This document shows positions 1 to 64,000 of a DNA stretch of 64,000 nucleotides, one piece after another (positions within the stretch are counted from its first letter, which is position 1; the number at the start of each line of letters is the position of its first letter). The notes under the pieces are model-generated. The model was not told the DNA's origin, ran no database searches, and saw nothing but the letters and a program-made list of their open reading frames with translations. The DNA lies in NCBI RefSeq assembly GCF_002261335.1, contig NZ_NEVL01000003.1, forward strand, positions 1,612,001 to 1,676,000. Reading direction: 5' to 3'. The position numbers and the translations under genes were made by a program. This stretch comes from Bordetella genomosp. 1. Lineage in GTDB: Bacteria > Pseudomonadota > Gammaproteobacteria > Burkholderiales > Burkholderiaceae_B.

Positions 1-829
1 GCGCGTCGATCATCAGCAGCACCACGTTGCAGGCCTCGATGGCCTGCAGGGTCTTGATGACCGAGAACTTCTCGATGGCCTCGAACACCTTGCCGCGCTT
101 GCGCAGGCCGGCGGTGTCGATCAGCGTGTACTTGCGGCCATCGCGATCGAAGTCGATCTCGATGGCATCACGCGTGGTGCCGGGCATGTCGAAGGCGATC
201 ACGCGCTCTTCGCCCATCAGCGTGTTGATCAGCGTGGACTTGCCGACGTTGGGGCGGCCCACGATGGCCAGCTTGATGCGGTGGTCGTGCGCGGCCTCCT
301 GCTCGGCCTCGTCTTCGGGCGCGGGGTCGACCAGGTCGGCCAGCGCCGTTTCGATCAGGTCGACGATGCCGTCGCCATGCGCGGCCGAGATCGGATGCGG
401 CTCGCCCAGGCCGAGCTCGTGGAACTCGGTCGTGGCCTTGCCCTCGCTCATGCCTTCCGCCTTGTTCACGGCGAGCAGCACGCGCTGCTGGCCGGACTTG
501 CGCAGCAGCCGGGCGATCTCGTGGTCGTGGGCGTTGACGCCGGCACGGGCATCGACCAGGAACACCACCACGTCGGCTTCGGCGATGGCCTGGCGCGTCT
601 GGCGCGCCATCTCGGCCAGGATGCCATCCTTGGCGACCGGTTCGAAACCGCCGGTGTCGACCACGATGAAAGGCGTGTCGCCAACCCTGCCCTCGCCGTA
701 GTGCCGGTCGCGGGTCAGGCCGGAATAGTCGGCCACCAACGCCGCGCGGGAGCGCGTGAGGCGGTTGAAGAGGGTCGACTTGCCCACATTGGGGCGGCCG
801 ACCAGGGCAACGACAGGTTTGAAAGCCAC
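1..829 (-). CDS. der: Ribosome-assembly GTPase Der (EngA), C-terminus cut off by window edge
   Basis: Double GTPase needed for maturation of the 50S ribosomal subunit in the cytoplasm. The 276 visible residues carry two copies of the P-loop GRPNVGKST, near residues 11-19 and 191-199. Two P-loops in one protein are diagnostic of Der. The DTGGF and DTAG switch II motifs are also visible. The acidic linker between the G domains is at about residues 168-182. The KH-like C-terminal domain lies beyond base 1. The start is a GTG at 829; no ATG is available near it and the protein begins [16 protein letters not shown], as expected. It follows bamB by 20 bases on the same strand, as in other Burkholderiales. 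The identification is secure. Confidence 0.97.
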
Positions 830-849
830 GGTGTAAGACTGATTAGAAA

Positions 850-2013
850 TTAGTTGGTGCCGATGAGGACCAGATTGCCGTTACCGGTCTGGACCACCAC
901 GCCTTGTTGCGTGGACTGGGGCGGCGATACCACTGCGCCGCCGCCCACCGACAGGCGCGCCATCAGGCGGCCGTCGCTGCGCGACAGGAAGTGGACGTAG
1001 CCGTCGTAGTCGCCGACGGCGACCGCGCTGCCCAGGATGGCCGGCGAGGTCAGTTTACGGTTCTTCAGGCCCGCCTGCTTCCAGACGTTGTTGCCATTGT
1101 CGAGCGCGAAGGCGCTGACGATGCCACTCTGGTCGGGGGCGTAGGCGTTACGGTCGTCGACCATCATGCCGCTCGAGCTGGAGAAATCCTTGGCCCACAG
1201 CGGGCGGCCGCCCTGGGTCACGTCGAAGCACACGATGCGGCCCTGGTAGGCCACCGCGCACAGCAGCGGGCCCGCGAGGCGCGGCGCGCCGACCACGTCG
1301 GTCAGGCGTTCGAGGTCGCTGGCGCCCTTGGGCGTGGCGACGGTGCCTTCCCACTGGACGTTGCCCGAGGCGACGTTGATGGCCAGCATCTTGCCGCCGG
1401 GCAGGCCGGTGATGGCGAGGCCTTCGGCCATGACCATCTGGGCAGCGCTGCGCAGGGCCAGCGCCGGACCCGGACGCTGCAGGCTCCAGAGCCGGTTGCC
1501 GCTCTGGGCGTCGAAGGCCTGGATGCGGTAGTCGCCGCTGCGCACCACGACGACGCCGTAGCCCACCGCAGGCGGGATCTCGACGTCGCTGGTGGCCTTG
1601 GCGCGCCACTTGATCTTGCCGGTGTCGTCGAACGCGATGACCTCGCCCGAGGGCGTGGCCACGGCGGTGGTGGTGCCGTCGGAGCCGACGCCGGCCGACA
1701 GCTTGGACTCGGCCTTGCTCTTCCAGATCACGCGGCCGCTCTGCAGGTCGAACTTGCCGACCGAGCCATCCGGGGTGGCGGCGTAGATCGCATCGCCGAT
1801 GACCGTGGGCGCGAAGCCCAGGCCGGAACCGCTGCCGATCGATTGGGACCACACGGCGCGCACGGACATCGCCGGCGCGTAGTCGGTGAGGGGCGCGGGC
1901 GCATAGCGGTCGTCGTCTTTCGAGAACCACGAGCACGCGCTCAGGGCCAGCACACTGCTCAACACGACGGCGCCGCGCCACAGCTGGCGGCCAGGACGGG
2001 AATTACGCATCAC
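850..2013 (-). CDS. bamB: Outer-membrane assembly lipoprotein BamB
   Basis: Lipoprotein of the BAM complex, which inserts beta-barrel proteins into the outer membrane. It is 387 residues long, the usual size. The N-terminus is a lipoprotein signal ending in LSAC with the lipidated cysteine at residue 27. The rest is an eight-bladed PQQ-type propeller with repeated blades such as [17 protein letters not shown] and [17 protein letters not shown]. It lies between the YfgM-like gene (3-base gap) and der (20-base gap), so the three are probably co-transcribed. Family and neighbourhood agree. Confidence 0.95.
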
Positions 2014-2016
2014 TTG

Positions 2017-2655
2017 TCAGGCTCCGGTCAAAGCATCGAGCTTCAGTTGTACGGCTTGCGTGAGGGGATTGGCGGTGCCGAGGCCGTCGACGGCCTGCTG
2101 CCACGCGGTACGGGCCTCGTCGCGCTTGCCCTGCGCGGCCAGGATGTCGCCGCGGCGGTCGGCGTAGAGCGCGGCGAACGATGCCGGCGGGTTGTTGAGC
2201 TGGGCCAGCGCGGCGTCGTACTGCTTCTGATCGAGCAGCAGGCCGGCCAGGCGCAGGCGCGCCACGGGCTGCAGGCCGGGCTGCTTATCTTGGGCGGCCA
2301 GCCATTCGAGCTGTTCGCGTGCGCCGTCGGTGTCTTTCTGGGCGGCGAGCGCGGTGGCGGCGACGAGCGCGCCGCGGCCGGCGTAGCCGGTGGCCGGGTA
2401 ATCTTTGCGCAGCGTGTCGGCGGCGGCCTTGATGCGGCCGGCCGAGTCGGCGCCGCCCAGGCGGGCCGCGTCTTCGAGCGCTTCGAAGTAACCCATCGCC
2501 TTGTTGGCTTCATAGCCCTGGTAGGCCTTCCAGCCGGAATGGCCGCCCCAGGCCAGCACGATCACGGTGGCGACGCCGAGCAGCAAGGTGCCCCAGCGAG
2601 CCCACCATGCCTTGATTGCGTCGAGTTTTTCCTGTTCTTCGAGATCGTATGCCAT
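2017..2655 (-). CDS. yfgM: YfgM-like TPR membrane protein (Sec translocon accessory)
   Basis: 212 residues. The N-terminus is short and cytoplasmic (MAYDLEEQEKLDAIKAWWARW), followed by one membrane segment at about residues 22-41. A periplasmic helical region with TPR-like repeats follows (for example GYFEALEDAARLGGADSAGR and LRLAGLLLDQKQYDAALAQL). This is the YfgM family (tetratricopeptide-like domain, Pfam TPR_21), which in E. coli binds SecYEG with the chaperone PpiD. It sits one base after hisS and three bases before bamB, the standard order in beta- and gammaproteobacteria. The role here is inferred from the family. Confidence 0.9.
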   Translation of the reverse strand: MAYDLEEQEKLDAIKAWWARWGTLLLGVATVIVLAWGGHSGWKAYQGYEANKAMGYFEALEDAARLGGADSAGRIKAAADTLRKDYPATGYAGRGALVAATALAAQKDTDGAREQLEWLAAQDKQPGLQPVARLRLAGLLLDQKQYDAALAQLNNPPASFAALYADRRGDILAAQGKRDEARTAWQQAVDGLGTANPLTQAVQLKLDALTGA

Positions 2656-2656
2656 G

Positions 2657-3943
2657 CTAACCCTTGGATTTCAAAACTTCAGCCAACTGTGCGAGCGCCA
2701 CCTGTTGCTGGGCGGCATCGCCCTCGGCGACACCGCGCAGGTATTTGACGCTGGCGCTCTGGTTGGCCACTTCGTCGTCGCCAAGAATAACCGCAACGCG
2801 CGCGCCGCTGGCATCGGCCCGCTTGAATTGCGCCTTGAAACTGCTTGCGCCGGCATGCACGACCACGTCGAAGCCGGCGTCGCGCAGGTCTTCGCCCACG
2901 CGCGCGGCCAGGCGCTGAGCGGCCTCGCCCTGGTGCACCACGTACACCTCGCACTCCGGCACGGCCTGGGCCGGCACGGTCTGTTCCCAGAGGTCGAGCA
3001 GGCGCTCGACGCCGATGGCGAAGCCCACCGCGGGCGCGGCCTTGCCGCCCAGCAGCTCGACCAGGCCGTCGTAGCGACCACCGCCGCAGACGGTGCCCTG
3101 GGAGCCGAGCCGGTCGGTGACCCACTCGAACACGGTGAGGTTGTAGTAATCCAGGCCGCGCACCAGGCGCGGATTGAGGCGGTATTCGATGCCCGCGTCG
3201 GTCAGGCGCTGGCACAGGCCGTCGAAGTGCGCACGCGACTCGTCGCCCAGGAAGTCGAACAGGCGCGGCGCGCTGTCCGCCATTTCCTGCATGGCCGGAT
3301 TCTTGGTGTCGAGCACGCGCAGCGGGTTGGTGTAGAGCCGGCGCTTGCCGTCTTCATCGAGGATGTCGACGTGCTTTTCGAGGTGGGCGATCAGCGCGGC
3401 GCGGTGCGCGGCGCGTTCGGCCGGCTGACCCAGCGAATTGAGCTCGAGGCGGATGTCGGTCAGGCCCAGCATCTTCCAGAGGCGGGCCAGCATGACGATC
3501 AGCTCGGCATCCACGTCGGGGCCGGCAAAGCCCAGCGCCTCGACGTCGATCTGGTGGAACTGGCGATAGCGGCCGCGCTGCGGGCGCTCGTGGCGGAACA
3601 CCGGACCGATCGAGTAGACGCGGTGCGGCCGATCGTAGAGCAGGTTGTGCTCGATCGAGGCGCGCACGATGCCGGCCGTCATTTCGGGGCGCATCGTGAG
3701 CTGGTCGCCGTTCAACGCATCGTTGAAGGTGTACATCTCTTTCTCGACGATGTCGGTCACCTCGCCGATGCCGCGGGCGAACAGGCGGGTGTGCTCCAGC
3801 ACCGGCGTGCGGACGTTGCGGTAGCCGTAGCTGCGCAGCCAGCCGCGCACGATTTCCTCGAAACGTTCCCACTGGGCGCTCTGGCCGGGCAACAGGTCGT
3901 TCATCCCGCGGATCGCGGAGACTTTCTGGAAAGCTTGCGTCAT
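2657..3943 (-). CDS. hisS: Histidyl-tRNA synthetase
   Basis: Class II aminoacyl-tRNA synthetase charging tRNA-His. It has 428 residues when started at the ATG at 3943 ([20 protein letters not shown]). The open frame continues 85 codons upstream into ispG, but that stretch has no family similarity and is rejected. Class II motif 2 is seen around [17 protein letters not shown], the histidine-specific motif as LVRGLDYY, and motif 3 as [10 protein letters not shown]. The C-terminal anticodon-binding domain covers about the last 95 residues. It is followed after one base by the yfgM-like gene. Confidence 0.97.
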
Positions 3944-3998
3944 CTTTGTCGTGCCGCCATCGCCCGTTGCCACGGGCACGGCAGCCTGGTCCTTGTAC

Positions 3999-5285
3999 TT
4001 AATGGGAGGCGTCGGCGCCGTAGCGGCGGGCGACGTAGTCTTCGACGATGGCCTGGAACTCTTCGGCGATGTGGTCGCCCTTGAGCGTGACGGTGCGTTC
4101 ACCGTCGACGAACACCGGGGCGGCCGGCACTTCACCGGTTCCGGGGAGGCTGATGCCGATGTCGGCATGGCGGCTCTCTCCGGGCCCGTTGACCACACAG
4201 CCCATGACCGCGACGTTCATGCTTTCGACGCCGGGGTAGCGGCTGCGCCACAGCGGCATCTGGCGGCGCAGATACGTCTGGATGCTGTCGGCCAGCTCCT
4301 GGAAGAAGGTGCTGCTGGTGCGGCCGCAACCGGGGCAGGCCACGACCATGGGCGTGAAGGCACGCAGGCCCATGGTCTGGAGGATTTCCTGCGCGACCAC
4401 GGCCTCGCGGCTGCGGTCGCCGCCGGGCTCGGGCGTGAGCGAGATGCGGATCGTGTCGCCGATGCCCTGCTGCATCAGCACGGCCAGCGCGGCGGTGGAC
4501 GCCACGATGCCCTTGCTGCCCATGCCGGCCTCGGTGAGGCCCAGGTGCAGCGGGTAGTCGCAGCGCGCGGACAGGTCGCGATAGACCGCGATCAGGTCCT
4601 GGACATGGCTGACCTTGCACGACAGCACGATCTTGTCGCCGCCCAGGCCCAGCTCTTCGGCGCGCAGCGCATTGCTGATGGCCGACTCGACCAGCGCGTC
4701 GCGCATCACGGCCTGGGCTTCCCAGGGCGTGCTGCGGGCGTTGTTCTGGTCCATCTTGCGCGCCATCAATTCGTGATCGAGGCTGCCCCAGTTGACGCCG
4801 ATGCGCACCGGCTTGTCGTGGCGGCAGGCCACTTCGATCATCTGGGCGAAGTTGTCGTCGCGGCGCTTGCCGCCGCCCATGTTGCCCGGATTGATGCGGT
4901 ACTTCGACAGCGCCTGGGCGCAGTCGGGATATTGCGTGAGCAGCTTGTGGCCGTTGTAGTGGAAGTCGCCGACCAGCGGCGCCGACACGCCCATGCGGTC
5001 GAGCTGCTCGCGGATCGCGATCACTTCGCGCGCGGCTTCCGGCGTGTTGACGGTGATGCGCACCATCTCCGAACCGGCCTGCACCAGATCCTTGACCTGG
5101 ATCGCGGTGGCGATCGGATCGGCGGTGTCGGTGTTGGTCATGGACTGCACCACGACCGGGTGATCGCCACCGATGGTGACGACGCGCTCGCCCCACTTGA
5201 CCTGGACGGCGCGCGTAGTGCGACGCGGCGCGGCGCCCACCTCGGGCGGCGGCGTGTCCTGGCAGGGCTTGGACTGATCTTGCAT
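3999..5285 (-). CDS. ispG: 4-hydroxy-3-methylbut-2-enyl diphosphate synthase (flavodoxin)
   Basis: Penultimate enzyme of the MEP isoprenoid pathway. It converts MEcPP to HMBPP using a [4Fe-4S] cluster. 428 residues from the ATG at 5285 ([13 protein letters not shown]), the usual length for the betaproteobacterial form. The cluster cysteines are seen in VACPGCGRT and in GCVVNGPGE. The TIM-barrel part carries [15 protein letters not shown] and INPGNMGGG. An open frame runs further upstream, but it overlaps rodZ and is not IspG-like. It lies between rodZ and hisS in the usual order, with a 55-base gap to hisS. Confidence 0.97.
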
Positions 5286-5302
5286 GAATCGGGCCGCTGT
5301 TG

Positions 5303-5803
5303 TTACTTGGTCAACTGGGAAACCCACTGGAACGACAGCCATTCGCGCGGAAGCCAGCCTTGCCAGAAGGCATAGCCCACGCCGGCGGCGATCAACAGCA
5401 GGATGACGACCCACCAGCCCCACGAGCCGCCGGAGCGGTCTTCTTCGCCGGGCAGGCCATCGCCACCGCGCAGGCCGCGCGTCTGCGACAGCTTGGCGGG
5501 CGCGGGCGCCGGCGCCTGGACGTCGAGCGAGCCGGCAATCGCCTGGCCGTCGGCGCCCAGCAGGCGGGCGTAGTTGCGGATCAGGCCGCGCAGCGACACG
5601 CCGGTGGGCAGCGCGTCCCAGCGCTCTTCTTCGAGCGCCTCGATCTGGCGCGCCGAAAACTTGATGCGGCCGGACACTTCTTCGAGCGACCAGCCCTTGG
5701 ACAGGCGCAACGCGCGCAGGGCTGCGCCAACAGTCGCCGCCTGCGATCCGGATCCCGGAGCGGGAGCGGCTTGCGATACTGCTGGAGCAATTTCCTGCGT
5801 CAT
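5303..5803 (-). CDS. rodZ: RodZ-like cytoskeletal HTH membrane protein, short form
   Basis: 166 residues. An N-terminal HTH_25/Cro-like domain lies at about 22-90 ([36 protein letters not shown]), followed by a polar linker and one membrane segment at about 128-148 ([20 protein letters not shown]). In E. coli, RodZ links MreB filaments to the cell-wall elongation machinery through this architecture. Here the protein stops about 18 residues after the membrane helix, so the periplasmic DUF4115 domain of longer RodZ proteins is missing. The start ATG overlaps the rlmN stop (ATGA), which implies translational coupling. No pilF/pilW-type TPR gene lies between rlmN and rodZ, although one often does in proteobacteria. 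Confidence 0.85.
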
Positions 5804-6951
5804 GCGGGCACCTGTCGAATGGGAATGGACCGAGCCGCGGCGTTGCGCTCGGTGATACGCGTGCGGTCCTTGACCTCGCCGGCCAGCTGGCCACAGGCCG
5901 CGTCGATGTCGTCGCCACGGGTCTTGCGCACCGTGGTGATGATGCCGGCGTCCATCAGGCGTTGGGCAAAGACCTTCACCCGGGCGGCGGCGGAGCGCTT
6001 CAGGCCCGAGGCGGGGAACGGATTGAACGGAATCAGATTGAGCTTGCAGCGCACCTGGCGCGCAATCTGGATCAGTTCCTTGGCGTGCTGGTCGGTGTCG
6101 TTGACGCCATCCAGCATGCAGTATTCGAACGTGATGAAGTCGCGCGGCGCGTGCTCGAGATAGCGATTGCACGCGGCCAGCAGTTCCTTCAGCGGGTACT
6201 TCTTGTTGAGCGGCACGAGCTCGTCGCGCAGCGCATCGTTGGGCGCGTGCAGCGAGACGGCCAGCGCCACAGGGCAATCGAGCGCGAGACGGTCCATCTG
6301 CGGCACGACACCGGAGGTGGACACGGTGACGCGGCGGCGCGACAGGCCATAGGCATTGTCGTCGAGCATCAGGCGCAGCGCGGGCAGCACCTGGTCGTAG
6401 TTCAGGAGGGGCTCGCCCATGCCCATCATCACGACGTTGCTGATCACGCGGGTGTCTTCGGCGGTCTTGGCGTTGGCCAGGCGCGCGGAGCCTTGATCGG
6501 CCTCGACGGCACGCTTGGCGAACCAGAGCTGGCCGATGATCTCGTCGGTGCGCAGGTTGCGGTTGAAACCCTGGTGGCCGGTCGAACAGAAGCGGCAGTT
6601 CACCACGCAGCCGGCCTGGCTGGAGATGCACAAGGTGCCGCGGTCGTCTTCGGGAATGAAGACGGTTTCGATGGCGTTGCCCTGCCCCACGTCGAACAGC
6701 CACTTGCGTGTACCGTCGACGGAGCGCTGCTCGGTGTTCACCGGCAGCGCTTCGATCAGGCAGTTTTCGGCCAGCTGCCCGCGGAAATCACGGGCAAGGT
6801 CGGTCATGGCGTCGAACGAATCGGCGCCGCGCTGATGGATCCAGCGTTGCAGCTGACGGGCGCGAAACGGCTTGCCGCCCCACTTCCCGACCAGGTCGGC
6901 AAGGGCGCCGGCATCCATGCCCAGCAGGTTGATTCGTTCGATGGTGCTCAT
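5800..6951 (-). CDS. rlmN: Dual-specificity 23S rRNA/tRNA m2A methyltransferase RlmN
   Basis: Radical-SAM enzyme that methylates C2 of A2503 in 23S rRNA and A37 in some tRNAs. 383 residues. The radical-SAM cysteines form CVVNCRFC at residues 115-122. The catalytic C-terminal cysteine region is DIDAACGQL, near residue 358. Substrate and SAM-binding stretches such as MGMGEPLLN are visible. Its stop overlaps the rodZ start by four bases. It lies 35 bases downstream of ndk, giving the common order ndk-rlmN-rodZ-ispG-hisS. Confidence 0.97.
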
Positions 6952-6986
6952 GACTCAGGGACTGACAGAAAAGCTGAATCCGACAA

Positions 6987-7412
6987 TCAACGGCTGTGGA
7001 TGTTGATTTCGGGGAAGAAGAAAGCCACTTCAACGGCGGCGGTTTCGGCAGCGTCCGAACCGTGCACGGCGTTGGCGTCGATGCTTTCGGCGAAGTCGGC
7101 GCGGATCGTGCCGGGAGCGGCCTTCTTGGGGTCGGTGGCGCCCATCAGGTCACGGTTCTTGGCAATCGCGCCTTCGCCTTCCAGCACTTGCACGAACACC
7201 GGGCCCGAGATCATGAAGTCGACCAGGTCCTTGAAGAAGGGGCGCTCGCTGTGCACGGCGTAGAAACGCTCGGCGTCGGCGCGCGACAGTTGTTGCAGGC
7301 GGGCAGCGATGACCTTCAGGCCGGCTTGCTCGAAACGGGCAACGATCTGACCGATGACGTTCTTGGCGACGGCGTCGGGCTTGATGATCGAGAGGGTGCG
7401 TTCAATGGACAT
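6987..7412 (-). CDS. ndk: Nucleoside diphosphate kinase
   Basis: Balances NTP pools by transferring the gamma-phosphate through a phosphohistidine. 141 residues, normal size. The active-site histidine is H117 in NAVHGSD. The start is the ATG at 7412 ([15 protein letters not shown]); the longer frame upstream has no kinase similarity. It is the first clear gene of the leftward block, and a TATAAA-like element occurs near 7450-7455 on the minus strand. Confidence 0.97.
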
Positions 7413-7449
7413 GAGAACTCCAAAAGACTGACTTGCGACAGATTTCAAT

Positions 7450-7764
7450 TTATAAGGGTTTGACGCCCGGCCACGCCGAGAGTTTCTGCGCGGCGGCGAC
7501 CGACGTGACGGCCTGGCTCTCGCCTGCGTCCGGCGCGCGCGTGGCGCGGCGCGAAGGCTCCGCGAATCGCGCAGCGTTCGCGGTGTCGGCAACGGCGCGC
7601 GGCGGCACGGCCCGAGGCCCTGCGACACGCACCCTGCCACACTGCGCCGCCTGCCCGAACCGGCCTTGGCGGCCGGGGCTCGAGCTGCTGCCTGGCGGCG
7701 GCGAGGTCAGCGCTGTTGCCAGGAAGCTGAGGCCTGCCACGCTTGCCAGTATCCATTGCGGCAC
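7450..7764 (-). CDS. Possible small exported protein upstream of ndk
   Basis: A 104-residue frame with a GTG start at 7764. The first 21 residues ([21 protein letters not shown]) look like a signal peptide or single membrane anchor. The rest is Pro/Ala/Arg-rich and low in complexity. Third codon positions are mostly G or C, as in real genes here, but no strong ribosome-binding site precedes it. A second minus-strand frame of similar length overlaps it. No family is recognised. It could be a genuine small secreted protein in front of ndk, or chance coding in GC-rich spacer. Confidence 0.3.
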
Positions 7765-7985
7765 CGGAAAACACAGAAAAAACCAGAGGTCACGACCCGG
7801 CCCGAACGTCTGAACCAGGATTCGACACTGGCAACCGATCAGATTTTCTCAATAAAAACAGAGACTTCTAAAAGGTTTACAGTAACCCGGCATTCTAACA
7901 CGCCGACACGACCGCATTACATCTTAAAATTGATGGTTTGCTCGACCGCCCAGATGGTCGGGCCCCTGTTTGCTGGAACTGAGTA
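7765..7985. other. Intergenic region between the ndk block and valS
   Basis: About 220 bases between the divergent ndk side and valS. Part of it (7780-7950) is AT-richer than the surroundings, as expected for promoters. I could not pick a well-spaced pair of -35/-10 boxes with confidence and see no RNA gene here. Confidence 0.4.
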
Positions 7986-10874
7986 ATGACCCAAGCTGCC
8001 GACCCCAATTCCTCCCCGAACGACACCCCGGAACTGTCCAAGAGCTTCGAGCCCGCCGAGATCGAATCGCGCTGGTACGACGTATGGGCCAAGCGGGGCT
8101 ACTTCGACGGTGGCCGCCACGTAGAAACGGGGTCGGATAGCCAACCCTACTGCATCCAGTTCCCGCCGCCGAACGTGACGGGCACGCTGCACATGGGCCA
8201 CGCGTTCAACCAGACCATCATGGATGGCCTGATCCGCTACCACCGCATGGGCGGCGACGACACCGTCTTCATCCCCGGCACCGACCACGCCGGCATCGCC
8301 ACCCAGATCGTGGTCGAGCGCCAGCTCGACGCGCAGGGCGTGTCGCGCCACGACCTCGGCCGCGAAGCCTTCGTGGAAAAGGTCTGGGAATGGAAGGAGC
8401 AGTCGGGCAACACCATTACCAGCCAGGTGCGCCGTCTCGGCGCCTCGGCCGACTGGCCGCGCGAATACTTCACCATGGACGAGCGCATGTCGCGCGGCGT
8501 GGTGGAGACCTTCGTGCAGATGTATCGCCAGGGCCTGATCTATCGCGGCAAGCGCCTGGTCAACTGGGATCCGAAGCTGCTGACGGCGGTGTCGGACCTG
8601 GAAGTGCAGTCGGAGGAAACCGACGGCTTCATGTGGCACATCGAATACCCCTTCGTCGACGGTCCGCAGACTATCACCGACAAGGAAGGCAACACGGTCA
8701 CGCTGCGCGGCCTGACGATCGCCACCACCCGCCCCGAGACCATGCTGGCCGACGGCGCGCTGTGCGTGCATCCCGAGGATGCCCGCTACAAGCACCTGGT
8801 GGGCAAGCTGGTCGAGCTGCCGCTGTGCGATCGCAACATTCCCATCATCGCCGACGACTTCGTCGATCCTGAATTCGGCACGGGCTGCGTGAAGATCACC
8901 GGCGCGCACGACTTCAACGACTACGCCTGCGCCCTGCGCCACGACCTGCCGCTGATCGTGATCTTCACGCTCGACGCGCACATCAACGAAAACGGCCCGA
9001 AGCAGTTCCAGGGCCTGGAGCGCTACGAGGCGCGCAAGGCGGTGGTGGCCCAGCTCGAGGCCGACGGCTACCTGGTCCGTGTCGAACCGCACAAGATGAT
9101 GCAGCCGCGCGGCGACCGCACCGGCGTCGTGCTCGAGCCCATGCTCACCGACCAGTGGTTCGTGGCTATGAGCAAGCCCGCGCCCGAAGGCACCATCAAT
9201 CCGGGCAAGAGCATCACGGAAGTGGCGCTCGAGGCCGTGGCCGACGGCCGCATCACGTTCTACCCCGAGAACTGGACCACGATCTACAACCAGTGGCTCA
9301 ACAACATCCAGGACTGGTGCATCTCGCGCCAGCTCTGGTGGGGCCACCAGATTCCGGCCTGGTTCTCCGAAGACGGCCAGGTGTTCGTGGCCCACTCCGA
9401 GGCCGATGCGGTCGAACAGGCCCGCGCCGCCGGCGTAAGCGGCCCGCTCACGCGCGACCCCGACGTGCTCGACACGTGGTTCTCCTCGGCGCTGGTGCCC
9501 TTCACCACGCTGGGCTGGCCCGAAAAGACGCCCGATCTGGCGCGCTACCTGCCGTCGAGCGCGCTGGTCACCGGCTTCGACATCATCTTCTTCTGGGTCG
9601 CGCGCATGGTCATGATGACGATGCACATGACCGGCAGCATCCCGTTCAAGCATGTCTACGTGCACGGCCTGATCCGCGACGCCGACGGCCAGAAGATGAG
9701 CAAGTCCAAGGGCAACACGCTCGATCCGGTCGACCTGATCGACGGCATCGACCTGGACTCGCTGGTGAAGAAGCGCACCTTCGGCCTGATGAACCCGAAG
9801 CTGGCGGGCAAGATCGAGAAGGACACGCGGCGCCAGTATCCGGACGGCATTCCGGCGTTCGGCACCGATGCGCTGCGCTTCACGATGGCCGCCTATGCCA
9901 CGCTGGGCCGCAACATCAACTTCGACCTCAAGCGCTGCGAGGGTTATCGCAACTTCTGCAACAAGCTCTGGAACGCCACGCGCTTCGTGCTGATGAACAC
10001 CGAGGGCCACGACCTGCACGGCAGCGATGCCGGCGAGCTGTCGTTTGCCGACAAGTGGATCGTGAGCCAGCTGCAGGCGCTCGAGGCCGACGTGGCGCGC
10101 GGCTTCGCCGACTACCGCTTCGACAACATCGCCAACGCGCTATACCGCTACGTCTGGGATGAGTACTGCGACTGGTACGTGGAACTGGCCAAGGTCCAGA
10201 TCCAGACCGGCACGCCGGCCCAGCAGCTCGGCACCCGCCGCACGCTGATCCGCGTGCTCGAAGCGGTGCTGCGCCTGGCCCACCCGATCATCCCGTTCAT
10301 CACCGAAGAGCTGTGGCAGAAGGTGTCGGTGGTGGCCGGCAAGCGCAAGGACGGCGAGACCGGCAGCGTCAGCGTGCAACCCTACCCGCGCGTCAATCCC
10401 GCCGCGATCGACACCGCGGCCGAAGCCGAAGTGGCCACCCTCAAGGCGCAGATCGAGGCCGTGCGTGCCCTGCGCGGCGAGATGAACCTCTCGCCGGCGC
10501 AGCGCGTGCCGCTGATCGCCCAGGGCGACGCCGAGGTGCTCAAGCGCAACGCGCCCTATCTCGCCGCGCTCGCCAAGCTGAGCCAGGTCGACGTGGTCGA
10601 CGCCCTGCCCGACGCCGGCGCGCCGGTGCAGGTGGTGGGCGGTGCGCACCTGATGCTGCACGTGGAGATCGACGTGGTCGCCGAGCGTGCCCGCCTCGAC
10701 AAGGAAATTGCCCGTCTCGAGGGCGAGATCGCCAAGGCCAACGGCAAGCTCGGCAACGCCAGCTTCGTCGAACGCGCGCCCGCCGCGGTGGTCGAGCAGG
10801 AAAAGGCTCGTCTCGTGCAGTTCGACGAGACGCTCGGCAAGGTGCGCGAGCAGCGCGCCAAGCTGGGCAACTGA
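7986..10874 (+). CDS. valS: Valyl-tRNA synthetase
   Basis: Class I synthetase charging tRNA-Val, with an editing (CP1) domain that clears threonyl-tRNA. 962 residues. The HIGH motif is HMGH at residues 69-72 within [14 protein letters not shown], and KMSKS appears near residue 570 ([10 protein letters not shown]). The C-terminal 80 or so residues form the arginine/lysine-rich coiled coil typical of ValRS. It is transcribed alone and followed by a hairpin terminator at 10901-10927. Confidence 0.98.
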
Positions 10875-10900
10875 TCCCCGCCGCCTGATAGCGCGACACA

Positions 10901-10927
10901 ACCCCGGGCCTGGTCCCGGGGTTTTTG
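10901..10927 (+). terminator. Intrinsic terminator of valS
   Basis: Perfect 8-bp stem ACCCCGGG / CCCGGGGT with a 6-base loop, followed by TTTTGTTT, 27 bases after the valS stop codon. Confidence 0.9.
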
Positions 10928-10946
10928 TTTGCGCACGCAACCGGCC

Positions 10947-12236
10947 TCAGACGCCGCCGTCGGTCATGCGATACCAGGTCACGACGGCGTTGACGTAGAT
11001 GCGGCGCAGGCCGTAGAGCGGAAACGCGCGAATCGGCGTGACCGGCAACGGCAGAGCCTCGGCGTCGCCCGTGGCCACATACTCGGCCATGGCCTGGCCC
11101 ATGCGGGTCTGCAGGCCCACGCCGCGCCCCTGGCAGCCGATGTCGACCAGCAGCCCGGGCGCAGGTTCGTGCAGGTGCGGCAGGTAGTCGCGCGTGACCG
11201 CCACCCGGCCGCACCAGCGGTACTGGAACGGCGCGCCCGCGACCTGCGGGAACAGCTTGAACATGACGCGTTCGAGATGGGCCCAGTCCTGCTGGCCGCG
11301 CGGCTCGCGGAACGGGCCGCGCCCGCCCATCAGCAGCCTGCCCTCGTGATCGAGGCGGAAGTACAGCAGCAGATTGCGCGTGTCGGAACACACTTGGCCC
11401 TGCGGAAGAATGGTTTCGCGGATCGCGTCGGGCAAGGGCGCGGTGGCCACCTGGAACGTGTTGGCGTCGATGATGGAGCGCTTGAGCCCCGGCCACAGAT
11501 CGCCGCCGTAGGCGTTGGTGCACATCACCACCCGATCGGCCGAGACGGTGGCGCCGCCCGCGGTGCGCGCCTGCCAGCGGCCGCCGTTGCGCTCCAGTGC
11601 GGTCACCGGGGTGTCGGTATGCAGCTGCGCGCCGGCGGCCTGCGCGGCGCGCGCCAGGCCGCGCACATAGCTCAGCGGCTGCACGGCGCCGGCGCGGCCG
11701 TCGAGCCAGCCGCCCAGATAGCGCTCGGTGCCGAGCAGCGCGCCGACCTCGGCGCGATCCAGCGGCCGCGCATCGACGCCGTGGCGCTGCCATTGCGCGG
11801 CGCGGCCCTGCGCGATCCGCAGCGCCGCGGGGGTGTGCGCGCCCTGGATCCACCCGGCGCGCCGGTGCGGCACGTCCATGCGGTGACGTGCGATCAGGTC
11901 GAACACGGCGTCGGCCGTGCCGCCGGCGAAGCGCACCAACCGCGCGCCACGCTCGGGGCCGTACATCGCGACCAGATCATCGGGGTCGTACTTGAGGCCC
12001 GGAATCACCTGTCCGCCGTTGCGGCCCGAGCCGCCGAACCCGATCTCGCGCGCCTCCAGCAACCGTACCGACACGCCGCGCTCGGCCAGGTGCAGGGCCG
12101 TGCTGAGCCCGGCATAGCCGCCCCCGATCACAAGCACGTCGGCCTGGGCCGATTCGGTCAGCGGCGCCGTGTCGGGCGCGGGCGCCGCGGTGGCGGCCCA
12201 CAGCGAGGGAGACAGCGGAAAGGGCGCTTGCGACAT
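10947..12236 (-). CDS. FAD-dependent amine/amino-acid oxidoreductase (DAO family)
   Basis: 429 residues. An N-terminal Rossmann FAD-binding motif VLVIGGGYAGLSTALHLAE lies near residue 35, followed by GSGRNGGQVIPG, typical of the D-amino-acid-oxidase-fold enzymes related to gamma-glutamylputrescine oxidase (PuuB/OrdL). The start is the ATG at 12236, preceded at the right spacing by GAGGT; an upstream GTG in frame is less likely. It is the last gene of a unit with an amino-acid ABC transporter and an XRE-cupin regulator, so it probably oxidises the compound that transporter imports. The substrate cannot be read from sequence. Polyamine conjugates or amino acids are candidates. Confidence 0.85.
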   Translation of the reverse strand: MSQAPFPLSPSLWAATAAPAPDTAPLTESAQADVLVIGGGYAGLSTALHLAERGVSVRLLEAREIGFGGSGRNGGQVIPGLKYDPDDLVAMYGPERGARLVRFAGGTADAVFDLIARHRMDVPHRRAGWIQGAHTPAALRIAQGRAAQWQRHGVDARPLDRAEVGALLGTERYLGGWLDGRAGAVQPLSYVRGLARAAQAAGAQLHTDTPVTALERNGGRWQARTAGGATVSADRVVMCTNAYGGDLWPGLKRSIIDANTFQVATAPLPDAIRETILPQGQVCSDTRNLLLYFRLDHEGRLLMGGRGPFREPRGQQDWAHLERVMFKLFPQVAGAPFQYRWCGRVAVTRDYLPHLHEPAPGLLVDIGCQGRGVGLQTRMGQAMAEYVATGDAEALPLPVTPIRAFPLYGLRRIYVNAVVTWYRMTDGGV

Positions 12237-12245
12237 GAACACACC

Positions 12246-12973
<728 letters not shown>

Positions 12974-12977
<4 letters not shown>

Positions 12978-13627
12978 CGCGCCGTGCTCCGCTTTTCGAG
13001 ATGACGCACGAAGAGGATCAACGGCACGCACATCACGAGGTACATCAGCGCCACCAGGCTGAACACGGTGGCGTTCTTGAACGTGGACACCGCGATCAGC
13101 TTGCCCTGCAGCGCCAGCTCCGCGACGGTGATGGTGGAGGCCTGCGACGAGTCCTTGAGCATCATGATCATGATGTTGCCGTAGGGCGGCAGCACGATCT
13201 TCACCGCCTGCGGCAGCACCACGCGCCGCATGGTCATGCTCCAGCTCATGCCCATCGCCATCGCGGCCTCGATCTGGCCGCGGTCGATGGCCTCGATGCC
13301 GGCGCGGAAGTTCTCCGCCTGATAGGCCGAGTAGGCAATCCCCAGGCCGATGATGGCCGCCTGCACGGCGGTGAGCGCGATGCCCATGTCGGGCATCACG
13401 AAGTAGATGTAGAACAGCAGCACGATGATGGGGATGCCGCGCAGCAGGTTGATGAGGCCGGCGCTGAACTTGGCCAGCAGCGGAATGCCGGAGACGCGCA
13501 TCAGCGCCCAGATCAGGCCCAACACGGTGGACAGCGCGAGCGAGCCCAGCGTGACCAGCACCGTGAGCTTGGCGCCCTCGAGCAGGATCGGCAGGTATTC
13601 CGCCGCATCGGTGAAGAATTCAGACAT
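12974..13627 (-). CDS. Polar amino-acid ABC transporter, permease
   Basis: 217 residues with about five membrane helices. The EAA loop ([22 protein letters not shown]) docks the ATPase. It belongs to the HisM/GlnP family. Only one permease gene is present, so the channel is probably a homodimer. It is translationally coupled to the ATPase gene (ATGA overlap) and lies 114 bases after the binding-protein gene. Confidence 0.93.
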
Positions 13628-13741
13628 GGATCAACCATCCCAGGAAAGCCGGATGCCGCCGCAGCGCATGGCCGCGCGCGTGCCGCCGTCGGCAACGGCG
13701 CGCGGGGCCGGCACTGCGCATGAAACGCGAGAGCGGCGGGC

Positions 13742-14497
13742 TCAGCCCGCCAGGCCCCACTTCTTGAGGATGGTGTCGATGGTGCCGTCGCCCTTGAGCT
13801 TGTCGAGCGCCTTGTTGATGCGGTCGAGCAGGGCCGTGTCTTCCTTGCGCGTGGCCAGGCCGAGACTGCCGATCACGGTGGGCTCATACGACTTGGCCAT
13901 CTTGAGGTTGGGATGGTTGCCCTGGTTGATGATGTAGGCGGCGATCGGGTAGTCCATGAAGCCGCCCTGGATCCGGCCCGCGTTGGCGTCGCGCATCATG
14001 TCGGGCGGGTTGTCGTAGAGCTTCACTTCCTTGAAGACGCCACTCTTCTGGATCGGCTCCACGAACGCGGTGCCGACCTGCACGCCGACCGTCATGCCCT
14101 TCATGTCGGCAAACGACTTGTAGGCCTTGTCATCCGACTTCAGCACCATCAGCCCCTCGCCGTAGCGATAGACCGGCTGCGAGAAGCTCACCACTTTTTC
14201 GCGCGTGGGCGTGATGAACATGGCGGCGGAGATCACGTCGATGCGCTTGGACGTGAGCGAGCCGATCAGCGCGGAGAACGCCATGGGCTCGATCTGCACC
14301 TCGAAGCCGGCCTCCTTGCCGACGGCCTTCACGATATCGACCATCACCCCTTCGATGGAGTTGGTTTTGGTGTCCAGGAAGGTGAAGGGGCTGCCGGTGG
14401 GCGTGGAGCCGACCTTCACCACCTGCTGGGCCTGGGCCCCCGCCGCCAGGGACAATGCTGCAAACACAGAGACAGCCAGAGTCTTCTTGAATTTCAT
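13742..14497 (-). CDS. Polar amino-acid ABC transporter, periplasmic binding protein
   Basis: 251 residues from the ATG at 14497, preceded by GAGGAA. A signal peptide ends at AGAQAQQ, about residues 1-24. The mature part is a family 3 solute-binding protein: GSTPTGSPFTFLD at the start, then SKRIDVISAAMFITPTREK and the closing GTIDTILKKWGLAG. It is the first gene of the transporter; regulation probably comes from the XRE-cupin gene 106 bases upstream. The ligand is unknown. Confidence 0.93.
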   Translation of the reverse strand: MKFKKTLAVSVFAALSLAAGAQAQQVVKVGSTPTGSPFTFLDTKTNSIEGVMVDIVKAVGKEAGFEVQIEPMAFSALIGSLTSKRIDVISAAMFITPTREKVVSFSQPVYRYGEGLMVLKSDDKAYKSFADMKGMTVGVQVGTAFVEPIQKSGVFKEVKLYDNPPDMMRDANAGRIQGGFMDYPIAAYIINQGNHPNLKMAKSYEPTVIGSLGLATRKEDTALLDRINKALDKLKGDGTIDTILKKWGLAG

Positions 14498-14603
14498 GAC
14501 ATTTCCTCGTCTTGGCAATGATGCCGGCGGAAAGAAACCTGCCGGCGGCGCGCCGGCTCCCCTTGAGACCGCGCGCCCGATATCGTGTGCTGCACAACTG
14601 CCG

Positions 14604-15242
14604 TCAGTCCGCGTCCCCCGCTGGTGAATGAATGTTGGAAATGGCCCAGATCACCTCGGTGGTCTGGGCGCCGGGATTGCGCCAGCGGCGCGGCGTGCTG
14701 CTGGCATAGCAGAAGCTGTCGCCCTCGTTGAGCAGCATCACGCGATCGCCGACCCAGAGCTCGAGCGAACCCTTGACCACCACCCCGATCTGCTCGCCCT
14801 GCCCCGTGACGAACAGCTCGTCGCCGGTGGAACCGCCCGGCGCGATGGTGGCACGGCACAGGTCCATCGCACGGCAGGCCGGCGGGGTGTACATCTCTTT
14901 GCTGATGCCTTTTTCGCGCAGGTCGATGAAGCGATGCGTGCCGGCCCGCGCGACGCGGCCGTCGTTTTCGGCGGGCGCGTGCTCGGCGTTACGCAGCAAG
15001 GTGTTGAGCGACACGTCGAACTCGCGCGCGAGCCCGTGCAGGGCCTTGACCGAGGCCGAGCTCAGGCCGCGCTCGATCTGGCTCAACAGCCCGACCGACA
15101 TGCCGCACGCGCGCGCCACCTCGGCCAGCGAGCGCTGCTGTTGCTTGCGCAACTGCCGCAACTGCTGCCCCAGCCACAGGTCCACGGCCGACTCGGGCCG
15201 GGTGGGAGCGGAAGGCGAGAGGGAATTCACGTTGGCGTTCAC
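14604..15242 (-). CDS. XRE-family regulator with C-terminal cupin domain (PuuR-like)
   Basis: 212 residues. A helix-turn-helix lies at about 28-85 (LGQQLRQLRKQQQRSLAEVA, MSVGLLSQIERG), and a cupin_2 barrel at about 140-205 (GVVVKGSLELWVGDRVMLLNEGDSF). The same architecture is seen in PuuR, the repressor of putrescine utilisation. It heads the transporter-oxidase cluster, and a perfect inverted repeat lies 27 bases upstream of its start codon, so autoregulation and control of the cluster are likely. The effector is probably the imported amino acid or amine. Confidence 0.9.
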   Translation of the reverse strand: MNANVNSLSPSAPTRPESAVDLWLGQQLRQLRKQQQRSLAEVARACGMSVGLLSQIERGLSSASVKALHGLAREFDVSLNTLLRNAEHAPAENDGRVARAGTHRFIDLREKGISKEMYTPPACRAMDLCRATIAPGGSTGDELFVTGQGEQIGVVVKGSLELWVGDRVMLLNEGDSFCYASSTPRRWRNPGAQTTEVIWAISNIHSPAGDAD

Positions 15243-15268
15243 GGAATGCCGCGCATCGGCTGGCAGCG

Positions 15269-15300
15269 ATTGAAAATTTCACGGTCCTGGAATTTTCAAT
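15269..15300. promoter_or_regulatory. Inverted repeat, probable operator of the XRE-cupin regulator
   Basis: ATTGAAAATT - 12 bases - AATTTTCAAT, a perfect 10-bp inverted repeat immediately upstream of the XRE-cupin gene. The AT-rich arms stand out in GC-rich surroundings. The half site TTGAAAAT resembles operators of other XRE-cupin regulators. That link is from general knowledge, not tested here. Confidence 0.65.
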
Positions 15301-15404
15301 ACTACGGAGGGAGCGCAAGGCTCAACAACCTAGGACGTTCCCTTCTCGGGCTAACCCGTAGGGGACATATGCAGCCATCGACGCCGCCGTCGTACCGCAC
15401 CCCT

Positions 15405-15597
15405 CGTAGCGCTTAGCGATACGACCAAACAAAGGTGTCAGACTGCATTTATCGGATGTGCTGTTTGCAGGGCTTTTCGTACTGCCTGGCGATACGCCTG
15501 AACAAAGGTGTCAGACTGCAATTTCCTCCCGTGCCGATCGGCGCGCCAAGCGTAGCGCATATCGATACGCGCAAACAAAGGTGTCAGACTCCAATTT
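15405..15597 (+). repeat. Array 1 of a 73-bp tandem repeat (three units)
   Basis: Three direct copies begin at 15405, 15478 and 15551, exactly 73 bases apart. Each has CGTA - 11 bases - TACG (a small hairpin), 4 bases, and then a 24-base core containing AAAGGTGTCAGACT and ending CAATTT (first copy CATTT). The remaining 26 bases of the period are less conserved. The array stops just before the stop codon of the AhpD-like gene. The core contains the imperfect palindrome GGTGTCAGACTCC, as in REP-type elements. No other element lies in 15301-15404. Confidence 0.9.
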
Positions 15598-15610
15598 CTG
15601 GCGCGCGAAT

Positions 15611-16069
15611 CTATTCCCGCGCCGGCTGGGCGCGCGGCTTCATTCGAAAGCTGATGCCCATGCGGTTGATTGCATTCATGGCCGCAATGGTGAGCGTGAG
15701 ATCCACCAGTTCCTTCTCGGAAAATGCCTCGGCGGCGGCTGCGTATGCGGCATCGGACGCGTGGGTTTCCGACACCCGCGTGACCTCTTCCGCCCAGGCG
15801 AGCGCCGAACGCTCCTGCGCTGAAAACAGATACGAGGCCTCGTGCCAGACCGGGACCAGCACAAGGGTGTCGACGCTCATTCCCGCTTTGATGAGGTCGC
15901 GAGTGTGGATGTCGATGCAATGCGCACATCCGTTGATTTGCGACACGCGCAGGAAAACGAGATGAACCAGGCGATCCGGCAGGCCCGTGTTGGTGGTGAC
16001 GTAATGATGAAGGGCCGTTACGGCTTTCGCTCCCTCGGGCGATATCGCGAACCAGTTTGCGCGTTGCAT
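15611..16069 (-). CDS. Carboxymuconolactone decarboxylase / AhpD-like protein
   Basis: 152 residues. The AhpD core motif is intact: C48-A-H-C51 followed by H55 (INGCAHCIDIHTRD). This motif carries peroxidase or disulfide-reducing activity in AhpD proteins. The remainder is all-helical, as expected (AEAFSEKELVDLTLTIAAMNAINRM). It stands alone between two arrays of 73-bp repeats. A regulator or sigma-factor partner, common for this family, is not adjacent. Its physiological substrate is not known. Confidence 0.88.
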   Translation of the reverse strand: MQRANWFAISPEGAKAVTALHHYVTTNTGLPDRLVHLVFLRVSQINGCAHCIDIHTRDLIKAGMSVDTLVLVPVWHEASYLFSAQERSALAWAEEVTRVSETHASDAAYAAAAEAFSEKELVDLTLTIAAMNAINRMGISFRMKPRAQPARE

Positions 16070-16254
16070 GACTCAAAGATCCTTTTGACGGTGTGGCGGT
16101 CGCCGCGCCTCGGCCTGCGGAACACACTGCACGAAGCAGGTCCCCGCCAAGGGCATCCGGCACCACCCGCATTCTGGAATCCGAGCGCCGCACATGCCAG
16201 GGCCAAGAGCTGCAAACACGGCTGGGACATGTTTGCCTCGACGCGCGCAGCGCC

Positions 16255-16447
16255 CCCCTCCCTCGCACCGCCCTCCCGGAAATGGAGTCAGACTGCAATT
16301 TTCGCCCGAGCCCATAAGCGCGCCAGCCGTAGCGCACGCCGATACGCGCAAACAAAGGTGTCAGACTCCAATTTCTGGCGCGCGGTCCGGGGAAGTCTTT
16401 CGTACCGCCTGGCGATACGGCTGAACAAAGGTGTCAGACTGCAATTT
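16255..16447 (+). repeat. Array 2 of the 73-bp tandem repeat (three units, first one degenerate)
   Basis: Full units start at 16328 and 16401, 73 bases apart, each with CGTA - 11 bases - TACG and the core AAAGGTGTCAGACT...CAATTT. A degenerate unit is in register 73 bases earlier: its core at 16278-16301 reads GGAGTCAGACTGCAATTT and its hairpin is lost. The arrays share the strand of array 1, but the order of G-type and C-type cores is mirrored about the AhpD-like gene. The rest of the gene-free stretch 16070-16489 shows nothing else recognisable. Confidence 0.88.
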
Positions 16448-16489
16448 CGAGCGTGCCTGCGGCGGTTGGAATGCGGTGGCGGTGACGTC

Positions 16490-17149
16490 TCAACGGCCCA
16501 GTGCGGCGATGCGTGCGACCGCTTGCTTGCCGGGCGCTGACACCTGCGGATGCGGATGTTGCGCGCACAACCGGGCGAGGTCTGCGAGCTCGGGGGCTGG
16601 GCGTGCGCGGAGCTGCAGGGCCAGCGCTTCGCCGAGATAAAAGTCTTCGTGCAGGGCGATCGCGCGCAGCAGCGGGGTGTCGTGCAAGGCCAGCGACGGC
16701 AGCAAGGCGGGGATCGTAGCGTCCACGTTGTCATCGGCGTCTAGCAGCGTCTGCAGCCACGCGGCCAGGCCAGCCTGGTCGGCTGCGAGGGGCGTGAGGG
16801 GCGGATGCCGGTCTTCCAGCAATGCGCCCACCGCGCGCGGTTGCAGCGCCTCGTGTTCGAAGGCCGCGAGCGAGTCGTACACCACCCGGCTCGCGCCATC
16901 GTGCGCCAGGAAGAATACCGCGCCGGCAAGCGGGCCGGCCGCGACGAACAGGTGATGGTTGCTCGTGTCCATGTCGTCGAGGACCCAGGCTTCCAACACA
17001 TTCACGAGCGGGTGATAGTCGAACGATTTCGAGCAGGCAACGCTCGCCTCCGCACTGAGCATGCGCTGGCCGGGTACGCCGGCGTCGCACAGGCCCGTGG
17101 CGCGTGCGCGGTTGAAGAAGTCGGCGAGCGGGGGCGGCAAGGCGGGCAT
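16490..17149 (-). CDS. Uncharacterised protein, faintly SMI1/KNR4-like
   Basis: 219 residues, no signal peptide or membrane helix. The N-terminal half (LPPPLADFFNRARATGL, then MDTSNHHLFVAAGPLAGAVFFLA and RVVYDSLAAFEHEAL) has the rhythm of SMI1/KNR4-type domains, which often act as immunity or scaffold proteins. The match is weak. The C-terminal half is helical and leucine/alanine-rich (LLRAIALHEDFYLGEALALQL), possibly HEAT-like. Codon use matches the neighbours. No toxin gene is adjacent. Treat as hypothetical. Confidence 0.6.
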   Translation of the reverse strand: MPALPPPLADFFNRARATGLCDAGVPGQRMLSAEASVACSKSFDYHPLVNVLEAWVLDDMDTSNHHLFVAAGPLAGAVFFLAHDGASRVVYDSLAAFEHEALQPRAVGALLEDRHPPLTPLAADQAGLAAWLQTLLDADDNVDATIPALLPSLALHDTPLLRAIALHEDFYLGEALALQLRARPAPELADLARLCAQHPHPQVSAPGKQAVARIAALGR

Positions 17150-17204
17150 GGGCGGGAGGCGGCAAAATTCGGCGCCGGGCGCCGGGACACGATGGTGATT
17201 GGGT

Positions 17205-17489
17205 CTACATCTCGGCGTCGCGGATCTCGCGCCCGAGCGCGAGGCTCAGCCGCGCGCAGAGCACCGAGACCCAGCCCGTCCAGAGACCGGGCTCGAGCCG
17301 GCCCTGCAGGACCAGCCCGCCCGGCTCCATCGAGGCCGCGACGTGGCGCGGCTCGCCCGGCGAGCCATACCAGGTCGGCTCGTCGGTGGCGGGCAGCCAG
17401 CCGTCGAGGCTGCTGAATACGTCGATGACCTTGTCCCACTCGTCGTCGGTGAGGTCGTAGGGCAGGTTCAAGGTAATTGTTTGTTCCAT
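17205..17489 (-). CDS. Small uncharacterised acidic protein
   Basis: 94 residues from the ATG at 17489 (MEQTITLNLPYDLTDDEWDKV). It is acidic and soluble, with no signal peptide. The middle is rich in Trp/Gly (SLDGWLPATDEPTWYGSPGE). The C-terminus is an amphipathic helix. The open frame extends 40 codons further upstream, but that part is low-complexity Arg/Pro and unlikely to be coding. It lies 55 bases upstream of the previous unknown gene and may be co-transcribed with it. No family recognised. Confidence 0.55.
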   Translation of the reverse strand: MEQTITLNLPYDLTDDEWDKVIDVFSSLDGWLPATDEPTWYGSPGEPRHVAASMEPGGLVLQGRLEPGLWTGWVSVLCARLSLALGREIRDAEM

Positions 17490-17942
17490 GGGCGACAGCG
17501 GCGGCAAGGCGCGAAAAATGGTTGCGCGGCGCATGTATTTTCGTGCATCCGGGCAAGTTCGTCCAAGGCCGGCCCGCCCCCGCGGCGGCGTGGTTGCTGG
17601 CGCAACCATCCGCGCCCGGGTGCATCGAGTGATCCCGGGGCCCCCTTTTACGGGAGTCGATCAGACGCGCTCGAATTCGCCCGCTCGACGATACGTTCTG
17701 TTGCACCGATCCATAAGCTTATAACGCGCGGCAAGGCATATTGCTTCCCGCTGCGAGCGCAGCATCCTCGCCGCGTGCGTTACGGCGGGGTCGGAGAGGG
17801 GTGCGGCGGGCGGCAGTGATGGCTCAGGCATTCTGCGCGGCCGGCCAATCGCCCTCGCATCCCTCTCCGCGGTCCATGCATCAAGCGCGGCCAGCCGTCC
17901 GGCCGGCCCGCACCCGATCCCTCATCGCGTTGGAGACCCGAC
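17490..17942. other. Gene-free region between divergent small genes
   Basis: About 450 bases between the leftward 94-residue gene and the rightward secreted protein. It should contain both promoters. A TTGCAC at 17701 and TATAAC at 17720 are only 13 bases apart, too close to be a standard pair. No repeat, RNA or conserved frame is visible. Confidence 0.4.
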
Positions 17943-18332
17943 ATGCCGATTTTCAAGCACGCTTGCACCGTTGTTTCGCGCAGCCCCAAGGCCGCCCTGC
18001 TGGCCGCCGTCCTGACCCTCTGCAGCGGCGCCGCCGTCGCCCAGGCCCCGGGCCAGATGCCTCCCGGCCAGATGCCCAACATCGCCGCGGCCAGCGGCCA
18101 GATGCACGCGGCGGCCGAGGCGTGCAATGCCTATACCAAGGCGCAGCTCGATCAGATGAAGCAGCAACAGAAGACCGCGGCCGCGTCGCAGGGCCTGTCG
18201 GCGGCCGACTTCGACAAGACCTTCACGCAGTCGTTCGACGCCACCAAGACCCAGCTCGGCGCGCTGAGCTCGGCCGACAAGGAAAAGATGTGCACGCAAC
18301 TGAAGGCCATGGCGGCCTCCTATCCGAAGTAA
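17943..18332 (+). CDS. Small secreted protein of unknown function
   Basis: 129 residues. A signal peptide of about 34 residues ends in GAAVAQA. The mature part has three QMP repeats (PGQMPPGQMPN), followed by a helical, charged region (YTKAQLDQMKQQQKTAAASQ) with two cysteines (AEACNAY and KMCTQL) that could form a disulfide. A GGAGA-containing ribosome-binding stretch precedes the ATG. It is monocistronic and followed by a strong terminator. A periplasmic location is likely; function unknown. Confidence 0.8.
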   Translation: MPIFKHACTVVSRSPKAALLAAVLTLCSGAAVAQAPGQMPPGQMPNIAAASGQMHAAAEACNAYTKAQLDQMKQQQKTAAASQGLSAADFDKTFTQSFDATKTQLGALSSADKEKMCTQLKAMAASYPK

Positions 18333-18370
18333 GGATTGCGCCCGGCGCGCATGCGCGCCGCACAGCTTCA

Positions 18371-18399
18371 TGCGCCGGCCACGCCGGCGCATTTTTTTT
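18371..18399 (+). terminator. Intrinsic terminator of the secreted-protein gene
   Basis: TGCGCCGGC / GCCGGCGCA stem with a 3-base loop, followed by eight T residues, 39 bases after the stop codon at 18332. Confidence 0.9.
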
Positions 18400-18479
18400 G
18401 CCTGGCCGCCGCGGCGCACGCACCCGCGTGACGCCGCCGCGGACGCTTCGGCCGACACTGAGTAACGCGCAGCCGCCGC

Positions 18480-19436
18480 TCAGTAACGCGCGTCTGCCGG
18501 CTTGTTGCCCTTGGGCCAGTCGCGCTCCTTGCCGGGGAAGTCCGGACGCGGCATGTGGGTGAAGTACTCCGCGATGTCGACCGCGTCCTGGTCGGACAGC
18601 ACGCCGCCCTCGCCCCAATGCCCGCCGGTGTTCACGGCCATCGGCATGTTATTGCGGATGAAGGCCGCGGCCTTGAAGGTGCGCGCCAGGCCTGCGCCGA
18701 TGTTGAACGATTCGTCGCCCCACAGCGGCGGGAAGACGACGTTGCCGGCGCCGTCGCGCTTGCCCTCGCCGCCGGCGCCGTGACAGGCGGCGCACTGCTT
18801 CGCATACAAGGTGGCGCCGCGCGTGCTGTCGGGCTTGAGCTTCGTATCGATCGGCCAGGCATTCTTGATCTGCACCTGCGCGCCCGGCGGCACGTCCTGC
18901 GCCAGCCATTTCATGTAGGCGATCATGGCCTGCATCTCGATGCCGTCGCGCGGCAGCGGCTTGCCGTTCATCGAGCGCTGGAAACAGCCGTTGATGCGGT
19001 CGGCCAGCGTGACGACGCGGTCGGCGCGCGGGTTGTATTGCGGAAAGGCATTGAAGCTGTTGATGTAGGGCGCGCCCAGCGGCTTCTTGCCCTGCTGGAT
19101 GTGGCAACTATTGCAGTTCATCGCCGCGCCAGTGTGACCCGGCAGCAGCCGCCGCGTGTCGTTGAGCAGGCGCTGGCCCAGGCGGATCTGCTCCGCGTTG
19201 GGCGCCGCGTCGATCAAGGCATCGTCGGGCACCACGTAGTCGGGCAACCGCTTGCCGTCCTTGTCGAGCACCGGATAGCGCAGCACCACGCCCGGGGCGC
19301 GCTCGGCGGGCGCCGCCTCGGCCGGTTGCCGGCCCTGCGGCTCGGACGCGGACGGCGGCAGCGCTCCGCTGGCCCATGCACCGAGCGGCAACGCCAGCAG
19401 CAACCCGGCCACGCGATATCGCACGCGCTTGTTCAT
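18480..19436 (-). CDS. Di-heme c-type cytochrome, thiosulfate dehydrogenase (TsdA)-like
   Basis: 318 residues with a signal peptide (about 1-23). Heme sites are CNSCH (108-112) and CAACH (215-219). Between them is RINGCFQRSMNGKPL with Cys151. TsdA enzymes, which join two thiosulfates into tetrathionate, have a heme-ligating cysteine in this setting. RNNMPM near residue 264 could give the methionine ligand of the second heme. It starts one base after the tri-heme cytochrome stop, with GGAG as ribosome-binding site, so the two form one unit. TsdA assignment is by motif; a related di-heme cytochrome with another donor is possible. Confidence 0.75.
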   Translation of the reverse strand: MNKRVRYRVAGLLLALPLGAWASGALPPSASEPQGRQPAEAAPAERAPGVVLRYPVLDKDGKRLPDYVVPDDALIDAAPNAEQIRLGQRLLNDTRRLLPGHTGAAMNCNSCHIQQGKKPLGAPYINSFNAFPQYNPRADRVVTLADRINGCFQRSMNGKPLPRDGIEMQAMIAYMKWLAQDVPPGAQVQIKNAWPIDTKLKPDSTRGATLYAKQCAACHGAGGEGKRDGAGNVVFPPLWGDESFNIGAGLARTFKAAAFIRNNMPMAVNTGGHWGEGGVLSDQDAVDIAEYFTHMPRPDFPGKERDWPKGNKPADARY

Positions 19437-19437
19437 G

Positions 19438-20796
19438 TCAGTCTCCTTTTTTGTCTTCGGGCCGATTCACGACGACGTGCGGGGCCTTGCCTGCCAGGAA
19501 CTTGCGCATATGGCCGACTTCCTGCGGCACGATCGGCTCGGCCTGGTTGGTCCAGGCGCCACGGATGAAGCTCACGACGGCGGCGATGTCATCGTCGCTC
19601 AAGGTGCGGAACGCGGGCATCGCGAAGGCCATCTCGCCGCGATCGTTGGCGGGCATCGTGCCGCCCTCCAACGTGATCTGGATCAGCGACTGCGGCGACT
19701 CGGCGAACACGGCGGAGTTGCCGTCCAGCGCGGGGAACACGCGCGGCATGCCCTTGCCGTCGGCCCGGTGGCAGGCCGCACAGAATTCCATGTAGAGCAC
19801 GGCGCCGCGGGTCTCGTAGCGCCCGGCCTGCAGGGCTGCGGTGGTGGCGTCGGTCTTGGGCGGGAAGGCGTTGATCCGGCCCGCGGCCGGCGGCAGCTGC
19901 TTGAGATAGGCCGCCACGGCGTCGAGATCGGCCTGCGCAAAGTAGCGCGTGCTGTGCGCTACCACGTCGGCCATCGCGCCGAACGCGGCCACCTTGTCGG
20001 TACGGCCGGTCTGCAGGAACGCGACGATCTCGGCCTCGCTCCAGGACTGCAGGCCCTGCGCCTCGCCGCGCAGGCTCTTGGCGCGCCAGCCATCGATCAC
20101 CGCGCCCGACAGGAATGCGTCGCCATCGGCCAGCGACAGCGCCTTTTCCTGGTAGGCCAGCCCGCGCGGCGTGTGACAGGCGCCGCAATGGCCCGGCCCT
20201 TCGACCAGGTACGCACCGCGCGCGATGCGCGCATCGGCGCCCTCGGGCGCCACGAATTCGCGCGCCGGCGCGAACAGCCACTGCCACCAGGCCATGGGCC
20301 AGCGCATGTTCAGCGGCCAGGGGATGGTGGCCGCCGCGTTGGCCTGCGCCACCGGCGCCACGCCGCCCTTGAAGTAGGCGTACAAGGCCTGCATGTCGGC
20401 CTCGGGCATGATGGCGTAGGAGGTGTAGGGCATGGCCGGATAGAGCGGCGTGCCGTCCCGCCGCACGCCGGCCTGCACCGCGTTGCGGAAGTCGGCGTAG
20501 CGATAGGTGCCGATGCCGGTCGCGGGGTCGGGCGTGATGTTGGTGGAATAGATCGCGCCCACGGGCGTTTCCATCGCCAGCCCGCCGGCGAACGGCCGGC
20601 CGCCTGGCGCGGTGTGACAGGCGATGCAATCGGCGGTGCGCGCGATATAGGCGCCCCGGGCGATCATGGCCTCGTCATCGATCTGCGGCTCGACGGCGGC
20701 AACGCGGCGCGTCTCGCTGAGCCAATGCGCGCCGCCCACGGCGCCGGTGAATGCCAGCGCAAGGCCGGCGGCAACAACCCACAGTCTCTTTCCCAT
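19438..20796 (-). CDS. Tri-heme c-type cytochrome (alcohol/nicotinate dehydrogenase subunit type)
   Basis: 452 residues. A signal anchor or signal peptide covers about 1-24. Three heme sites are visible: CIACH (57-61), CGACH (204-208) and CAACH (339-343). The fold of three class I cytochrome domains matches the membrane-associated electron-transfer subunits of alcohol, gluconate and nicotinate dehydrogenases. No dehydrogenase flavoprotein or quinoprotein gene is adjacent, so its partner here is most likely the TsdA-like cytochrome one base downstream. It is the first gene of the pair, below an FNR-type site. Confidence 0.88.
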   Translation of the reverse strand: MGKRLWVVAAGLALAFTGAVGGAHWLSETRRVAAVEPQIDDEAMIARGAYIARTADCIACHTAPGGRPFAGGLAMETPVGAIYSTNITPDPATGIGTYRYADFRNAVQAGVRRDGTPLYPAMPYTSYAIMPEADMQALYAYFKGGVAPVAQANAAATIPWPLNMRWPMAWWQWLFAPAREFVAPEGADARIARGAYLVEGPGHCGACHTPRGLAYQEKALSLADGDAFLSGAVIDGWRAKSLRGEAQGLQSWSEAEIVAFLQTGRTDKVAAFGAMADVVAHSTRYFAQADLDAVAAYLKQLPPAAGRINAFPPKTDATTAALQAGRYETRGAVLYMEFCAACHRADGKGMPRVFPALDGNSAVFAESPQSLIQITLEGGTMPANDRGEMAFAMPAFRTLSDDDIAAVVSFIRGAWTNQAEPIVPQEVGHMRKFLAGKAPHVVVNRPEDKKGD

Positions 20797-20921
20797 ACCC
20801 CTGACTCCGAGGCACTGGATCCTTCCACCGCAGGGATTGCGGCGTTTCCAGCTTATGGGTGCAACACTAAATGCTTTCAGGTTATGAGTTCATTGCCGGC
20901 AGCAATATATCCGGCAGCCGC

Positions 20922-20935
20922 TTGACCTGAATCAA
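20922..20935. promoter_or_regulatory. FNR/Anr-type binding site upstream of the cytochrome genes
   Basis: TTGACCTGAATCAA matches the FNR/Anr consensus TTGAT-N4-ATCAA in nine of ten positions. It lies 126 bases upstream of the tri-heme cytochrome start, between that gene and the trmD stop. This suggests oxygen-dependent control of the cytochrome pair. The rest of 20797-21086 is a plain spacer. No terminator with a T-run was found after trmD. Confidence 0.65.
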
Positions 20936-21086
20936 CCGGCGCGGCGCGGCGAGACGGCGCGTGTCGCGCCGCCGGCACAAAGTTGCGTCCGCAACGATGT
21001 GCGGGCGCGTCGGTCGAACCGCGTGCGCACGCCCGAAAACACGGGCGCGCACCGGATGCAGGATGGGAGAGCGGCGCGCTGCCGGC

Positions 21087-21911
21087 TCAGGACGCGTCGG
21101 GCGGCGTGGGCTTGCCGCGGCGGCGCTTGCGCGGTGCGGGGGGCGGCGGCAGGCCCTGCAGTTCGGCCAGCCGCACTTCGTCGGCATGGTCGAGCCATCC
21201 CTGGGCCCGCGCGCGCTCGATCAGCTCGGGACGGCGCGCGAGCGTGAGGCGCAAGGACTGGTCGCGGCGCCAGCGCGCGATGAGCGCGTGGTTGCCGGTC
21301 TTGAGCTCGGCCGGCACGGCCACGCCCTCATAGACCTCGGGGCGCGTGTAGTGCGGGCTGTCGAGCAGGCCCGACAAGGTGTCGTTGAACGAATCCTGCA
21401 GGGCGGAATCGCCGTCGTTGAGCACGCCGGGCAAGAGACGCACCGCGGCGTCGATCACGGCCAGGGCCGCGATCTCGCCGCCCGACAACACGAAGTCGCC
21501 CAGCGAAATTTCGCAGGTCACGCAGCGGTCGATGAAGCGCTGGTCCAGGCCTTCGTAGCGGCCGCAGATGAGGATGAGGCCGGTGCCGGCAGCCACCTGT
21601 TCGGCGGCCGCCTGATCGTAGCGACGGCCCACCGGCGCGAGCAGCGCCACCGGCGCGCGTGGCAGGCCGGCAGCCGCGCGCGCGGCCTGGGCCGCCTCGA
21701 CGGCGGCCTCGAGCGGCGCGGCCATCATCACCATGCCGGGCCCGCCCCCGTAGGGTCGGTCGTCGACGGTGCGATGGACATCGGAGGTGAAATCGCGCGG
21801 ATTCCAGGTGTGCAGCGACCAGATCTTCTGGCCATGGGCACGCCCGGTGACGCCCTGGTCCCGCACGACGGCGAAGGTCTCGGGGAACAGGGTGATGACG
21901 TCGAAACGCAT
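21087..21911 (-). CDS. trmD: tRNA (guanine37-N1)-methyltransferase
   Basis: SPOUT-class methyltransferase making m1G37, which prevents +1 frameshifts. 274 residues. The trefoil-knot motifs are visible: [24 protein letters not shown] and [12 protein letters not shown]. The C-terminal tail is extended by a basic stretch ([20 protein letters not shown]). The start is the ATG at 21911, sharing a base with the rimM stop (TGATG); a TTG one codon earlier is rejected. rplS, which usually follows trmD, is absent here. Confidence 0.96.
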
Positions 21912-22537
21912 CAATCGTCTTCCAGCGGCCAGTCGCTGTCGATGCGGCGCGCAGCCAGATCGACGTGCTGGATATGGGCGCGCACGAACGGCACCAGGAC
22001 TTCGGCCGGGCGACCCTTGGCATCGAGCACGGGCTCGATGGGGGCGTCGGGCGAGGCCTGGCGCTGGCGATGCACCTGGAGAATGGCGTGGGCGCCGTTA
22101 TCGAAGACCTCGTCGACCACGCCGATGAGCGTGGCGGTGCCGGGCGCGTCGGTATAGAGCGCGCAGCCGATCAGGTCGACCCAGTAGTATTCGTCGTCGC
22201 CGGCCGCAGGAAATGCGCTGCGCGGGACCGAGACCACGTAGCCACGCATGGCTTCGGCCTGATCACGATCAGCCACCCCGTCGAGCTGGGCCACGACGGT
22301 GCCACCATGGGCACGCGACTGCAGCACCTTGCTTGCGACAGGTACGGACGCGACAGCGCCCCGGGCCGCTTGCGGCGCGGGGCGAGTCAACCACCACTGA
22401 GACGCGGCGCGCAACACATCGGCCTGTGCCGAGTGCGGCTGCACCTTTACCCAACCTTTGACACCGTAGGCCGCAGTGATGCGACCCAGTTCGACCAGAT
22501 CTTCGGGCGCCGCATTGGAGCGGGCGGCATCAGACAT
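21911..22537 (-). CDS. rimM: 16S rRNA processing protein RimM
   Basis: Assembly factor for the head of the 30S subunit, binding ribosomal protein S19. 208 residues. The N-terminal RimM barrel begins [20 protein letters not shown], and the C-terminal PRC-barrel includes [13 protein letters not shown] and [20 protein letters not shown]. Its stop shares a base with the trmD start. It is separated from rpsP by 208 bases, which carry an 18-base palindrome near 22627-22644. Confidence 0.95.
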
Positions 22538-22626
22538 GGGTCGTGTGCAAAATATGTGGTCGGTAGGGTTCGCAGGGACTGCGAACCAGGCTCACGGCGG
22601 AGAGGTTGGCGCCAGACCGGGTTGCG

Positions 22627-22644
22627 GGGCATGCAAGCATGCCC
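22627..22644. other. Palindrome in the rpsP-rimM spacer
   Basis: GGGCATGC-AA-GCATGCCC. It could form an RNA hairpin that tunes rimM-trmD expression relative to the abundant rpsP message. No T-run follows on the transcribed strand, so it is not a standard terminator. Function inferred only. Confidence 0.35.
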
Positions 22645-22745
22645 GCGTCAGGTCGGGGGCGGGAGTTCGGTTGAGCACCCGGAGTGATCCGGGAACGCAC
22701 CTGCCCGCACCTCATCCGCCCGCGAGGGGCCGGAAAAGGCCTGCC

Positions 22746-23006
22746 TCAGGCAGCGGCCGAAACCTTGGCCGAGTAGTCCTTGACCAGGCGCTCGACGGCG
22801 GGCGACAGTTGCGCGCCGTTGTCGGTCCAGTACTTGACGCGGTCCAGCGCGATGCGCAGGTTTTCCGTGCCTTCGGAGCCGACCGGGTTGTAGAAACCCA
22901 CGCGCTCGACGAAACGGCCGTCGCGACGGTTACGCGAATCGGTCGCAACCAGGTTGTAGAACGGACGCTTCTTGGAGCCGCCACGGGCCAGACGAATCAC
23001 CACCAT
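22746..23006 (-). CDS. rpsP: 30S ribosomal protein S16
   Basis: 86 residues, complete ([20 protein letters not shown] ... [10 protein letters not shown]). S16 is required for 30S assembly. It is the first gene of rpsP-rimM-trmD, below a promoter at 23042-23071. The strong GG-rich leader and optimal codons fit high expression. Confidence 0.98.
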
Positions 23007-23041
23007 AGGTAATCCCTTGAATTAGTTGTGAAAAACGGGAA

Positions 23042-23071
23042 ATTCTAGCACCCAATCCAGCACCATGGCAA
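23042..23071 (-). promoter_or_regulatory. Probable sigma70 promoter of rpsP
   Basis: On the minus strand, TTGCCA at 23066-23071 and TAGAAT at 23042-23047 are separated by 18 bases, about 36 bases upstream of the rpsP start codon. The remaining spacer up to 23406 shows no further element that I can name. Confidence 0.55.
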
Positions 23072-23406
23072 ATGGCTTGCCACTTTTCCACCGAGAAATG
23101 CCTACAGTGTTGTGCCGTTGCCCGGTTGTGGCGTTGCCGCCGCCCAAATAACGATGGGCACTGCCGGTTTCGCGCCGTATGCTCTGACACGGTGGCGGCC
23201 GGGCAATCGGGGCCGGAGCTGACCGGCCGACAGAATCGGACCGGTTACCTGACGACGATGCCGACACTGCAGGATTCCGGGGGTTTCCCGTGTAGATCCG
23301 GCTGATCTTGCACATGCTTTCGCAAAATCAGGCAACGCCGCCGCCATCGGCAAGACGTAAGCATACACCGTCACGGCCTCGCGCCGCATCCAGAAAGGAG
23401 TGTGTC

Positions 23407-24123
23407 ATGTCACTGCACGTCGATTCTCACGTCGCGCGCGCCCGCGCCGCGACTTCCCGCCCGCCCCGGCACGCCCGTATCGGCACGGCTGCGCCGCCCC
23501 CGTCATCCCCGCAATCCCGTGCCCTGCCCCGCGGCCTGCGCCGCACGCTGGCCGCGATGAGCCTGGCCGCGCTGCTGGCCGCGCCGCTCCTGTCGTACAC
23601 GGCCCCGGCCGAGGCGCGGGTGGTGCAGGCGGCGCTGGTGGAGGCGCAGGGCGAAGTCACCGCGGTGGACGCGGCTTCCCGCACCCTGAGCGTGCGGCGC
23701 GCCGATGGCCAGGTGGTGCCGCTGCAGGTGGGGCCGAAGGTGCGCAACTTCGATCGCATCAAGGCGGGCGACGTGGTGCGGCTGCAGTACTACGAATCGG
23801 TCGATATCGCGGTGCGGCCGAAGGGGTCGGGCGCGCCCGAGGTGGTGTCGGCCACGGCCTCGCAACAGGCGCCCGCCGGGCAGATGCCGGCCGGCGCCGA
23901 GGGCCGCGCGACGACGCTGACCGCCGTGGTGTGGCACATCAGCCAGAAGACGGATTCGGTGATCCTGCAGGGGCCGGACGGGGCGCGCCAGACGTTCGTG
24001 CTGCGCGATCCGGCCGCCCGCGAGCGGCTGCGCACGCTCAAGGAAGGCGACCTGGTGGACTTCACGGTGACGCGCGCGGTGGCGGGCTCCGTCATCGCGC
24101 CGGCCAAGACGGGCCGGCGCTGA
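23407..24123 (+). CDS. Exported protein with two OB-like repeats, unknown function
   Basis: 238 residues from the ATG at 23407, which has AAGGAG upstream; the frame is open earlier but lacks such a site. A long Arg/Ala-rich N-terminus (about 1-55) leads into a signal segment (LAAMSLAALLAAPLLSYTAPAEA). Two similar beta-rich units follow: GEVTAVDAASRTLSVRRADG with KAGDVVRLQYYESVDI, and AVVWHISQKTDSVILQGPDG with KEGDLVDFTVTRAVAG. This resembles DUF5666-type periplasmic proteins. It is monocistronic and its function is unknown. Confidence 0.75.
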   Translation: MSLHVDSHVARARAATSRPPRHARIGTAAPPPSSPQSRALPRGLRRTLAAMSLAALLAAPLLSYTAPAEARVVQAALVEAQGEVTAVDAASRTLSVRRADGQVVPLQVGPKVRNFDRIKAGDVVRLQYYESVDIAVRPKGSGAPEVVSATASQQAPAGQMPAGAEGRATTLTAVVWHISQKTDSVILQGPDGARQTFVLRDPAARERLRTLKEGDLVDFTVTRAVAGSVIAPAKTGRR

Positions 24124-24203
24124 AACGACCCATGAAAGACGGGCCGCAGGCGCGGCCCGAAGGGCCGGCGCCTGGATGAAGGACGCGGCGTGCATCGCCA
24201 TGT

Positions 24204-24246
24204 AAAAAAACCCCCGGAGGTCGGATCGGTGTCCAACTTCCGGGGG
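24204..24246 (-). terminator. Intrinsic terminator of alaS-tusA
   Basis: Read on the minus strand, CCCCCGGAAG pairs imperfectly with CCTCCGGGGG across a loop of about 15-20 bases and is followed by seven T residues. It lies about 80 bases after the tusA stop. Confidence 0.75.
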
Positions 24247-24325
24247 CCTGTACCGATTGAGGATGCGCTGCGCGGGCGACGAGCCGGATGCGGCGCTCCG
24301 ATATCCGGCGCGCCGCGCGGCAGGC

Positions 24326-24585
24326 TCAACGCCGGCGCAGATAGTGATGCGCGCGATCGGCCTCGGCGGTCTGCGCCACCAGCACGTTGCCGGTCTGGTT
24401 GGCGAAGGCCTGGAAATCCTTGCCGGCCTTGGGATCGGTCGTGATGACGTGCAGCACCTGGCCGCTCTCCATCTGCGCCAGGGCCTTCTTGGCACGCAGG
24501 ATGGGTAGCGGGCAGCTCAGGCCGCTCGCGTCCACTTCCTGCGCGAAGGCAGGCGCCTCGCCCGCCATGTCGAGAGGCTCGCTCA

Positions 24586-24586
<1 letters not shown>
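24326..24586 (-). CDS. tusA: Sulfur-carrier protein TusA
   Basis: Small persulfide carrier for tRNA 2-thiouridine synthesis and other sulfur trafficking. 86 residues from the ATG at 24586. The CPxP signature is intact: C25-P-L-P in ASGLSCPLPILRAKKALAQM. The start codon shares a base with the alaS stop (TGATG), so the two are translationally coupled. The N-terminus (about 16 residues before the core) is a little longer than in E. coli TusA. Confidence 0.93.
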
Positions 24587-27207
<2,621 letters not shown>

Positions 27208-27345
27208 CGTGGATGAATCGGGATTTAGGCGAATTTTTGATTATAGAGGCAAGGCGCAGGGAAGCCAGCCGGGCTGCCGGGGGGACGTCCCCGGCATTCG
27301 GGCGCCCGCCCTCCTCTGTAGGACGTTTACCCAGCGCCGCGCCCT

Positions 27346-28413
27346 TCAGGGGGCGTAACAGATGTAGCCCCAGCCGCCGCCCGCCGAATTGGCCACCATC
27401 AGCGGCCGGTAGCCCGACGGGCAGGAGCATTGACTGGTGTAAGGATTGCGGGTCTGGGCGCCCTGGCTGCGCGAGCAGCCGTGGTCGACGCTGACGAAGT
27501 AGGCGCCGCCGAAACGCGACCGACCCTCCGCGGCGTGCCAGACGGCGCCCCGGCACACCAGCACCTCGCCCTGCGCGCCGCTCGCCAGCGCGCCCAGCGG
27601 TGCCCGGCAGGTGCTGCCTTCGCGGGCAAAACGCGCCGGGCTGAGGTAGGTGCCGGCGCTCACCGGGCCGCCCGCCTGCAGCGGGCCCGCCACGCTGAGC
27701 GCGCCGCGCAACTGCGGGTCGCGGCTGTCGTGGACCCAGACGTAACGGGGGTCGGGCGCGCCGGCCGCACCCGGCGCGTGGCCGGTCCAGGCCAGCACGG
27801 TGCCGGGCGCCTCGCGCGCGGCAGCCACGGCGGCCAGCGCAGCCACGCCCGCCGCACGGCCCAGCAGGCGGCCGCTGCCGGGCTCGACCCAGGCGCCGTG
27901 CCCCTCGAGCTGCGCCAGCAAGGGCGCCACGGCCACGAGGTCGAGCGGACGCGCGCGCCCACCGGAGACGGGGCGGTCGGAGGTCGCCACGCCGTCGAGC
28001 CGGCAACCGGTGCCCGGGCAGCCCGTGCCCGCGACGCGCAGGCGCACGCCAAAGCCCAGCGGGGCCCGCTCCGGAAAGCCCTGGGGCAACAGGCCCGCGC
28101 GCCGCAGCTCCGCCAGGGAGGGCCGTTGCGGGTCTGTGTAACGCGGCGCGCCCTGCCCGTCGCGCGGCGGGTCGCCGCCCGCCCAGGCGGCCTGATCCTG
28201 CGCCAGCGCCGCGCCCAGGGCGTCGAGCACCTCGTGCAGCCACACCCCGCTCGCCCGCGCCGACGCGTCGAGCGCCTCGCGCGCCAGACGGTCGGCCACC
28301 CCGAGCGCGACCAGCACGGCGAGCAACGCGGCGATCGAGAATTCCAGCAGCGCGAAGCCGACCATGCGCGGCCCGCCGGGAAGGCGCCGGACGACGCGCG
28401 GGCGGGCGCTCAT
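27346..28413 (-). CDS. pilV: PilV-like minor pilin / pilus-tip adhesin (type IVb pilus)
   Basis: 355 residues from the ATG at 28413, overlapping the pilS stop (ATGA). A prepilin-like N-terminus, RMVGFALLEFSIAALLAVLV, has glutamate at position +5 after the likely cleavage glycine. The C-terminus is cysteine-rich (HGCSRSQGAQTRNPYTSQCS, then CPSGYRPLMV and WGYICYAP), like PilV tails of R64-type thin pili that choose the recipient in mating. No recombinase gene or inverted segments lie downstream, so this looks like a fixed tip variant rather than a shufflon. Confidence 0.8.
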   Translation of the reverse strand: MSARPRVVRRLPGGPRMVGFALLEFSIAALLAVLVALGVADRLAREALDASARASGVWLHEVLDALGAALAQDQAAWAGGDPPRDGQGAPRYTDPQRPSLAELRRAGLLPQGFPERAPLGFGVRLRVAGTGCPGTGCRLDGVATSDRPVSGGRARPLDLVAVAPLLAQLEGHGAWVEPGSGRLLGRAAGVAALAAVAAAREAPGTVLAWTGHAPGAAGAPDPRYVWVHDSRDPQLRGALSVAGPLQAGGPVSAGTYLSPARFAREGSTCRAPLGALASGAQGEVLVCRGAVWHAAEGRSRFGGAYFVSVDHGCSRSQGAQTRNPYTSQCSCPSGYRPLMVANSAGGGWGYICYAP

Positions 28414-29069
28414 CGGAAGGTGAACACGAAGCGGTTGTGGTCGCCCGGCGCGCACGATTCCATGGCCTTGAGGCCATCGAAGGCGACGGCCGGCGTCTTG
28501 GTGTCGTCTTTGAGGGTAACGGCGGCGCCCTTGCCCTGCAGCGTGACCTGGGCGGCGAGCGACTGCAGCACGGTCGCCAGCCCCGGGCAGGCGGCATCGT
28601 GGACGTCGGAGAAGCTGAGCTGGTAGCCACTGCCAGCCTCGCCGCCGGGCAACGCCACCGGCACTGCCGTGATGCGACCGCTCTGGCCGAGCCCATGCTG
28701 CAGGATCGGCGCATCGGTATCGCCGTCCTGCACCGACACCAGCGTGGAGCCCTGCAGCGCGCGGGCGAGCGCGACGTTGCTCATCGATGCGTAGGGCGCG
28801 GGCCCCATGGTCCAGCCCTGCCCCTGCGTGCGCGCCACGAAGCGCTGGATTTCCTCGGCCAGGCGCGGCACCCGATGCTCGATGACGTAGCCGCGGATGG
28901 AGGGGATGCCGAACACGGCGACCAGCATCAGGATGGCAGCGACGATGGACACTTCGACCAGCGACAGCCCGGCCTGGCGTGCCAGCGTCAGGCGACGCGC
29001 GGCTCGGGTGCGGCGCCGCGGCGGGCGGACGGTGGACGGGCGGGATGTGGAGGCGAGGCAGGTAGTCAT
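28410..29069 (-). CDS. pilS: PilS-like type IVb major prepilin
   Basis: 219 residues from the ATG at 29069 with GGAG eight bases upstream. A long leader of about 34 residues rich in Arg precedes the cleavage region ARQAGLSLVEVSIVAAILML; the long leader and the non-Phe +1 residue are typical of type IVb. Two cysteines (DAACPG and ESCAPG) near the C-terminus would form the D-region disulfide. It is followed by pilV in overlap. It is probably the shaft subunit. Confidence 0.82.
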   Translation of the reverse strand: MTTCLASTSRPSTVRPPRRRTRAARRLTLARQAGLSLVEVSIVAAILMLVAVFGIPSIRGYVIEHRVPRLAEEIQRFVARTQGQGWTMGPAPYASMSNVALARALQGSTLVSVQDGDTDAPILQHGLGQSGRITAVPVALPGGEAGSGYQLSFSDVHDAACPGLATVLQSLAAQVTLQGKGAAVTLKDDTKTPAVAFDGLKAMESCAPGDHNRFVFTFR

Positions 29070-29106
29070 GGAGGGTCTCCGGGATAACGCCGCGGCTGGC
29101 GCGGCC

Positions 29107-30252
29107 TCAATAACTGGCATAGACCTGCACCAACGCGCGGCGTAGCTCGTCGATGACCTGGTAATGCCACAGCACCAGCGCGACCATCATCCCGGCCACG
29201 CTCAGCAACACGCCCCATCGCAACGCGCCGGCCTGGCGCGCTACGCTGGGCAGCAGATGGGATTCGACACGGGCCCGGGCCTGGCGCAGCGCCGGCTCCA
29301 GGCCGTGCGCCAGCGCCATGTCGCTCAGGAACCATCCCATGCGGCGATCGAACAGGCCGGTGTCGAAGGTGCTTGCACCGACCTCGCCGCGCTCGATGCG
29401 CGCGAGCATGGCGTCGATGTGCCAGCCCAGCCAAGGCCGCGCATAGGGACGCTGCGCCAACAGCGCCGTGCGCAGCCGCGTATCGAGATGACCGCGCTGC
29501 TGCAGCAGCACCTCGAGCAGGGTCAGGAAGCGCGTGGCCTGCAGATCGCGGTAGAGCCGCCATGGCCCTATGCCATCGAGCCCGCGGCGCCAGCGATGCG
29601 TGAGGTTCGGAAAGGCGGCAAGCCAGGCCCAGAGCGCGGCCAGCAGCAGGCCGAGCAGCAAGGGCCCGTAGCGCACCACCACGTCGGCCAACCCGAACAG
29701 CAGCCGCGAGGAGGCGCCGAAGTAGGTGGGCGGAATGGCGGAGAAGGTGCGCAACAGCTGCGGCGCGGTGTAGTGCCCGACGGCGGCGAGCGTGCAGAGC
29801 AGAACGAGCAGTGCGATGGCGGCCGCCGCCAGCGTGGCGCCGGCCTCGTGCCGTGCCCGCTGCATCAGCGCACACACGCGCGCCAGATTGGACAGCGCCT
29901 GTGTCAGCGCGAACGCACCGGCCGGCTGGGCGGCCCCAACCACCATGCATTCTTCGACGGGCAGCGTGCCGCCCCAGACCGCGGCCAGGTCGCCCGCGTG
30001 TGCGTCGCATGCCGCCGCCCAGTGTGCCGACAGCCGGCCCCGCACGGTGGCGGCGCCGTGCCGCAACGCATCGCGCACGAAGACGTCGCGCAGCGTGTGC
30101 CTGCCCTCGGCCGCCTCGAGCAAGGCGGCGAGATAGGCGTAGTAGTCGGCGCGCAGGGCACGAAATCGCCAGGCGTCGGTGCGCAGGCGCAGCCAGGCGA
30201 GGCGGTCAGCCAGCCACAGGCGCCAACGGGAGAGATGCAGGGCCTGGCTCAT
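29107..30252 (-). CDS. pilR: PilR-like inner-membrane platform protein (type II secretion F family)
   Basis: 381 residues from the ATG at 30252, which overlaps the pilQ stop (ATGA). The GspF/PilC-like fold has three membrane segments: about LAAAAIALLVLLCTLAAVG, then GPLLLGLLLAALWAWLAAF, and a C-terminal WGVLLSVAGMMVALVLWHY. In R64, PilR is the integral-membrane base on which the pilus is assembled by the PilQ ATPase. The gene order matches. Confidence 0.85.
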   Translation of the reverse strand: MSQALHLSRWRLWLADRLAWLRLRTDAWRFRALRADYYAYLAALLEAAEGRHTLRDVFVRDALRHGAATVRGRLSAHWAAACDAHAGDLAAVWGGTLPVEECMVVGAAQPAGAFALTQALSNLARVCALMQRARHEAGATLAAAAIALLVLLCTLAAVGHYTAPQLLRTFSAIPPTYFGASSRLLFGLADVVVRYGPLLLGLLLAALWAWLAAFPNLTHRWRRGLDGIGPWRLYRDLQATRFLTLLEVLLQQRGHLDTRLRTALLAQRPYARPWLGWHIDAMLARIERGEVGASTFDTGLFDRRMGWFLSDMALAHGLEPALRQARARVESHLLPSVARQAGALRWGVLLSVAGMMVALVLWHYQVIDELRRALVQVYASY

Positions 30253-32021
30253 GGGCTTGCCTGCCCGAGCGCGGCGCCGGGCCGGCGCCGGGCGGCCGCC
30301 GGGAGGTCGCGAAGCCGGGCGAGGCGCCATGAGCGCCACAGCGCATCGATGCCGCCCGCCTGGTCAGCGAACCAGGCCGGATCGATGTCGCCGCGCGCGA
30401 TGCGCGCCAGCGCCGCCCCCGCGAGTGGAAGCGGATGGACGCCGCCGCTGCCGTGCGCCAGGCCCTCGCCGCCGCACACATCGGCCACGACGATACGACC
30501 GCGGTAGCCCCACAGCGCGGCCGGGCGCCCCGGGGCGCAGCGATCGCAGCCTTGCGGATTGCGCCGGCGCACCCGCCGCACGCGCGAGGGATGATGCCGT
30601 CGGCACCAACGCCACAGCGTCAGCCAGGCGCGCCCCGCGTGCGTGGGATGCCACGGCAGGGCGCACGCCCGGCACAGTCGCGGCGCCAGCGCCTGACACA
30701 CCAGCAGCTTGAGCACGCCCGGCGCGGCCAACAGATCGGCCGACACGCCGATGAAATCGCTCGACAGCCGATCGGCGATCGCGTGCAGCGCGCCGGCGTG
30801 CGTGCTGGTGTAGACATTGATGCCGGCGCTGGCCATGTCGGCAAAGGCGCGGCCCGTTTCGTGGTCGCGCACCTCGCCCAGATAGAAGTCGTGCAGCGCG
30901 CAGCGCTTGAGGGTCTTCAGCTTGGTGTCGAAGGGGTGGCGCGCCGCGTCATCGCGCGGCGCGGGCGCGAGCTCGCGCACCACGGTGTTCTGAAGCGCGC
31001 CCGGAATCGGCGTTTCGACGGGATCTTCGAGGGTGATGAGCTTGCGGGTGTCGGGCAACGCGGCCAGCATGGCGGCGAGCGTGGTGGACTTTCCGGCGCC
31101 GACCTGCCCCGCCACCACGACGGCGCCGCCATCGATGCGGCAGGCCTGGCGGATCTGCCGATACTGCGCGGGCAGAAAGCCCAGCCGGCGCAGCCGGGGC
31201 AGACGGTCCGGCGCCTGCCGGATCACGCGCAGGCACACGGCCGGACCGGCATCGGTGGCGAGCGATGCCCAGCGCAGCAACACCGACTCTCCGGCCACGT
31301 CGCAGCGCAGCTGGCCCTGCTGCTCGCTGGCGGGATCGAACACCGCGCCGTTGCCGCCGCGCACGTCCATCCAGACCACCGCCAACATGTCGTGCAGCAT
31401 CCGTGCCGGCAATTGCGGCAGCGTGGGCACCGTCACGTACAGGCCGTCGATGGTGCAGCGGATCTCGCCCGCATCGGCACCGTGGCGGACGCGCAGATGG
31501 ATGTCGCTGGCATTCAGGCGCAGCGCCTGCGCGACGATGTCGCGAAACAGCATGAGCAAGGAGGAGCTGCCGGCCTGGGCCGGCGCGTCGGCCTCGTGGC
31601 CAGCAGGGGCGCGCGGGTCGCGTGCCACGGCATCCTGCCCGGCGGCGCCACGCGCGAGGGTCAGCAGCAGCGCCGCCGTGGCCGGCGTGCGTGCGGGCCG
31701 GGCCAGCGTGTAGCCGCGTGCGGCGAGCAGGCGCTCCACTTCATCGGCGGCGTCGCTGCAGGCGTATTCGGGCAGCACGAGCAAGGCGGCCAGGCCATCG
31801 TCGAGCAGGATCGGGCACAGCGTGGCCTGCAGGCCGGCCAGGTCGAACTCCACGTGAAGGCTGCGCAGGAAGGTCGGGCGGGCGAGCCGCAGGTCGGCAA
31901 GGCTGCGGCAAGGCACGGTGTCGAGCGCGGACGCCGCCCCGGGCGCGGCCGGTACGGGTCGGCCCGGCGCGCTGCGGGCACCGGCCTGCGAGCCCGCGAA
32001 GGCGATCGGCATCGAGGCCAT
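30249..32021 (-). CDS. pilQ: PilQ-like pilus assembly ATPase (GspE family)
   Basis: 590 residues. The N-terminal third is variable. The ATPase core begins near residue 160. Walker A is GQVGAGKS (305-312), and the Asp box/Walker B region is LITLEDPVE (328-336). A C-terminal cysteine cluster (LCRACALPWH ... GCDRCAPG) probably binds zinc, as in many GspE proteins. Powers pilin polymerisation from the cytoplasm. It starts three bases after pilP and is coupled to pilR. Confidence 0.88.
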   Translation of the reverse strand: MASMPIAFAGSQAGARSAPGRPVPAAPGAASALDTVPCRSLADLRLARPTFLRSLHVEFDLAGLQATLCPILLDDGLAALLVLPEYACSDAADEVERLLAARGYTLARPARTPATAALLLTLARGAAGQDAVARDPRAPAGHEADAPAQAGSSSLLMLFRDIVAQALRLNASDIHLRVRHGADAGEIRCTIDGLYVTVPTLPQLPARMLHDMLAVVWMDVRGGNGAVFDPASEQQGQLRCDVAGESVLLRWASLATDAGPAVCLRVIRQAPDRLPRLRRLGFLPAQYRQIRQACRIDGGAVVVAGQVGAGKSTTLAAMLAALPDTRKLITLEDPVETPIPGALQNTVVRELAPAPRDDAARHPFDTKLKTLKRCALHDFYLGEVRDHETGRAFADMASAGINVYTSTHAGALHAIADRLSSDFIGVSADLLAAPGVLKLLVCQALAPRLCRACALPWHPTHAGRAWLTLWRWCRRHHPSRVRRVRRRNPQGCDRCAPGRPAALWGYRGRIVVADVCGGEGLAHGSGGVHPLPLAGAALARIARGDIDPAWFADQAGGIDALWRSWRLARLRDLPAAARRRPGAALGQASP

Positions 32022-32024
32022 GAG

Positions 32025-32678
32025 CTACTCCCCTTGCGGCCCGTCGGGGGCGCCCAGCATGCAGGCACGCACCGGCGCATTTTCGTGCTGCAAGACCACG
32101 CACGGCGGCTCGATACGGAGCAGCGCGTAGGGCGCGACCGCGCGCGCCTCGCGCCGCCGCGGCAGGCGTTGCCCGCTGCGAAAACGCAGCAGCTCGCCAT
32201 CCACCCAGACGTCGGCCATCAGGTGGCGGCCCACCCCGTAAATGGCCCGCACGCGCACGCCCTTCGTGAGGGCCGCAGGCTTTGCGCCGGCCTCGGGATG
32301 GCGGGCGCCCTGCTCGGCCTTGAGCAGGTCGTCGATCGTCGGGCTTTGCGGCCAGGGTTCGGGGAGCGCGACACCATCGGGCGCTTTTGCAGATGGCGCC
32401 GAAGGGGGTGCCGCTGCGGGGGCAGGCGCGGCAGCGGGCGGGACTACGGCAGGCGCGGTGGCGTCGGGCGGGGCTGCGGCGGACGTGGCGGCCGCGGCCG
32501 ACATCGCCTCGCCGCCGCGCTCGGCCGGGCCTGGATCCTCCGCCGCCGGCGCGACCTGCAGCGCCATGCAGCCGAGCGAACAGAGCAGCAGGCACGCGCG
32601 TGCGACAGCGGCCCGGCGCCCGCTCGTGCGCCCGCCGGCCGGGGCCTTGCAGCCCGATGTGCGCCCTTCAGCGTTCAT
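32025..32678 (-). CDS. pilP: PilP-like pilus assembly protein
   Basis: 217 residues. The N-terminal export signal (AVARACLLLCSLGCMALQ) ends near a possible lipobox (SLGC). A Pro/Ala-rich linker runs over about 60-105. A C-terminal beta domain follows (VRVRAIYGVGRHLMADVWVD, VVLQHENAPVRACML), similar to PilP, the periplasmic link between the secretin and inner membrane. It overlaps the pilO stop by eleven bases. Sequence is poorly conserved in this family, so order supports the call as much as sequence. Confidence 0.72.
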   Translation of the reverse strand: MNAEGRTSGCKAPAGGRTSGRRAAVARACLLLCSLGCMALQVAPAAEDPGPAERGGEAMSAAAATSAAAPPDATAPAVVPPAAAPAPAAAPPSAPSAKAPDGVALPEPWPQSPTIDDLLKAEQGARHPEAGAKPAALTKGVRVRAIYGVGRHLMADVWVDGELLRFRSGQRLPRRREARAVAPYALLRIEPPCVVLQHENAPVRACMLGAPDGPQGE

Positions 32679-33996
32679 AGAGATCTCCTTCGACGTCGAT
32701 CAGCATCGGGCTCTGCGCCCCCCGGCTGGCACTGCCGAGATCGAGCCGCAGCCCGACGGCGCGCCATTGCGCATGCAAGGCCGGCCAGGGCATGCCGGCC
32801 ACGACGCGCAGCGGCCCCTGCAAGGACACGCTGCGGCGGCGCGCCTGGCTGGCGCCGCCGGACATGTCGGCACCGGCAGGCCTGGGCGGCGCCACGTGCA
32901 GGCTGGCCAGCGAGGGTCGGTGGGTCTGCAGCACGCCCAGGCCGCCCAGGCCCGCGCCGGCGGCCGGATCGAACGCAAGCATGGGCCGGCCGGCGACGTG
33001 CCAGCGCAGGTCCGCATCGTCGAGCGAGGGGAAGCCCAGGGCCCAGCCCTTGGGGCGCACGCGGTCGAGACGGGCACTGGTGGCTTCGGCCGCGACCCGG
33101 CGATAGCGCGCGCGGCACGCCCATCCGGCGGGCATGGCCTGCCAGGTGCAACGAGCGTGTTCGAGCCGCCAGCCCTGCACGCCCAAGGGCAGGCGGCCGA
33201 ATCCCCGCAGCGCGTCGGGGAGGGTCTGGCCATGCTGGATGCGTGGCGGCGGAGCCACGGCCATCACGGCGGGCGGCCGCCCCGCGCTGCGGGCCGCGTG
33301 GGCGGTGGCGGCGTCTGCGCGCCAGGCGGGGCTGGCGACCGCCCAGGCCCCGCCCAGCAAGGCGAAGGCGGCGCAGGCAAGCGGCACGGGATGCCAGCGC
33401 CGCACGACCTGCATGCGGGCGGCCGGCACGAGGCAACGGCTGAACTGCTGGCTCAGCGCCTCGGCGTCGCAGGCGCGCAGGGCGGGATGCTGCTCCAGCA
33501 AGGCTTGCAGGGCATCGGCGGCCTCGCTGCGGGTGTCGAAGATCCGGTCGGCGCGCGACAGCACCGCGCCGTCTTGTGCGGCCACCAGCCACCAGCGCCC
33601 GTCGGGCAACGCCGCGAGGCCGGCGCGCGGCTGCCCTTGGGCCAGGCAGGCGAAGGCCTGCGCCGCCGACATCAGGATCCGCGCACGCCCCGCGCTGCCG
33701 GCGCCGGCGCCGCCCGGACGCGCGGCGAGCTGGAGGTCGGCGCGCGTGAGGCGCAGGCAACCGCAGCTGAGAACGCGTGCGCCGCCGGTGATGAAGTGGG
33801 TGGCGCCGCTCTGGCGCGCGCGCAGCCGCGCCAGCGCCGGCGCATGGGAGCCGAGCACCGCGCACCAGTGCAGGCCATAGACCAGCCAGGCATCCGGCTG
33901 CGCATGCGCAAACAGCGCCGCACGGCCTGCCGCGGCCGGCGCAGCGTAGGCCGGGCCCGCGGCCTCGGGATCCGTTGAGTCGGGTGCGTCAGACAT
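32668..33996 (-). CDS. pilO: PilO-like pilus assembly protein
   Basis: 442 residues. The N-terminal cytoplasmic domain starts at about residue 30 and includes RADRIFDTRSEAADALQALL. A membrane helix lies near residue 225 (HPVPLACAAFALLGGAWAVA). The periplasmic C-terminal half includes VQGWRLEHARCTWQAMPAGW. Size and topology match the type IVb PilO2/PAP_PilO family. Overlaps pilN by eight bases and pilP by eleven, so the operon is tightly packed. Exact role within the complex is inferred. Confidence 0.75.
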   Translation of the reverse strand: MSDAPDSTDPEAAGPAYAAPAAAGRAALFAHAQPDAWLVYGLHWCAVLGSHAPALARLRARQSGATHFITGGARVLSCGCLRLTRADLQLAARPGGAGAGSAGRARILMSAAQAFACLAQGQPRAGLAALPDGRWWLVAAQDGAVLSRADRIFDTRSEAADALQALLEQHPALRACDAEALSQQFSRCLVPAARMQVVRRWHPVPLACAAFALLGGAWAVASPAWRADAATAHAARSAGRPPAVMAVAPPPRIQHGQTLPDALRGFGRLPLGVQGWRLEHARCTWQAMPAGWACRARYRRVAAEATSARLDRVRPKGWALGFPSLDDADLRWHVAGRPMLAFDPAAGAGLGGLGVLQTHRPSLASLHVAPPRPAGADMSGGASQARRRSVSLQGPLRVVAGMPWPALHAQWRAVGLRLDLGSASRGAQSPMLIDVEGDLYER

Positions 33997-35698
33997 CGCC
34001 GTCCTCCAGTTGTGCCGTGATGAGCAGCACCGTGCGCTGCTGGATATCGCTGAGCGAGTCGCGCCCGCCGGCGAGCAGCGGCGCGCCGCGGGTCAGCCGG
34101 CGCGTGTCGCTGTCGAGTTCGCGGGCGTCGAAGCCCGCCAGCAGCACCGGCTGCCCCGGGCGCAGCGCCACCTGCTGCACGGTGCCGTGGCCGTCGAGAT
34201 TGAGCTGTTGCACGCGCAACTGGCTGTCGGCGGGGCCGAACGACAGGGTGCGCAGCGGCTGGGCATAGGAGTTGTCGTAGCCGATGGAGAGCAGGATGCT
34301 GCCGTCGTCGCGCGCGTCGGGCAGGATGGTGACGAAGGTGCCGACCGTTTCGCGCTTCTGGCTGACGCTGATGGAGGGCACGACGGCCGGCTGCGCCGTG
34401 GTGCCGCCGATCACGCCGCCCTGCACATGATCGACGTAGGAGAAGGTGCTGTGCACCGCATGGGTGACGGGCTGGCGATTGAGCGTAAGCAGCGGGATGC
34501 TGCGGCGATGCACCGACACGCCCGCCTCGGCGAGCACATCGAGCATGGCCTGGCTGCCGCGCCATTGCCCGCGCGAGACTCCGGCGCCGAGCAGGGCGGC
34601 ACCTTGGCCGGCGGCGGCGGCAGGCCCGGCGGCGTTGAGCGCCGCACTGGCGCGCGAGAAGATGAGGGCCCAATCGATGCCACGCTCGTCGCGATCGCGG
34701 CGGGACAGCGTGAGCTCTTCGAGCAGGATGCGCACGCGCCGCGTGGCCGCGCGGTTTTCGCGGGCGACATAGGCCTCGATGCGGTCGAGGATCTCGGGCA
34801 GGTCGGTGACGACCAGTGCGCCGCCATTGGCGGTGACTTCGGACACCACGCCCGCCTTGGACAGAAAGGGCAGCACGCGCGCCCGCAACGCGGCCAGGCC
34901 GTTGCCATCGCCGGAGGACATCGCGGTCTGCATGCCGTGATCGAAGCCCTCGGCCTTGCCGCTGGCGCTGCGCCCGAGCTGGCTGCGCGTGTGTGCCGCG
35001 ACGGCCAGCATGCGCACGTCGAACACGCGCGTGTCGGTGCGGTAGAACTCGATGGCGCCGGCCTGGTATCGCCAGTGCACATAGAGCCGTGCGGCCAGGC
35101 CGTCGAGCAGGTCTGCCAGGGGCTGGGGCCCGCTTTCGAGCTCGGCGCGGCGCAGCAGCGTGCCGGCGTGCGTGTCGAGGGCGTCGACTCCGTTGAGGCG
35201 CGGCAGGAAGCGCTCGGGCGGCAGCAGCGCATCGGGCAGGATGCGCACGGGAATGGCGGTGGCGCGGCGGATGCGCTGCGCGAGCTGCGGCAGGTCGGGC
35301 CGGTCTGTGTAGAGCAGCGTGGCGTCGATGCGGCGGCGCAGGGGCTCGGGCAGCCGCAGCTCGCGCGCCAGCGGTCGCGCCCGCCCCGCGAGCCAGGCAT
35401 GCGGCACGTCTTGGGCGGCGCGCCGTTGCGCGGCATCGTTGAGCTGGCGGGCGTGGTCGCGCTCGAGTGTGTCGATGCGATGCGCGGCGGCGCGCGTGCG
35501 GTCTTGCGCCTGCACCGCCCTGCCCTGCCATCCGCACGCCGGCAGGACCAGCACCATCACGGACACCAGCGCGGGACGAAGGGATCGCAGCGAAGCCCGC
35601 CAACCCGGCCGTCGCGCGACATCGACCGAACGGAGGGTGCGGAGGCAGGCGCGGCCGCCGCCGTGACGACGCATGATGGCGTTGGCGCCCGGCCTCAT
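33989..35698 (-). CDS. pilN: PilN-like outer-membrane secretin lipoprotein
   Basis: 569 residues from the ATG at 35698, which overlaps the pilL stop (ATGA); an ATG at 35674 is an alternative. The lipoprotein signal ends VLVLPACG. The secretin core is visible as LLEELTLSRRDRDERGIDWA, LDVLAEAGVSVHRRSIPLLT and the closing LSDIQQRTVLLITAQ. N-domains (LPFLSKAGVVSEVTANGGAL, VVTDLPEILDRIEAYV) precede it. Forms the pilus exit channel in the outer membrane. Confidence 0.88.
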   Translation of the reverse strand: MRPGANAIMRRHGGGRACLRTLRSVDVARRPGWRASLRSLRPALVSVMVLVLPACGWQGRAVQAQDRTRAAAHRIDTLERDHARQLNDAAQRRAAQDVPHAWLAGRARPLARELRLPEPLRRRIDATLLYTDRPDLPQLAQRIRRATAIPVRILPDALLPPERFLPRLNGVDALDTHAGTLLRRAELESGPQPLADLLDGLAARLYVHWRYQAGAIEFYRTDTRVFDVRMLAVAAHTRSQLGRSASGKAEGFDHGMQTAMSSGDGNGLAALRARVLPFLSKAGVVSEVTANGGALVVTDLPEILDRIEAYVARENRAATRRVRILLEELTLSRRDRDERGIDWALIFSRASAALNAAGPAAAAGQGAALLGAGVSRGQWRGSQAMLDVLAEAGVSVHRRSIPLLTLNRQPVTHAVHSTFSYVDHVQGGVIGGTTAQPAVVPSISVSQKRETVGTFVTILPDARDDGSILLSIGYDNSYAQPLRTLSFGPADSQLRVQQLNLDGHGTVQQVALRPGQPVLLAGFDARELDSDTRRLTRGAPLLAGGRDSLSDIQQRTVLLITAQLEDGDV

Positions 35699-36615
35699 GC
35701 GCCCGCCTGCGTGAACGGACGGCTGCGATCGCAGGCGGCCGCGAGGGGCACGACGCGCAGCACCTGGTTGGCATAGAAGCACGGCTGCACCGGCCGGTCG
35801 GACAGCTCGGTGCTGGCCAGCAGATCGCGGACCGCTTGCTTGAAGTCGCTGCCGAACACCGCGGCCCCGTCCAGGGGAATGTCGGCGTCGACGGCCCAGT
35901 GCGCGGGGTGGAAGGTCCAGCCCGCGCGCTCGGCCCAGCGCGCCAGCACGGCGCGCAGCGTGGCGTCGGGGGCGGCCGCGCGATACGGCACGATCGCGGG
36001 CACGCGTGCCGATGGCTGCGCCACCGCGGCGGCCATCGGGCCGGAAACGGCCGCGCGGGAGTGCGATGCGGCGGGCGGCGATGCCGGCAACGCGGCACGT
36101 GCGGATGGCGGCGCCGGAGGCGGCGCAGGAATGGGAATCGGCGCGGCCGCGACATGGGTGGCTTGCGCGGGCCGGGTCTCGGCGGTGGGCATGGGCGCAT
36201 GCCGTGCGCGCGCCTCGAGATGCCCCGCGCGCAGCACCAGCTCGCGGGCATCGCTGCGCACCACGACGTAGGGCGGATACTGCTGGTAAGGCAGCGGCGA
36301 GAGCCCCGCCGCGGTGCGCGCGAAGAGCGCCGGCACCGGCTGGCCGGGCGCGAACTGCAGCCAGATCTCGGCGCCGTCGCCGAACATCTGCACCGGCCCG
36401 GCGTCGGCGTCGCCGGAGAGTCGCCAGTCGAAATCATAGGCCGCGGGCGGCGCCTGCCAGGCGTTGCGCGCGGCATCGCCGGCAACGGCCCAGCCGTGTT
36501 CGCGCAGGGTGAGGCCGCAACCGGGCAAGAGCACGCACGACGCCATCGATGCGAGGAATGCGAGCTGCCGGCCCGGCCTGCTGCGCTGCCTTGGGGGTGC
36601 TGCGACTGCGCTCAT
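35695..36615 (-). CDS. pilL: PilL-like lipoprotein with TcpQ-type C-terminal domain
   Basis: 306 residues from the ATG at 36615, with GGAG six bases upstream; the extra frame before it is rejected. The lipobox is LLPGC (about residue 33). A Pro/Ala linker covers about 145-195. The C-terminal domain (LRAVLARWAERAGWTFHPAH, DIPLDGAAVFGSDFKQAVRD) matches the TcpQ/PilL type that partners the secretin. First gene of the eight-gene pilus operon. The next 316 bases upstream have no gene. Confidence 0.8.
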   Translation of the reverse strand: MSAVAAPPRQRSRPGRQLAFLASMASCVLLPGCGLTLREHGWAVAGDAARNAWQAPPAAYDFDWRLSGDADAGPVQMFGDGAEIWLQFAPGQPVPALFARTAAGLSPLPYQQYPPYVVVRSDARELVLRAGHLEARARHAPMPTAETRPAQATHVAAAPIPIPAPPPAPPSARAALPASPPAASHSRAAVSGPMAAAVAQPSARVPAIVPYRAAAPDATLRAVLARWAERAGWTFHPAHWAVDADIPLDGAAVFGSDFKQAVRDLLASTELSDRPVQPCFYANQVLRVVPLAAACDRSRPFTQAGA

Positions 36616-36671
36616 GGCGCCTCCGTGGAGGATGGGATTCGGCACGCCAGGGCCTCCGTGGCCGCGGCGCC

Positions 36672-36690
36672 GTCATGCCTGATGCATGAC
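36672..36690. promoter_or_regulatory. Inverted repeat upstream of the pilus operon
   Basis: GTCATGC-CTGAT-GCATGAC, a perfect 7-bp inverted repeat 57 bases upstream of the pilL start. It may be an operator for pilus expression. No regulator gene is adjacent and no clear -10 box is seen, so this is inference. The rest of 36616-36886 shows nothing else. Confidence 0.35.
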
Positions 36691-36886
36691 ACGAGCCCTC
36701 ATCCTGCGCCGATCGGCGGGCCGCCAAAACCTCGTCATGTACGGTGCGGCGCGAAGATCGCAGCCGCTCGGATCGCGGCCGCGCCGCCATGCCTCGAAGA
36801 CGAGCGAGCTGGTGCCCCATCGGGCCGGCGGGCTGCCCCGGAGCGGAAGCGCGCACGGCGCCGCCCGTGAAAAACGCAGCGGCAAT

Positions 36887-36913
36887 GAAAAAGGCCACCC
36901 CGAAGGGTGGCCT
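36887..36913 (-). terminator. Intrinsic terminator of the dadA-binding protein unit
   Basis: On the minus strand GGCCACCC-TTCG-GGGTGGCC is followed by TTTTTC. Stable stem with a UUCG-type tetraloop, 19 bases after the stop of the binding-protein gene. Confidence 0.92.
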
Positions 36914-36931
36914 CGATCGCAGGAATCCCGA

Positions 36932-38257
36932 TCAGCGTTGCGTCGAGATGCTGCGGGCCTGCGCGGCGGCGTTGTTGAGCGCGGCCACCGGCGGCGTCTT
37001 GCCGTCGAAGGCATCCTGCAGCTGCGCATTGAACACGGGCTCGATGCGCTCGTAGTTGGCAATGCGGAAGCCGCGGCCGTTGGGCGCCGGCTGGCCGCGC
37101 ATCGACGCGATCAGCTGGTGCGCGCCGGGCACCTTGTCGTAGAACGAGACGTCGGACGCGCGGAACGCGGCTTCGGTCAGCGGCAGGAAACCGGTCTGCT
37201 GGTGCCACTCGGTGGCCACCACCGGCTTGGACAGCCAGGCCAGGAAGTTGGCGGTGGCCTTTTCCTGGGCCTGCGGATGGCCTTCGACCGCCCACAGGGC
37301 CGCACCGCTCACGAACGGACGGCCGGCGGTCTTGGTGACCTGGTCGTAGTAGGGCAGCGGCGCCACGCCGAACGACAGCGAGCGGGTGTTGAGGAACTGG
37401 CCGAACGAACCCGAGGTGGAGGTGAGCACGCCGCACTCGCCCTTGGCGAAGAGCTGGTCGCTCTTCTTGTCGCCCGAGTAGGCCGTGAACAGCAGCGAAC
37501 GCTTCCAGCTCACCATCAGTGAGATGTGACGCATGTAGAGCGTGTCGAACTGCATCGTGGGCGTGCCCTTGGCCTTGCCCAGACCGTTTTCGTTGGTCGC
37601 GTACAGCTGGTTGTTGATCGGGGCCAGGTTTTCGAGGTGGACGGAGACCTGTTCGCTCGAGGCGTAGGGGCAGTCGATGTCGGCCACGTCACGCAGCTTG
37701 AGCAGCTCGGCCTGGAGGTCGGTCCAGGTGCGGGCGGGCTGGCTGGGGTTCAGGCCGGCCTTCTTGTAGAGCGTGGTGTTGTAGAACATCACCGGCACTT
37801 CGGCCATCCAGGGGAACGCCAGCAGGCGGCCCTTGTTGTCGCGCACGAAGTCGCTGGTGGCCGGCAGGAACCAGTTCAGGTCTTTGATCGGGTATTTGGC
37901 GAGCAGCTGATACAGCGGCAGGATGGCCTTGTGCTCGGCCACCACTTCGGGCGAGTGGTTGTCGCTCAGCTGGATCAGGTTGGGGGCCTTCTTTGCCTTG
38001 ACGGCGGAGGCCGCCTCTTGCTGCAGGGCCGCTTCGTTGGGGAAGTCGCGAAGCTTGACCTCCACGTCTTTCTGTTCTTTGTTGTACTGCTTGATGAGTT
38101 TGTCGAACTCGGCCTTGTTGGCGCCGTTGAGCACGTGCCAGACCTGGATCTCGACCGCGTCGGCATGCGCGACGCCAGAGGCGAGCGCCAGACCGAACAG
38201 CGCGTACCGGCTGGCACGCAAGGCTTGGGCAAGGCCCTTCAGTTGCAGTTTCTTCAT
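36932..38257 (-). CDS. UgpB-like ABC solute-binding protein (orphan)
   Basis: 441 residues from the ATG at 38257. A signal peptide ends at GVAHADA (about residue 33). It is a family 1 solute-binding protein close to UgpB (glycerol-3-phosphate): IQVWHVLNGANKAEFDKLI, SLLFTAYSGDKKSDQLFAKG and ATEWHQQTGFLPLTEAAF are UgpB-like stretches. No UgpA/E/C permease or ATPase genes are beside it. It begins four bases after dadA, whose stop region lacks a good ribosome-binding site, so coupling to dadA is likely. Ligand unknown. Confidence 0.82.
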   Translation of the reverse strand: MKKLQLKGLAQALRASRYALFGLALASGVAHADAVEIQVWHVLNGANKAEFDKLIKQYNKEQKDVEVKLRDFPNEAALQQEAASAVKAKKAPNLIQLSDNHSPEVVAEHKAILPLYQLLAKYPIKDLNWFLPATSDFVRDNKGRLLAFPWMAEVPVMFYNTTLYKKAGLNPSQPARTWTDLQAELLKLRDVADIDCPYASSEQVSVHLENLAPINNQLYATNENGLGKAKGTPTMQFDTLYMRHISLMVSWKRSLLFTAYSGDKKSDQLFAKGECGVLTSTSGSFGQFLNTRSLSFGVAPLPYYDQVTKTAGRPFVSGAALWAVEGHPQAQEKATANFLAWLSKPVVATEWHQQTGFLPLTEAAFRASDVSFYDKVPGAHQLIASMRGQPAPNGRGFRIANYERIEPVFNAQLQDAFDGKTPPVAALNNAAAQARSISTQR

Positions 38258-38261
38258 AGGT

Positions 38262-39518
38262 TCACAGACCAAGAAAAGGAAATTCCGGTTCAGGCCGCCG
38301 CCCGCTGAGCAGGTCGGCCAAAGCCCGGCCCGAACCCACTCCCATCGTCCAGCCCAGCGTACCATGACCCGTATTGAGATACAGGTTGGCGACGCGGGTG
38401 CGGCCGATCAGGGGCACGTTCGAAGGGGTGGACGGGCGCAACCCCGACCAATAGCTGACGCCCTCGTAGTCGAGGGCATCGGAAAACAGTTCGCGCGCCA
38501 GGCGCGTGAGGGCCTCGCAGCGGCCGGTGTTCAGGCTGCGCGAATATCCCGAGAGCTCCGCGGTGCCCGCCATGCGCAGGCGATTGCCCAGCCGCGAAAA
38601 CACCACCTTGTGGCTCGAATCGGTGAGGCTCACCGACGGCGCGCGCGCGCCGTCCAGGATCGGGAACGTGGCCGAGTACCCCTTGGCGGGATAGACGTTG
38701 CACGCGACGCCGAGGGGGCGCACCAGCTCGGGCGTGTAGCTGCCCATGGCCGCCACGTAGGCGTCGGCCTCGATGCGCCCGTAGCGGCCGTCGGGCTCGA
38801 TCAGCTCCACGCCGCGCACCTGGCCGCCCTCGGAAAGCAGGCGCGTGATGCGGGTACTGAAACGGAACTCGACGCCCGCCTGCTCGCAACGCGCGGCCAG
38901 CGCGGTGGCAAACAGGTGCACGTCGCCGCTTTCGTCTTCGGGGGTGTAGTCGCCGCCCACGATAGTGCCGCGATGCGGCGCCAGGGCGGGTTCGATCGCG
39001 ATCACTTCGTCGGTGTTGATCACGCGACGCTCCACGCCGAAGTCGCGCATCAGCCCGGCGGCGCGCTGCGAGTTCTCGAATTCGTGGGGGTCGCGGTAGA
39101 AATTGAGGATGCCGCGCTCGAGGTGGTCGTACTGGATGCCGAGCTCGGCGCGCATGCCCTGCAGCGTGGCGCGGCTGTATTCGGCCATGCGCACCATGGC
39201 GCGGATGTTGGGCGCGAGGCGCGAGGGCAGGCACTCGCGCAGAAAGGCCAGGCCCCACATCCATTGACGCCAGTCGAGCTGCGGCCGGAACAGCAGCGGC
39301 GCGTCGTCCTGGAACATCCATCTGAGCAGCTTGAACGGCGCCTGCGGATTGGCCCAGGGCTCGGCATACGACACGGAGATCTGCGAGCCGTTGGCCAGGC
39401 TGGTTTCCTGGGCGGCGCCCGTGCAGCGATCAACGACGACGACGTCATGGCCGGCCTGCTTGAGCCACCAGGCGGTGGAGACCCCGATGATGCCGCTGCC
39501 CAAAACCGCTACTTTCAT
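38262..39518 (-). CDS. dadA: D-amino-acid dehydrogenase DadA
   Basis: 418 residues. Oxidises D-amino acids to 2-oxo acids and passes electrons to the respiratory chain. FAD-binding GSGIIG at residues 7-12 (MKVAVLGSGIIGVSTAWWLK). Typical DadA stretches follow: CTGAAQETSLANGSQISVSY, and a C-terminal GHGTLGWTMGVGSGRALADL. GGAG lies upstream of the ATG at 39518. No alanine racemase gene (dadX) is adjacent. The binding protein gene four bases downstream may import a related substrate. Confidence 0.92.
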   Translation of the reverse strand: MKVAVLGSGIIGVSTAWWLKQAGHDVVVVDRCTGAAQETSLANGSQISVSYAEPWANPQAPFKLLRWMFQDDAPLLFRPQLDWRQWMWGLAFLRECLPSRLAPNIRAMVRMAEYSRATLQGMRAELGIQYDHLERGILNFYRDPHEFENSQRAAGLMRDFGVERRVINTDEVIAIEPALAPHRGTIVGGDYTPEDESGDVHLFATALAARCEQAGVEFRFSTRITRLLSEGGQVRGVELIEPDGRYGRIEADAYVAAMGSYTPELVRPLGVACNVYPAKGYSATFPILDGARAPSVSLTDSSHKVVFSRLGNRLRMAGTAELSGYSRSLNTGRCEALTRLARELFSDALDYEGVSYWSGLRPSTPSNVPLIGRTRVANLYLNTGHGTLGWTMGVGSGRALADLLSGRRPEPEFPFLGL

Positions 39519-39844
39519 GCGCTCAATACTCCCTGCCCGAGGCGCCGGGCCAACTGGTAGGACGCGCGTGCCGGATTGCCCGCCCCGAACTTGGTGCGGC
39601 AGTGTACTCCGGGCGCGACGCGAAGATCGCTAAAAAAAAGGGGAGACATCCTCGCCGTGCCGATGCCCGGCGGGACGTCTTTGATTGTCGCATGACCCGC
39701 CCCCCGCCCCCAAACCGGGCGCCCACGAAAACGCCCGCCGAAAGGCGGGCGTCGAGGACGGCACCGGTGCCCTGCGCGGCGCATGCCCCGCAGCGGGGGC
39801 ACGCCACCGGAGAACGGCGGCAGGCGGGGCGAGGCGCGCCCAGC
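39519..39844. other. Intergenic region upstream of dadA, with terminator
   Basis: 326 bases between the reductase gene stop and dadA, both leftward. It holds the terminator at 39727-39752 and presumably the dadA promoter. The GC-rich frames here have no recognisable protein similarity. Confidence 0.5.
39727..39752 (-). terminator. Intrinsic terminator of the panD-reductase unit
   Basis: On the minus strand CGCCCGCC-TTTC-GGCGGGCG is followed by TTTTC. It lies about 95 bases after the reductase stop codon. Confidence 0.88.
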
Positions 39845-40885
39845 TCAGCCCTTGGCCAGGTCGGCCTCGGAGGTGAACGCGTCGGCGTAGAACTCCTCGG
39901 CCGGCAGGCCGCACTGGGCGCTGAACTGGCGGCGCGCGGCGTCGACCATCGGGGGCGCGCCACAGGCATAGACCTGATAGGCGGCCATGTCGGGCAGGTC
40001 GGCCATCACGGCCTCGTGGACGAAGCCGGTACGGCCGGTCCAGCCATCCTCTTCGAGGGCGTTGGAGATCACGGGCACGAAGCGGAAATCCGGCAGCGTG
40101 TCGGCCCACGATTGCGCCAGCGCGCTCATGTAGAGATCGGCCGGGCGGCGACCGCCCCAGTACAGCGTGACCGGGCGGCGGATTTCCTTGTGGATCATGT
40201 GCTCGACGATGGCTTTGACCGGTGCGAAACCGGTGCCGCTGGCGAGCAGGATGATGGGCTTGTCGGAGTCTTCGCGCAGGAAGAACGAACCGAACGGGCC
40301 TTCGAGGCGCAGGATCTCGCGCTCTTTCATCTGGGTGGCGCCGGCGCCGAACACGTGGTCGGTGAACAGGCCGCCGGGCATGTGGCGGATGTGCAGCTCG
40401 AGCGGGCTGCCCGTGTGCGGCGCGCCGGCCATGGAATAGCTGCGGCGCTTGTTGTCCTTGAGGATGATCTCGACGTACTGGCCGGCGTAGTAGCGGAACT
40501 GCTCCGAGGCGGGCAGCTGCAGCTTGAGCACGGTGACGTCGTTGCCGATGCGCTCGAGCGTCTGCACACGCGAGGGCATCTTGCGGATCTGGATGTCGGA
40601 GGCCAGGCGCACCTCGGTGGACTCGACCACCAGGTCGGTCTGGGGCTTGGCCTGACAGAACAGCGTGTAGCCGGCGGCGAGCTCCTCGGGCGACAGGATC
40701 TGCGCCGGGTAGGTGCCGGCGTCGACCTCGCCGGACACCACCTTGCCCTTGCAGGTGGAGCAGGCGCCGGTGCGGCAGCTGTACGGCAGCACGATGCCGG
40801 CGGCGAGCGCCGCGTCGAGGACGGTCTGGCCGGACTCGACCTTGAACTGGTGCTGGCTGGGTTGGATGGTGACCGAGAAGCTCAT
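39845..40885 (-). CDS. Ferredoxin-type NAD(P)H oxidoreductase (AscD / glucoseen-reductase-like)
   Basis: 346 residues. An N-terminal plant-type [2Fe-2S] domain has C37, C42, C45 and C77 (SCRTGACSTCKGKV ... LFCQAKP). FAD-binding motif RRSYSMAG follows near residue 150, and the NAD(P)-binding region contains ILLASGTGFAPVKAI and YACGAPPMVDAA. This layout is annotated as CDP-6-deoxy-3,4-glucoseen reductase, but in Burkholderiales such proteins serve various oxygenases or unknown partners. No sugar-nucleotide genes are nearby. It lies 52 bases after panD. Confidence 0.88.
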   Translation of the reverse strand: MSFSVTIQPSQHQFKVESGQTVLDAALAAGIVLPYSCRTGACSTCKGKVVSGEVDAGTYPAQILSPEELAAGYTLFCQAKPQTDLVVESTEVRLASDIQIRKMPSRVQTLERIGNDVTVLKLQLPASEQFRYYAGQYVEIILKDNKRRSYSMAGAPHTGSPLELHIRHMPGGLFTDHVFGAGATQMKEREILRLEGPFGSFFLREDSDKPIILLASGTGFAPVKAIVEHMIHKEIRRPVTLYWGGRRPADLYMSALAQSWADTLPDFRFVPVISNALEEDGWTGRTGFVHEAVMADLPDMAAYQVYACGAPPMVDAARRQFSAQCGLPAEEFYADAFTSEADLAKG

Positions 40886-40937
40886 GATGTTACGGATAGG
40901 GAGGCGCGGGGCGCGCGCTGCGCCCCGCCGGCCCGGA

Positions 40938-41306
40938 TCACTCCGGGAACTTGCGGATTTCCTTGACGCGATTGTCGTCGGTGACCAGCACGACCTGCGG
41001 CTTGTGACGCGCCGAATCCTCTTCGGACATCGGGCCGTAGGTGCAGATGATCAGCAGGTCGCCGACCTGCGCCTTGCGTGCGGCCGCGCCGTTGAGCGAG
41101 ATCGCGCCGCTGCCGCGAGCGGCCTTGATGATGTAGGTGTCGAAGCGCTCGCCATTGGTGACGTTGTAGAGTTCGATGCGTTCGAACTCGCGCATGCCGG
41201 CGGCGTCGAGCAGGTCTTCGTCGATACCGCACGAACCTTCGTAGTGCAGATCAGCTTCGGTGACCGTGACGCGGTGCAGCTTCGCCCGCAGCATAATGCG
41301 TTGCAT
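40938..41306 (-). CDS. panD: Aspartate 1-decarboxylase
   Basis: Makes beta-alanine for pantothenate and CoA. 122 residues from the ATG at 41306 (MQRIMLRAKLHRVTVTEADL). The pyruvoyl-forming self-cleavage site is intact as G24-S25 in HYEGSCGID. The frame stays open far upstream, but that part reads through the 14-bp repeats of the sugE leader and is not coding. It is divergent from sugE. Confidence 0.96.
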   Translation of the reverse strand: MQRIMLRAKLHRVTVTEADLHYEGSCGIDEDLLDAAGMREFERIELYNVTNGERFDTYIIKAARGSGAISLNGAAARKAQVGDLLIICTYGPMSEEDSARHKPQVVLVTDDNRVKEIRKFPE

Positions 41307-41411
41307 ATGAATCAAATTCCTGGGTTTGCGGGCCGGAACCGCAAGATGGCCCGGGCGGCGGACGCGGAACGCGCCGCCACGCGCGCCCATGAGGCAGGGG
41401 GACACCCGGCT

Positions 41412-41440
41412 TTGTCCCCGGCAGACCGATATTCTATAAT
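41412..41440 (+). promoter_or_regulatory. Sigma70 promoter of sugE
   Basis: TTGTCC (41412-41417), a 17-base spacer, and a perfect TATAAT (41435-41440). The expected start of transcription near 41447 is two bases before the first riboswitch hairpin. Confidence 0.8.
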
Positions 41441-41448
41441 CTTTGGCT

Positions 41449-41664
41449 CCGGGACGACCCGGTAGTGACTTTGACGCCGGGCCAGGCATCGGGTGGCAAG
41501 CACGGAGTGGCAGGCACCGAGTGGCAGGCACTGCGTGGCAACCACGGAGTGGCAACCACGGAGTGCCAACCACGGAGTGGGAACCACTGAGTGCCAACTA
41601 AGACGTGCCAACCACCAAGGCCCGCCCCCAGCGTCATCGCGCCCATCATCCCGGGGACGGCCCC
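41449..41664 (+). ncRNA. Guanidine-II (mini-ykkC)-type riboswitch with separated hairpins
   Basis: Hairpin 1 is CCGGG-ACGA-CCCGG (41449-41462). Hairpin 2 is GGGG-ACGG-CCCC (41653-41664). Two GC stems with ACGR tetraloops in front of sugE are the defining features of mini-ykkC RNAs, which bind guanidinium and control Gdx/SugE exporters. The ribosome-binding site of sugE follows hairpin 2 by about 40 bases. In known examples the hairpins are close together; here 190 bases separate them, mostly a tandem repeat. Whether the split form still senses guanidine is unknown. Confidence 0.78.
41481..41620 (+). repeat. 14-bp tandem repeat (ten units) in the sugE leader
   Basis: Ten consecutive 14-base units with consensus GGCAACCACGGAGT. 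Units 4 and 5 (41537-41564) are identical, and the outer units diverge by two to seven bases, suggesting expansion from the centre. The repeat is transcribed and lies wholly between the two riboswitch hairpins. 14 is not a multiple of three, and the array is not translated in any sense frame of a gene. Confidence 0.92.
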
Positions 41665-41717
41665 TCTCTCAGGCAGTTCGCATCGGAGCGGCTGCCGCGT
41701 CTACAGGAGCTGTTTCC

Positions 41718-42035
41718 ATGACCTGGGTCATCCTCGTTCTCGCCGGCCTCTTCGAAGTCGTCTGGGCCATCGGCCTCAAATACACCCACGGCTTCACCCG
41801 CCTCATGCCCTCGGTCGTCACCGTTGCCGGCATGATCGTGAGCTTCTGGCTGCTCGCCACCGCCATGAAAACCCTGCCGCTCGGCACCGCCTACGCCGTG
41901 TGGGTGGGCATCGGCACGCTCGGGGCCTTCATCGCCGGCATCGTCTTGTTTGGCGAGTCGGCCAGCCCGATGCGCATCGCCAGCGTGATGCTGATCGTGG
42001 CCGGCCTGGTCGGCCTGAAGCTCGCCACCCCCTGA
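41718..42035 (+). CDS. sugE: Guanidinium exporter SugE/Gdx (small multidrug resistance family)
   Basis: 105 residues with four membrane helices. The start is the ATG at 41718 after CAGGAG. The signature [14 protein letters not shown] and [16 protein letters not shown], with conserved Glu13 ([17 protein letters not shown]), match the SugE/Gdx branch, which exports guanidinium with proton exchange. The leader carries mini-ykkC-type hairpins, which supports this function over a general quaternary-ammonium pump. It is monocistronic. Confidence 0.95.
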
Positions 42036-42064
42036 GGCCGTCGGCGCTCAGGCGCCGGCCTGCT

Positions 42065-42940
42065 TCAGAAATCCAGTTCGATCTCGGCCGGGTCGCCCAC
42101 GCGCAGCGTGGCGCCGGCCGGCGCCGCCACGATGGCGTTCTGGCCGAACACGACCCCGATCTCGAGATTGCGATAGCCGGCCAGCGTGCGACCGGGTTCG
42201 GCATGCATTTCGGCCGTGCGCTGGTCGATGTCGGGGATCGAGCAGCGCGTGCAGGGCTTGACGAAGGCCAGCGTCACCTCGCCCAGCCGCAGCACGGCGG
42301 TCTGGTCTTCCTCGAAGGCGGGCCAGTCGTCGCTCTCGACCACGATGTTGGGCCGGAAACGGTCCATCGGCACCGGTGCCACGCCACGCGCGGCCAGTCG
42401 CTGGTTCAAGTCGTCGAGCGAGGCCTGGTTGGCCACCAGCAGCGGAAAGCCATCGGCGAATCCGAAGAAATGGTCGCCATCGAAGGCGTCGGCCAGGTCG
42501 GGATGGCGCTCGCGCCAGCCGTCGACCCACTCGGGCTTGGCCGGACGGCGCGCGTCGGCGTCGACCTTGAGCAGCCGGCACGGCGTGCCCAGGAAGGTGC
42601 TGAGCCAGTCGGCCGCCGCCGGGGTGTCCTGGCGGGCGGCGACGGTGTCGCGCCAGACGCCCACCTGCTCCACCGTGTCCGACAGGCCGCTCTCGTCGAG
42701 CGCCACCCGCAGCGGCGCCTGGCCCGGCGCGCTCAGCGTGAGCGCGGACGCGTCGAGCGCGGTGCCGATCAGGGCCATGCGCGGCCATTGGCGCTGCGTC
42801 ATGAACTGCCCCTCGGCCGACACGATCATCCAGCGCCGATCATGGCGCAGCCCGGCGCGATCGACCGGCGCGGCGGCCAGGTCGATACCGGCACAGGATT
42901 TGACGGGGTAGATGTGCAGACTGCGGATCCGGGCGGACAT
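42065..42940 (-). CDS. MOSC-domain protein (YcbX-like, molybdenum cofactor-dependent)
   Basis: 291 residues. An N-terminal MOSC_N beta-barrel (IRSLHIYPVKSCAGIDLAAA) precedes the MOSC domain (RFRPNIVVES, FVKPCTRCSIPDIDQRTAEM). The conserved cysteine in KPCTRC probably holds the molybdenum. Relatives such as YcbX and mARC reduce N-hydroxylated compounds. The reductase partner would be a separate protein; unlike E. coli YcbX, this one has no C-terminal ferredoxin domain. The ferredoxin-type reductase at 39845-40885 is a possible, untested partner. Confidence 0.88.
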   Translation of the reverse strand: MSARIRSLHIYPVKSCAGIDLAAAPVDRAGLRHDRRWMIVSAEGQFMTQRQWPRMALIGTALDASALTLSAPGQAPLRVALDESGLSDTVEQVGVWRDTVAARQDTPAAADWLSTFLGTPCRLLKVDADARRPAKPEWVDGWRERHPDLADAFDGDHFFGFADGFPLLVANQASLDDLNQRLAARGVAPVPMDRFRPNIVVESDDWPAFEEDQTAVLRLGEVTLAFVKPCTRCSIPDIDQRTAEMHAEPGRTLAGYRNLEIGVVFGQNAIVAAPAGATLRVGDPAEIELDF

Positions 42941-43046
42941 GGCGGCAGGAAAGGGTCACATGGAAGCGCGTCAGCATAGCAGCCTCGAGACCGCCGTCTT
43001 AGAGCCAGCCCTGCCCCTCCTCACGGAGCCACGCCGGGACCGGACG

Positions 43047-43074
43047 AAAAAAACCCCGGAGGATCACCCCGGGG
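43047..43074 (-). terminator. Intrinsic terminator of the ectoine operon
   Basis: On the minus strand CCCCGG...CCGGGG stem with an 8-10-base loop, followed by seven T residues, about 40 bases after the ectD stop. Confidence 0.85.
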
Positions 43075-43114
43075 AATGGGTCTGCCACGGCGGATCGCCG
43101 CGAGCATTGGGAGG

Positions 43115-44038
43115 TCAGCCGACCAGCTTGAGCGTGTCCAGCGGGGTCACCGCCTTGAACGCCTTGCGCGTGGCGATGTGCTCGGGACGCGGATCCAGGC
43201 CGTACTTCGGCGGATTCAGCGTGTTCTCCATGCTGTTGTAGACCATGAAGACGTTCGAGCGCGGCCACGGCGAGATGTTGCTGTTCGAGCCGTGCATGGT
43301 GTTGCAATCGAAGAAGATCACGGACCCGGCCTTGGCCATCATGGTCTTGATCCCGCCCTGCTCGGCGAGCAGCTGCAGGCTGACCTGGTCGGGCACGCCG
43401 TATTCCTGCTTCTTCAGCGACTGCTTGTAGTGGTCGCGCGGGGTTTCGCCCACGCACGAGATGAACTGGCGGTGCGAACCGGGCACCAGCATGAGCGGGC
43501 CGTTGGTCTCGTTGTTGTCCGAGAGCAGCACCGAGCAACTGAGCGCGCGCATCGACGGCATGCCGTCTTCCACGTGCCAGGTTTCAAAGTCGGAGTGCCA
43601 ATAGAACTCCTTGCCGTGAAAGCCGGGCTTCATGTTGGCGCGCGACTGGTGCAGGTAGACCTCGGAACCCAGGATCTGGCGGGCCACGTTGGCCACGCGC
43701 GGATCGCGCGACAGACGCGCCAGGATCGGGCTGAGCACGTGCACCATGAAGATCGACCGCACCACATTGGTGTTGCGCTCGGTGATGGCCTCTTCGCGGC
43801 GGATGATCGCCGGGTCGCGCGTCATGCGCTCGACTTCGCCGAGCAGGTGCGCGACTTCGTCGGCGGAAAACACGTCTTCGAGCAGCAGGAAACCATCGCG
43901 CTCATACGACTGGACCTGGTCGGTGCTCAGCGCGTCGGCATACATTCCGTCGCCGTAGACCACCGGGTCCTGGCGCGCAATGATGGCGGAACCGCGATCC
44001 GTACGCGAGGCGTACGGATCCTTCGCAGGTGAAATCAT
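43115..44038 (-). CDS. ectD: Ectoine 5-hydroxylase
   Basis: Non-heme iron, 2-oxoglutarate-dependent dioxygenase making 5-hydroxyectoine. 307 residues. The EctD signature FYWHSDFETWHVEDGMP is complete. The iron triad is H148, D150 and H249 (TMHGSNSN). Last gene of ectR-A-B-C-D, 24 bases after ectC, and followed by a terminator. The organism can thus make both ectoine and hydroxyectoine. Confidence 0.98.
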   Translation of the reverse strand: MISPAKDPYASRTDRGSAIIARQDPVVYGDGMYADALSTDQVQSYERDGFLLLEDVFSADEVAHLLGEVERMTRDPAIIRREEAITERNTNVVRSIFMVHVLSPILARLSRDPRVANVARQILGSEVYLHQSRANMKPGFHGKEFYWHSDFETWHVEDGMPSMRALSCSVLLSDNNETNGPLMLVPGSHRQFISCVGETPRDHYKQSLKKQEYGVPDQVSLQLLAEQGGIKTMMAKAGSVIFFDCNTMHGSNSNISPWPRSNVFMVYNSMENTLNPPKYGLDPRPEHIATRKAFKAVTPLDTLKLVG

Positions 44039-44062
44039 AAGACTCTCCTATTCGTGAGTACC

Positions 44063-44467
44063 TCAGGCGGCGACCTTGGCGTCGGCGGGCAGCGCGTACA
44101 CGCCGTCGGCGTCGTGCACTTCCTGGCCGGTCAGGGGCGGATTGAAGACGCAGATCACCCGCAGCGGCTCCTTGCCGCCACACAGCCAGTGCTCGTCGTT
44201 TTCGTTCAGGGCGTAGACCACGCCCGGGCCCAGGTCGTACTTCTTGCCATCGGCAATGGTTTCGATCGAACCGTCGCCCTCGATGCACCAGACGGCCTCG
44301 AGGTGGTTCTTGTAGTGGATGTGCGTGCGCGTGCCGGGGAAGATCGTGGTTTCATGGAACGAGAAACCCATGTTGTCCTTCTTCAGCAGCACGCGGCGGC
44401 TGACCCAGGTATCGGTACGCACCTCGTCCTTGGTGCCAATCACATCTTTCACATTACGCACGATCAT
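44063..44467 (-). CDS. ectC: L-ectoine synthase
   Basis: Cupin-fold enzyme closing N-gamma-acetyl-diaminobutyrate to ectoine. 134 residues, normal length. Typical stretches: FHETTIFPGTRTHIHYKNHL and CIEGDGSIETIADGKKYDL. Start overlaps the ectB stop by four bases, so it is translationally coupled. Confidence 0.98.
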   Translation of the reverse strand: MIVRNVKDVIGTKDEVRTDTWVSRRVLLKKDNMGFSFHETTIFPGTRTHIHYKNHLEAVWCIEGDGSIETIADGKKYDLGPGVVYALNENDEHWLCGGKEPLRVICVFNPPLTGQEVHDADGVYALPADAKVAA

Positions 44468-45771
44468 CGACGCTTACCTCCAAATTTGAGTACACGGGCG
44501 GACTTCTCGTCTTCGCCCAGGGCATCGGCCACGCTGGCCTCGATCACGTCCAGGCCACGGGTCAACAGTTCATCCTCGATCGTCAGCGCGGGCAGCAGCT
44601 TGAGCACTTCGTCGTGCGCGCCCGAGGTTTCGATCACCACGCCACGCTCGAACGCCTTGTGCGCGATGCGGTTGGCCAGGCCATGGTCCGTCGTCGCCAC
44701 CAGGCCCTGGATCAGGCCGCGGCCGCGCACGGCCAGCCCGGCATTCGGGTAGCTGTGGGCGAGGTTTTCGAGCCAGTCGCGCACCAGGCGCTCCTTGCGC
44801 TGCACCTCGGTCGAGAACGCGTCGCTGGCCCAGTAGGTGTCCAGCGCCTGCGCCGCCGTGACGAACGCGAGGTTGTTGCCGCGGAAAGTGCCGCTGTGGG
44901 CGCCCGGCTTCCAGATGTCGAGTTCGGGCTTCATCAGCACGAGCGACATGGGCAGGCCGAAGCCCGAGAGCGACTTCGACAGCGTGATGATGTCGGGGCG
45001 GATGCCGGCCGACTCGAAGCTGAAGAAGCTGCCGGTGCGTCCGCAGCCCACTTGGATGTCGTCCACGATCAGCAGCATGTCGTGGCGACGGCAGAGCTTC
45101 TCGAGCTCCTTGAGCCAGCGCAGGGTGGCCACGTTCACGCCGCCCTCGCCCTGCACGGTCTCGACGATCACGCCGGCCGGCTTGTCCAGGCCGCTGCTCG
45201 GGTCATCGAGCATGCGCTCCAGGAAGGCGATGGTGTCGACGTCGGGGCCGAAGTAACCGTCGTACGGCATGAAGGTCGTGTTGCCCAGCGCGTAGCCGGC
45301 GGCATCGCGGAACTTCATGTTCGCGGTGGCGGACAGCGAGCCGCCGCTCACGCCGTGGAAGCCGTGGGTGAACGAGATGATGTTGGAGCGGCCCTTGACC
45401 TGACGGGCGATCTTGAGTGCGGCTTCGACCGCGTTGGTTCCGGTGGGACCGGTGAACTGCAGGGTGTATTGCCAGTTGCGCGGCTTGAGCAGCACGCGGT
45501 CGACCGTCTCGAGGAAGCGCTTCTTGGCGCTGGTGGCCATGTCCAGGCCGTGCACCACGCCGTCGGACTCGAGGTATTCGAGCAGCTTTTCCTTGAAGAC
45601 CGGGTTGTTGTGGCCGTAGTTCAAGGTACCGGCGCCGCTGAAGAAATCGATGTACTCGGTGCCTTCCTCGTCGATCAGCAGAGACCCGCGGGCCTGGCTG
45701 AATATCACTGGAAACGACCGAATGTAGCCCCTGACTTCCGACTCCATCCGGTCAAAAATTTTCAAATCCAT
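44464..45771 (-). CDS. ectB: Diaminobutyrate--2-oxoglutarate transaminase
   Basis: First enzyme of ectoine synthesis: aspartate semialdehyde plus glutamate to 2,4-diaminobutyrate. 435 residues. Class III PLP aminotransferase with the PLP lysine at K266 (TLSKSLSGFGLP) and the Asp of DDIQVGCGRTG. GGGAGG precedes the ATG at 45771. Separated from ectA by 114 bases containing a terminator-like hairpin. An aspartokinase gene (ask_ect) is not in the cluster. Confidence 0.97.
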   Translation of the reverse strand: MDLKIFDRMESEVRGYIRSFPVIFSQARGSLLIDEEGTEYIDFFSGAGTLNYGHNNPVFKEKLLEYLESDGVVHGLDMATSAKKRFLETVDRVLLKPRNWQYTLQFTGPTGTNAVEAALKIARQVKGRSNIISFTHGFHGVSGGSLSATANMKFRDAAGYALGNTTFMPYDGYFGPDVDTIAFLERMLDDPSSGLDKPAGVIVETVQGEGGVNVATLRWLKELEKLCRRHDMLLIVDDIQVGCGRTGSFFSFESAGIRPDIITLSKSLSGFGLPMSLVLMKPELDIWKPGAHSGTFRGNNLAFVTAAQALDTYWASDAFSTEVQRKERLVRDWLENLAHSYPNAGLAVRGRGLIQGLVATTDHGLANRIAHKAFERGVVIETSGAHDEVLKLLPALTIEDELLTRGLDVIEASVADALGEDEKSARVLKFGGKRR

Positions 45772-45861
45772 GTGATCCTCCCATTATCAAATTTACGGAC
45801 GACAAAGCCCCGCCGGGTGCGTTGAGCGCGCCCGGAAACTGGACTGCAGTCGGCGGTACTG

Positions 45862-45880
45862 AAAAGGCCGCTTACGGCCG
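45862..45880 (-). terminator. Terminator-like hairpin between ectA and ectB
   Basis: On the minus strand GGCCG-TAAG-CGGCC followed by TTTTC, six bases after the ectA stop. The stem is only 5 bp, so it is probably a partial terminator or attenuator within the operon. Confidence 0.5.
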
Positions 45881-45885
45881 CCGCA

Positions 45886-46452
45886 TCAATACGGCGGGTC
45901 GAACGGGCCTATCTTCAACAACATCTCGTCATCGTGATCCGCGCCGCCGAAATGCTGCCGATCGAAATACGGCTGCTCGGAGACGTGGGCGCCGAGTTCG
46001 CCGGCCAGGCCGGTGAAGGTGCGGCGCGAAGCCTGGTTGTCAGGCCCCACCGTGGTTTCAAGATGGCGAACCCGCTGCAACGCGTCGCGCGACAGCAGTT
46101 CGTTGAGCATGGCGCGGGCCAGACGCTGGCCCCGCGCACGGGAATGCACGGCCACCTGCCAGACGAAGAGCGTGTCGGGCTGGTTCGGCGGAATGTAGGC
46201 GGAGATGAACCCGTCGATATCGCCACCCAGGCTTTCGGCGACCACGCAGGTCTCGCTGTGGTGTTCGCACAGCAGCAGGTAGGCATAGAGGGAATTGACA
46301 TCCAGCGGCGGGCATTCGGACACCAGCCGGTGGATCGCGGCGCCGTCGGCCAGGCGGGCTGGCCGGAAGATGTGCCGCGGAAGGCGGGCCGGCGCGGGGC
46401 GCGCGGCCGAATTCGGTAGGGAAGAAGTGTTGTTCAGTTCAATGTTTCTCAT
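45886..46452 (-). CDS. ectA: L-2,4-diaminobutyrate N-acetyltransferase
   Basis: GNAT acetyltransferase of ectoine synthesis. 188 residues. The acetyl-CoA motif is seen as [20 protein letters not shown], and the family start [20 protein letters not shown] is present. Start codon overlaps the ectR stop (ATGA). Here ectA follows the regulator directly and is separated from ectB by a weak hairpin. Confidence 0.97.
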
Positions 46453-46991
46453 ACGACCAATCCCGATTCTGGCGGTGCGCCACCCGTGGGCACGTCGAGA
46501 ATGGGCGAAGAGGGGTCATGCACTTCAGCGGCATGTCCTTCCTGTTCCATCAGGTCGACGATCCGCTCGAGCGAGAGCGTGATCGTGGCCTGCTCGAGCT
46601 CGGGCAGCGCGTTGAGCGCGTCAGCCAGATGCTTCTGCAACGGCGACGGCGCGTCGGATGCCAGCGCGCGGCCGGCATCGGTGGCGGTAACGAACACGAT
46701 CCGGCGGTCTTCGCGGCCGCGTTCGCGGCGGATCAAACCCTTGTCTTCCAGGCGGTCGAGAATGCCCACGACCGTGCTGGGGCTGACATGGATCTCGCGG
46801 CTGATCGCCGTGGCCGTGAGCGGGCCCAGCGCGATCACCGTGCGCAGGCACATCAGCTGGGGCGCGGTGATGTGACTCACCGCAGCCAGCTGGCGCGAGT
46901 GCAATGCGATCGATCGCGTGATGCGGCGCAGGGCCCGAAGGATGCGCAGATCGTATTGCTGCGAAGGTTCCGTCGTTTTGACGTTGTTCAT
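46449..46991 (-). CDS. ectR: MarR-family regulator of ectoine synthesis
   Basis: 180 residues from the ATG at 46991; the frame before it overlaps the promoter and is rejected. Winged helix-turn-helix: [20 protein letters not shown] and [20 protein letters not shown]. First gene of the ect operon, as EctR is in several methylotrophs and betaproteobacteria, where it represses ect at low salt. The promoter at 47029-47057 lies just upstream, so autoregulation is likely. Confidence 0.92.
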
Positions 46992-47028
46992 GAGTGAAAA
47001 GAGTTCAACAAAATTGATTTCTACACAA

Positions 47029-47057
47029 ATGATATGCGGACCAACCGAATGAGTCAA
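47029..47057 (-). promoter_or_regulatory. Sigma70 promoter of the ectoine operon
   Basis: Minus strand: TTGACT (47052-47057), 17-base spacer, TATCAT (47029-47034), 37 bases upstream of ectR. Strong match to consensus in an AT-rich stretch. Confidence 0.8.
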
Positions 47058-47091
47058 ACCTAAATTGCAAGCACGATGTAATTAAATGAAG

Positions 47092-47116
47092 GTGAATTTG
47101 CAGAAGATGAATTCAC
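47092..47116. promoter_or_regulatory. Inverted repeat in the ectR-rpiR intergenic region
   Basis: GTGAATT - 11 bases - AATTCAC, perfect 7-bp arms, about 35 bases upstream of the ect -35 box and 125 bases upstream of the RpiR-type gene. It could be an operator for either divergent unit. The region 46992-47240 is AT-rich, unlike its surroundings. Confidence 0.45.
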
Positions 47117-47240
47117 TTGCCATTTCTCCTCTAGGGCGCCCGATTAAATAGGGACGGCTTATTGGGGCATACCCTGGCATAAAAACAGATGTTTTATTTG
47201 CTACTGCAGACATATCATTTGTTTTTTATCGGACACCTTC

Positions 47241-48185
47241 ATGCCGGATACGCCCCTCCCCGCCGACCTGGTGCGCACGCTCCAGGCCCGTCTCGAAAGC
47301 CTGCCGCCCGAGCTGCAGCGGGCCGCCCATTGGGTGGTGGCCCACCCCGCCGAAGTGGGGTTGTGGTCGATGCGGCGCCAGGCGCAGGCGGTGGGCGTGG
47401 CGCCGGCCACGATGCTGCGGCTGGCGCGCGCCACCGGCCACGACAGCTACGAGGACTTCCGCCGGCCGTTCCAGCTGGCCCTGGCCGCCCCGCGCGAGGC
47501 GGGGCTGCGCGAGCGCGCAGCCGCCTTGCAGGCCGCCGACGGCGCGGCCGATCCGCAGGGGCAGCGCGGGCACGACGTGCTGACCCAGACCCAGACGCAG
47601 GCGCTCAATTCGGTGTGCGCGCTGAACACGCCCGCCGAGTTCGATGCCGCCGCCGGCACCCTGCTGGCCGCGCGCCAGGTCGGGTTCCTGGGCACGCGCT
47701 CGGCCTTCGGCATTGCCTTTCAGATGCGCTACGCCTACCAGCTGGTGCGCCGTAACAGCGTGCTCATCGACGGCCTGGGCGGCGCGCCGGCCGAGCAGAC
47801 CGACAATCTCCAGCGCGGCGACGCGCTGGTGGTGATCTCGCAGGCCCCCTACCCCACCGTCACCGTGGAACTGGCGCGCCAGGCGGCGCAGCGTGGCGTC
47901 GACATCGTCGCCCTCACCGACGATCCGCTGTCGCCGCTGGCCGTCGACGCGCGCCACACCCTGCGCTTCGCCCCGCCCGATCGTGACGGCGTGCGCGAGC
48001 GCCCGGTGGTGGCGGGTCCCGGCTCCTTTTTCCACACCACGGCGGGCCTGCTGGCCCTGGCCGAACACCTGGTGGCGCGCGTCACCGCACGCGGCGGCGA
48101 CGCCGTGCTGACCCGCCTGACCGAAGTCGAAAACCGCCTGCGCGCCGATGGCGTGTACTGGACCGGCCCGCGCCGCGCCCCCTGA
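47241..48185 (+). CDS. RpiR/MurR-family transcriptional regulator
   Basis: 314 residues. The N-terminal HTH_6 domain is at about 1-85 ([40 protein letters not shown]). A C-terminal SIS domain follows at about 125-265 ([40 protein letters not shown]). The SIS domain normally senses a phosphosugar; several RpiR proteins in Burkholderiales instead control amino-acid genes. It starts a unit with an aminotransferase (20-base gap) and a TRAP transporter and lies divergent from the ectoine operon. Confidence 0.93.
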
Positions 48186-48205
48186 CCTCTTACCTCGACA
48201 CCGCC

Positions 48206-49546
48206 ATGACCTCGACCCACGTACTGCATCGCTCCCTGCGCCAGACTCCGCCCGTCGCCGTCCGCGGCGAAGGCGTCTGGCTCTACGACAGCGCCGGCCG
48301 CGCCTATCTCGACGGGTCGGGCGGCGCGGCGGTGTCCTGCCTCGGCCACAACCATCCGGACGTGCGGGCGGCGATGCACGCGCAGATCGACGCGCTGGCC
48401 TACGCCCACACCGGCTTCTTCACCACCGACGTGGCCGAACGCCTGGCCGAGCGGCTGGTGGCCGACGCGCCGGCCGGCACCTCGCACGCCTACTTCGTGT
48501 CGGGCGGCTCCGAGGCAATCGAGGCGGCGCTCAAGATGGCGCGCCAGTACTTCGTCGAGCTCGGGCAGCCGCAGCGCAGCAAGGTGGTGGCGCGGCGGCA
48601 GAGCTATCACGGCAACACGCTCGGCGCGCTGGCGGTCGGCGGCAACGCATGGCGGCGCGCGCAGTTCGCGCCGCTGCTCATCGACGTGACGCACGTGTCG
48701 CCCTGCTATGCCTATCGCGACCAGCGCCCCGGCGAGTCGGAAGCGCAATATGCCGCGCGGCTGGTGCGCGAGCTCGAGGACACTTTTCTGCAGCTCGGAC
48801 CCGACCAGGTGATGGCCTTCGTGGCCGAGCCGGTGGTGGGCGCCACCACCGGCGCCACCCCGCCGGTGGCCGGGTATTTCAAGGGCGTGCGCGAGGTCTG
48901 CGACAAGTACGGCGTGCTGTTCATCGCCGACGAGGTCATGTGCGGCATGGGCCGCACCGGCACGCTGTACGCGGTGGAGCAGGACGGCGTCGTGCCCGAC
49001 CTCATCACCATCGCCAAGGGCCTGGGCGGCGGCTACCAGCCGATCGGCGCCGTCATGGCGCAAGCGCGCATCGTCGATGCGATGCAGCGCGGCAGCGGCT
49101 TCTTCCAGCACGGCCACACCTATCTCGGCCATGCCACGGCCTGCGCGGCCTCGCTCGCGGTGCAGGAGGTGATCCACCGCGACGGCCTGCTGGAACGGGT
49201 GCGCACGCAGGGAGCGGGGCTGCGCGAGCGGCTCGCCGCGCGCCTGGGCGAACACGCGCACGTCGGCGACATCCGCGGGCGCGGCCTGTTCCTGGGCGTG
49301 GAGCTGGTGGCGGACCGCGCCTCCCGGGCGGTGTTCGATCCGGCGCTCACGCTGCATGCGCGCATCAAGCGCGAGGCGATGGCGCGCGGCCTGATGGTGT
49401 ATCCGATGGGCGGCACGATCGACGGCCGCCAGGGCGACCACGTGCTGATCGCGCCGCCCTTCATCATCTCCGACGACGAACTCGACCAGTTGACCGATCG
49501 GCTCGCCGGCGCCATCGACGCGGCCATCGCGTCCACGCGCGGCTAG
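48206..49546 (+). CDS. Class III PLP aminotransferase
   Basis: 446 residues. PLP-binding lysine K271 ([16 protein letters not shown]) and D242 ([14 protein letters not shown]) are intact. Omega-amino acid:pyruvate type, with [17 protein letters not shown] and [12 protein letters not shown]. The substrate is not evident; beta-alanine, GABA, taurine or similar amines are possible. It lies between the RpiR regulator and the TAXI binding protein, so it may use what that transporter imports. Confidence 0.92.
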
Positions 49547-49680
49547 TCCGGATCGAACGGGTGCGCGCCCGCGCGCCCCCGCAGTGGTTTTCACAAAAGC
49601 GCGTCTCGGCTCGCACCCGACGCGCCATCCGCCGGCGCCAGACCGGCACACCACGGGGAAACACCCCAGAAGGAGTTTGC

Positions 49681-50685
49681 ATGCGCACGTCTGTCAAACA
49701 CCCCTCGGGCCTGGGCCATGCCGGACCGCTCGCCGCGGCCGGCCTCGCCTTCGCACTTGCCTTCGGCGTTGCCGCGCCGGCCCAGGCGCAATCGAAGTTC
49801 GTCAGCATCGGCACCGGCGGCGTCACCGGCGTGTACTACGCCGCGGGCGGCGCCATCTGCCGGCTGGTCAACAAGGACCGCGCCACGCACGGCATCCGCT
49901 GCTCGGTGGAATCCACCGGCGGCTCGGTCTTCAACGTGAACACCATCAAGGCCGGCGAGCTCGACCTCGGCGTGGTGCAGTCGGACGTGGGCTTCAACGC
50001 ATTCAAGGGCGAGGGCCAGTTCAAGCAGGCCGGCGCCTATCCCAAGCTGCGCTCGGTGTTCTCGATCCATCCCGAGCCCTTCACCGTGGTGGCCCGCAAG
50101 GACGCCAACATCAAGTCGTTCGAGGACTTCAAGGGCAAGCGCTTCAACGTGGGCAACCCGGGCTCCGGCACGCGCGCCTCGATGGAAGAGCTGCTGGGCA
50201 CGATGGGCTGGACCATGAAGGACTTCGCGCTGGCCTCGGAGCTGCGGCCCGATGAGCACGGCTCCGCGGTGTGCGACGGCAAGATCGACGGCTTCTTCTA
50301 CGGCGTGGGCCATCCCTCGGCCAACATCCAGGACCCCACCACCAGTTGCGGCGCGCAACTGGTCTCGATCACCGGCCCCGCCGTGGACAAGCTGGTCGAC
50401 AAGTATCCCTATTACGCCCACGCCACGATTCCCGCCGGGCTCTATCCCAACAACCCGAAGGAGACCCGCACCTACGGCGTGACGGCCACCTTCGTCACCT
50501 CGGCCGACGTGCCCGAGGCCACCGTCTACACCGTGGTCAAGGCGGTGTTCGACAACTTCGACGACTTCAAGAAGCTGCACCCGGCCTTCGCCAACCTCAA
50601 GCGCGAGGAGATGGTCAAGAACGGCCTCTCGGCCCCGCTGCATCCGGGCGCCGAGAAGTACTTCAAGGAAAAGGGCCTGCTCTGA
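49681..50685 (+). CDS. TRAP transporter solute-binding protein, TAXI family
   Basis: 334 residues from the ATG at 49681, preceded by AGAAGGAG. The frame is open far upstream through the aminotransferase region, but only this start gives a signal peptide (about 1-36, ending PAQAQS). TAXI hallmarks: [36 protein letters not shown]. Carries substrate to the fused permease encoded next. Family members bind glutamate or other dicarboxylates; the ligand here is unknown. Confidence 0.95.
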
Positions 50686-50691
50686 AGGCCC

Positions 50692-50712
50692 GGCCGGCGC
50701 GGCGCGCCGGCC
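50692..50712 (+). other. Stable hairpin between TAXI and permease genes
   Basis: GGCCGGCGC-GGC-GCGCCGGCC, a perfect 9-bp stem seven bases after the TAXI stop and with no T-run. Such hairpins often protect the upstream binding-protein message and lower expression of the permease. Function inferred. Confidence 0.5.
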
Positions 50713-50792
50713 ATCGCAGATCCGGATCGCCGCGCCACGTCGCGGCGGTCCTGGCGCGCGCATGCGCGCCGCGACACAGCAGGGGAAAAACA

Positions 50793-53414
50793 ATGAATAC
50801 TGCGCCGCACACGCCGAGCGCCGAACTCGAACAACTCGTGGCCGAGGCCGACCGCGGCGGCCGCCATGCCGGCGGCGTCGCCGGCGCCGTGCTGGCGGCG
50901 GGCGCGCTGTTCTGGTCGCTGTTCCAGCTCTGGTATGCCTCGCCGCTGCCCTTCACGCTGTCGTGGGGCATCTTCAACGACACCGAGGCGCGCGCGCTGC
51001 ACCTGGGCATCGCGATGTTCCTGGGCTATCTCGCCTACCCCGCCACGCGCCGCAGCGCGCGCGACCGCATGCCCTGGTACGACTGGATCATGGCGCTCGC
51101 GGCGGGCTTCTGCGGCGCATACCTCTTTCTCTTCTACAACGCGCTGGCCGGCCGGCCCGGCCAGCCCACCGCGATGGACGTGGCCTCGGCCCTGCTGGGC
51201 CTGGGCCTGCTGCTCGAGGTGACGCGCCGCGCGCTCGGGCTGCCGATGACGGTGCTGGGCATCGTGTTCGTGCTGTACGCGCTGGCCGGGCCCTGGCTGC
51301 CCGACGTGCTGGCCCATCGCGGCGCCTCGATCGAACGGCTGATGTCGCACATGTGGCTCACGACCGAGGGCGTGTTCGGCGTGGCGCTGGGCGTGTCGGT
51401 GTCGTACATCTTCATCTTCGTGCTGCTGGGCTCGCTGCTCGACAAGTGCGGCGCCGGCAACTACATGATGCAGGTCTCCTTTGCGCTGCTCGGCCACCTG
51501 CGTGGCGGGCCGGCCAAGGTGGCGGTGGTGTCGTCGGCCGTCAATGGCCTGGTGTCGGCCTCGTCGGTGGCCAACGTGGTGACGGGCGGCATCTTCACGA
51601 TTCCGCTGATGAAGAAAGCGGGCTACGGCGGCGTGCGCGCCGGCGCGATCGAGACGGCCTCGTCGGTGAACGGCCAGATCATGCCGCCGGTGATGGGCGC
51701 GGCCGCGTTCCTGATGATCGAGTACGTGGGCATCCCCTACACCGACATCATCCGCCACGCGCTGCTGCCGGCCGCGATTTCCTACGTGGCGCTGTTCTAC
51801 ATCGTGCATCTCGAGGCACTCAAGCTCGGCATCCAGCCCATGATGGCATCCGGCCCGCGCCGCACGCCGCTGCAGAAGCTGGCGGGCTGGGGCATGGGCG
51901 TGAGCGGCACGCTCGGCGTGATGGGCGCGGCCTACTGGATCGGCACCGGCGTGCAGGCACTGGCCGGTCGGGCCGCCATCTGGATCCTGCTGGCGCTGCT
52001 GGTGCTGCTGTACGTCTGGCTGCTGCGCGTGGCGGCACGGCACCCGGACCTGCCGCAGGACATCGACGTCAATCATCCGTTGCGGCCGCAACCGTGGCCG
52101 ACGGTGCGCGCGGGGCTGTACTTCCTGATCCCGATCGGCATCCTGGTCTGGTGCCTGAGCATCGAGGAACTGTCGGCCGGCCTGTCGGCCTTCTGGGCCG
52201 CGATGGCCATGTTGGCGCAGATGGTCACGCAGCGTCCGCTGATCGCGTGGTTCCGCGGCCAGGCTGCCCGCCCGGCGTGGGCGCAGGGCTGGCGCGAGGC
52301 CGTCGGCGGCCTGCAGGACGGCGCGCGCAACATGATCGGCATCGCGATCGCCTGCGGCACGGCGGGCCTGATCGTGGGCGCCATCACCCTCACCGGCCTG
52401 GGCCTGCGCATGACCGCGTTCGTGGAGCTGGTGTCGATGGGCAACGTGCTGCTCATGCTGATCTTCACCGCGGCGGTGTGCCTGGTGCTGGGACTGGGCA
52501 TGCCGACCACGGCCAACTACATCCTGATGGCCACGCTGATGGCCCCGGTGGTGGTGGAGCTCGGGGCGCAGAGCGGACTGGTGATCCCGCTGATCGCGGT
52601 GCACATGTTCGTGTTCTATTACGGCATCATGGCCGACATCACGCCGCCGGTGGGCCTGGCCACGTTCGCGGCCGCGGCCATCTCCGGCGAGGACCCGATC
52701 AAGACCGGCATCCAGGGCGTCACCTACGCGCTGCGCACCGCGATCCTGCCGTTCATGTTCGTCTTCAACCCCATGCTGCTGCTGATCGACGTGAGTTCGA
52801 TGAGCGAGCTGGTGCTGGTGGTCGCGAGCGCCACGCTGGCCTCGCTCACCTTCGCCGCCGCCACGATGGCATGGCTGCGCGTGCGCTGCACCGCCGTCGA
52901 AGTGCTGGCGCTGCTGCTGGTCACGTTCATGCTGTTCCGGCCCGACTGGTTCATGAATCACCTGGGCGATCCGCTGCGCAGCCTGCCCGGCTCGGCGCTG
53001 GCCCGCACCGCGGCCGAGCTGCCCGACGGCGCGCGCCTGGTGGCGGTGCTGCGCGGCATGAACATCGAGGGCGACGAGCTCACCAAGACCGTCGCCGTGG
53101 CCCTGCCCGCCCTCGAGGCGGCGCCGGCCGATCCCTTGGCGGCGGGGCGCCAGCGCCTGGCCGAGGCCGGCCTGACCGTGATGGCGCTGGGCGACCAGGT
53201 GCAGATCGGCGGCGTGCGCTTCGGCAGCCGCGCGCAGCGCGCCGGTTGGGAACAGGGTTGGGACGTGCTGGAGGTGAAGGTGCCGGACGAGGCGCGCTGG
53301 TCGGCGTTCTGGGTCTTCGTGCCGGCCCTCGCGATCCTCGCGCTGGTCTGGTGGCGCCAGGGGCGGCGCGCCGGCGCGAACGGCACGGCGCGCGCGGCAC
53401 CGGCGTCGGCCTGA
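50793..53414 (+). CDS. TRAP transporter fused permease (DctQM-type) with DUF3394
   Basis: 873 residues with many membrane helices: small (Q) and large (M) TRAP subunits fused, as in TAXI systems. Large-subunit stretches include MVTQRPLIAWF, IVGAITLTGLGLRMTAFVEL and MPTTANYILMATLMAPVVVE. A C-terminal soluble segment (about 770-840; GGVRFGSRAQRAGWEQGWDV) is PDZ/DUF3394-like and ends in another helix. Start is the ATG at 50793 after AGGGG. It uses a sodium or proton gradient, not ATP. Confidence 0.94.
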   Translation: MNTAPHTPSAELEQLVAEADRGGRHAGGVAGAVLAAGALFWSLFQLWYASPLPFTLSWGIFNDTEARALHLGIAMFLGYLAYPATRRSARDRMPWYDWIMALAAGFCGAYLFLFYNALAGRPGQPTAMDVASALLGLGLLLEVTRRALGLPMTVLGIVFVLYALAGPWLPDVLAHRGASIERLMSHMWLTTEGVFGVALGVSVSYIFIFVLLGSLLDKCGAGNYMMQVSFALLGHLRGGPAKVAVVSSAVNGLVSASSVANVVTGGIFTIPLMKKAGYGGVRAGAIETASSVNGQIMPPVMGAAAFLMIEYVGIPYTDIIRHALLPAAISYVALFYIVHLEALKLGIQPMMASGPRRTPLQKLAGWGMGVSGTLGVMGAAYWIGTGVQALAGRAAIWILLALLVLLYVWLLRVAARHPDLPQDIDVNHPLRPQPWPTVRAGLYFLIPIGILVWCLSIEELSAGLSAFWAAMAMLAQMVTQRPLIAWFRGQAARPAWAQGWREAVGGLQDGARNMIGIAIACGTAGLIVGAITLTGLGLRMTAFVELVSMGNVLLMLIFTAAVCLVLGLGMPTTANYILMATLMAPVVVELGAQSGLVIPLIAVHMFVFYYGIMADITPPVGLATFAAAAISGEDPIKTGIQGVTYALRTAILPFMFVFNPMLLLIDVSSMSELVLVVASATLASLTFAAATMAWLRVRCTAVEVLALLLVTFMLFRPDWFMNHLGDPLRSLPGSALARTAAELPDGARLVAVLRGMNIEGDELTKTVAVALPALEAAPADPLAAGRQRLAEAGLTVMALGDQVQIGGVRFGSRAQRAGWEQGWDVLEVKVPDEARWSAFWVFVPALAILALVWWRQGRRAGANGTARAAPASA

Positions 53415-53457
53415 GCGCCGAGCGCCGAGCACCGACCGCGCAGTCCCGCCGCGCGCG

Positions 53458-54378
53458 TCAGTGCAGCGCGAACTCCGCGCCGTGATAGTCGCTCGCGACC
53501 CGCACCTGCCCGGTGTGGAGCGCGTGCGACCAGTCGTCGAGCGCGGCGCGCTCGGCCGCGCTCACGTCGGCGCCCAGCACCAGGCGCAAGGCCTCTGGCG
53601 ACTCCAGGCCGATGTGCACGCGCCGGCCGACCGCCAGGCGTTGGGCCGCGTGGTCCGCGGCCGCGCGCGCCACGCACAGGCCGGAATCGGCCAGCGCAGA
53701 GGCCAGGTAGACGGCGGGGTCGCGCGCCACCCAGTCGAGCACGTTGCCGATCTGCCAGACGCGCGCCGCGCGGCAGGCGGCGCTGATGCCGTCGCGGCCG
53801 CCGTCCATCATGGCGAAGATCACGCGCGCATCGCGCGCGATCACCGCCTCCGCCCAAGCCTGCGCCAGCGCGGGGTCGTGCTGGTTGCCGCAGAATCCGG
53901 TCAGGGGATCGCGCCCGCCGGTCACGCGCCGCACGCCGTCGGCATAGGCGGCGCGCCCCTTCAGGCCCGGCCGGACGCGCTCGCCGGACAGATGCGCGGC
54001 CGTGCCGGTGGCGCCGGCACGCAGCCCCGCCAGCACGCCGGCCAGGAAGGCGGAGCGTTCCTGCAGGATCTCGTAGCTCGCCACGTTGTCCGCGGTGTGG
54101 CTGCCCTGTGTGATGGCGTACTGCACGTGCGGAAACGCATGCGCCACGGCCGCCACCGGCGCATCGCCCTGGCCGCCGTGCACGATGATCAGGTCGGCGC
54201 CCTGCGCCGACAGGGCGTGCAGGTGCGCGGCGCGCGCCTGCGGCGCCTGCTCGGCCACCCAGTGCAGCGCCAGCGGCTGGCCCGCGGCCTCGGCGCGTCG
54301 TGCGCCGTCGACCGCGGCCTCGTTGAAGCCGCCCCGGCCCGGATGGCCGTAGAGCACGAGATGACGGCGTGCGCTCAC
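53458..54378 (-). CDS. BMP-family (PnrA-like) protein without signal peptide
   Basis: 306 residues from a GTG at 54378 that overlaps the Bug-protein stop (GTGA). The BMP fold is recognisable: YGHPGRGGFNEAAVDGAR, AITQGSHTADNVASYEILQE and FAMMDGGRDGISAA. Normal BMP proteins are secreted nucleoside-binding lipoproteins. This one starts directly at the first strand, with no signal peptide or lipobox. No BMP-type ABC permease or ATPase is nearby. It could be a cytoplasmic ligand sensor or a periplasmic protein with a mis-called start. Confidence 0.75.
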   Translation of the reverse strand: MSARRHLVLYGHPGRGGFNEAAVDGARRAEAAGQPLALHWVAEQAPQARAAHLHALSAQGADLIIVHGGQGDAPVAAVAHAFPHVQYAITQGSHTADNVASYEILQERSAFLAGVLAGLRAGATGTAAHLSGERVRPGLKGRAAYADGVRRVTGGRDPLTGFCGNQHDPALAQAWAEAVIARDARVIFAMMDGGRDGISAACRAARVWQIGNVLDWVARDPAVYLASALADSGLCVARAAADHAAQRLAVGRRVHIGLESPEALRLVLGADVSAAERAALDDWSHALHTGQVRVASDYHGAEFALH

Positions 54379-55355
54379 AGCGATGCGCCGGTTGCGCGCA
54401 CAACCGGACCCCATGCCTGCGCCTGCTGGCGCACGAAATCGGTGAATTCCGCTTCGGACTTGTCGGCCAGCACGAAGCCCTGGCCCTCGAGCTTGCCGCG
54501 CAGCTCGGGCGTGCATAGCACGGCCGCCACTTCCTGGTGCAGCCGCGCGGCCACCGCGTCGTCCAGCCCCGCGGGCGCCGACAGGCCGATGAAGTTTTCC
54601 GCGATCAGGCCCGGCAGGCCGAGCTCGCCCACCGCCGGAATCTCCGGCGCCTGCGGCACGCGCGCGGCCGTGGTCACGGCGAGCAGGCGCAACTGACCGC
54701 TCTTCAGGAAAGGCAGATTCTGCGGCAGGGCGTCGACCGCCACGCGGATCTGGCCGCCCAGCAGATCGTTGCGCATGGCGCCCGATCCCTTGTAGGGGAT
54801 GTGCTGCAACGGCGCGCCGGTCTGGCGCGCGTAGAGCTCGCCCACGATCTGCCCCACCGAGCCCAGCCCGCCGCTGCCGTACTGCACCGGCTCCTTCTGT
54901 GCCTTGATCCAGGCGGTCAGCTCGGCCAGGGAATGCACCGGCACCGAGGGGTGCACGACGAAGGCCGTGGGCACGGCGCCGATGTAGGCCACGTGGCGGA
55001 AGCTCTTGAGCGCGTCGTAGCGATCGTTGCCCATCAGCGCGGGCGAGATCGACAGCGGCGCCGAATTCGACATCAGCAGCGTGTAGCCGTCGGCCGGCGC
55101 CTGCGCGACCTGGGCCGCGCCCAGCGTCGAGCCCGCACCGGGCCGGTTTTCGATCACCACCGACTGGCCCAGCCGCTCGGCCAGCAACGGCGCCATCAGG
55201 CGCGCCGCGATGTCGCTGGCGCCGCCGGGCGGGAAGGTCACCACCAGCCGCAGCGGCCGGTCCGGCCAGGCCGCGGCGGCACGGGCGATGAAGGGATGGG
55301 CCAGCGGCAGCGCGGCCAGGCCGGCCTGCAGGATTCGGCGTCGGGAAAGAAGCAT
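54375..55355 (-). CDS. Tripartite tricarboxylate transporter binding protein (Bug family)
   Basis: 326 residues from the ATG at 55355. Twin-arginine type signal SRRRILQAGLAALPLAHPF, cleaved near ARAAAAW. Bug/TctC hallmarks: LVVTFPPGGASDIAAR, VIENRPGAGSTLGA and YGSGGLGSVGQIVGELY. Bug proteins are very numerous in Bordetella and relatives and usually stand alone from TctAB, as here. A good promoter precedes it. It is translationally coupled to the BMP-family gene. Ligand unknown. Confidence 0.93.
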   Translation of the reverse strand: MLLSRRRILQAGLAALPLAHPFIARAAAAWPDRPLRLVVTFPPGGASDIAARLMAPLLAERLGQSVVIENRPGAGSTLGAAQVAQAPADGYTLLMSNSAPLSISPALMGNDRYDALKSFRHVAYIGAVPTAFVVHPSVPVHSLAELTAWIKAQKEPVQYGSGGLGSVGQIVGELYARQTGAPLQHIPYKGSGAMRNDLLGGQIRVAVDALPQNLPFLKSGQLRLLAVTTAARVPQAPEIPAVGELGLPGLIAENFIGLSAPAGLDDAVAARLHQEVAAVLCTPELRGKLEGQGFVLADKSEAEFTDFVRQQAQAWGPVVRATGASL

Positions 55356-55388
55356 GGGCGTACGGCCGCAACACGAGGGAGGGGCCGT

Positions 55389-55417
55389 ACTATAGGAAGC
55401 GCCGGCGCGCGGCACAA
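55389..55417 (-). promoter_or_regulatory. Sigma70 promoter of the Bug-BMP unit
   Basis: Minus strand TTGTGC (55412-55417), 17-base spacer, TATAGT (55389-55394), 33 bases upstream of the Bug-protein start. Confidence 0.7.
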
Positions 55418-55458
55418 AGACATTGTGGCGGTTTGCTTATGCGCCGCCGCCCGCGCCG

Positions 55459-56664
55459 TCAGCCCTCGCGCACGCGGCGCCAGGCCGGCCGGCGCGCGTA
55501 GGTGGCGGCGCGCAGCAGCCATTCCACCGGACCGTAGGCATGGCGCCGCATCCACCATGCCGACACGGGCACCTGCAGCGCGAAGATCGCGCTCGCGATC
55601 AACACCGTCTGCAGCGGCGACACCGAGCCCACCAGCCGCAGGCCCCAGGCCGTGAAGATCAGCGCGCACAGCACCGACTGCATCAGGTAATTGGTGAGCG
55701 CCATGCGGCCCACCGGCGCGAGCCAGCCCAGGATCCGACGGCCCGGCGTCGTGCGCCACGCCAGCAAAAAGCTCACGGCGTACGACAGGCTGAGCAGGGG
55801 GGCGGTGAAGAGCCCCGCCGCCAGGCCGAACAGCGCGATCGTCTCAGGCGTCTGCGGCGCGCCCGACCAGGCATACACGGCCGCGCCCGCCAGCCCCGCG
55901 GGCAAGGCCAGCGCGACCAGGATCAGCAGGGGCCGCCGGGGCAGGTCGAGCGTCGTGAGCGCGCCGCGCCGGCCCAGCGCCAGGCCGGCGAAGAACATCG
56001 CGAGCACATAGGGCCCCTGCACCAGCATCACCATGAACCAGACGGTCTCGACCAGCTCGTGCGCATGCTGCGCGACGGTGCTGGCGATCGTGCCGCGATA
56101 GGCCTCGAGCGCGGCGCGCGGGCCGTCGTAGTCGATCGCGGGCGGCTGCATGGCGAGCGGATCTGTCAGGGTCAGGGTGGCCAGCAGCAGCCACAGCAGC
56201 GACGCCACCGAGATCAGCCACAGCGACACCCGCAGCGCGCGCGCTGGCGCGATGTTGCGGCAGGCCAGCAGGACCAGCCCCAGCAGCCCGTAGGCGAGCA
56301 GGATGTCGCCCTGATAGAACAGGAAGGCGTGCGCCAGCCCCAGCAGCATCAGCACGACGAAGCGGCGCAACAGGCGCGGCACGGCCGCGGCCCCCGCGCG
56401 CGCGGCCGAGTCGAGCTGCAGCGCAAAGCTGTAGCCGAACAGGAACGAGAACAGCAGGTAGAACTTGGTCTCGAACAGCCAGCCCACGATGAACGTGGTG
56501 ACATGATCCACGGGCCGCTCGAACTGCGGATCGGGCACGCCATGGCCGTAGTAGGTGGAGGCGAACACACCGATGTTGACCAGCAGGATGCCGAACAGCG
56601 CGAAGCCGCGCAGCGCATCGAGATGGTCAAGTCGGGACACGGAAGAATCGCTAGCGTGGGTCAT
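55459..56664 (-). CDS. DUF418-family integral membrane protein
   Basis: 401 residues from the ATG at 56664. About ten membrane helices. The N-terminus RLDHLDALRGFALFGILLVN and the closing DUF418 region (GRMALTNYLMQSVLCALIFT, PVEWLLRAATYARRPAW) mark the family, of unknown function and related to acyltransferase-3-like membrane proteins. It is preceded by the parC terminator, so it is a separate unit. Possible role in envelope modification is only a guess. Confidence 0.9.
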   Translation of the reverse strand: MTHASDSSVSRLDHLDALRGFALFGILLVNIGVFASTYYGHGVPDPQFERPVDHVTTFIVGWLFETKFYLLFSFLFGYSFALQLDSAARAGAAAVPRLLRRFVVLMLLGLAHAFLFYQGDILLAYGLLGLVLLACRNIAPARALRVSLWLISVASLLWLLLATLTLTDPLAMQPPAIDYDGPRAALEAYRGTIASTVAQHAHELVETVWFMVMLVQGPYVLAMFFAGLALGRRGALTTLDLPRRPLLILVALALPAGLAGAAVYAWSGAPQTPETIALFGLAAGLFTAPLLSLSYAVSFLLAWRTTPGRRILGWLAPVGRMALTNYLMQSVLCALIFTAWGLRLVGSVSPLQTVLIASAIFALQVPVSAWWMRRHAYGPVEWLLRAATYARRPAWRRVREG

Positions 56665-56699
56665 GGGTCGGCGCGGCGGGAAGGCGCGCGTAGGCAATG

Positions 56700-56732
56700 A
56701 AAAACGCCGGCGCCCGCAACGGGACGCCGGCG
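56700..56732 (-). terminator. Intrinsic terminator of parE-YcxB-parC
   Basis: On the minus strand CGCCGGCG-12 bases-CGCCGGCG followed by TTTTTC, 43 bases after the parC stop. The arms are self-complementary, giving a stable hairpin. Confidence 0.85.
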
Positions 56733-56774
56733 ATGCTGCGCCAGGGGCGGCGTGGCGCCACGCCGCCCGCCGGA

Positions 56775-59090
56775 TCAGAACACCGGCGAGAGCAGCGGCT
56801 GCTTGGGCCGCACGTCGAGCTGGCGTCCCTTGCGGGCGCGCTTGCCGACGTAGGGCGCGAGCGCCGCGCCGGCCAGGATGTCCTCGGTCGGCTTGTTGCG
56901 ATAGATGCCGGTGGCCCGCACGCCGGCCGCGCCGATCGGCACCGCCTGCTCGAGCTTGTCGTTGGCATCCAGGCCCATCAGGATGGTGCCGCGGCCGCCG
57001 CCCGACAGGGCCTTGACCTCGTCGAGCCCGAACACCAGGAATTTGCCCTTGACCGACAACAGCGCGAGCTGCGCGGCGCCCGCAAACAGCGGCACCGGAC
57101 GCAGCAGCGCGTCGCCGGCTTCGAGCGTGACGAACTGCTTGCCCGCGCGCTGGCGGCTGGTCATGTCGGACAGGCGGGTGGCAAAGCCATAGCCGCCCTG
57201 CGTGGCGAGCAGCCAGCGGGTGTCGGGTGCGGCCGCGATCGTGTGCACGATGCGGGTGCCCGATTCCAGGTCGATCATGGTGGTGACCGGCTGGCCGTCG
57301 CCGCGCGCCGACGGCAGGCCCGACACGGCCACCGAATACACCCGGCCGTTGTCGCCCACCGCGATCAGCGTGTCGGTGGTGCGGCACTCGAAGGCGCCGT
57401 AGAGGTCATCGCCCTGCTTGAAGGTGAATTGCGAGGCGTCGTGGCCGTGGCCCTGGCGCGCGCGCAGCCAGCCCTTCTGCGACACGATCACGGTGACCGG
57501 CTCGTCCACCACCTTGGTTTCGAGGACGGCGCGTTCGGCGGTCTCGATCAGGGTGCGGCGCTCGTCGCCGAACTGCTTGGTGTCGGCCTCGATTTCCTTG
57601 ATGAGCAGACGCTTGAGCGAGCTCGGATTGTCGAGCAGGTCCTGCAGCTTGAGCTGCTCTTCCTTCTTGTCGGCCAGCTCCTGCTCGATCTTGAAGCCTT
57701 CGAGGCGGGCGAGCTGGCGCAGGCGCATTTCGAGGATGTCCTCGGCCTGGCGCTCCGACAGCGCGAAGCGCGCCATCAGCGCCTGCTTGGGCTCGTCCGA
57801 TTCGCGGATGGTCTGGATCACCTCGTCGACGTTGAGGTAGACCACCATGCGGCCTTCCAGCACGTGGATGCGGTCGATCACCTTGTCGAGGCGATGGCGC
57901 GTGCGGCGCAGCACGGTCGTGGTGCGGAACCCCACCCACTCTTCCAGCACTTCGCGCAGGCCCTTCTGGCGCGGCCGGCCATCGACGCCGATGCACACCA
58001 GGTTGATCGGCACGTTGCTTTCCATGCTGGTCTGGGCCAGCAGGGTGTTGACGAAATCGTCGCGATCGACCTTGGAGGTCTTGGGTTCGAACACCAGGCG
58101 CACCGCGGCGTCCTTGCCGGACTCGTCGCGCACCGTGTCGAGCAGGCTCAGCATCACCGCCTTGGCGGCCTGCTGTTCGGGCGTGAGCGCCTTCTTGCCG
58201 GCCTTGACCTTGGGGTTGGTGATCTCCTCGATTTCCTCGAGCACTTTCTGGCCCGACGTGCCGGGCGGCAGCTCGGTCACGACCAGCTGCCACTGGCCGC
58301 GCGCCATCTCTTCGAACTGCCAGCGCGCGCGCGCCTTGAGCGAACCGCGGCCGGTGCTGTAGATCTGGGCGATGTCGGCGGGCGGCGTGATGATCTGGCC
58401 GCCGCCGGCGAAGTCGGGGCCCGGGATGAAGGCCTGCAGCTCCTCATCGGGCAGCTTGGGATTGCGGATCAGCGCCACGCAGGCGGCCGCCACCTCGCGC
58501 AGGTTGTGCGCGGGGATTTCGGTGGCCATGCCGACCGCGATGCCCGACGCGCCGTTGAGCAGCATCACCGGCAGGCGCGCCGGCAGCATCTGCGGCTCCT
58601 GCTGGCTGCCGTCGTAGTTGGGCACGAAGTCCACCGTGCCTTCGTCGAGCTCGTCGAGCAGCAGGCGCGCGAACGGCGTGAGGCGGGCCTCGGTGTATCG
58701 CATCGCGGCGGCGTTGTCGCCGTCGCGCGAACCGAAGTTGCCCTGGCCGTCGATGAGCGGGTAGCGCAGCGAGAATTCCTGCGCCATGCGCACCATCGCG
58801 TCATAGGCCGCCTGGTCGCCGTGGGGGTGGTACTTGCCCAGCACGTCGCCGACCACGCGCGCCGACTTCACGTGCTTGGCGTTGCCGCCCAGGCCCATGG
58901 CCTGCATGGCGTAGAGGATGCGGCGCTGCACCGGCTTCTGGCCGTCGCCCACGTCGGGCAGCGCGCGGCCGCGCACCACGGAGACGGCGTAGTCCAGGTA
59001 GGCCTGCTCGGCGTAGCGGCCCAGCGTGATGGCCTCGTCGTCGCCACCGGACGGGGCATCGAACAGGCCGGCTTGATTGGTATCGGTCAT
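56775..59090 (-). CDS. parC: DNA topoisomerase IV subunit A
   Basis: Type II topoisomerase that decatenates daughter chromosomes. 771 residues. The active tyrosine is Y132 (AMRYTEARL). The quinolone-resistance region reads [15 protein letters not shown]: glutamine (Q93) and aspartate (D97) stand where E. coli ParC has S80 and E84. The C-terminal beta-pinwheel covers about 500-760. It lies 32 bases after the YcxB-like gene. Confidence 0.97.
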
Positions 59091-59122
59091 GGTCGTTCTT
59101 TATGCAGTGTGTTCGTTGTCGC

Positions 59123-59712
59123 TCAGGCCTGCAGCAGCGCGGGGTTCACGTGCGCGCGCAAGTGGGCGCGCACGGCCGCCAGCGACGCGGCGTCCTGGCC
59201 GCGCTTGGGCAGGATCACGCCCTGCAGCGGCGCGATGAACAGGAACAGATAGTCATCGGTTTCCTCGGCGCTCTGGATCAGGTCCCAGGGCACGCTGCCC
59301 GAGGCATGCTCGGTCGCGTCGCCCACGCCGGCCTCCTCGAACAGGAAGTGATGGCGGCCCAGGAAGGGATTCGCCGGATCGCGCTTGAAGGCGCGCCGCA
59401 CGTTGGCGCGCGCCATCGCCGGCACGGCGTACTCGAAGCCCACGGCCATCAGCGCCAGCGCGCCCAGGCCGACCGCGGCGGCCTGCAGGAACGACGGCAG
59501 GATCACGGCCCAGTCGGTGCCCAGGCCGGCGCTCGAACTGCGCGCGGCCGTGTACAGCAACAGGCCCACGGCCAGGATCACCGCGAACCGGATGTGGCTG
59601 CGCAGACGGCGTTTGCGCAGCTCCGGCCGGCGGTGGGCGTGGGTGATGAAGGCCTGGTAGTCGTCCACGGTGAGATCGACCGTGAGCGCCGCGGTAGGCA
59701 GTTCCTGGGTCA

Positions 59713-59713
<1 letters not shown>
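59123..59713 (-). CDS. YcxB-like membrane protein between parE and parC
   Basis: 196 residues from the ATG at 59713, which shares a base with the parE stop (TGATG). Two membrane segments lie at about 42-58 (FAVILAVGLLLYTAARS) and 72-98 (LPSFLQAAAVGLGALALMAV). The C-terminal part (HHFLFEEAGVGDATEHASGS, DDYLFLFIAPLQGVILPKRG) matches the YcxB-like C-terminal domain. Function unknown. Tight coupling with parE suggests it is expressed with topoisomerase IV. Confidence 0.82.
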
Positions 59714-61674
<1,961 letters not shown>

Positions 61675-61675
61675 G

Positions 61676-61698
61676 TTATCCCCAACATCTGTGGAAAA
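61676..61698. promoter_or_regulatory. Pair of DnaA-box-like sites overlapping the parE ribosome-binding region
   Basis: TTATCCCCA (61676-61684, one mismatch to TTATNCACA) and, on the other strand, TTTTCCACA (61690-61698, full match to TTWTNCACA). A further weak copy TTATCGACA lies at 61856-61864. The pair lies directly upstream of the parE start. Binding by DnaA is inferred from sequence only. The rest of 61699-62006 contains the trxA promoter region; I see no better-defined element. Confidence 0.4.
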
Positions 61699-62006
61699 AA
61701 ACCGACATTCTACGGACAAGCCCTTATTCGGCGCGCCTTTGAGTGGAATGCGCACGAGCTGAGCAACCCGTAGTTCGGTAGGATGGACAGGATGCGAACG
61801 GCCGGGGAGCCGTTTCGCGCCGCATCATGCTACACAAAATGGGCAAACCCTGTTGTTATCGACAGTGGTATGCTTTAATCCTTACCCTAACAAGTAACAG
61901 AGGGCGGGCTGCCGCCGGTTGCGCCATCGCGGCGCGCCACTGACCCGGGCCTTCCGGGTTTCCCCCTTCCGCGGTCGACCCCTCTCCCGTCGAGAATCAC
62001 ACCATC

Positions 62007-62333
62007 ATGAGCGAGCAAATCAAGAACGTCAGCGACGCCAGCTTCGAAGGCGACGTGCTCCAATCGAGCCAGCCGGTGCTGGTCGACTACTGGGCCGCCT
62101 GGTGTGGCCCGTGCAAGATGATTGCCCCGATCCTCGAGGAAGTCGCCACCGAGTACGCCGGCCGCCTGACGGTCGCCAAGCTCAACGTCGATGAAAACCA
62201 GGAAACCGCCGGCAAGTACGGCGTGCGTGGCATCCCGACCCTGATGCTCTTCAAGAATGGCCAGGCCGCCGCGACCAAGGTCGGCGCCCTGTCGAAGTCC
62301 CAATTGACCGCCTTTCTGGACAGCGCGTTGTAA
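62007..62333 (+). CDS. trxA: Thioredoxin 1
   Basis: Cytoplasmic dithiol reductant. 108 residues, with WCGPC at 32-36 ([20 protein letters not shown]) and the cis-proline loop RGIPTLMLF. Start [17 protein letters not shown]. It precedes rho by about 130 bases on the same strand, the usual trxA-rho order. Confidence 0.98.
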
Positions 62334-62465
62334 TCAACGCACTGCGGATCGCGCCGCCCGCCGCAGCCACGCTGCGGCTTCCCGGCGGCGCGTTACTCCC
62401 GCGCGGGCCCGTCCGTGGCCCGCCGCCCAGATCCCTCCTCCCTCTTTTCCCCCTATTTCACCGCG

Positions 62466-63722
62466 ATGCACCTCAATGAACTGAAGGCGCTGCACGTGTC
62501 GCAGTTGCTGGAAATGGCCGCTGGCCTGGAAATCGAGAACGCCAACCGCCTGCGCAAGCAGGAGTTGATGTTCGCCATCATGAAGCGCCGCGCCAAGCAG
62601 GGCGAGCAGATCTTCGGCGATGGCGTGCTCGAAGTCCTGCCCGACGGCTTCGGCTTCCTGCGCTCGCCCGAGACCTCGTATCTGGCCAGCACCGACGACA
62701 TCTACATCTCGCCGTCGCAGATCCGCCGTTTCAACCTGCACACCGGTGACTCGATCGAAGGCGAAGTGCGCACGCCCAAGGATGGCGAGCGCTACTTTGC
62801 CCTGGTGAAGGTCGACAAGGTCAACGGCGTCACGCCCGAGAACATCAAGCACCGCATCATGTTCGAGAACCTGACGCCGCTGCACCCTAACCAGGTGATG
62901 CGTCTGGAACGCGACATCAAGAGCGAAGAAAACCTCACCGGCCGGATCCTCGACATCTTCGCCCCGATCGGCAAGGGCCAGCGCGGCCTGATCGTGGCAC
63001 CGCCGAAGTCGGGCAAGACCGTGATGATGCAGCACATCGCGCATGCCATCACGACCAACTACCCCGACGCCGTGATGATCGTCCTGCTGGTCGACGAACG
63101 TCCGGAAGAAGTGACCGAAATGCAGCGCACGGTGCGCGGCGAAGTGGTCGCCTCCACCTTCGACGAGCCCGCCACGCGTCACGTGCAGGTCGCCGAAATG
63201 GTCATCGAAAAGGCCAAGCGCCTGGTCGAGATGAAGAAAGACGTGGTGATCCTGCTCGACTCGATCACCCGCCTGGCCCGCGCCTACAACACCGTCGTGC
63301 CGGCCTCAGGCAAGGTGCTGACCGGCGGTGTCGACGCCAACGCCCTGCAGCGTCCCAAGCGCTTCTTCGGCGCCGCGCGCAATCTCGAGGAAGGCGGTTC
63401 GCTCACGATCCTGGGCACCGCGCTGATCGAGACCGGCAGCCGCATGGACGAAGTGATCTACGAAGAGTTCAAGGGCACCGGCAACTCCGAAGTCCACCTC
63501 GAACGCCGCCTCGCCGAGAAGCGCGTCTACCCGGCCATCAACCTGAACAAGTCGGGTACCCGCCGCGAAGAGCTGCTGATCAAGGCCGAGCTGCTGCAGA
63601 AGGTGTGGGTGCTGCGCAAGTTCATCCACGACATGGACGAGATCCAGTCGATGGAGTTCATCGTCGACAAGATGCGCGCCACCAAGACCAACGCCGAATT
63701 CTTCGACATGATGAAGAAGTAA
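62466..63722 (+). CDS. rho: Transcription termination factor Rho
   Basis: Hexameric RNA-dependent ATPase that terminates transcription. 418 residues from the ATG at 62466 ([20 protein letters not shown]); the frame before it is untranslated leader. RNA-binding cold-shock fold with [19 protein letters not shown]. Walker A is PPKSGKT, Walker B is [17 protein letters not shown], and the Q-loop/R-loop region has GKVLTGGVD. Followed by a strong terminator. Confidence 0.98.
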
Positions 63723-63738
63723 GCCGACGTCCCGGAAA

Positions 63739-63772
63739 GAAAAAGAGCCTTCGATCGAAGGCTCTTTTTTTG
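63739..63772 (+). terminator. Intrinsic terminator of rho
   Basis: AAAAAGAGCCTTCGA-TCGAAGGCTCTTTTTTT: a palindrome with an AT-rich base and T-run on either strand, 17 bases after the rho stop. It can serve both rho and the leftward YhdP gene. Confidence 0.92.
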
Positions 63773-63816
63773 CCCGCACCGCGTGCGCCGGGCCGGGAAT
63801 GGCGCGGGCGCGGCGC

Positions 63817-64000
63817 TCAGCGGCCGCCGGAGAAGTCCGAGTCGGCGTCGTTCTTTTCGCGCACCGGCGCGCGCGACTCGACCGGCGCGACCTTGGGGTC
63901 GTCCCAGGAGCCCGTGACGGCGTACTCGGCCGACATGGCGCGCGCCAAGGGTTGCTTGAGCAACCATTGCGTCACGAAGGCGCCCAGCCCGATGATCGGG
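63817..64000 (-). CDS. C-terminus of a YhdP/AsmA-like envelope protein (partial)
   Basis: The last 61 codons of a leftward gene entering from the right edge; too short to call from length alone. The frame reads GAFVTQWLLKQPLARAMSAE, then YAVTGSWDDPKVAPVE, and ends FSGGR. AEYAVTGSWDDPKV is the typical end of YhdP (TIGR02099, DUF3971/AsmA-type phospholipid-transport protein). The stop is at 63817-63819. It converges on rho across the shared terminator. Confidence 0.75.
   Translation of the reverse strand, partial: PIIGLGAFVTQWLLKQPLARAMSAEYAVTGSWDDPKVAPVESRAPVREKNDADSDFSGGR

Follow-up and report, generated by a model that had tools for sequence, protein, structure and literature searches.

Guanidine-II (mini-ykkC) riboswitches are described as pairs of hairpins with ACGR loops, P1 and P2, joined by a flexible linker 7-40 nt in length (PMC7544219; this paper and the others cited by PMC number are drawn on here from excerpts). 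In the excerpts of PMC9094411 and PMC9300104 an anti-Shine-Dalgarno element is proposed within the linker, and the portion used of a crystal study describes a collinear arrangement of the kissing hairpins, a 14-nt linker that must span 49 A in the G. violaceus RNA, and a stem that may overlap both P2 and the ribosome-binding site (PMC5486947). In the titles and abstract openings listed for guanidine-II, mini-ykkC and related riboswitch papers other than the original discovery papers (in one of the searches 10 of 25 papers), no mention of a tandem repeat or of a hairpin in the P1-P2 linker was found.

Examination of a 64-kb window (the whole stretch of DNA analysed here) from the 5.6-Mb genome of Bordetella genomosp. 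1 revealed a leader of this kind upstream of sugE, with a far longer linker. With a probability of roughly two in three, we read it as a translational ON guanidine-II riboswitch of sugE in which an extra linker hairpin has been enlarged to a rod made of repeats. All its features lie on the forward strand. A sigma-70-like promoter (41412-41440) composed of TTGTCC (41412-41417), a 17-nt spacer and TATAAT (41435-41440) is predicted to start transcription at about 41446-41448, and is followed by P1 (CCGGG-ACGA-CCCGG, 41449-41462), a 5-bp hairpin with an ACGA loop, and, after the linker, by P2 (GGGG-ACGG-CCCC, 41653-41664), a 4-bp hairpin with an ACGG loop. The Shine-Dalgarno sequence AGGAG (41705-41709) begins 40 nt past the end of P2, and the gene downstream (41718-42035, stop included, with its ATG at 41718) codes for a 105-aa SMR exporter that matches the SugE equivalog NF008512.1 of NCBIfam at 157.4 bits (cutoff 126), a guanidinium exporter as expected behind a guanidine-II riboswitch. 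An earlier note on this DNA had proposed the same order of promoter, P1, P2, Shine-Dalgarno and sugE, all of which can be read directly in the sequence, and had put the two hairpins about 190 bases apart; the linker is exactly 190 nt (41463-41652).

Between P2 and the Shine-Dalgarno sequence, the minimum free energy structure contains a predicted stem GGCAG...CTGCC (41672-41696) that would place the Shine-Dalgarno sequence beside P2. Similar inverted repeats were seen by eye in this interval in many Bordetella- and Achromobacter-like leaders. A GTG-started frame running through the linker repeats into sugE (41493-42035) was rejected because the 14-nt repeat is read in all three phases and because an ATG follows the Shine-Dalgarno sequence throughout the genus. 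On the other side of the leader lies a divergent gene that we take to be PanD-like, and slightly beyond sugE the minus strand (43115-46452) carries proteins resembling those of ectoine synthesis, presumably EctD, EctC, EctB and EctA.

P1 and P2 form a GC-rich hairpin pair, each closed by an ACGR tetraloop as in guanidine-II RNAs, and are the sole ACGR hairpins with GG/CC and four or more Watson-Crick pairs in the 64-kb window, both strands considered; two such hairpins within 260 nt occurred in none of 50 dinucleotide shuffles of the window. The Rfam model RF01068 matched P1 and P2 separately, at 17.6 and 15.4 bits, and gave only these single-hairpin matches for the leader, with no whole-motif match at the gathering score of 32. 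The check suggested in the earlier note thus returned each hairpin by itself, below that score, and did not return the complete element. Elsewhere in the genome, nine of the 11 RF01068 matches do not belong to this element; six of these (24.1 bits and below) were examined by eye over about 240 nt each, the three weakest (13.4-13.6 bits) being left out, and were treated as chance matches because all six seem to lie inside reading frames. Matches of vertebrate RNAs (mascRNA, miRNAs) to the linker repeats were also rejected, all being far under cutoff.

The failure of the whole-motif search has to be seen against the behaviour of the model in relatives. RF01068 passed its cutoff in 15 of 17 UTRs with short linkers (<24 nt), including four members of the genus at 37.5-40.4 bits, versus one of the 39 longer-linker UTRs scanned, which include the present leader; two leaders devoid of ACGR pairs (G002 and G019) were left out of this comparison, and two UTRs that had been scanned twice enter it once. 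Since RF01068 has little sensitivity for leaders with long linkers, we call this leader a variant of the guanidine-II family, not a standard member of RF01068. A second model, R1, which incorporates the linker hairpin, was built from 26 Achromobacter-like sequences. It finds the leader of the nearest relative by SugE identity (G009, 90%) at 38.4 bits, all nine g16 leaders at 36.1-50.4 bits and leaders of other genera at 18.5-34.2 bits. In the window, R1 recovered the P2 half only, at 17.3 bits (E 0.16), hardly above unrelated places at 14.6-16.0 bits, such as one of 15.6 bits in the window, and the same place came up when the filters were removed; neither RF01068 nor R1 recognises the whole element.

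Close sugE homologs (E <= 1e-30) occur in 11 of 15 genomes examined from the genus, two of the four genomes without one being only 73-77% complete. TATAAT stands just 5' of P1 in 11/11 of these leaders, and therefore a transcription start downstream of the first hairpin, which according to the earlier note would speak against a riboswitch, is unlikely. In ten of the 11 loci TATAAT, P1 and P2 with ACGR loops, the Shine-Dalgarno sequence and sugE follow in the same order. This conservation makes it very probable that the element is a guanidine-II riboswitch split by a repeat array, as that note had suggested. The riboswitch very probably belongs to an under-recognised form with a structured linker, taken here to the extreme of a predicted repeat-built rod.

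The remaining genus leader, L020 of genome G002, keeps intact hairpins roughly between 120 and 50 nt upstream of sugE, with ACAG in both loops. The loss of the kissing CG may reflect matching changes in the two loops or, alternatively, decay by parallel CpG transitions. In group g6, the leaders L021 (G019) and L162 (G145) have kept TATAAT and a P1-like remnant, and P2 is not recognisable; another sugE-type copy in G019 (L218) is preceded by an ordinary leader with two hairpins. Such degenerate cases nearby, the ACAG loops as well as the P2 missing at one sugE copy in each of the two g6 genomes, give some weight to the idea that the leader studied here is itself decaying, split by the array into hairpins that are relics no longer acting together. 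Its two stems are nevertheless perfectly paired, its loops are canonical, the -10 box, the Shine-Dalgarno sequence and sugE are intact, and P1 and P2 have remained intact despite the divergence among the repeat units, so that we consider decay quite unlikely.

A wider survey was based on 127 sugE-type leaders, mostly from the same family, plus seven genomes from elsewhere in the order (119 family genomes matched; G160, near a contig end, and G211, with an internal stop, were left out). Two ACGR hairpins are present in 96 of these leaders, three in 3, one in 11 and none in 17, one of the latter being cut by a contig end. Among named leaders (n=75, from 80 after removal of 5 that duplicate family genomes), 50 carry at least two hairpins, with linkers mostly of 15-21 nt and at most 26 nt.

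The linker of Bordetella genomosp. 1 contains a tandem array (41493-41618) of 14-nt registers with the consensus GTGGCAACCACGGA, which is near-palindromic (GTGG-CAA-CCAC). TRF reported it with a period of 14 (41493-41598, 7.6 copies, score 128) and with a period of 42 (41493 to 41615, score 132), versus best scores of 49-70 per window in 20 dinucleotide shuffles. The array of the earlier note is thus real, with nine in-phase registers instead of the ten units announced. Registers 4 and 5 match exactly, register 8 has degenerated badly and the last one is irregular at its end; 19 substitutions relative to the consensus are spread over the nine registers, and this divergence of most units argues against rapid current slippage.

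Because the 14-mer forms an inverted repeat and the opposite strand of the array folds at least as well as the transcribed one (-67.9 vs -62.4 kcal/mol), the array could be imagined as a protein-binding or DNA-level element, such as a row of near-palindromic operators, that came to lie in the leader by chance. A search of the genome for a second copy returned only the array itself, a 14-nt match and a 17-nt match (the latter two with E > 4), and inspection of the other 10 sugE leaders of the genus revealed no array. Moreover, the array is located inside the presumed transcribed linker, at the very site where relatives are predicted to form an RNA hairpin. An origin as a DNA element is for these reasons improbable, and the array is better read as part of the riboswitch RNA.

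Folding of the linker (41464-41652) gives -91.9 kcal/mol (z -4.35, none of 200 shuffles equally stable), and the array alone (41493-41615) reaches z -5.18 against dinucleotide shuffles. The predicted structure is a single rod-like domain of 176 nt (41465-41640) that would close the linker, leaving 2 free nt after P1 and 12 before P2 (41641-41652), that is, one hairpin domain right after P1 followed by a short free tail. The outermost four pairs of the rod have a mean probability of 0.42, and the flank stem folded without the array shows ordinary stability, equalled by 72 of 500 shuffles. Since palindromic repeats would fold regardless, the stability of the rod does not by itself prove selection. 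Random mutation of a consensus array equalled the observed stability in one of 1000 trials and permutation within columns in 47/1000 for the array and 24/1000 for the whole linker, which in this folding model indicates that the substitutions keep the fold; permutation of unit order was not significant (99/1000 and 62/1000, respectively, at least as stable).

The earlier note had supposed that each change in repeat number could tune or abolish cooperative sensing through the length of the linker. This supposition was not borne out in simulation: in 69 foldings with 1-9 consecutive units removed or 1-3 duplicated, the 5' gap was always 2 and the 3' tail always 12 nt, so that repeat slippage should be buffered. 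A linker that is effectively long, with P1-P2 cooperation lost and the switch weakened or tuned by repeat number, would fit the plain distances, since 190 nt lies outside and far above the 7-40 nt in the excerpt of PMC7544219, and the two loops are 199 nt apart here, versus at most 87 nt in the other 98 UTRs of the relatives surveyed that have at least two ACGR hairpins. The linker is predicted, however, to fold back to 14 unpaired external nucleotides independently of unit number, and so are the long linkers of relatives, which leaves the effectively long linker as an unlikely explanation, if somewhat less so than decay. The folded rod of the preferred riboswitch reading would instead act as a telescoping spacer, in which unit number changes without altering the geometry of the sensor loops because each added unit is absorbed into the rod; we put this forward tentatively.

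In relatives, 59 unique linkers from other species, each 24-150 nt long, were folded, and 55 of them are predicted to form a single helix with a 5' gap of 0-5 nt and a 3' tail within the 6-16 nt allowed, in fact 6-13 nt; the exceptions are G250, G149, G123 and G010. Shuffled linkers showed the same placement in 10.9 cases on average (sd 2.6, maximum 17, 100 rounds). These counts lack independence, as a single Achromobacter-like genus supplies 30 of the 59 linkers. The predicted hairpin domain mostly measures about 15-45 nt, reaching about 70 nt, and the set holds 14 other unique linkers longer than 40 nt. Energy alone constitutes weaker evidence: for 61 linkers, two named ones included, the median z is -1.86 and 61% have p <= 0.05. 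In three Achromobacter-like leaders (L142, L158 and L159), the linker hairpin carries ACGG at its tip on a good stem, giving three consecutive ACGR hairpins. In five others (L129, L135, L136, L137 and L139) the linker is 74 nt long, contains recurring GGCAT/GCCAT motifs and is predicted to form a hairpin that is branched or long; there, P2 lies near the start codon, too close to accommodate the stem usually present between P2 and the Shine-Dalgarno sequence.

A mixed-genus alignment recovered covariation in P1 and P2 and missed the linker hairpin, for which reason the analysis was repeated within single genera. The linker hairpin does covary within the Achromobacter-like set of 26 sequences, with 12 cells changed on both sides compared with a shuffle mean of 3.0 (0/500 as high) and a score of 0.285 compared with 0.211 for shuffles (0/500 as high) and 0.010-0.125 for slid controls. 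Two of the five measures were not significant, namely pairs changed on both sides (61/500) and pair types (125/500), and the test favours the tested structure because this was derived from the same 26 sequences, and completed by eye with two outer pairs. Among the nine g16 sequences, none of the pairs in the linker hairpin was changed on both sides.

As for switching, the predicted unliganded fold of the present UTR pairs an expected 10.8 of the 12 P2 bases with positions -18 to -1, compared with a median of 5.0 over 99 UTRs, 56 of which have at least 4 such bases, and gives P1 a probability of 0.10-0.12. When P1 and P2 are forced, Shine-Dalgarno accessibility rises from 0.20 to 0.33 here; it increases in 64 of the 99 UTRs (mean 0.30 to 0.34), the Shine-Dalgarno choice being a simple purine score that is plainly wrong for some relatives. 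As this rise is modest, the in silico support for the switch is weak and the ON step is proposed by analogy.

We suggest that in the absence of guanidinium P2 would pair with the Shine-Dalgarno region and sugE would be poorly translated, and that binding of guanidinium would promote loop-loop kissing of P1 and P2, hold P2 in its own stem and free the Shine-Dalgarno sequence. The sensor would thereby probably switch on the guanidine export pump encoded by sugE. In this species the linker hairpin may have been enlarged by tandem duplication of the near-palindromic 14-mer, which would fold into a rod because the unit is self-complementary. The free linker, consisting of 2 nt, the base of the rod and 12 nt, would stay about as short as in relatives and, at about 6 A per extended nucleotide, we infer that it could together with the helix width span 49 A. 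A change in copy number would then lengthen or shorten the rod and leave the distance between the sensor loops the same.

A two-part RNA sensor could thus take up a large repeat insertion with its parts kept together. Were the telescoping spacer confirmed, the leader would mark the extreme end of structured-linker guanidine-II RNAs, which the standard model largely overlooks; in the Bordetella/Achromobacter group, sugE leaders with this plan are mostly missed by the curated model at its cutoff. The locus also offers a natural test of intramolecular kissing in guanidine-II RNAs, since kissing within one molecule should tolerate no linkers other than those that fold back.

With the RF01068 guanidine-II RNAs, the leader shares two GC-rich ACGR hairpins upstream of sugE near the ribosome-binding site, and differs from them by its 190-nt linker with an array and a predicted rod, where the excerpt of PMC7544219 gives a flexible 7-40 nt, and by a score under the RF01068 cutoff. 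The Achromobacter- and Bordetella-like leaders with linker hairpins have the same succession of a hairpin domain right after P1, a short unpaired tail, P2, the Shine-Dalgarno sequence and sugE; their hairpin domain is smaller and the linkers inspected contain no tandem array. Tandem-aptamer riboswitches such as those for glycine join two ligand-sensing units, each a full aptamer, through a linker. The sugE leader resembles them in having two sensing units joined by a linker, but its pockets would arise from the loop-loop contact of two mini-hairpins.
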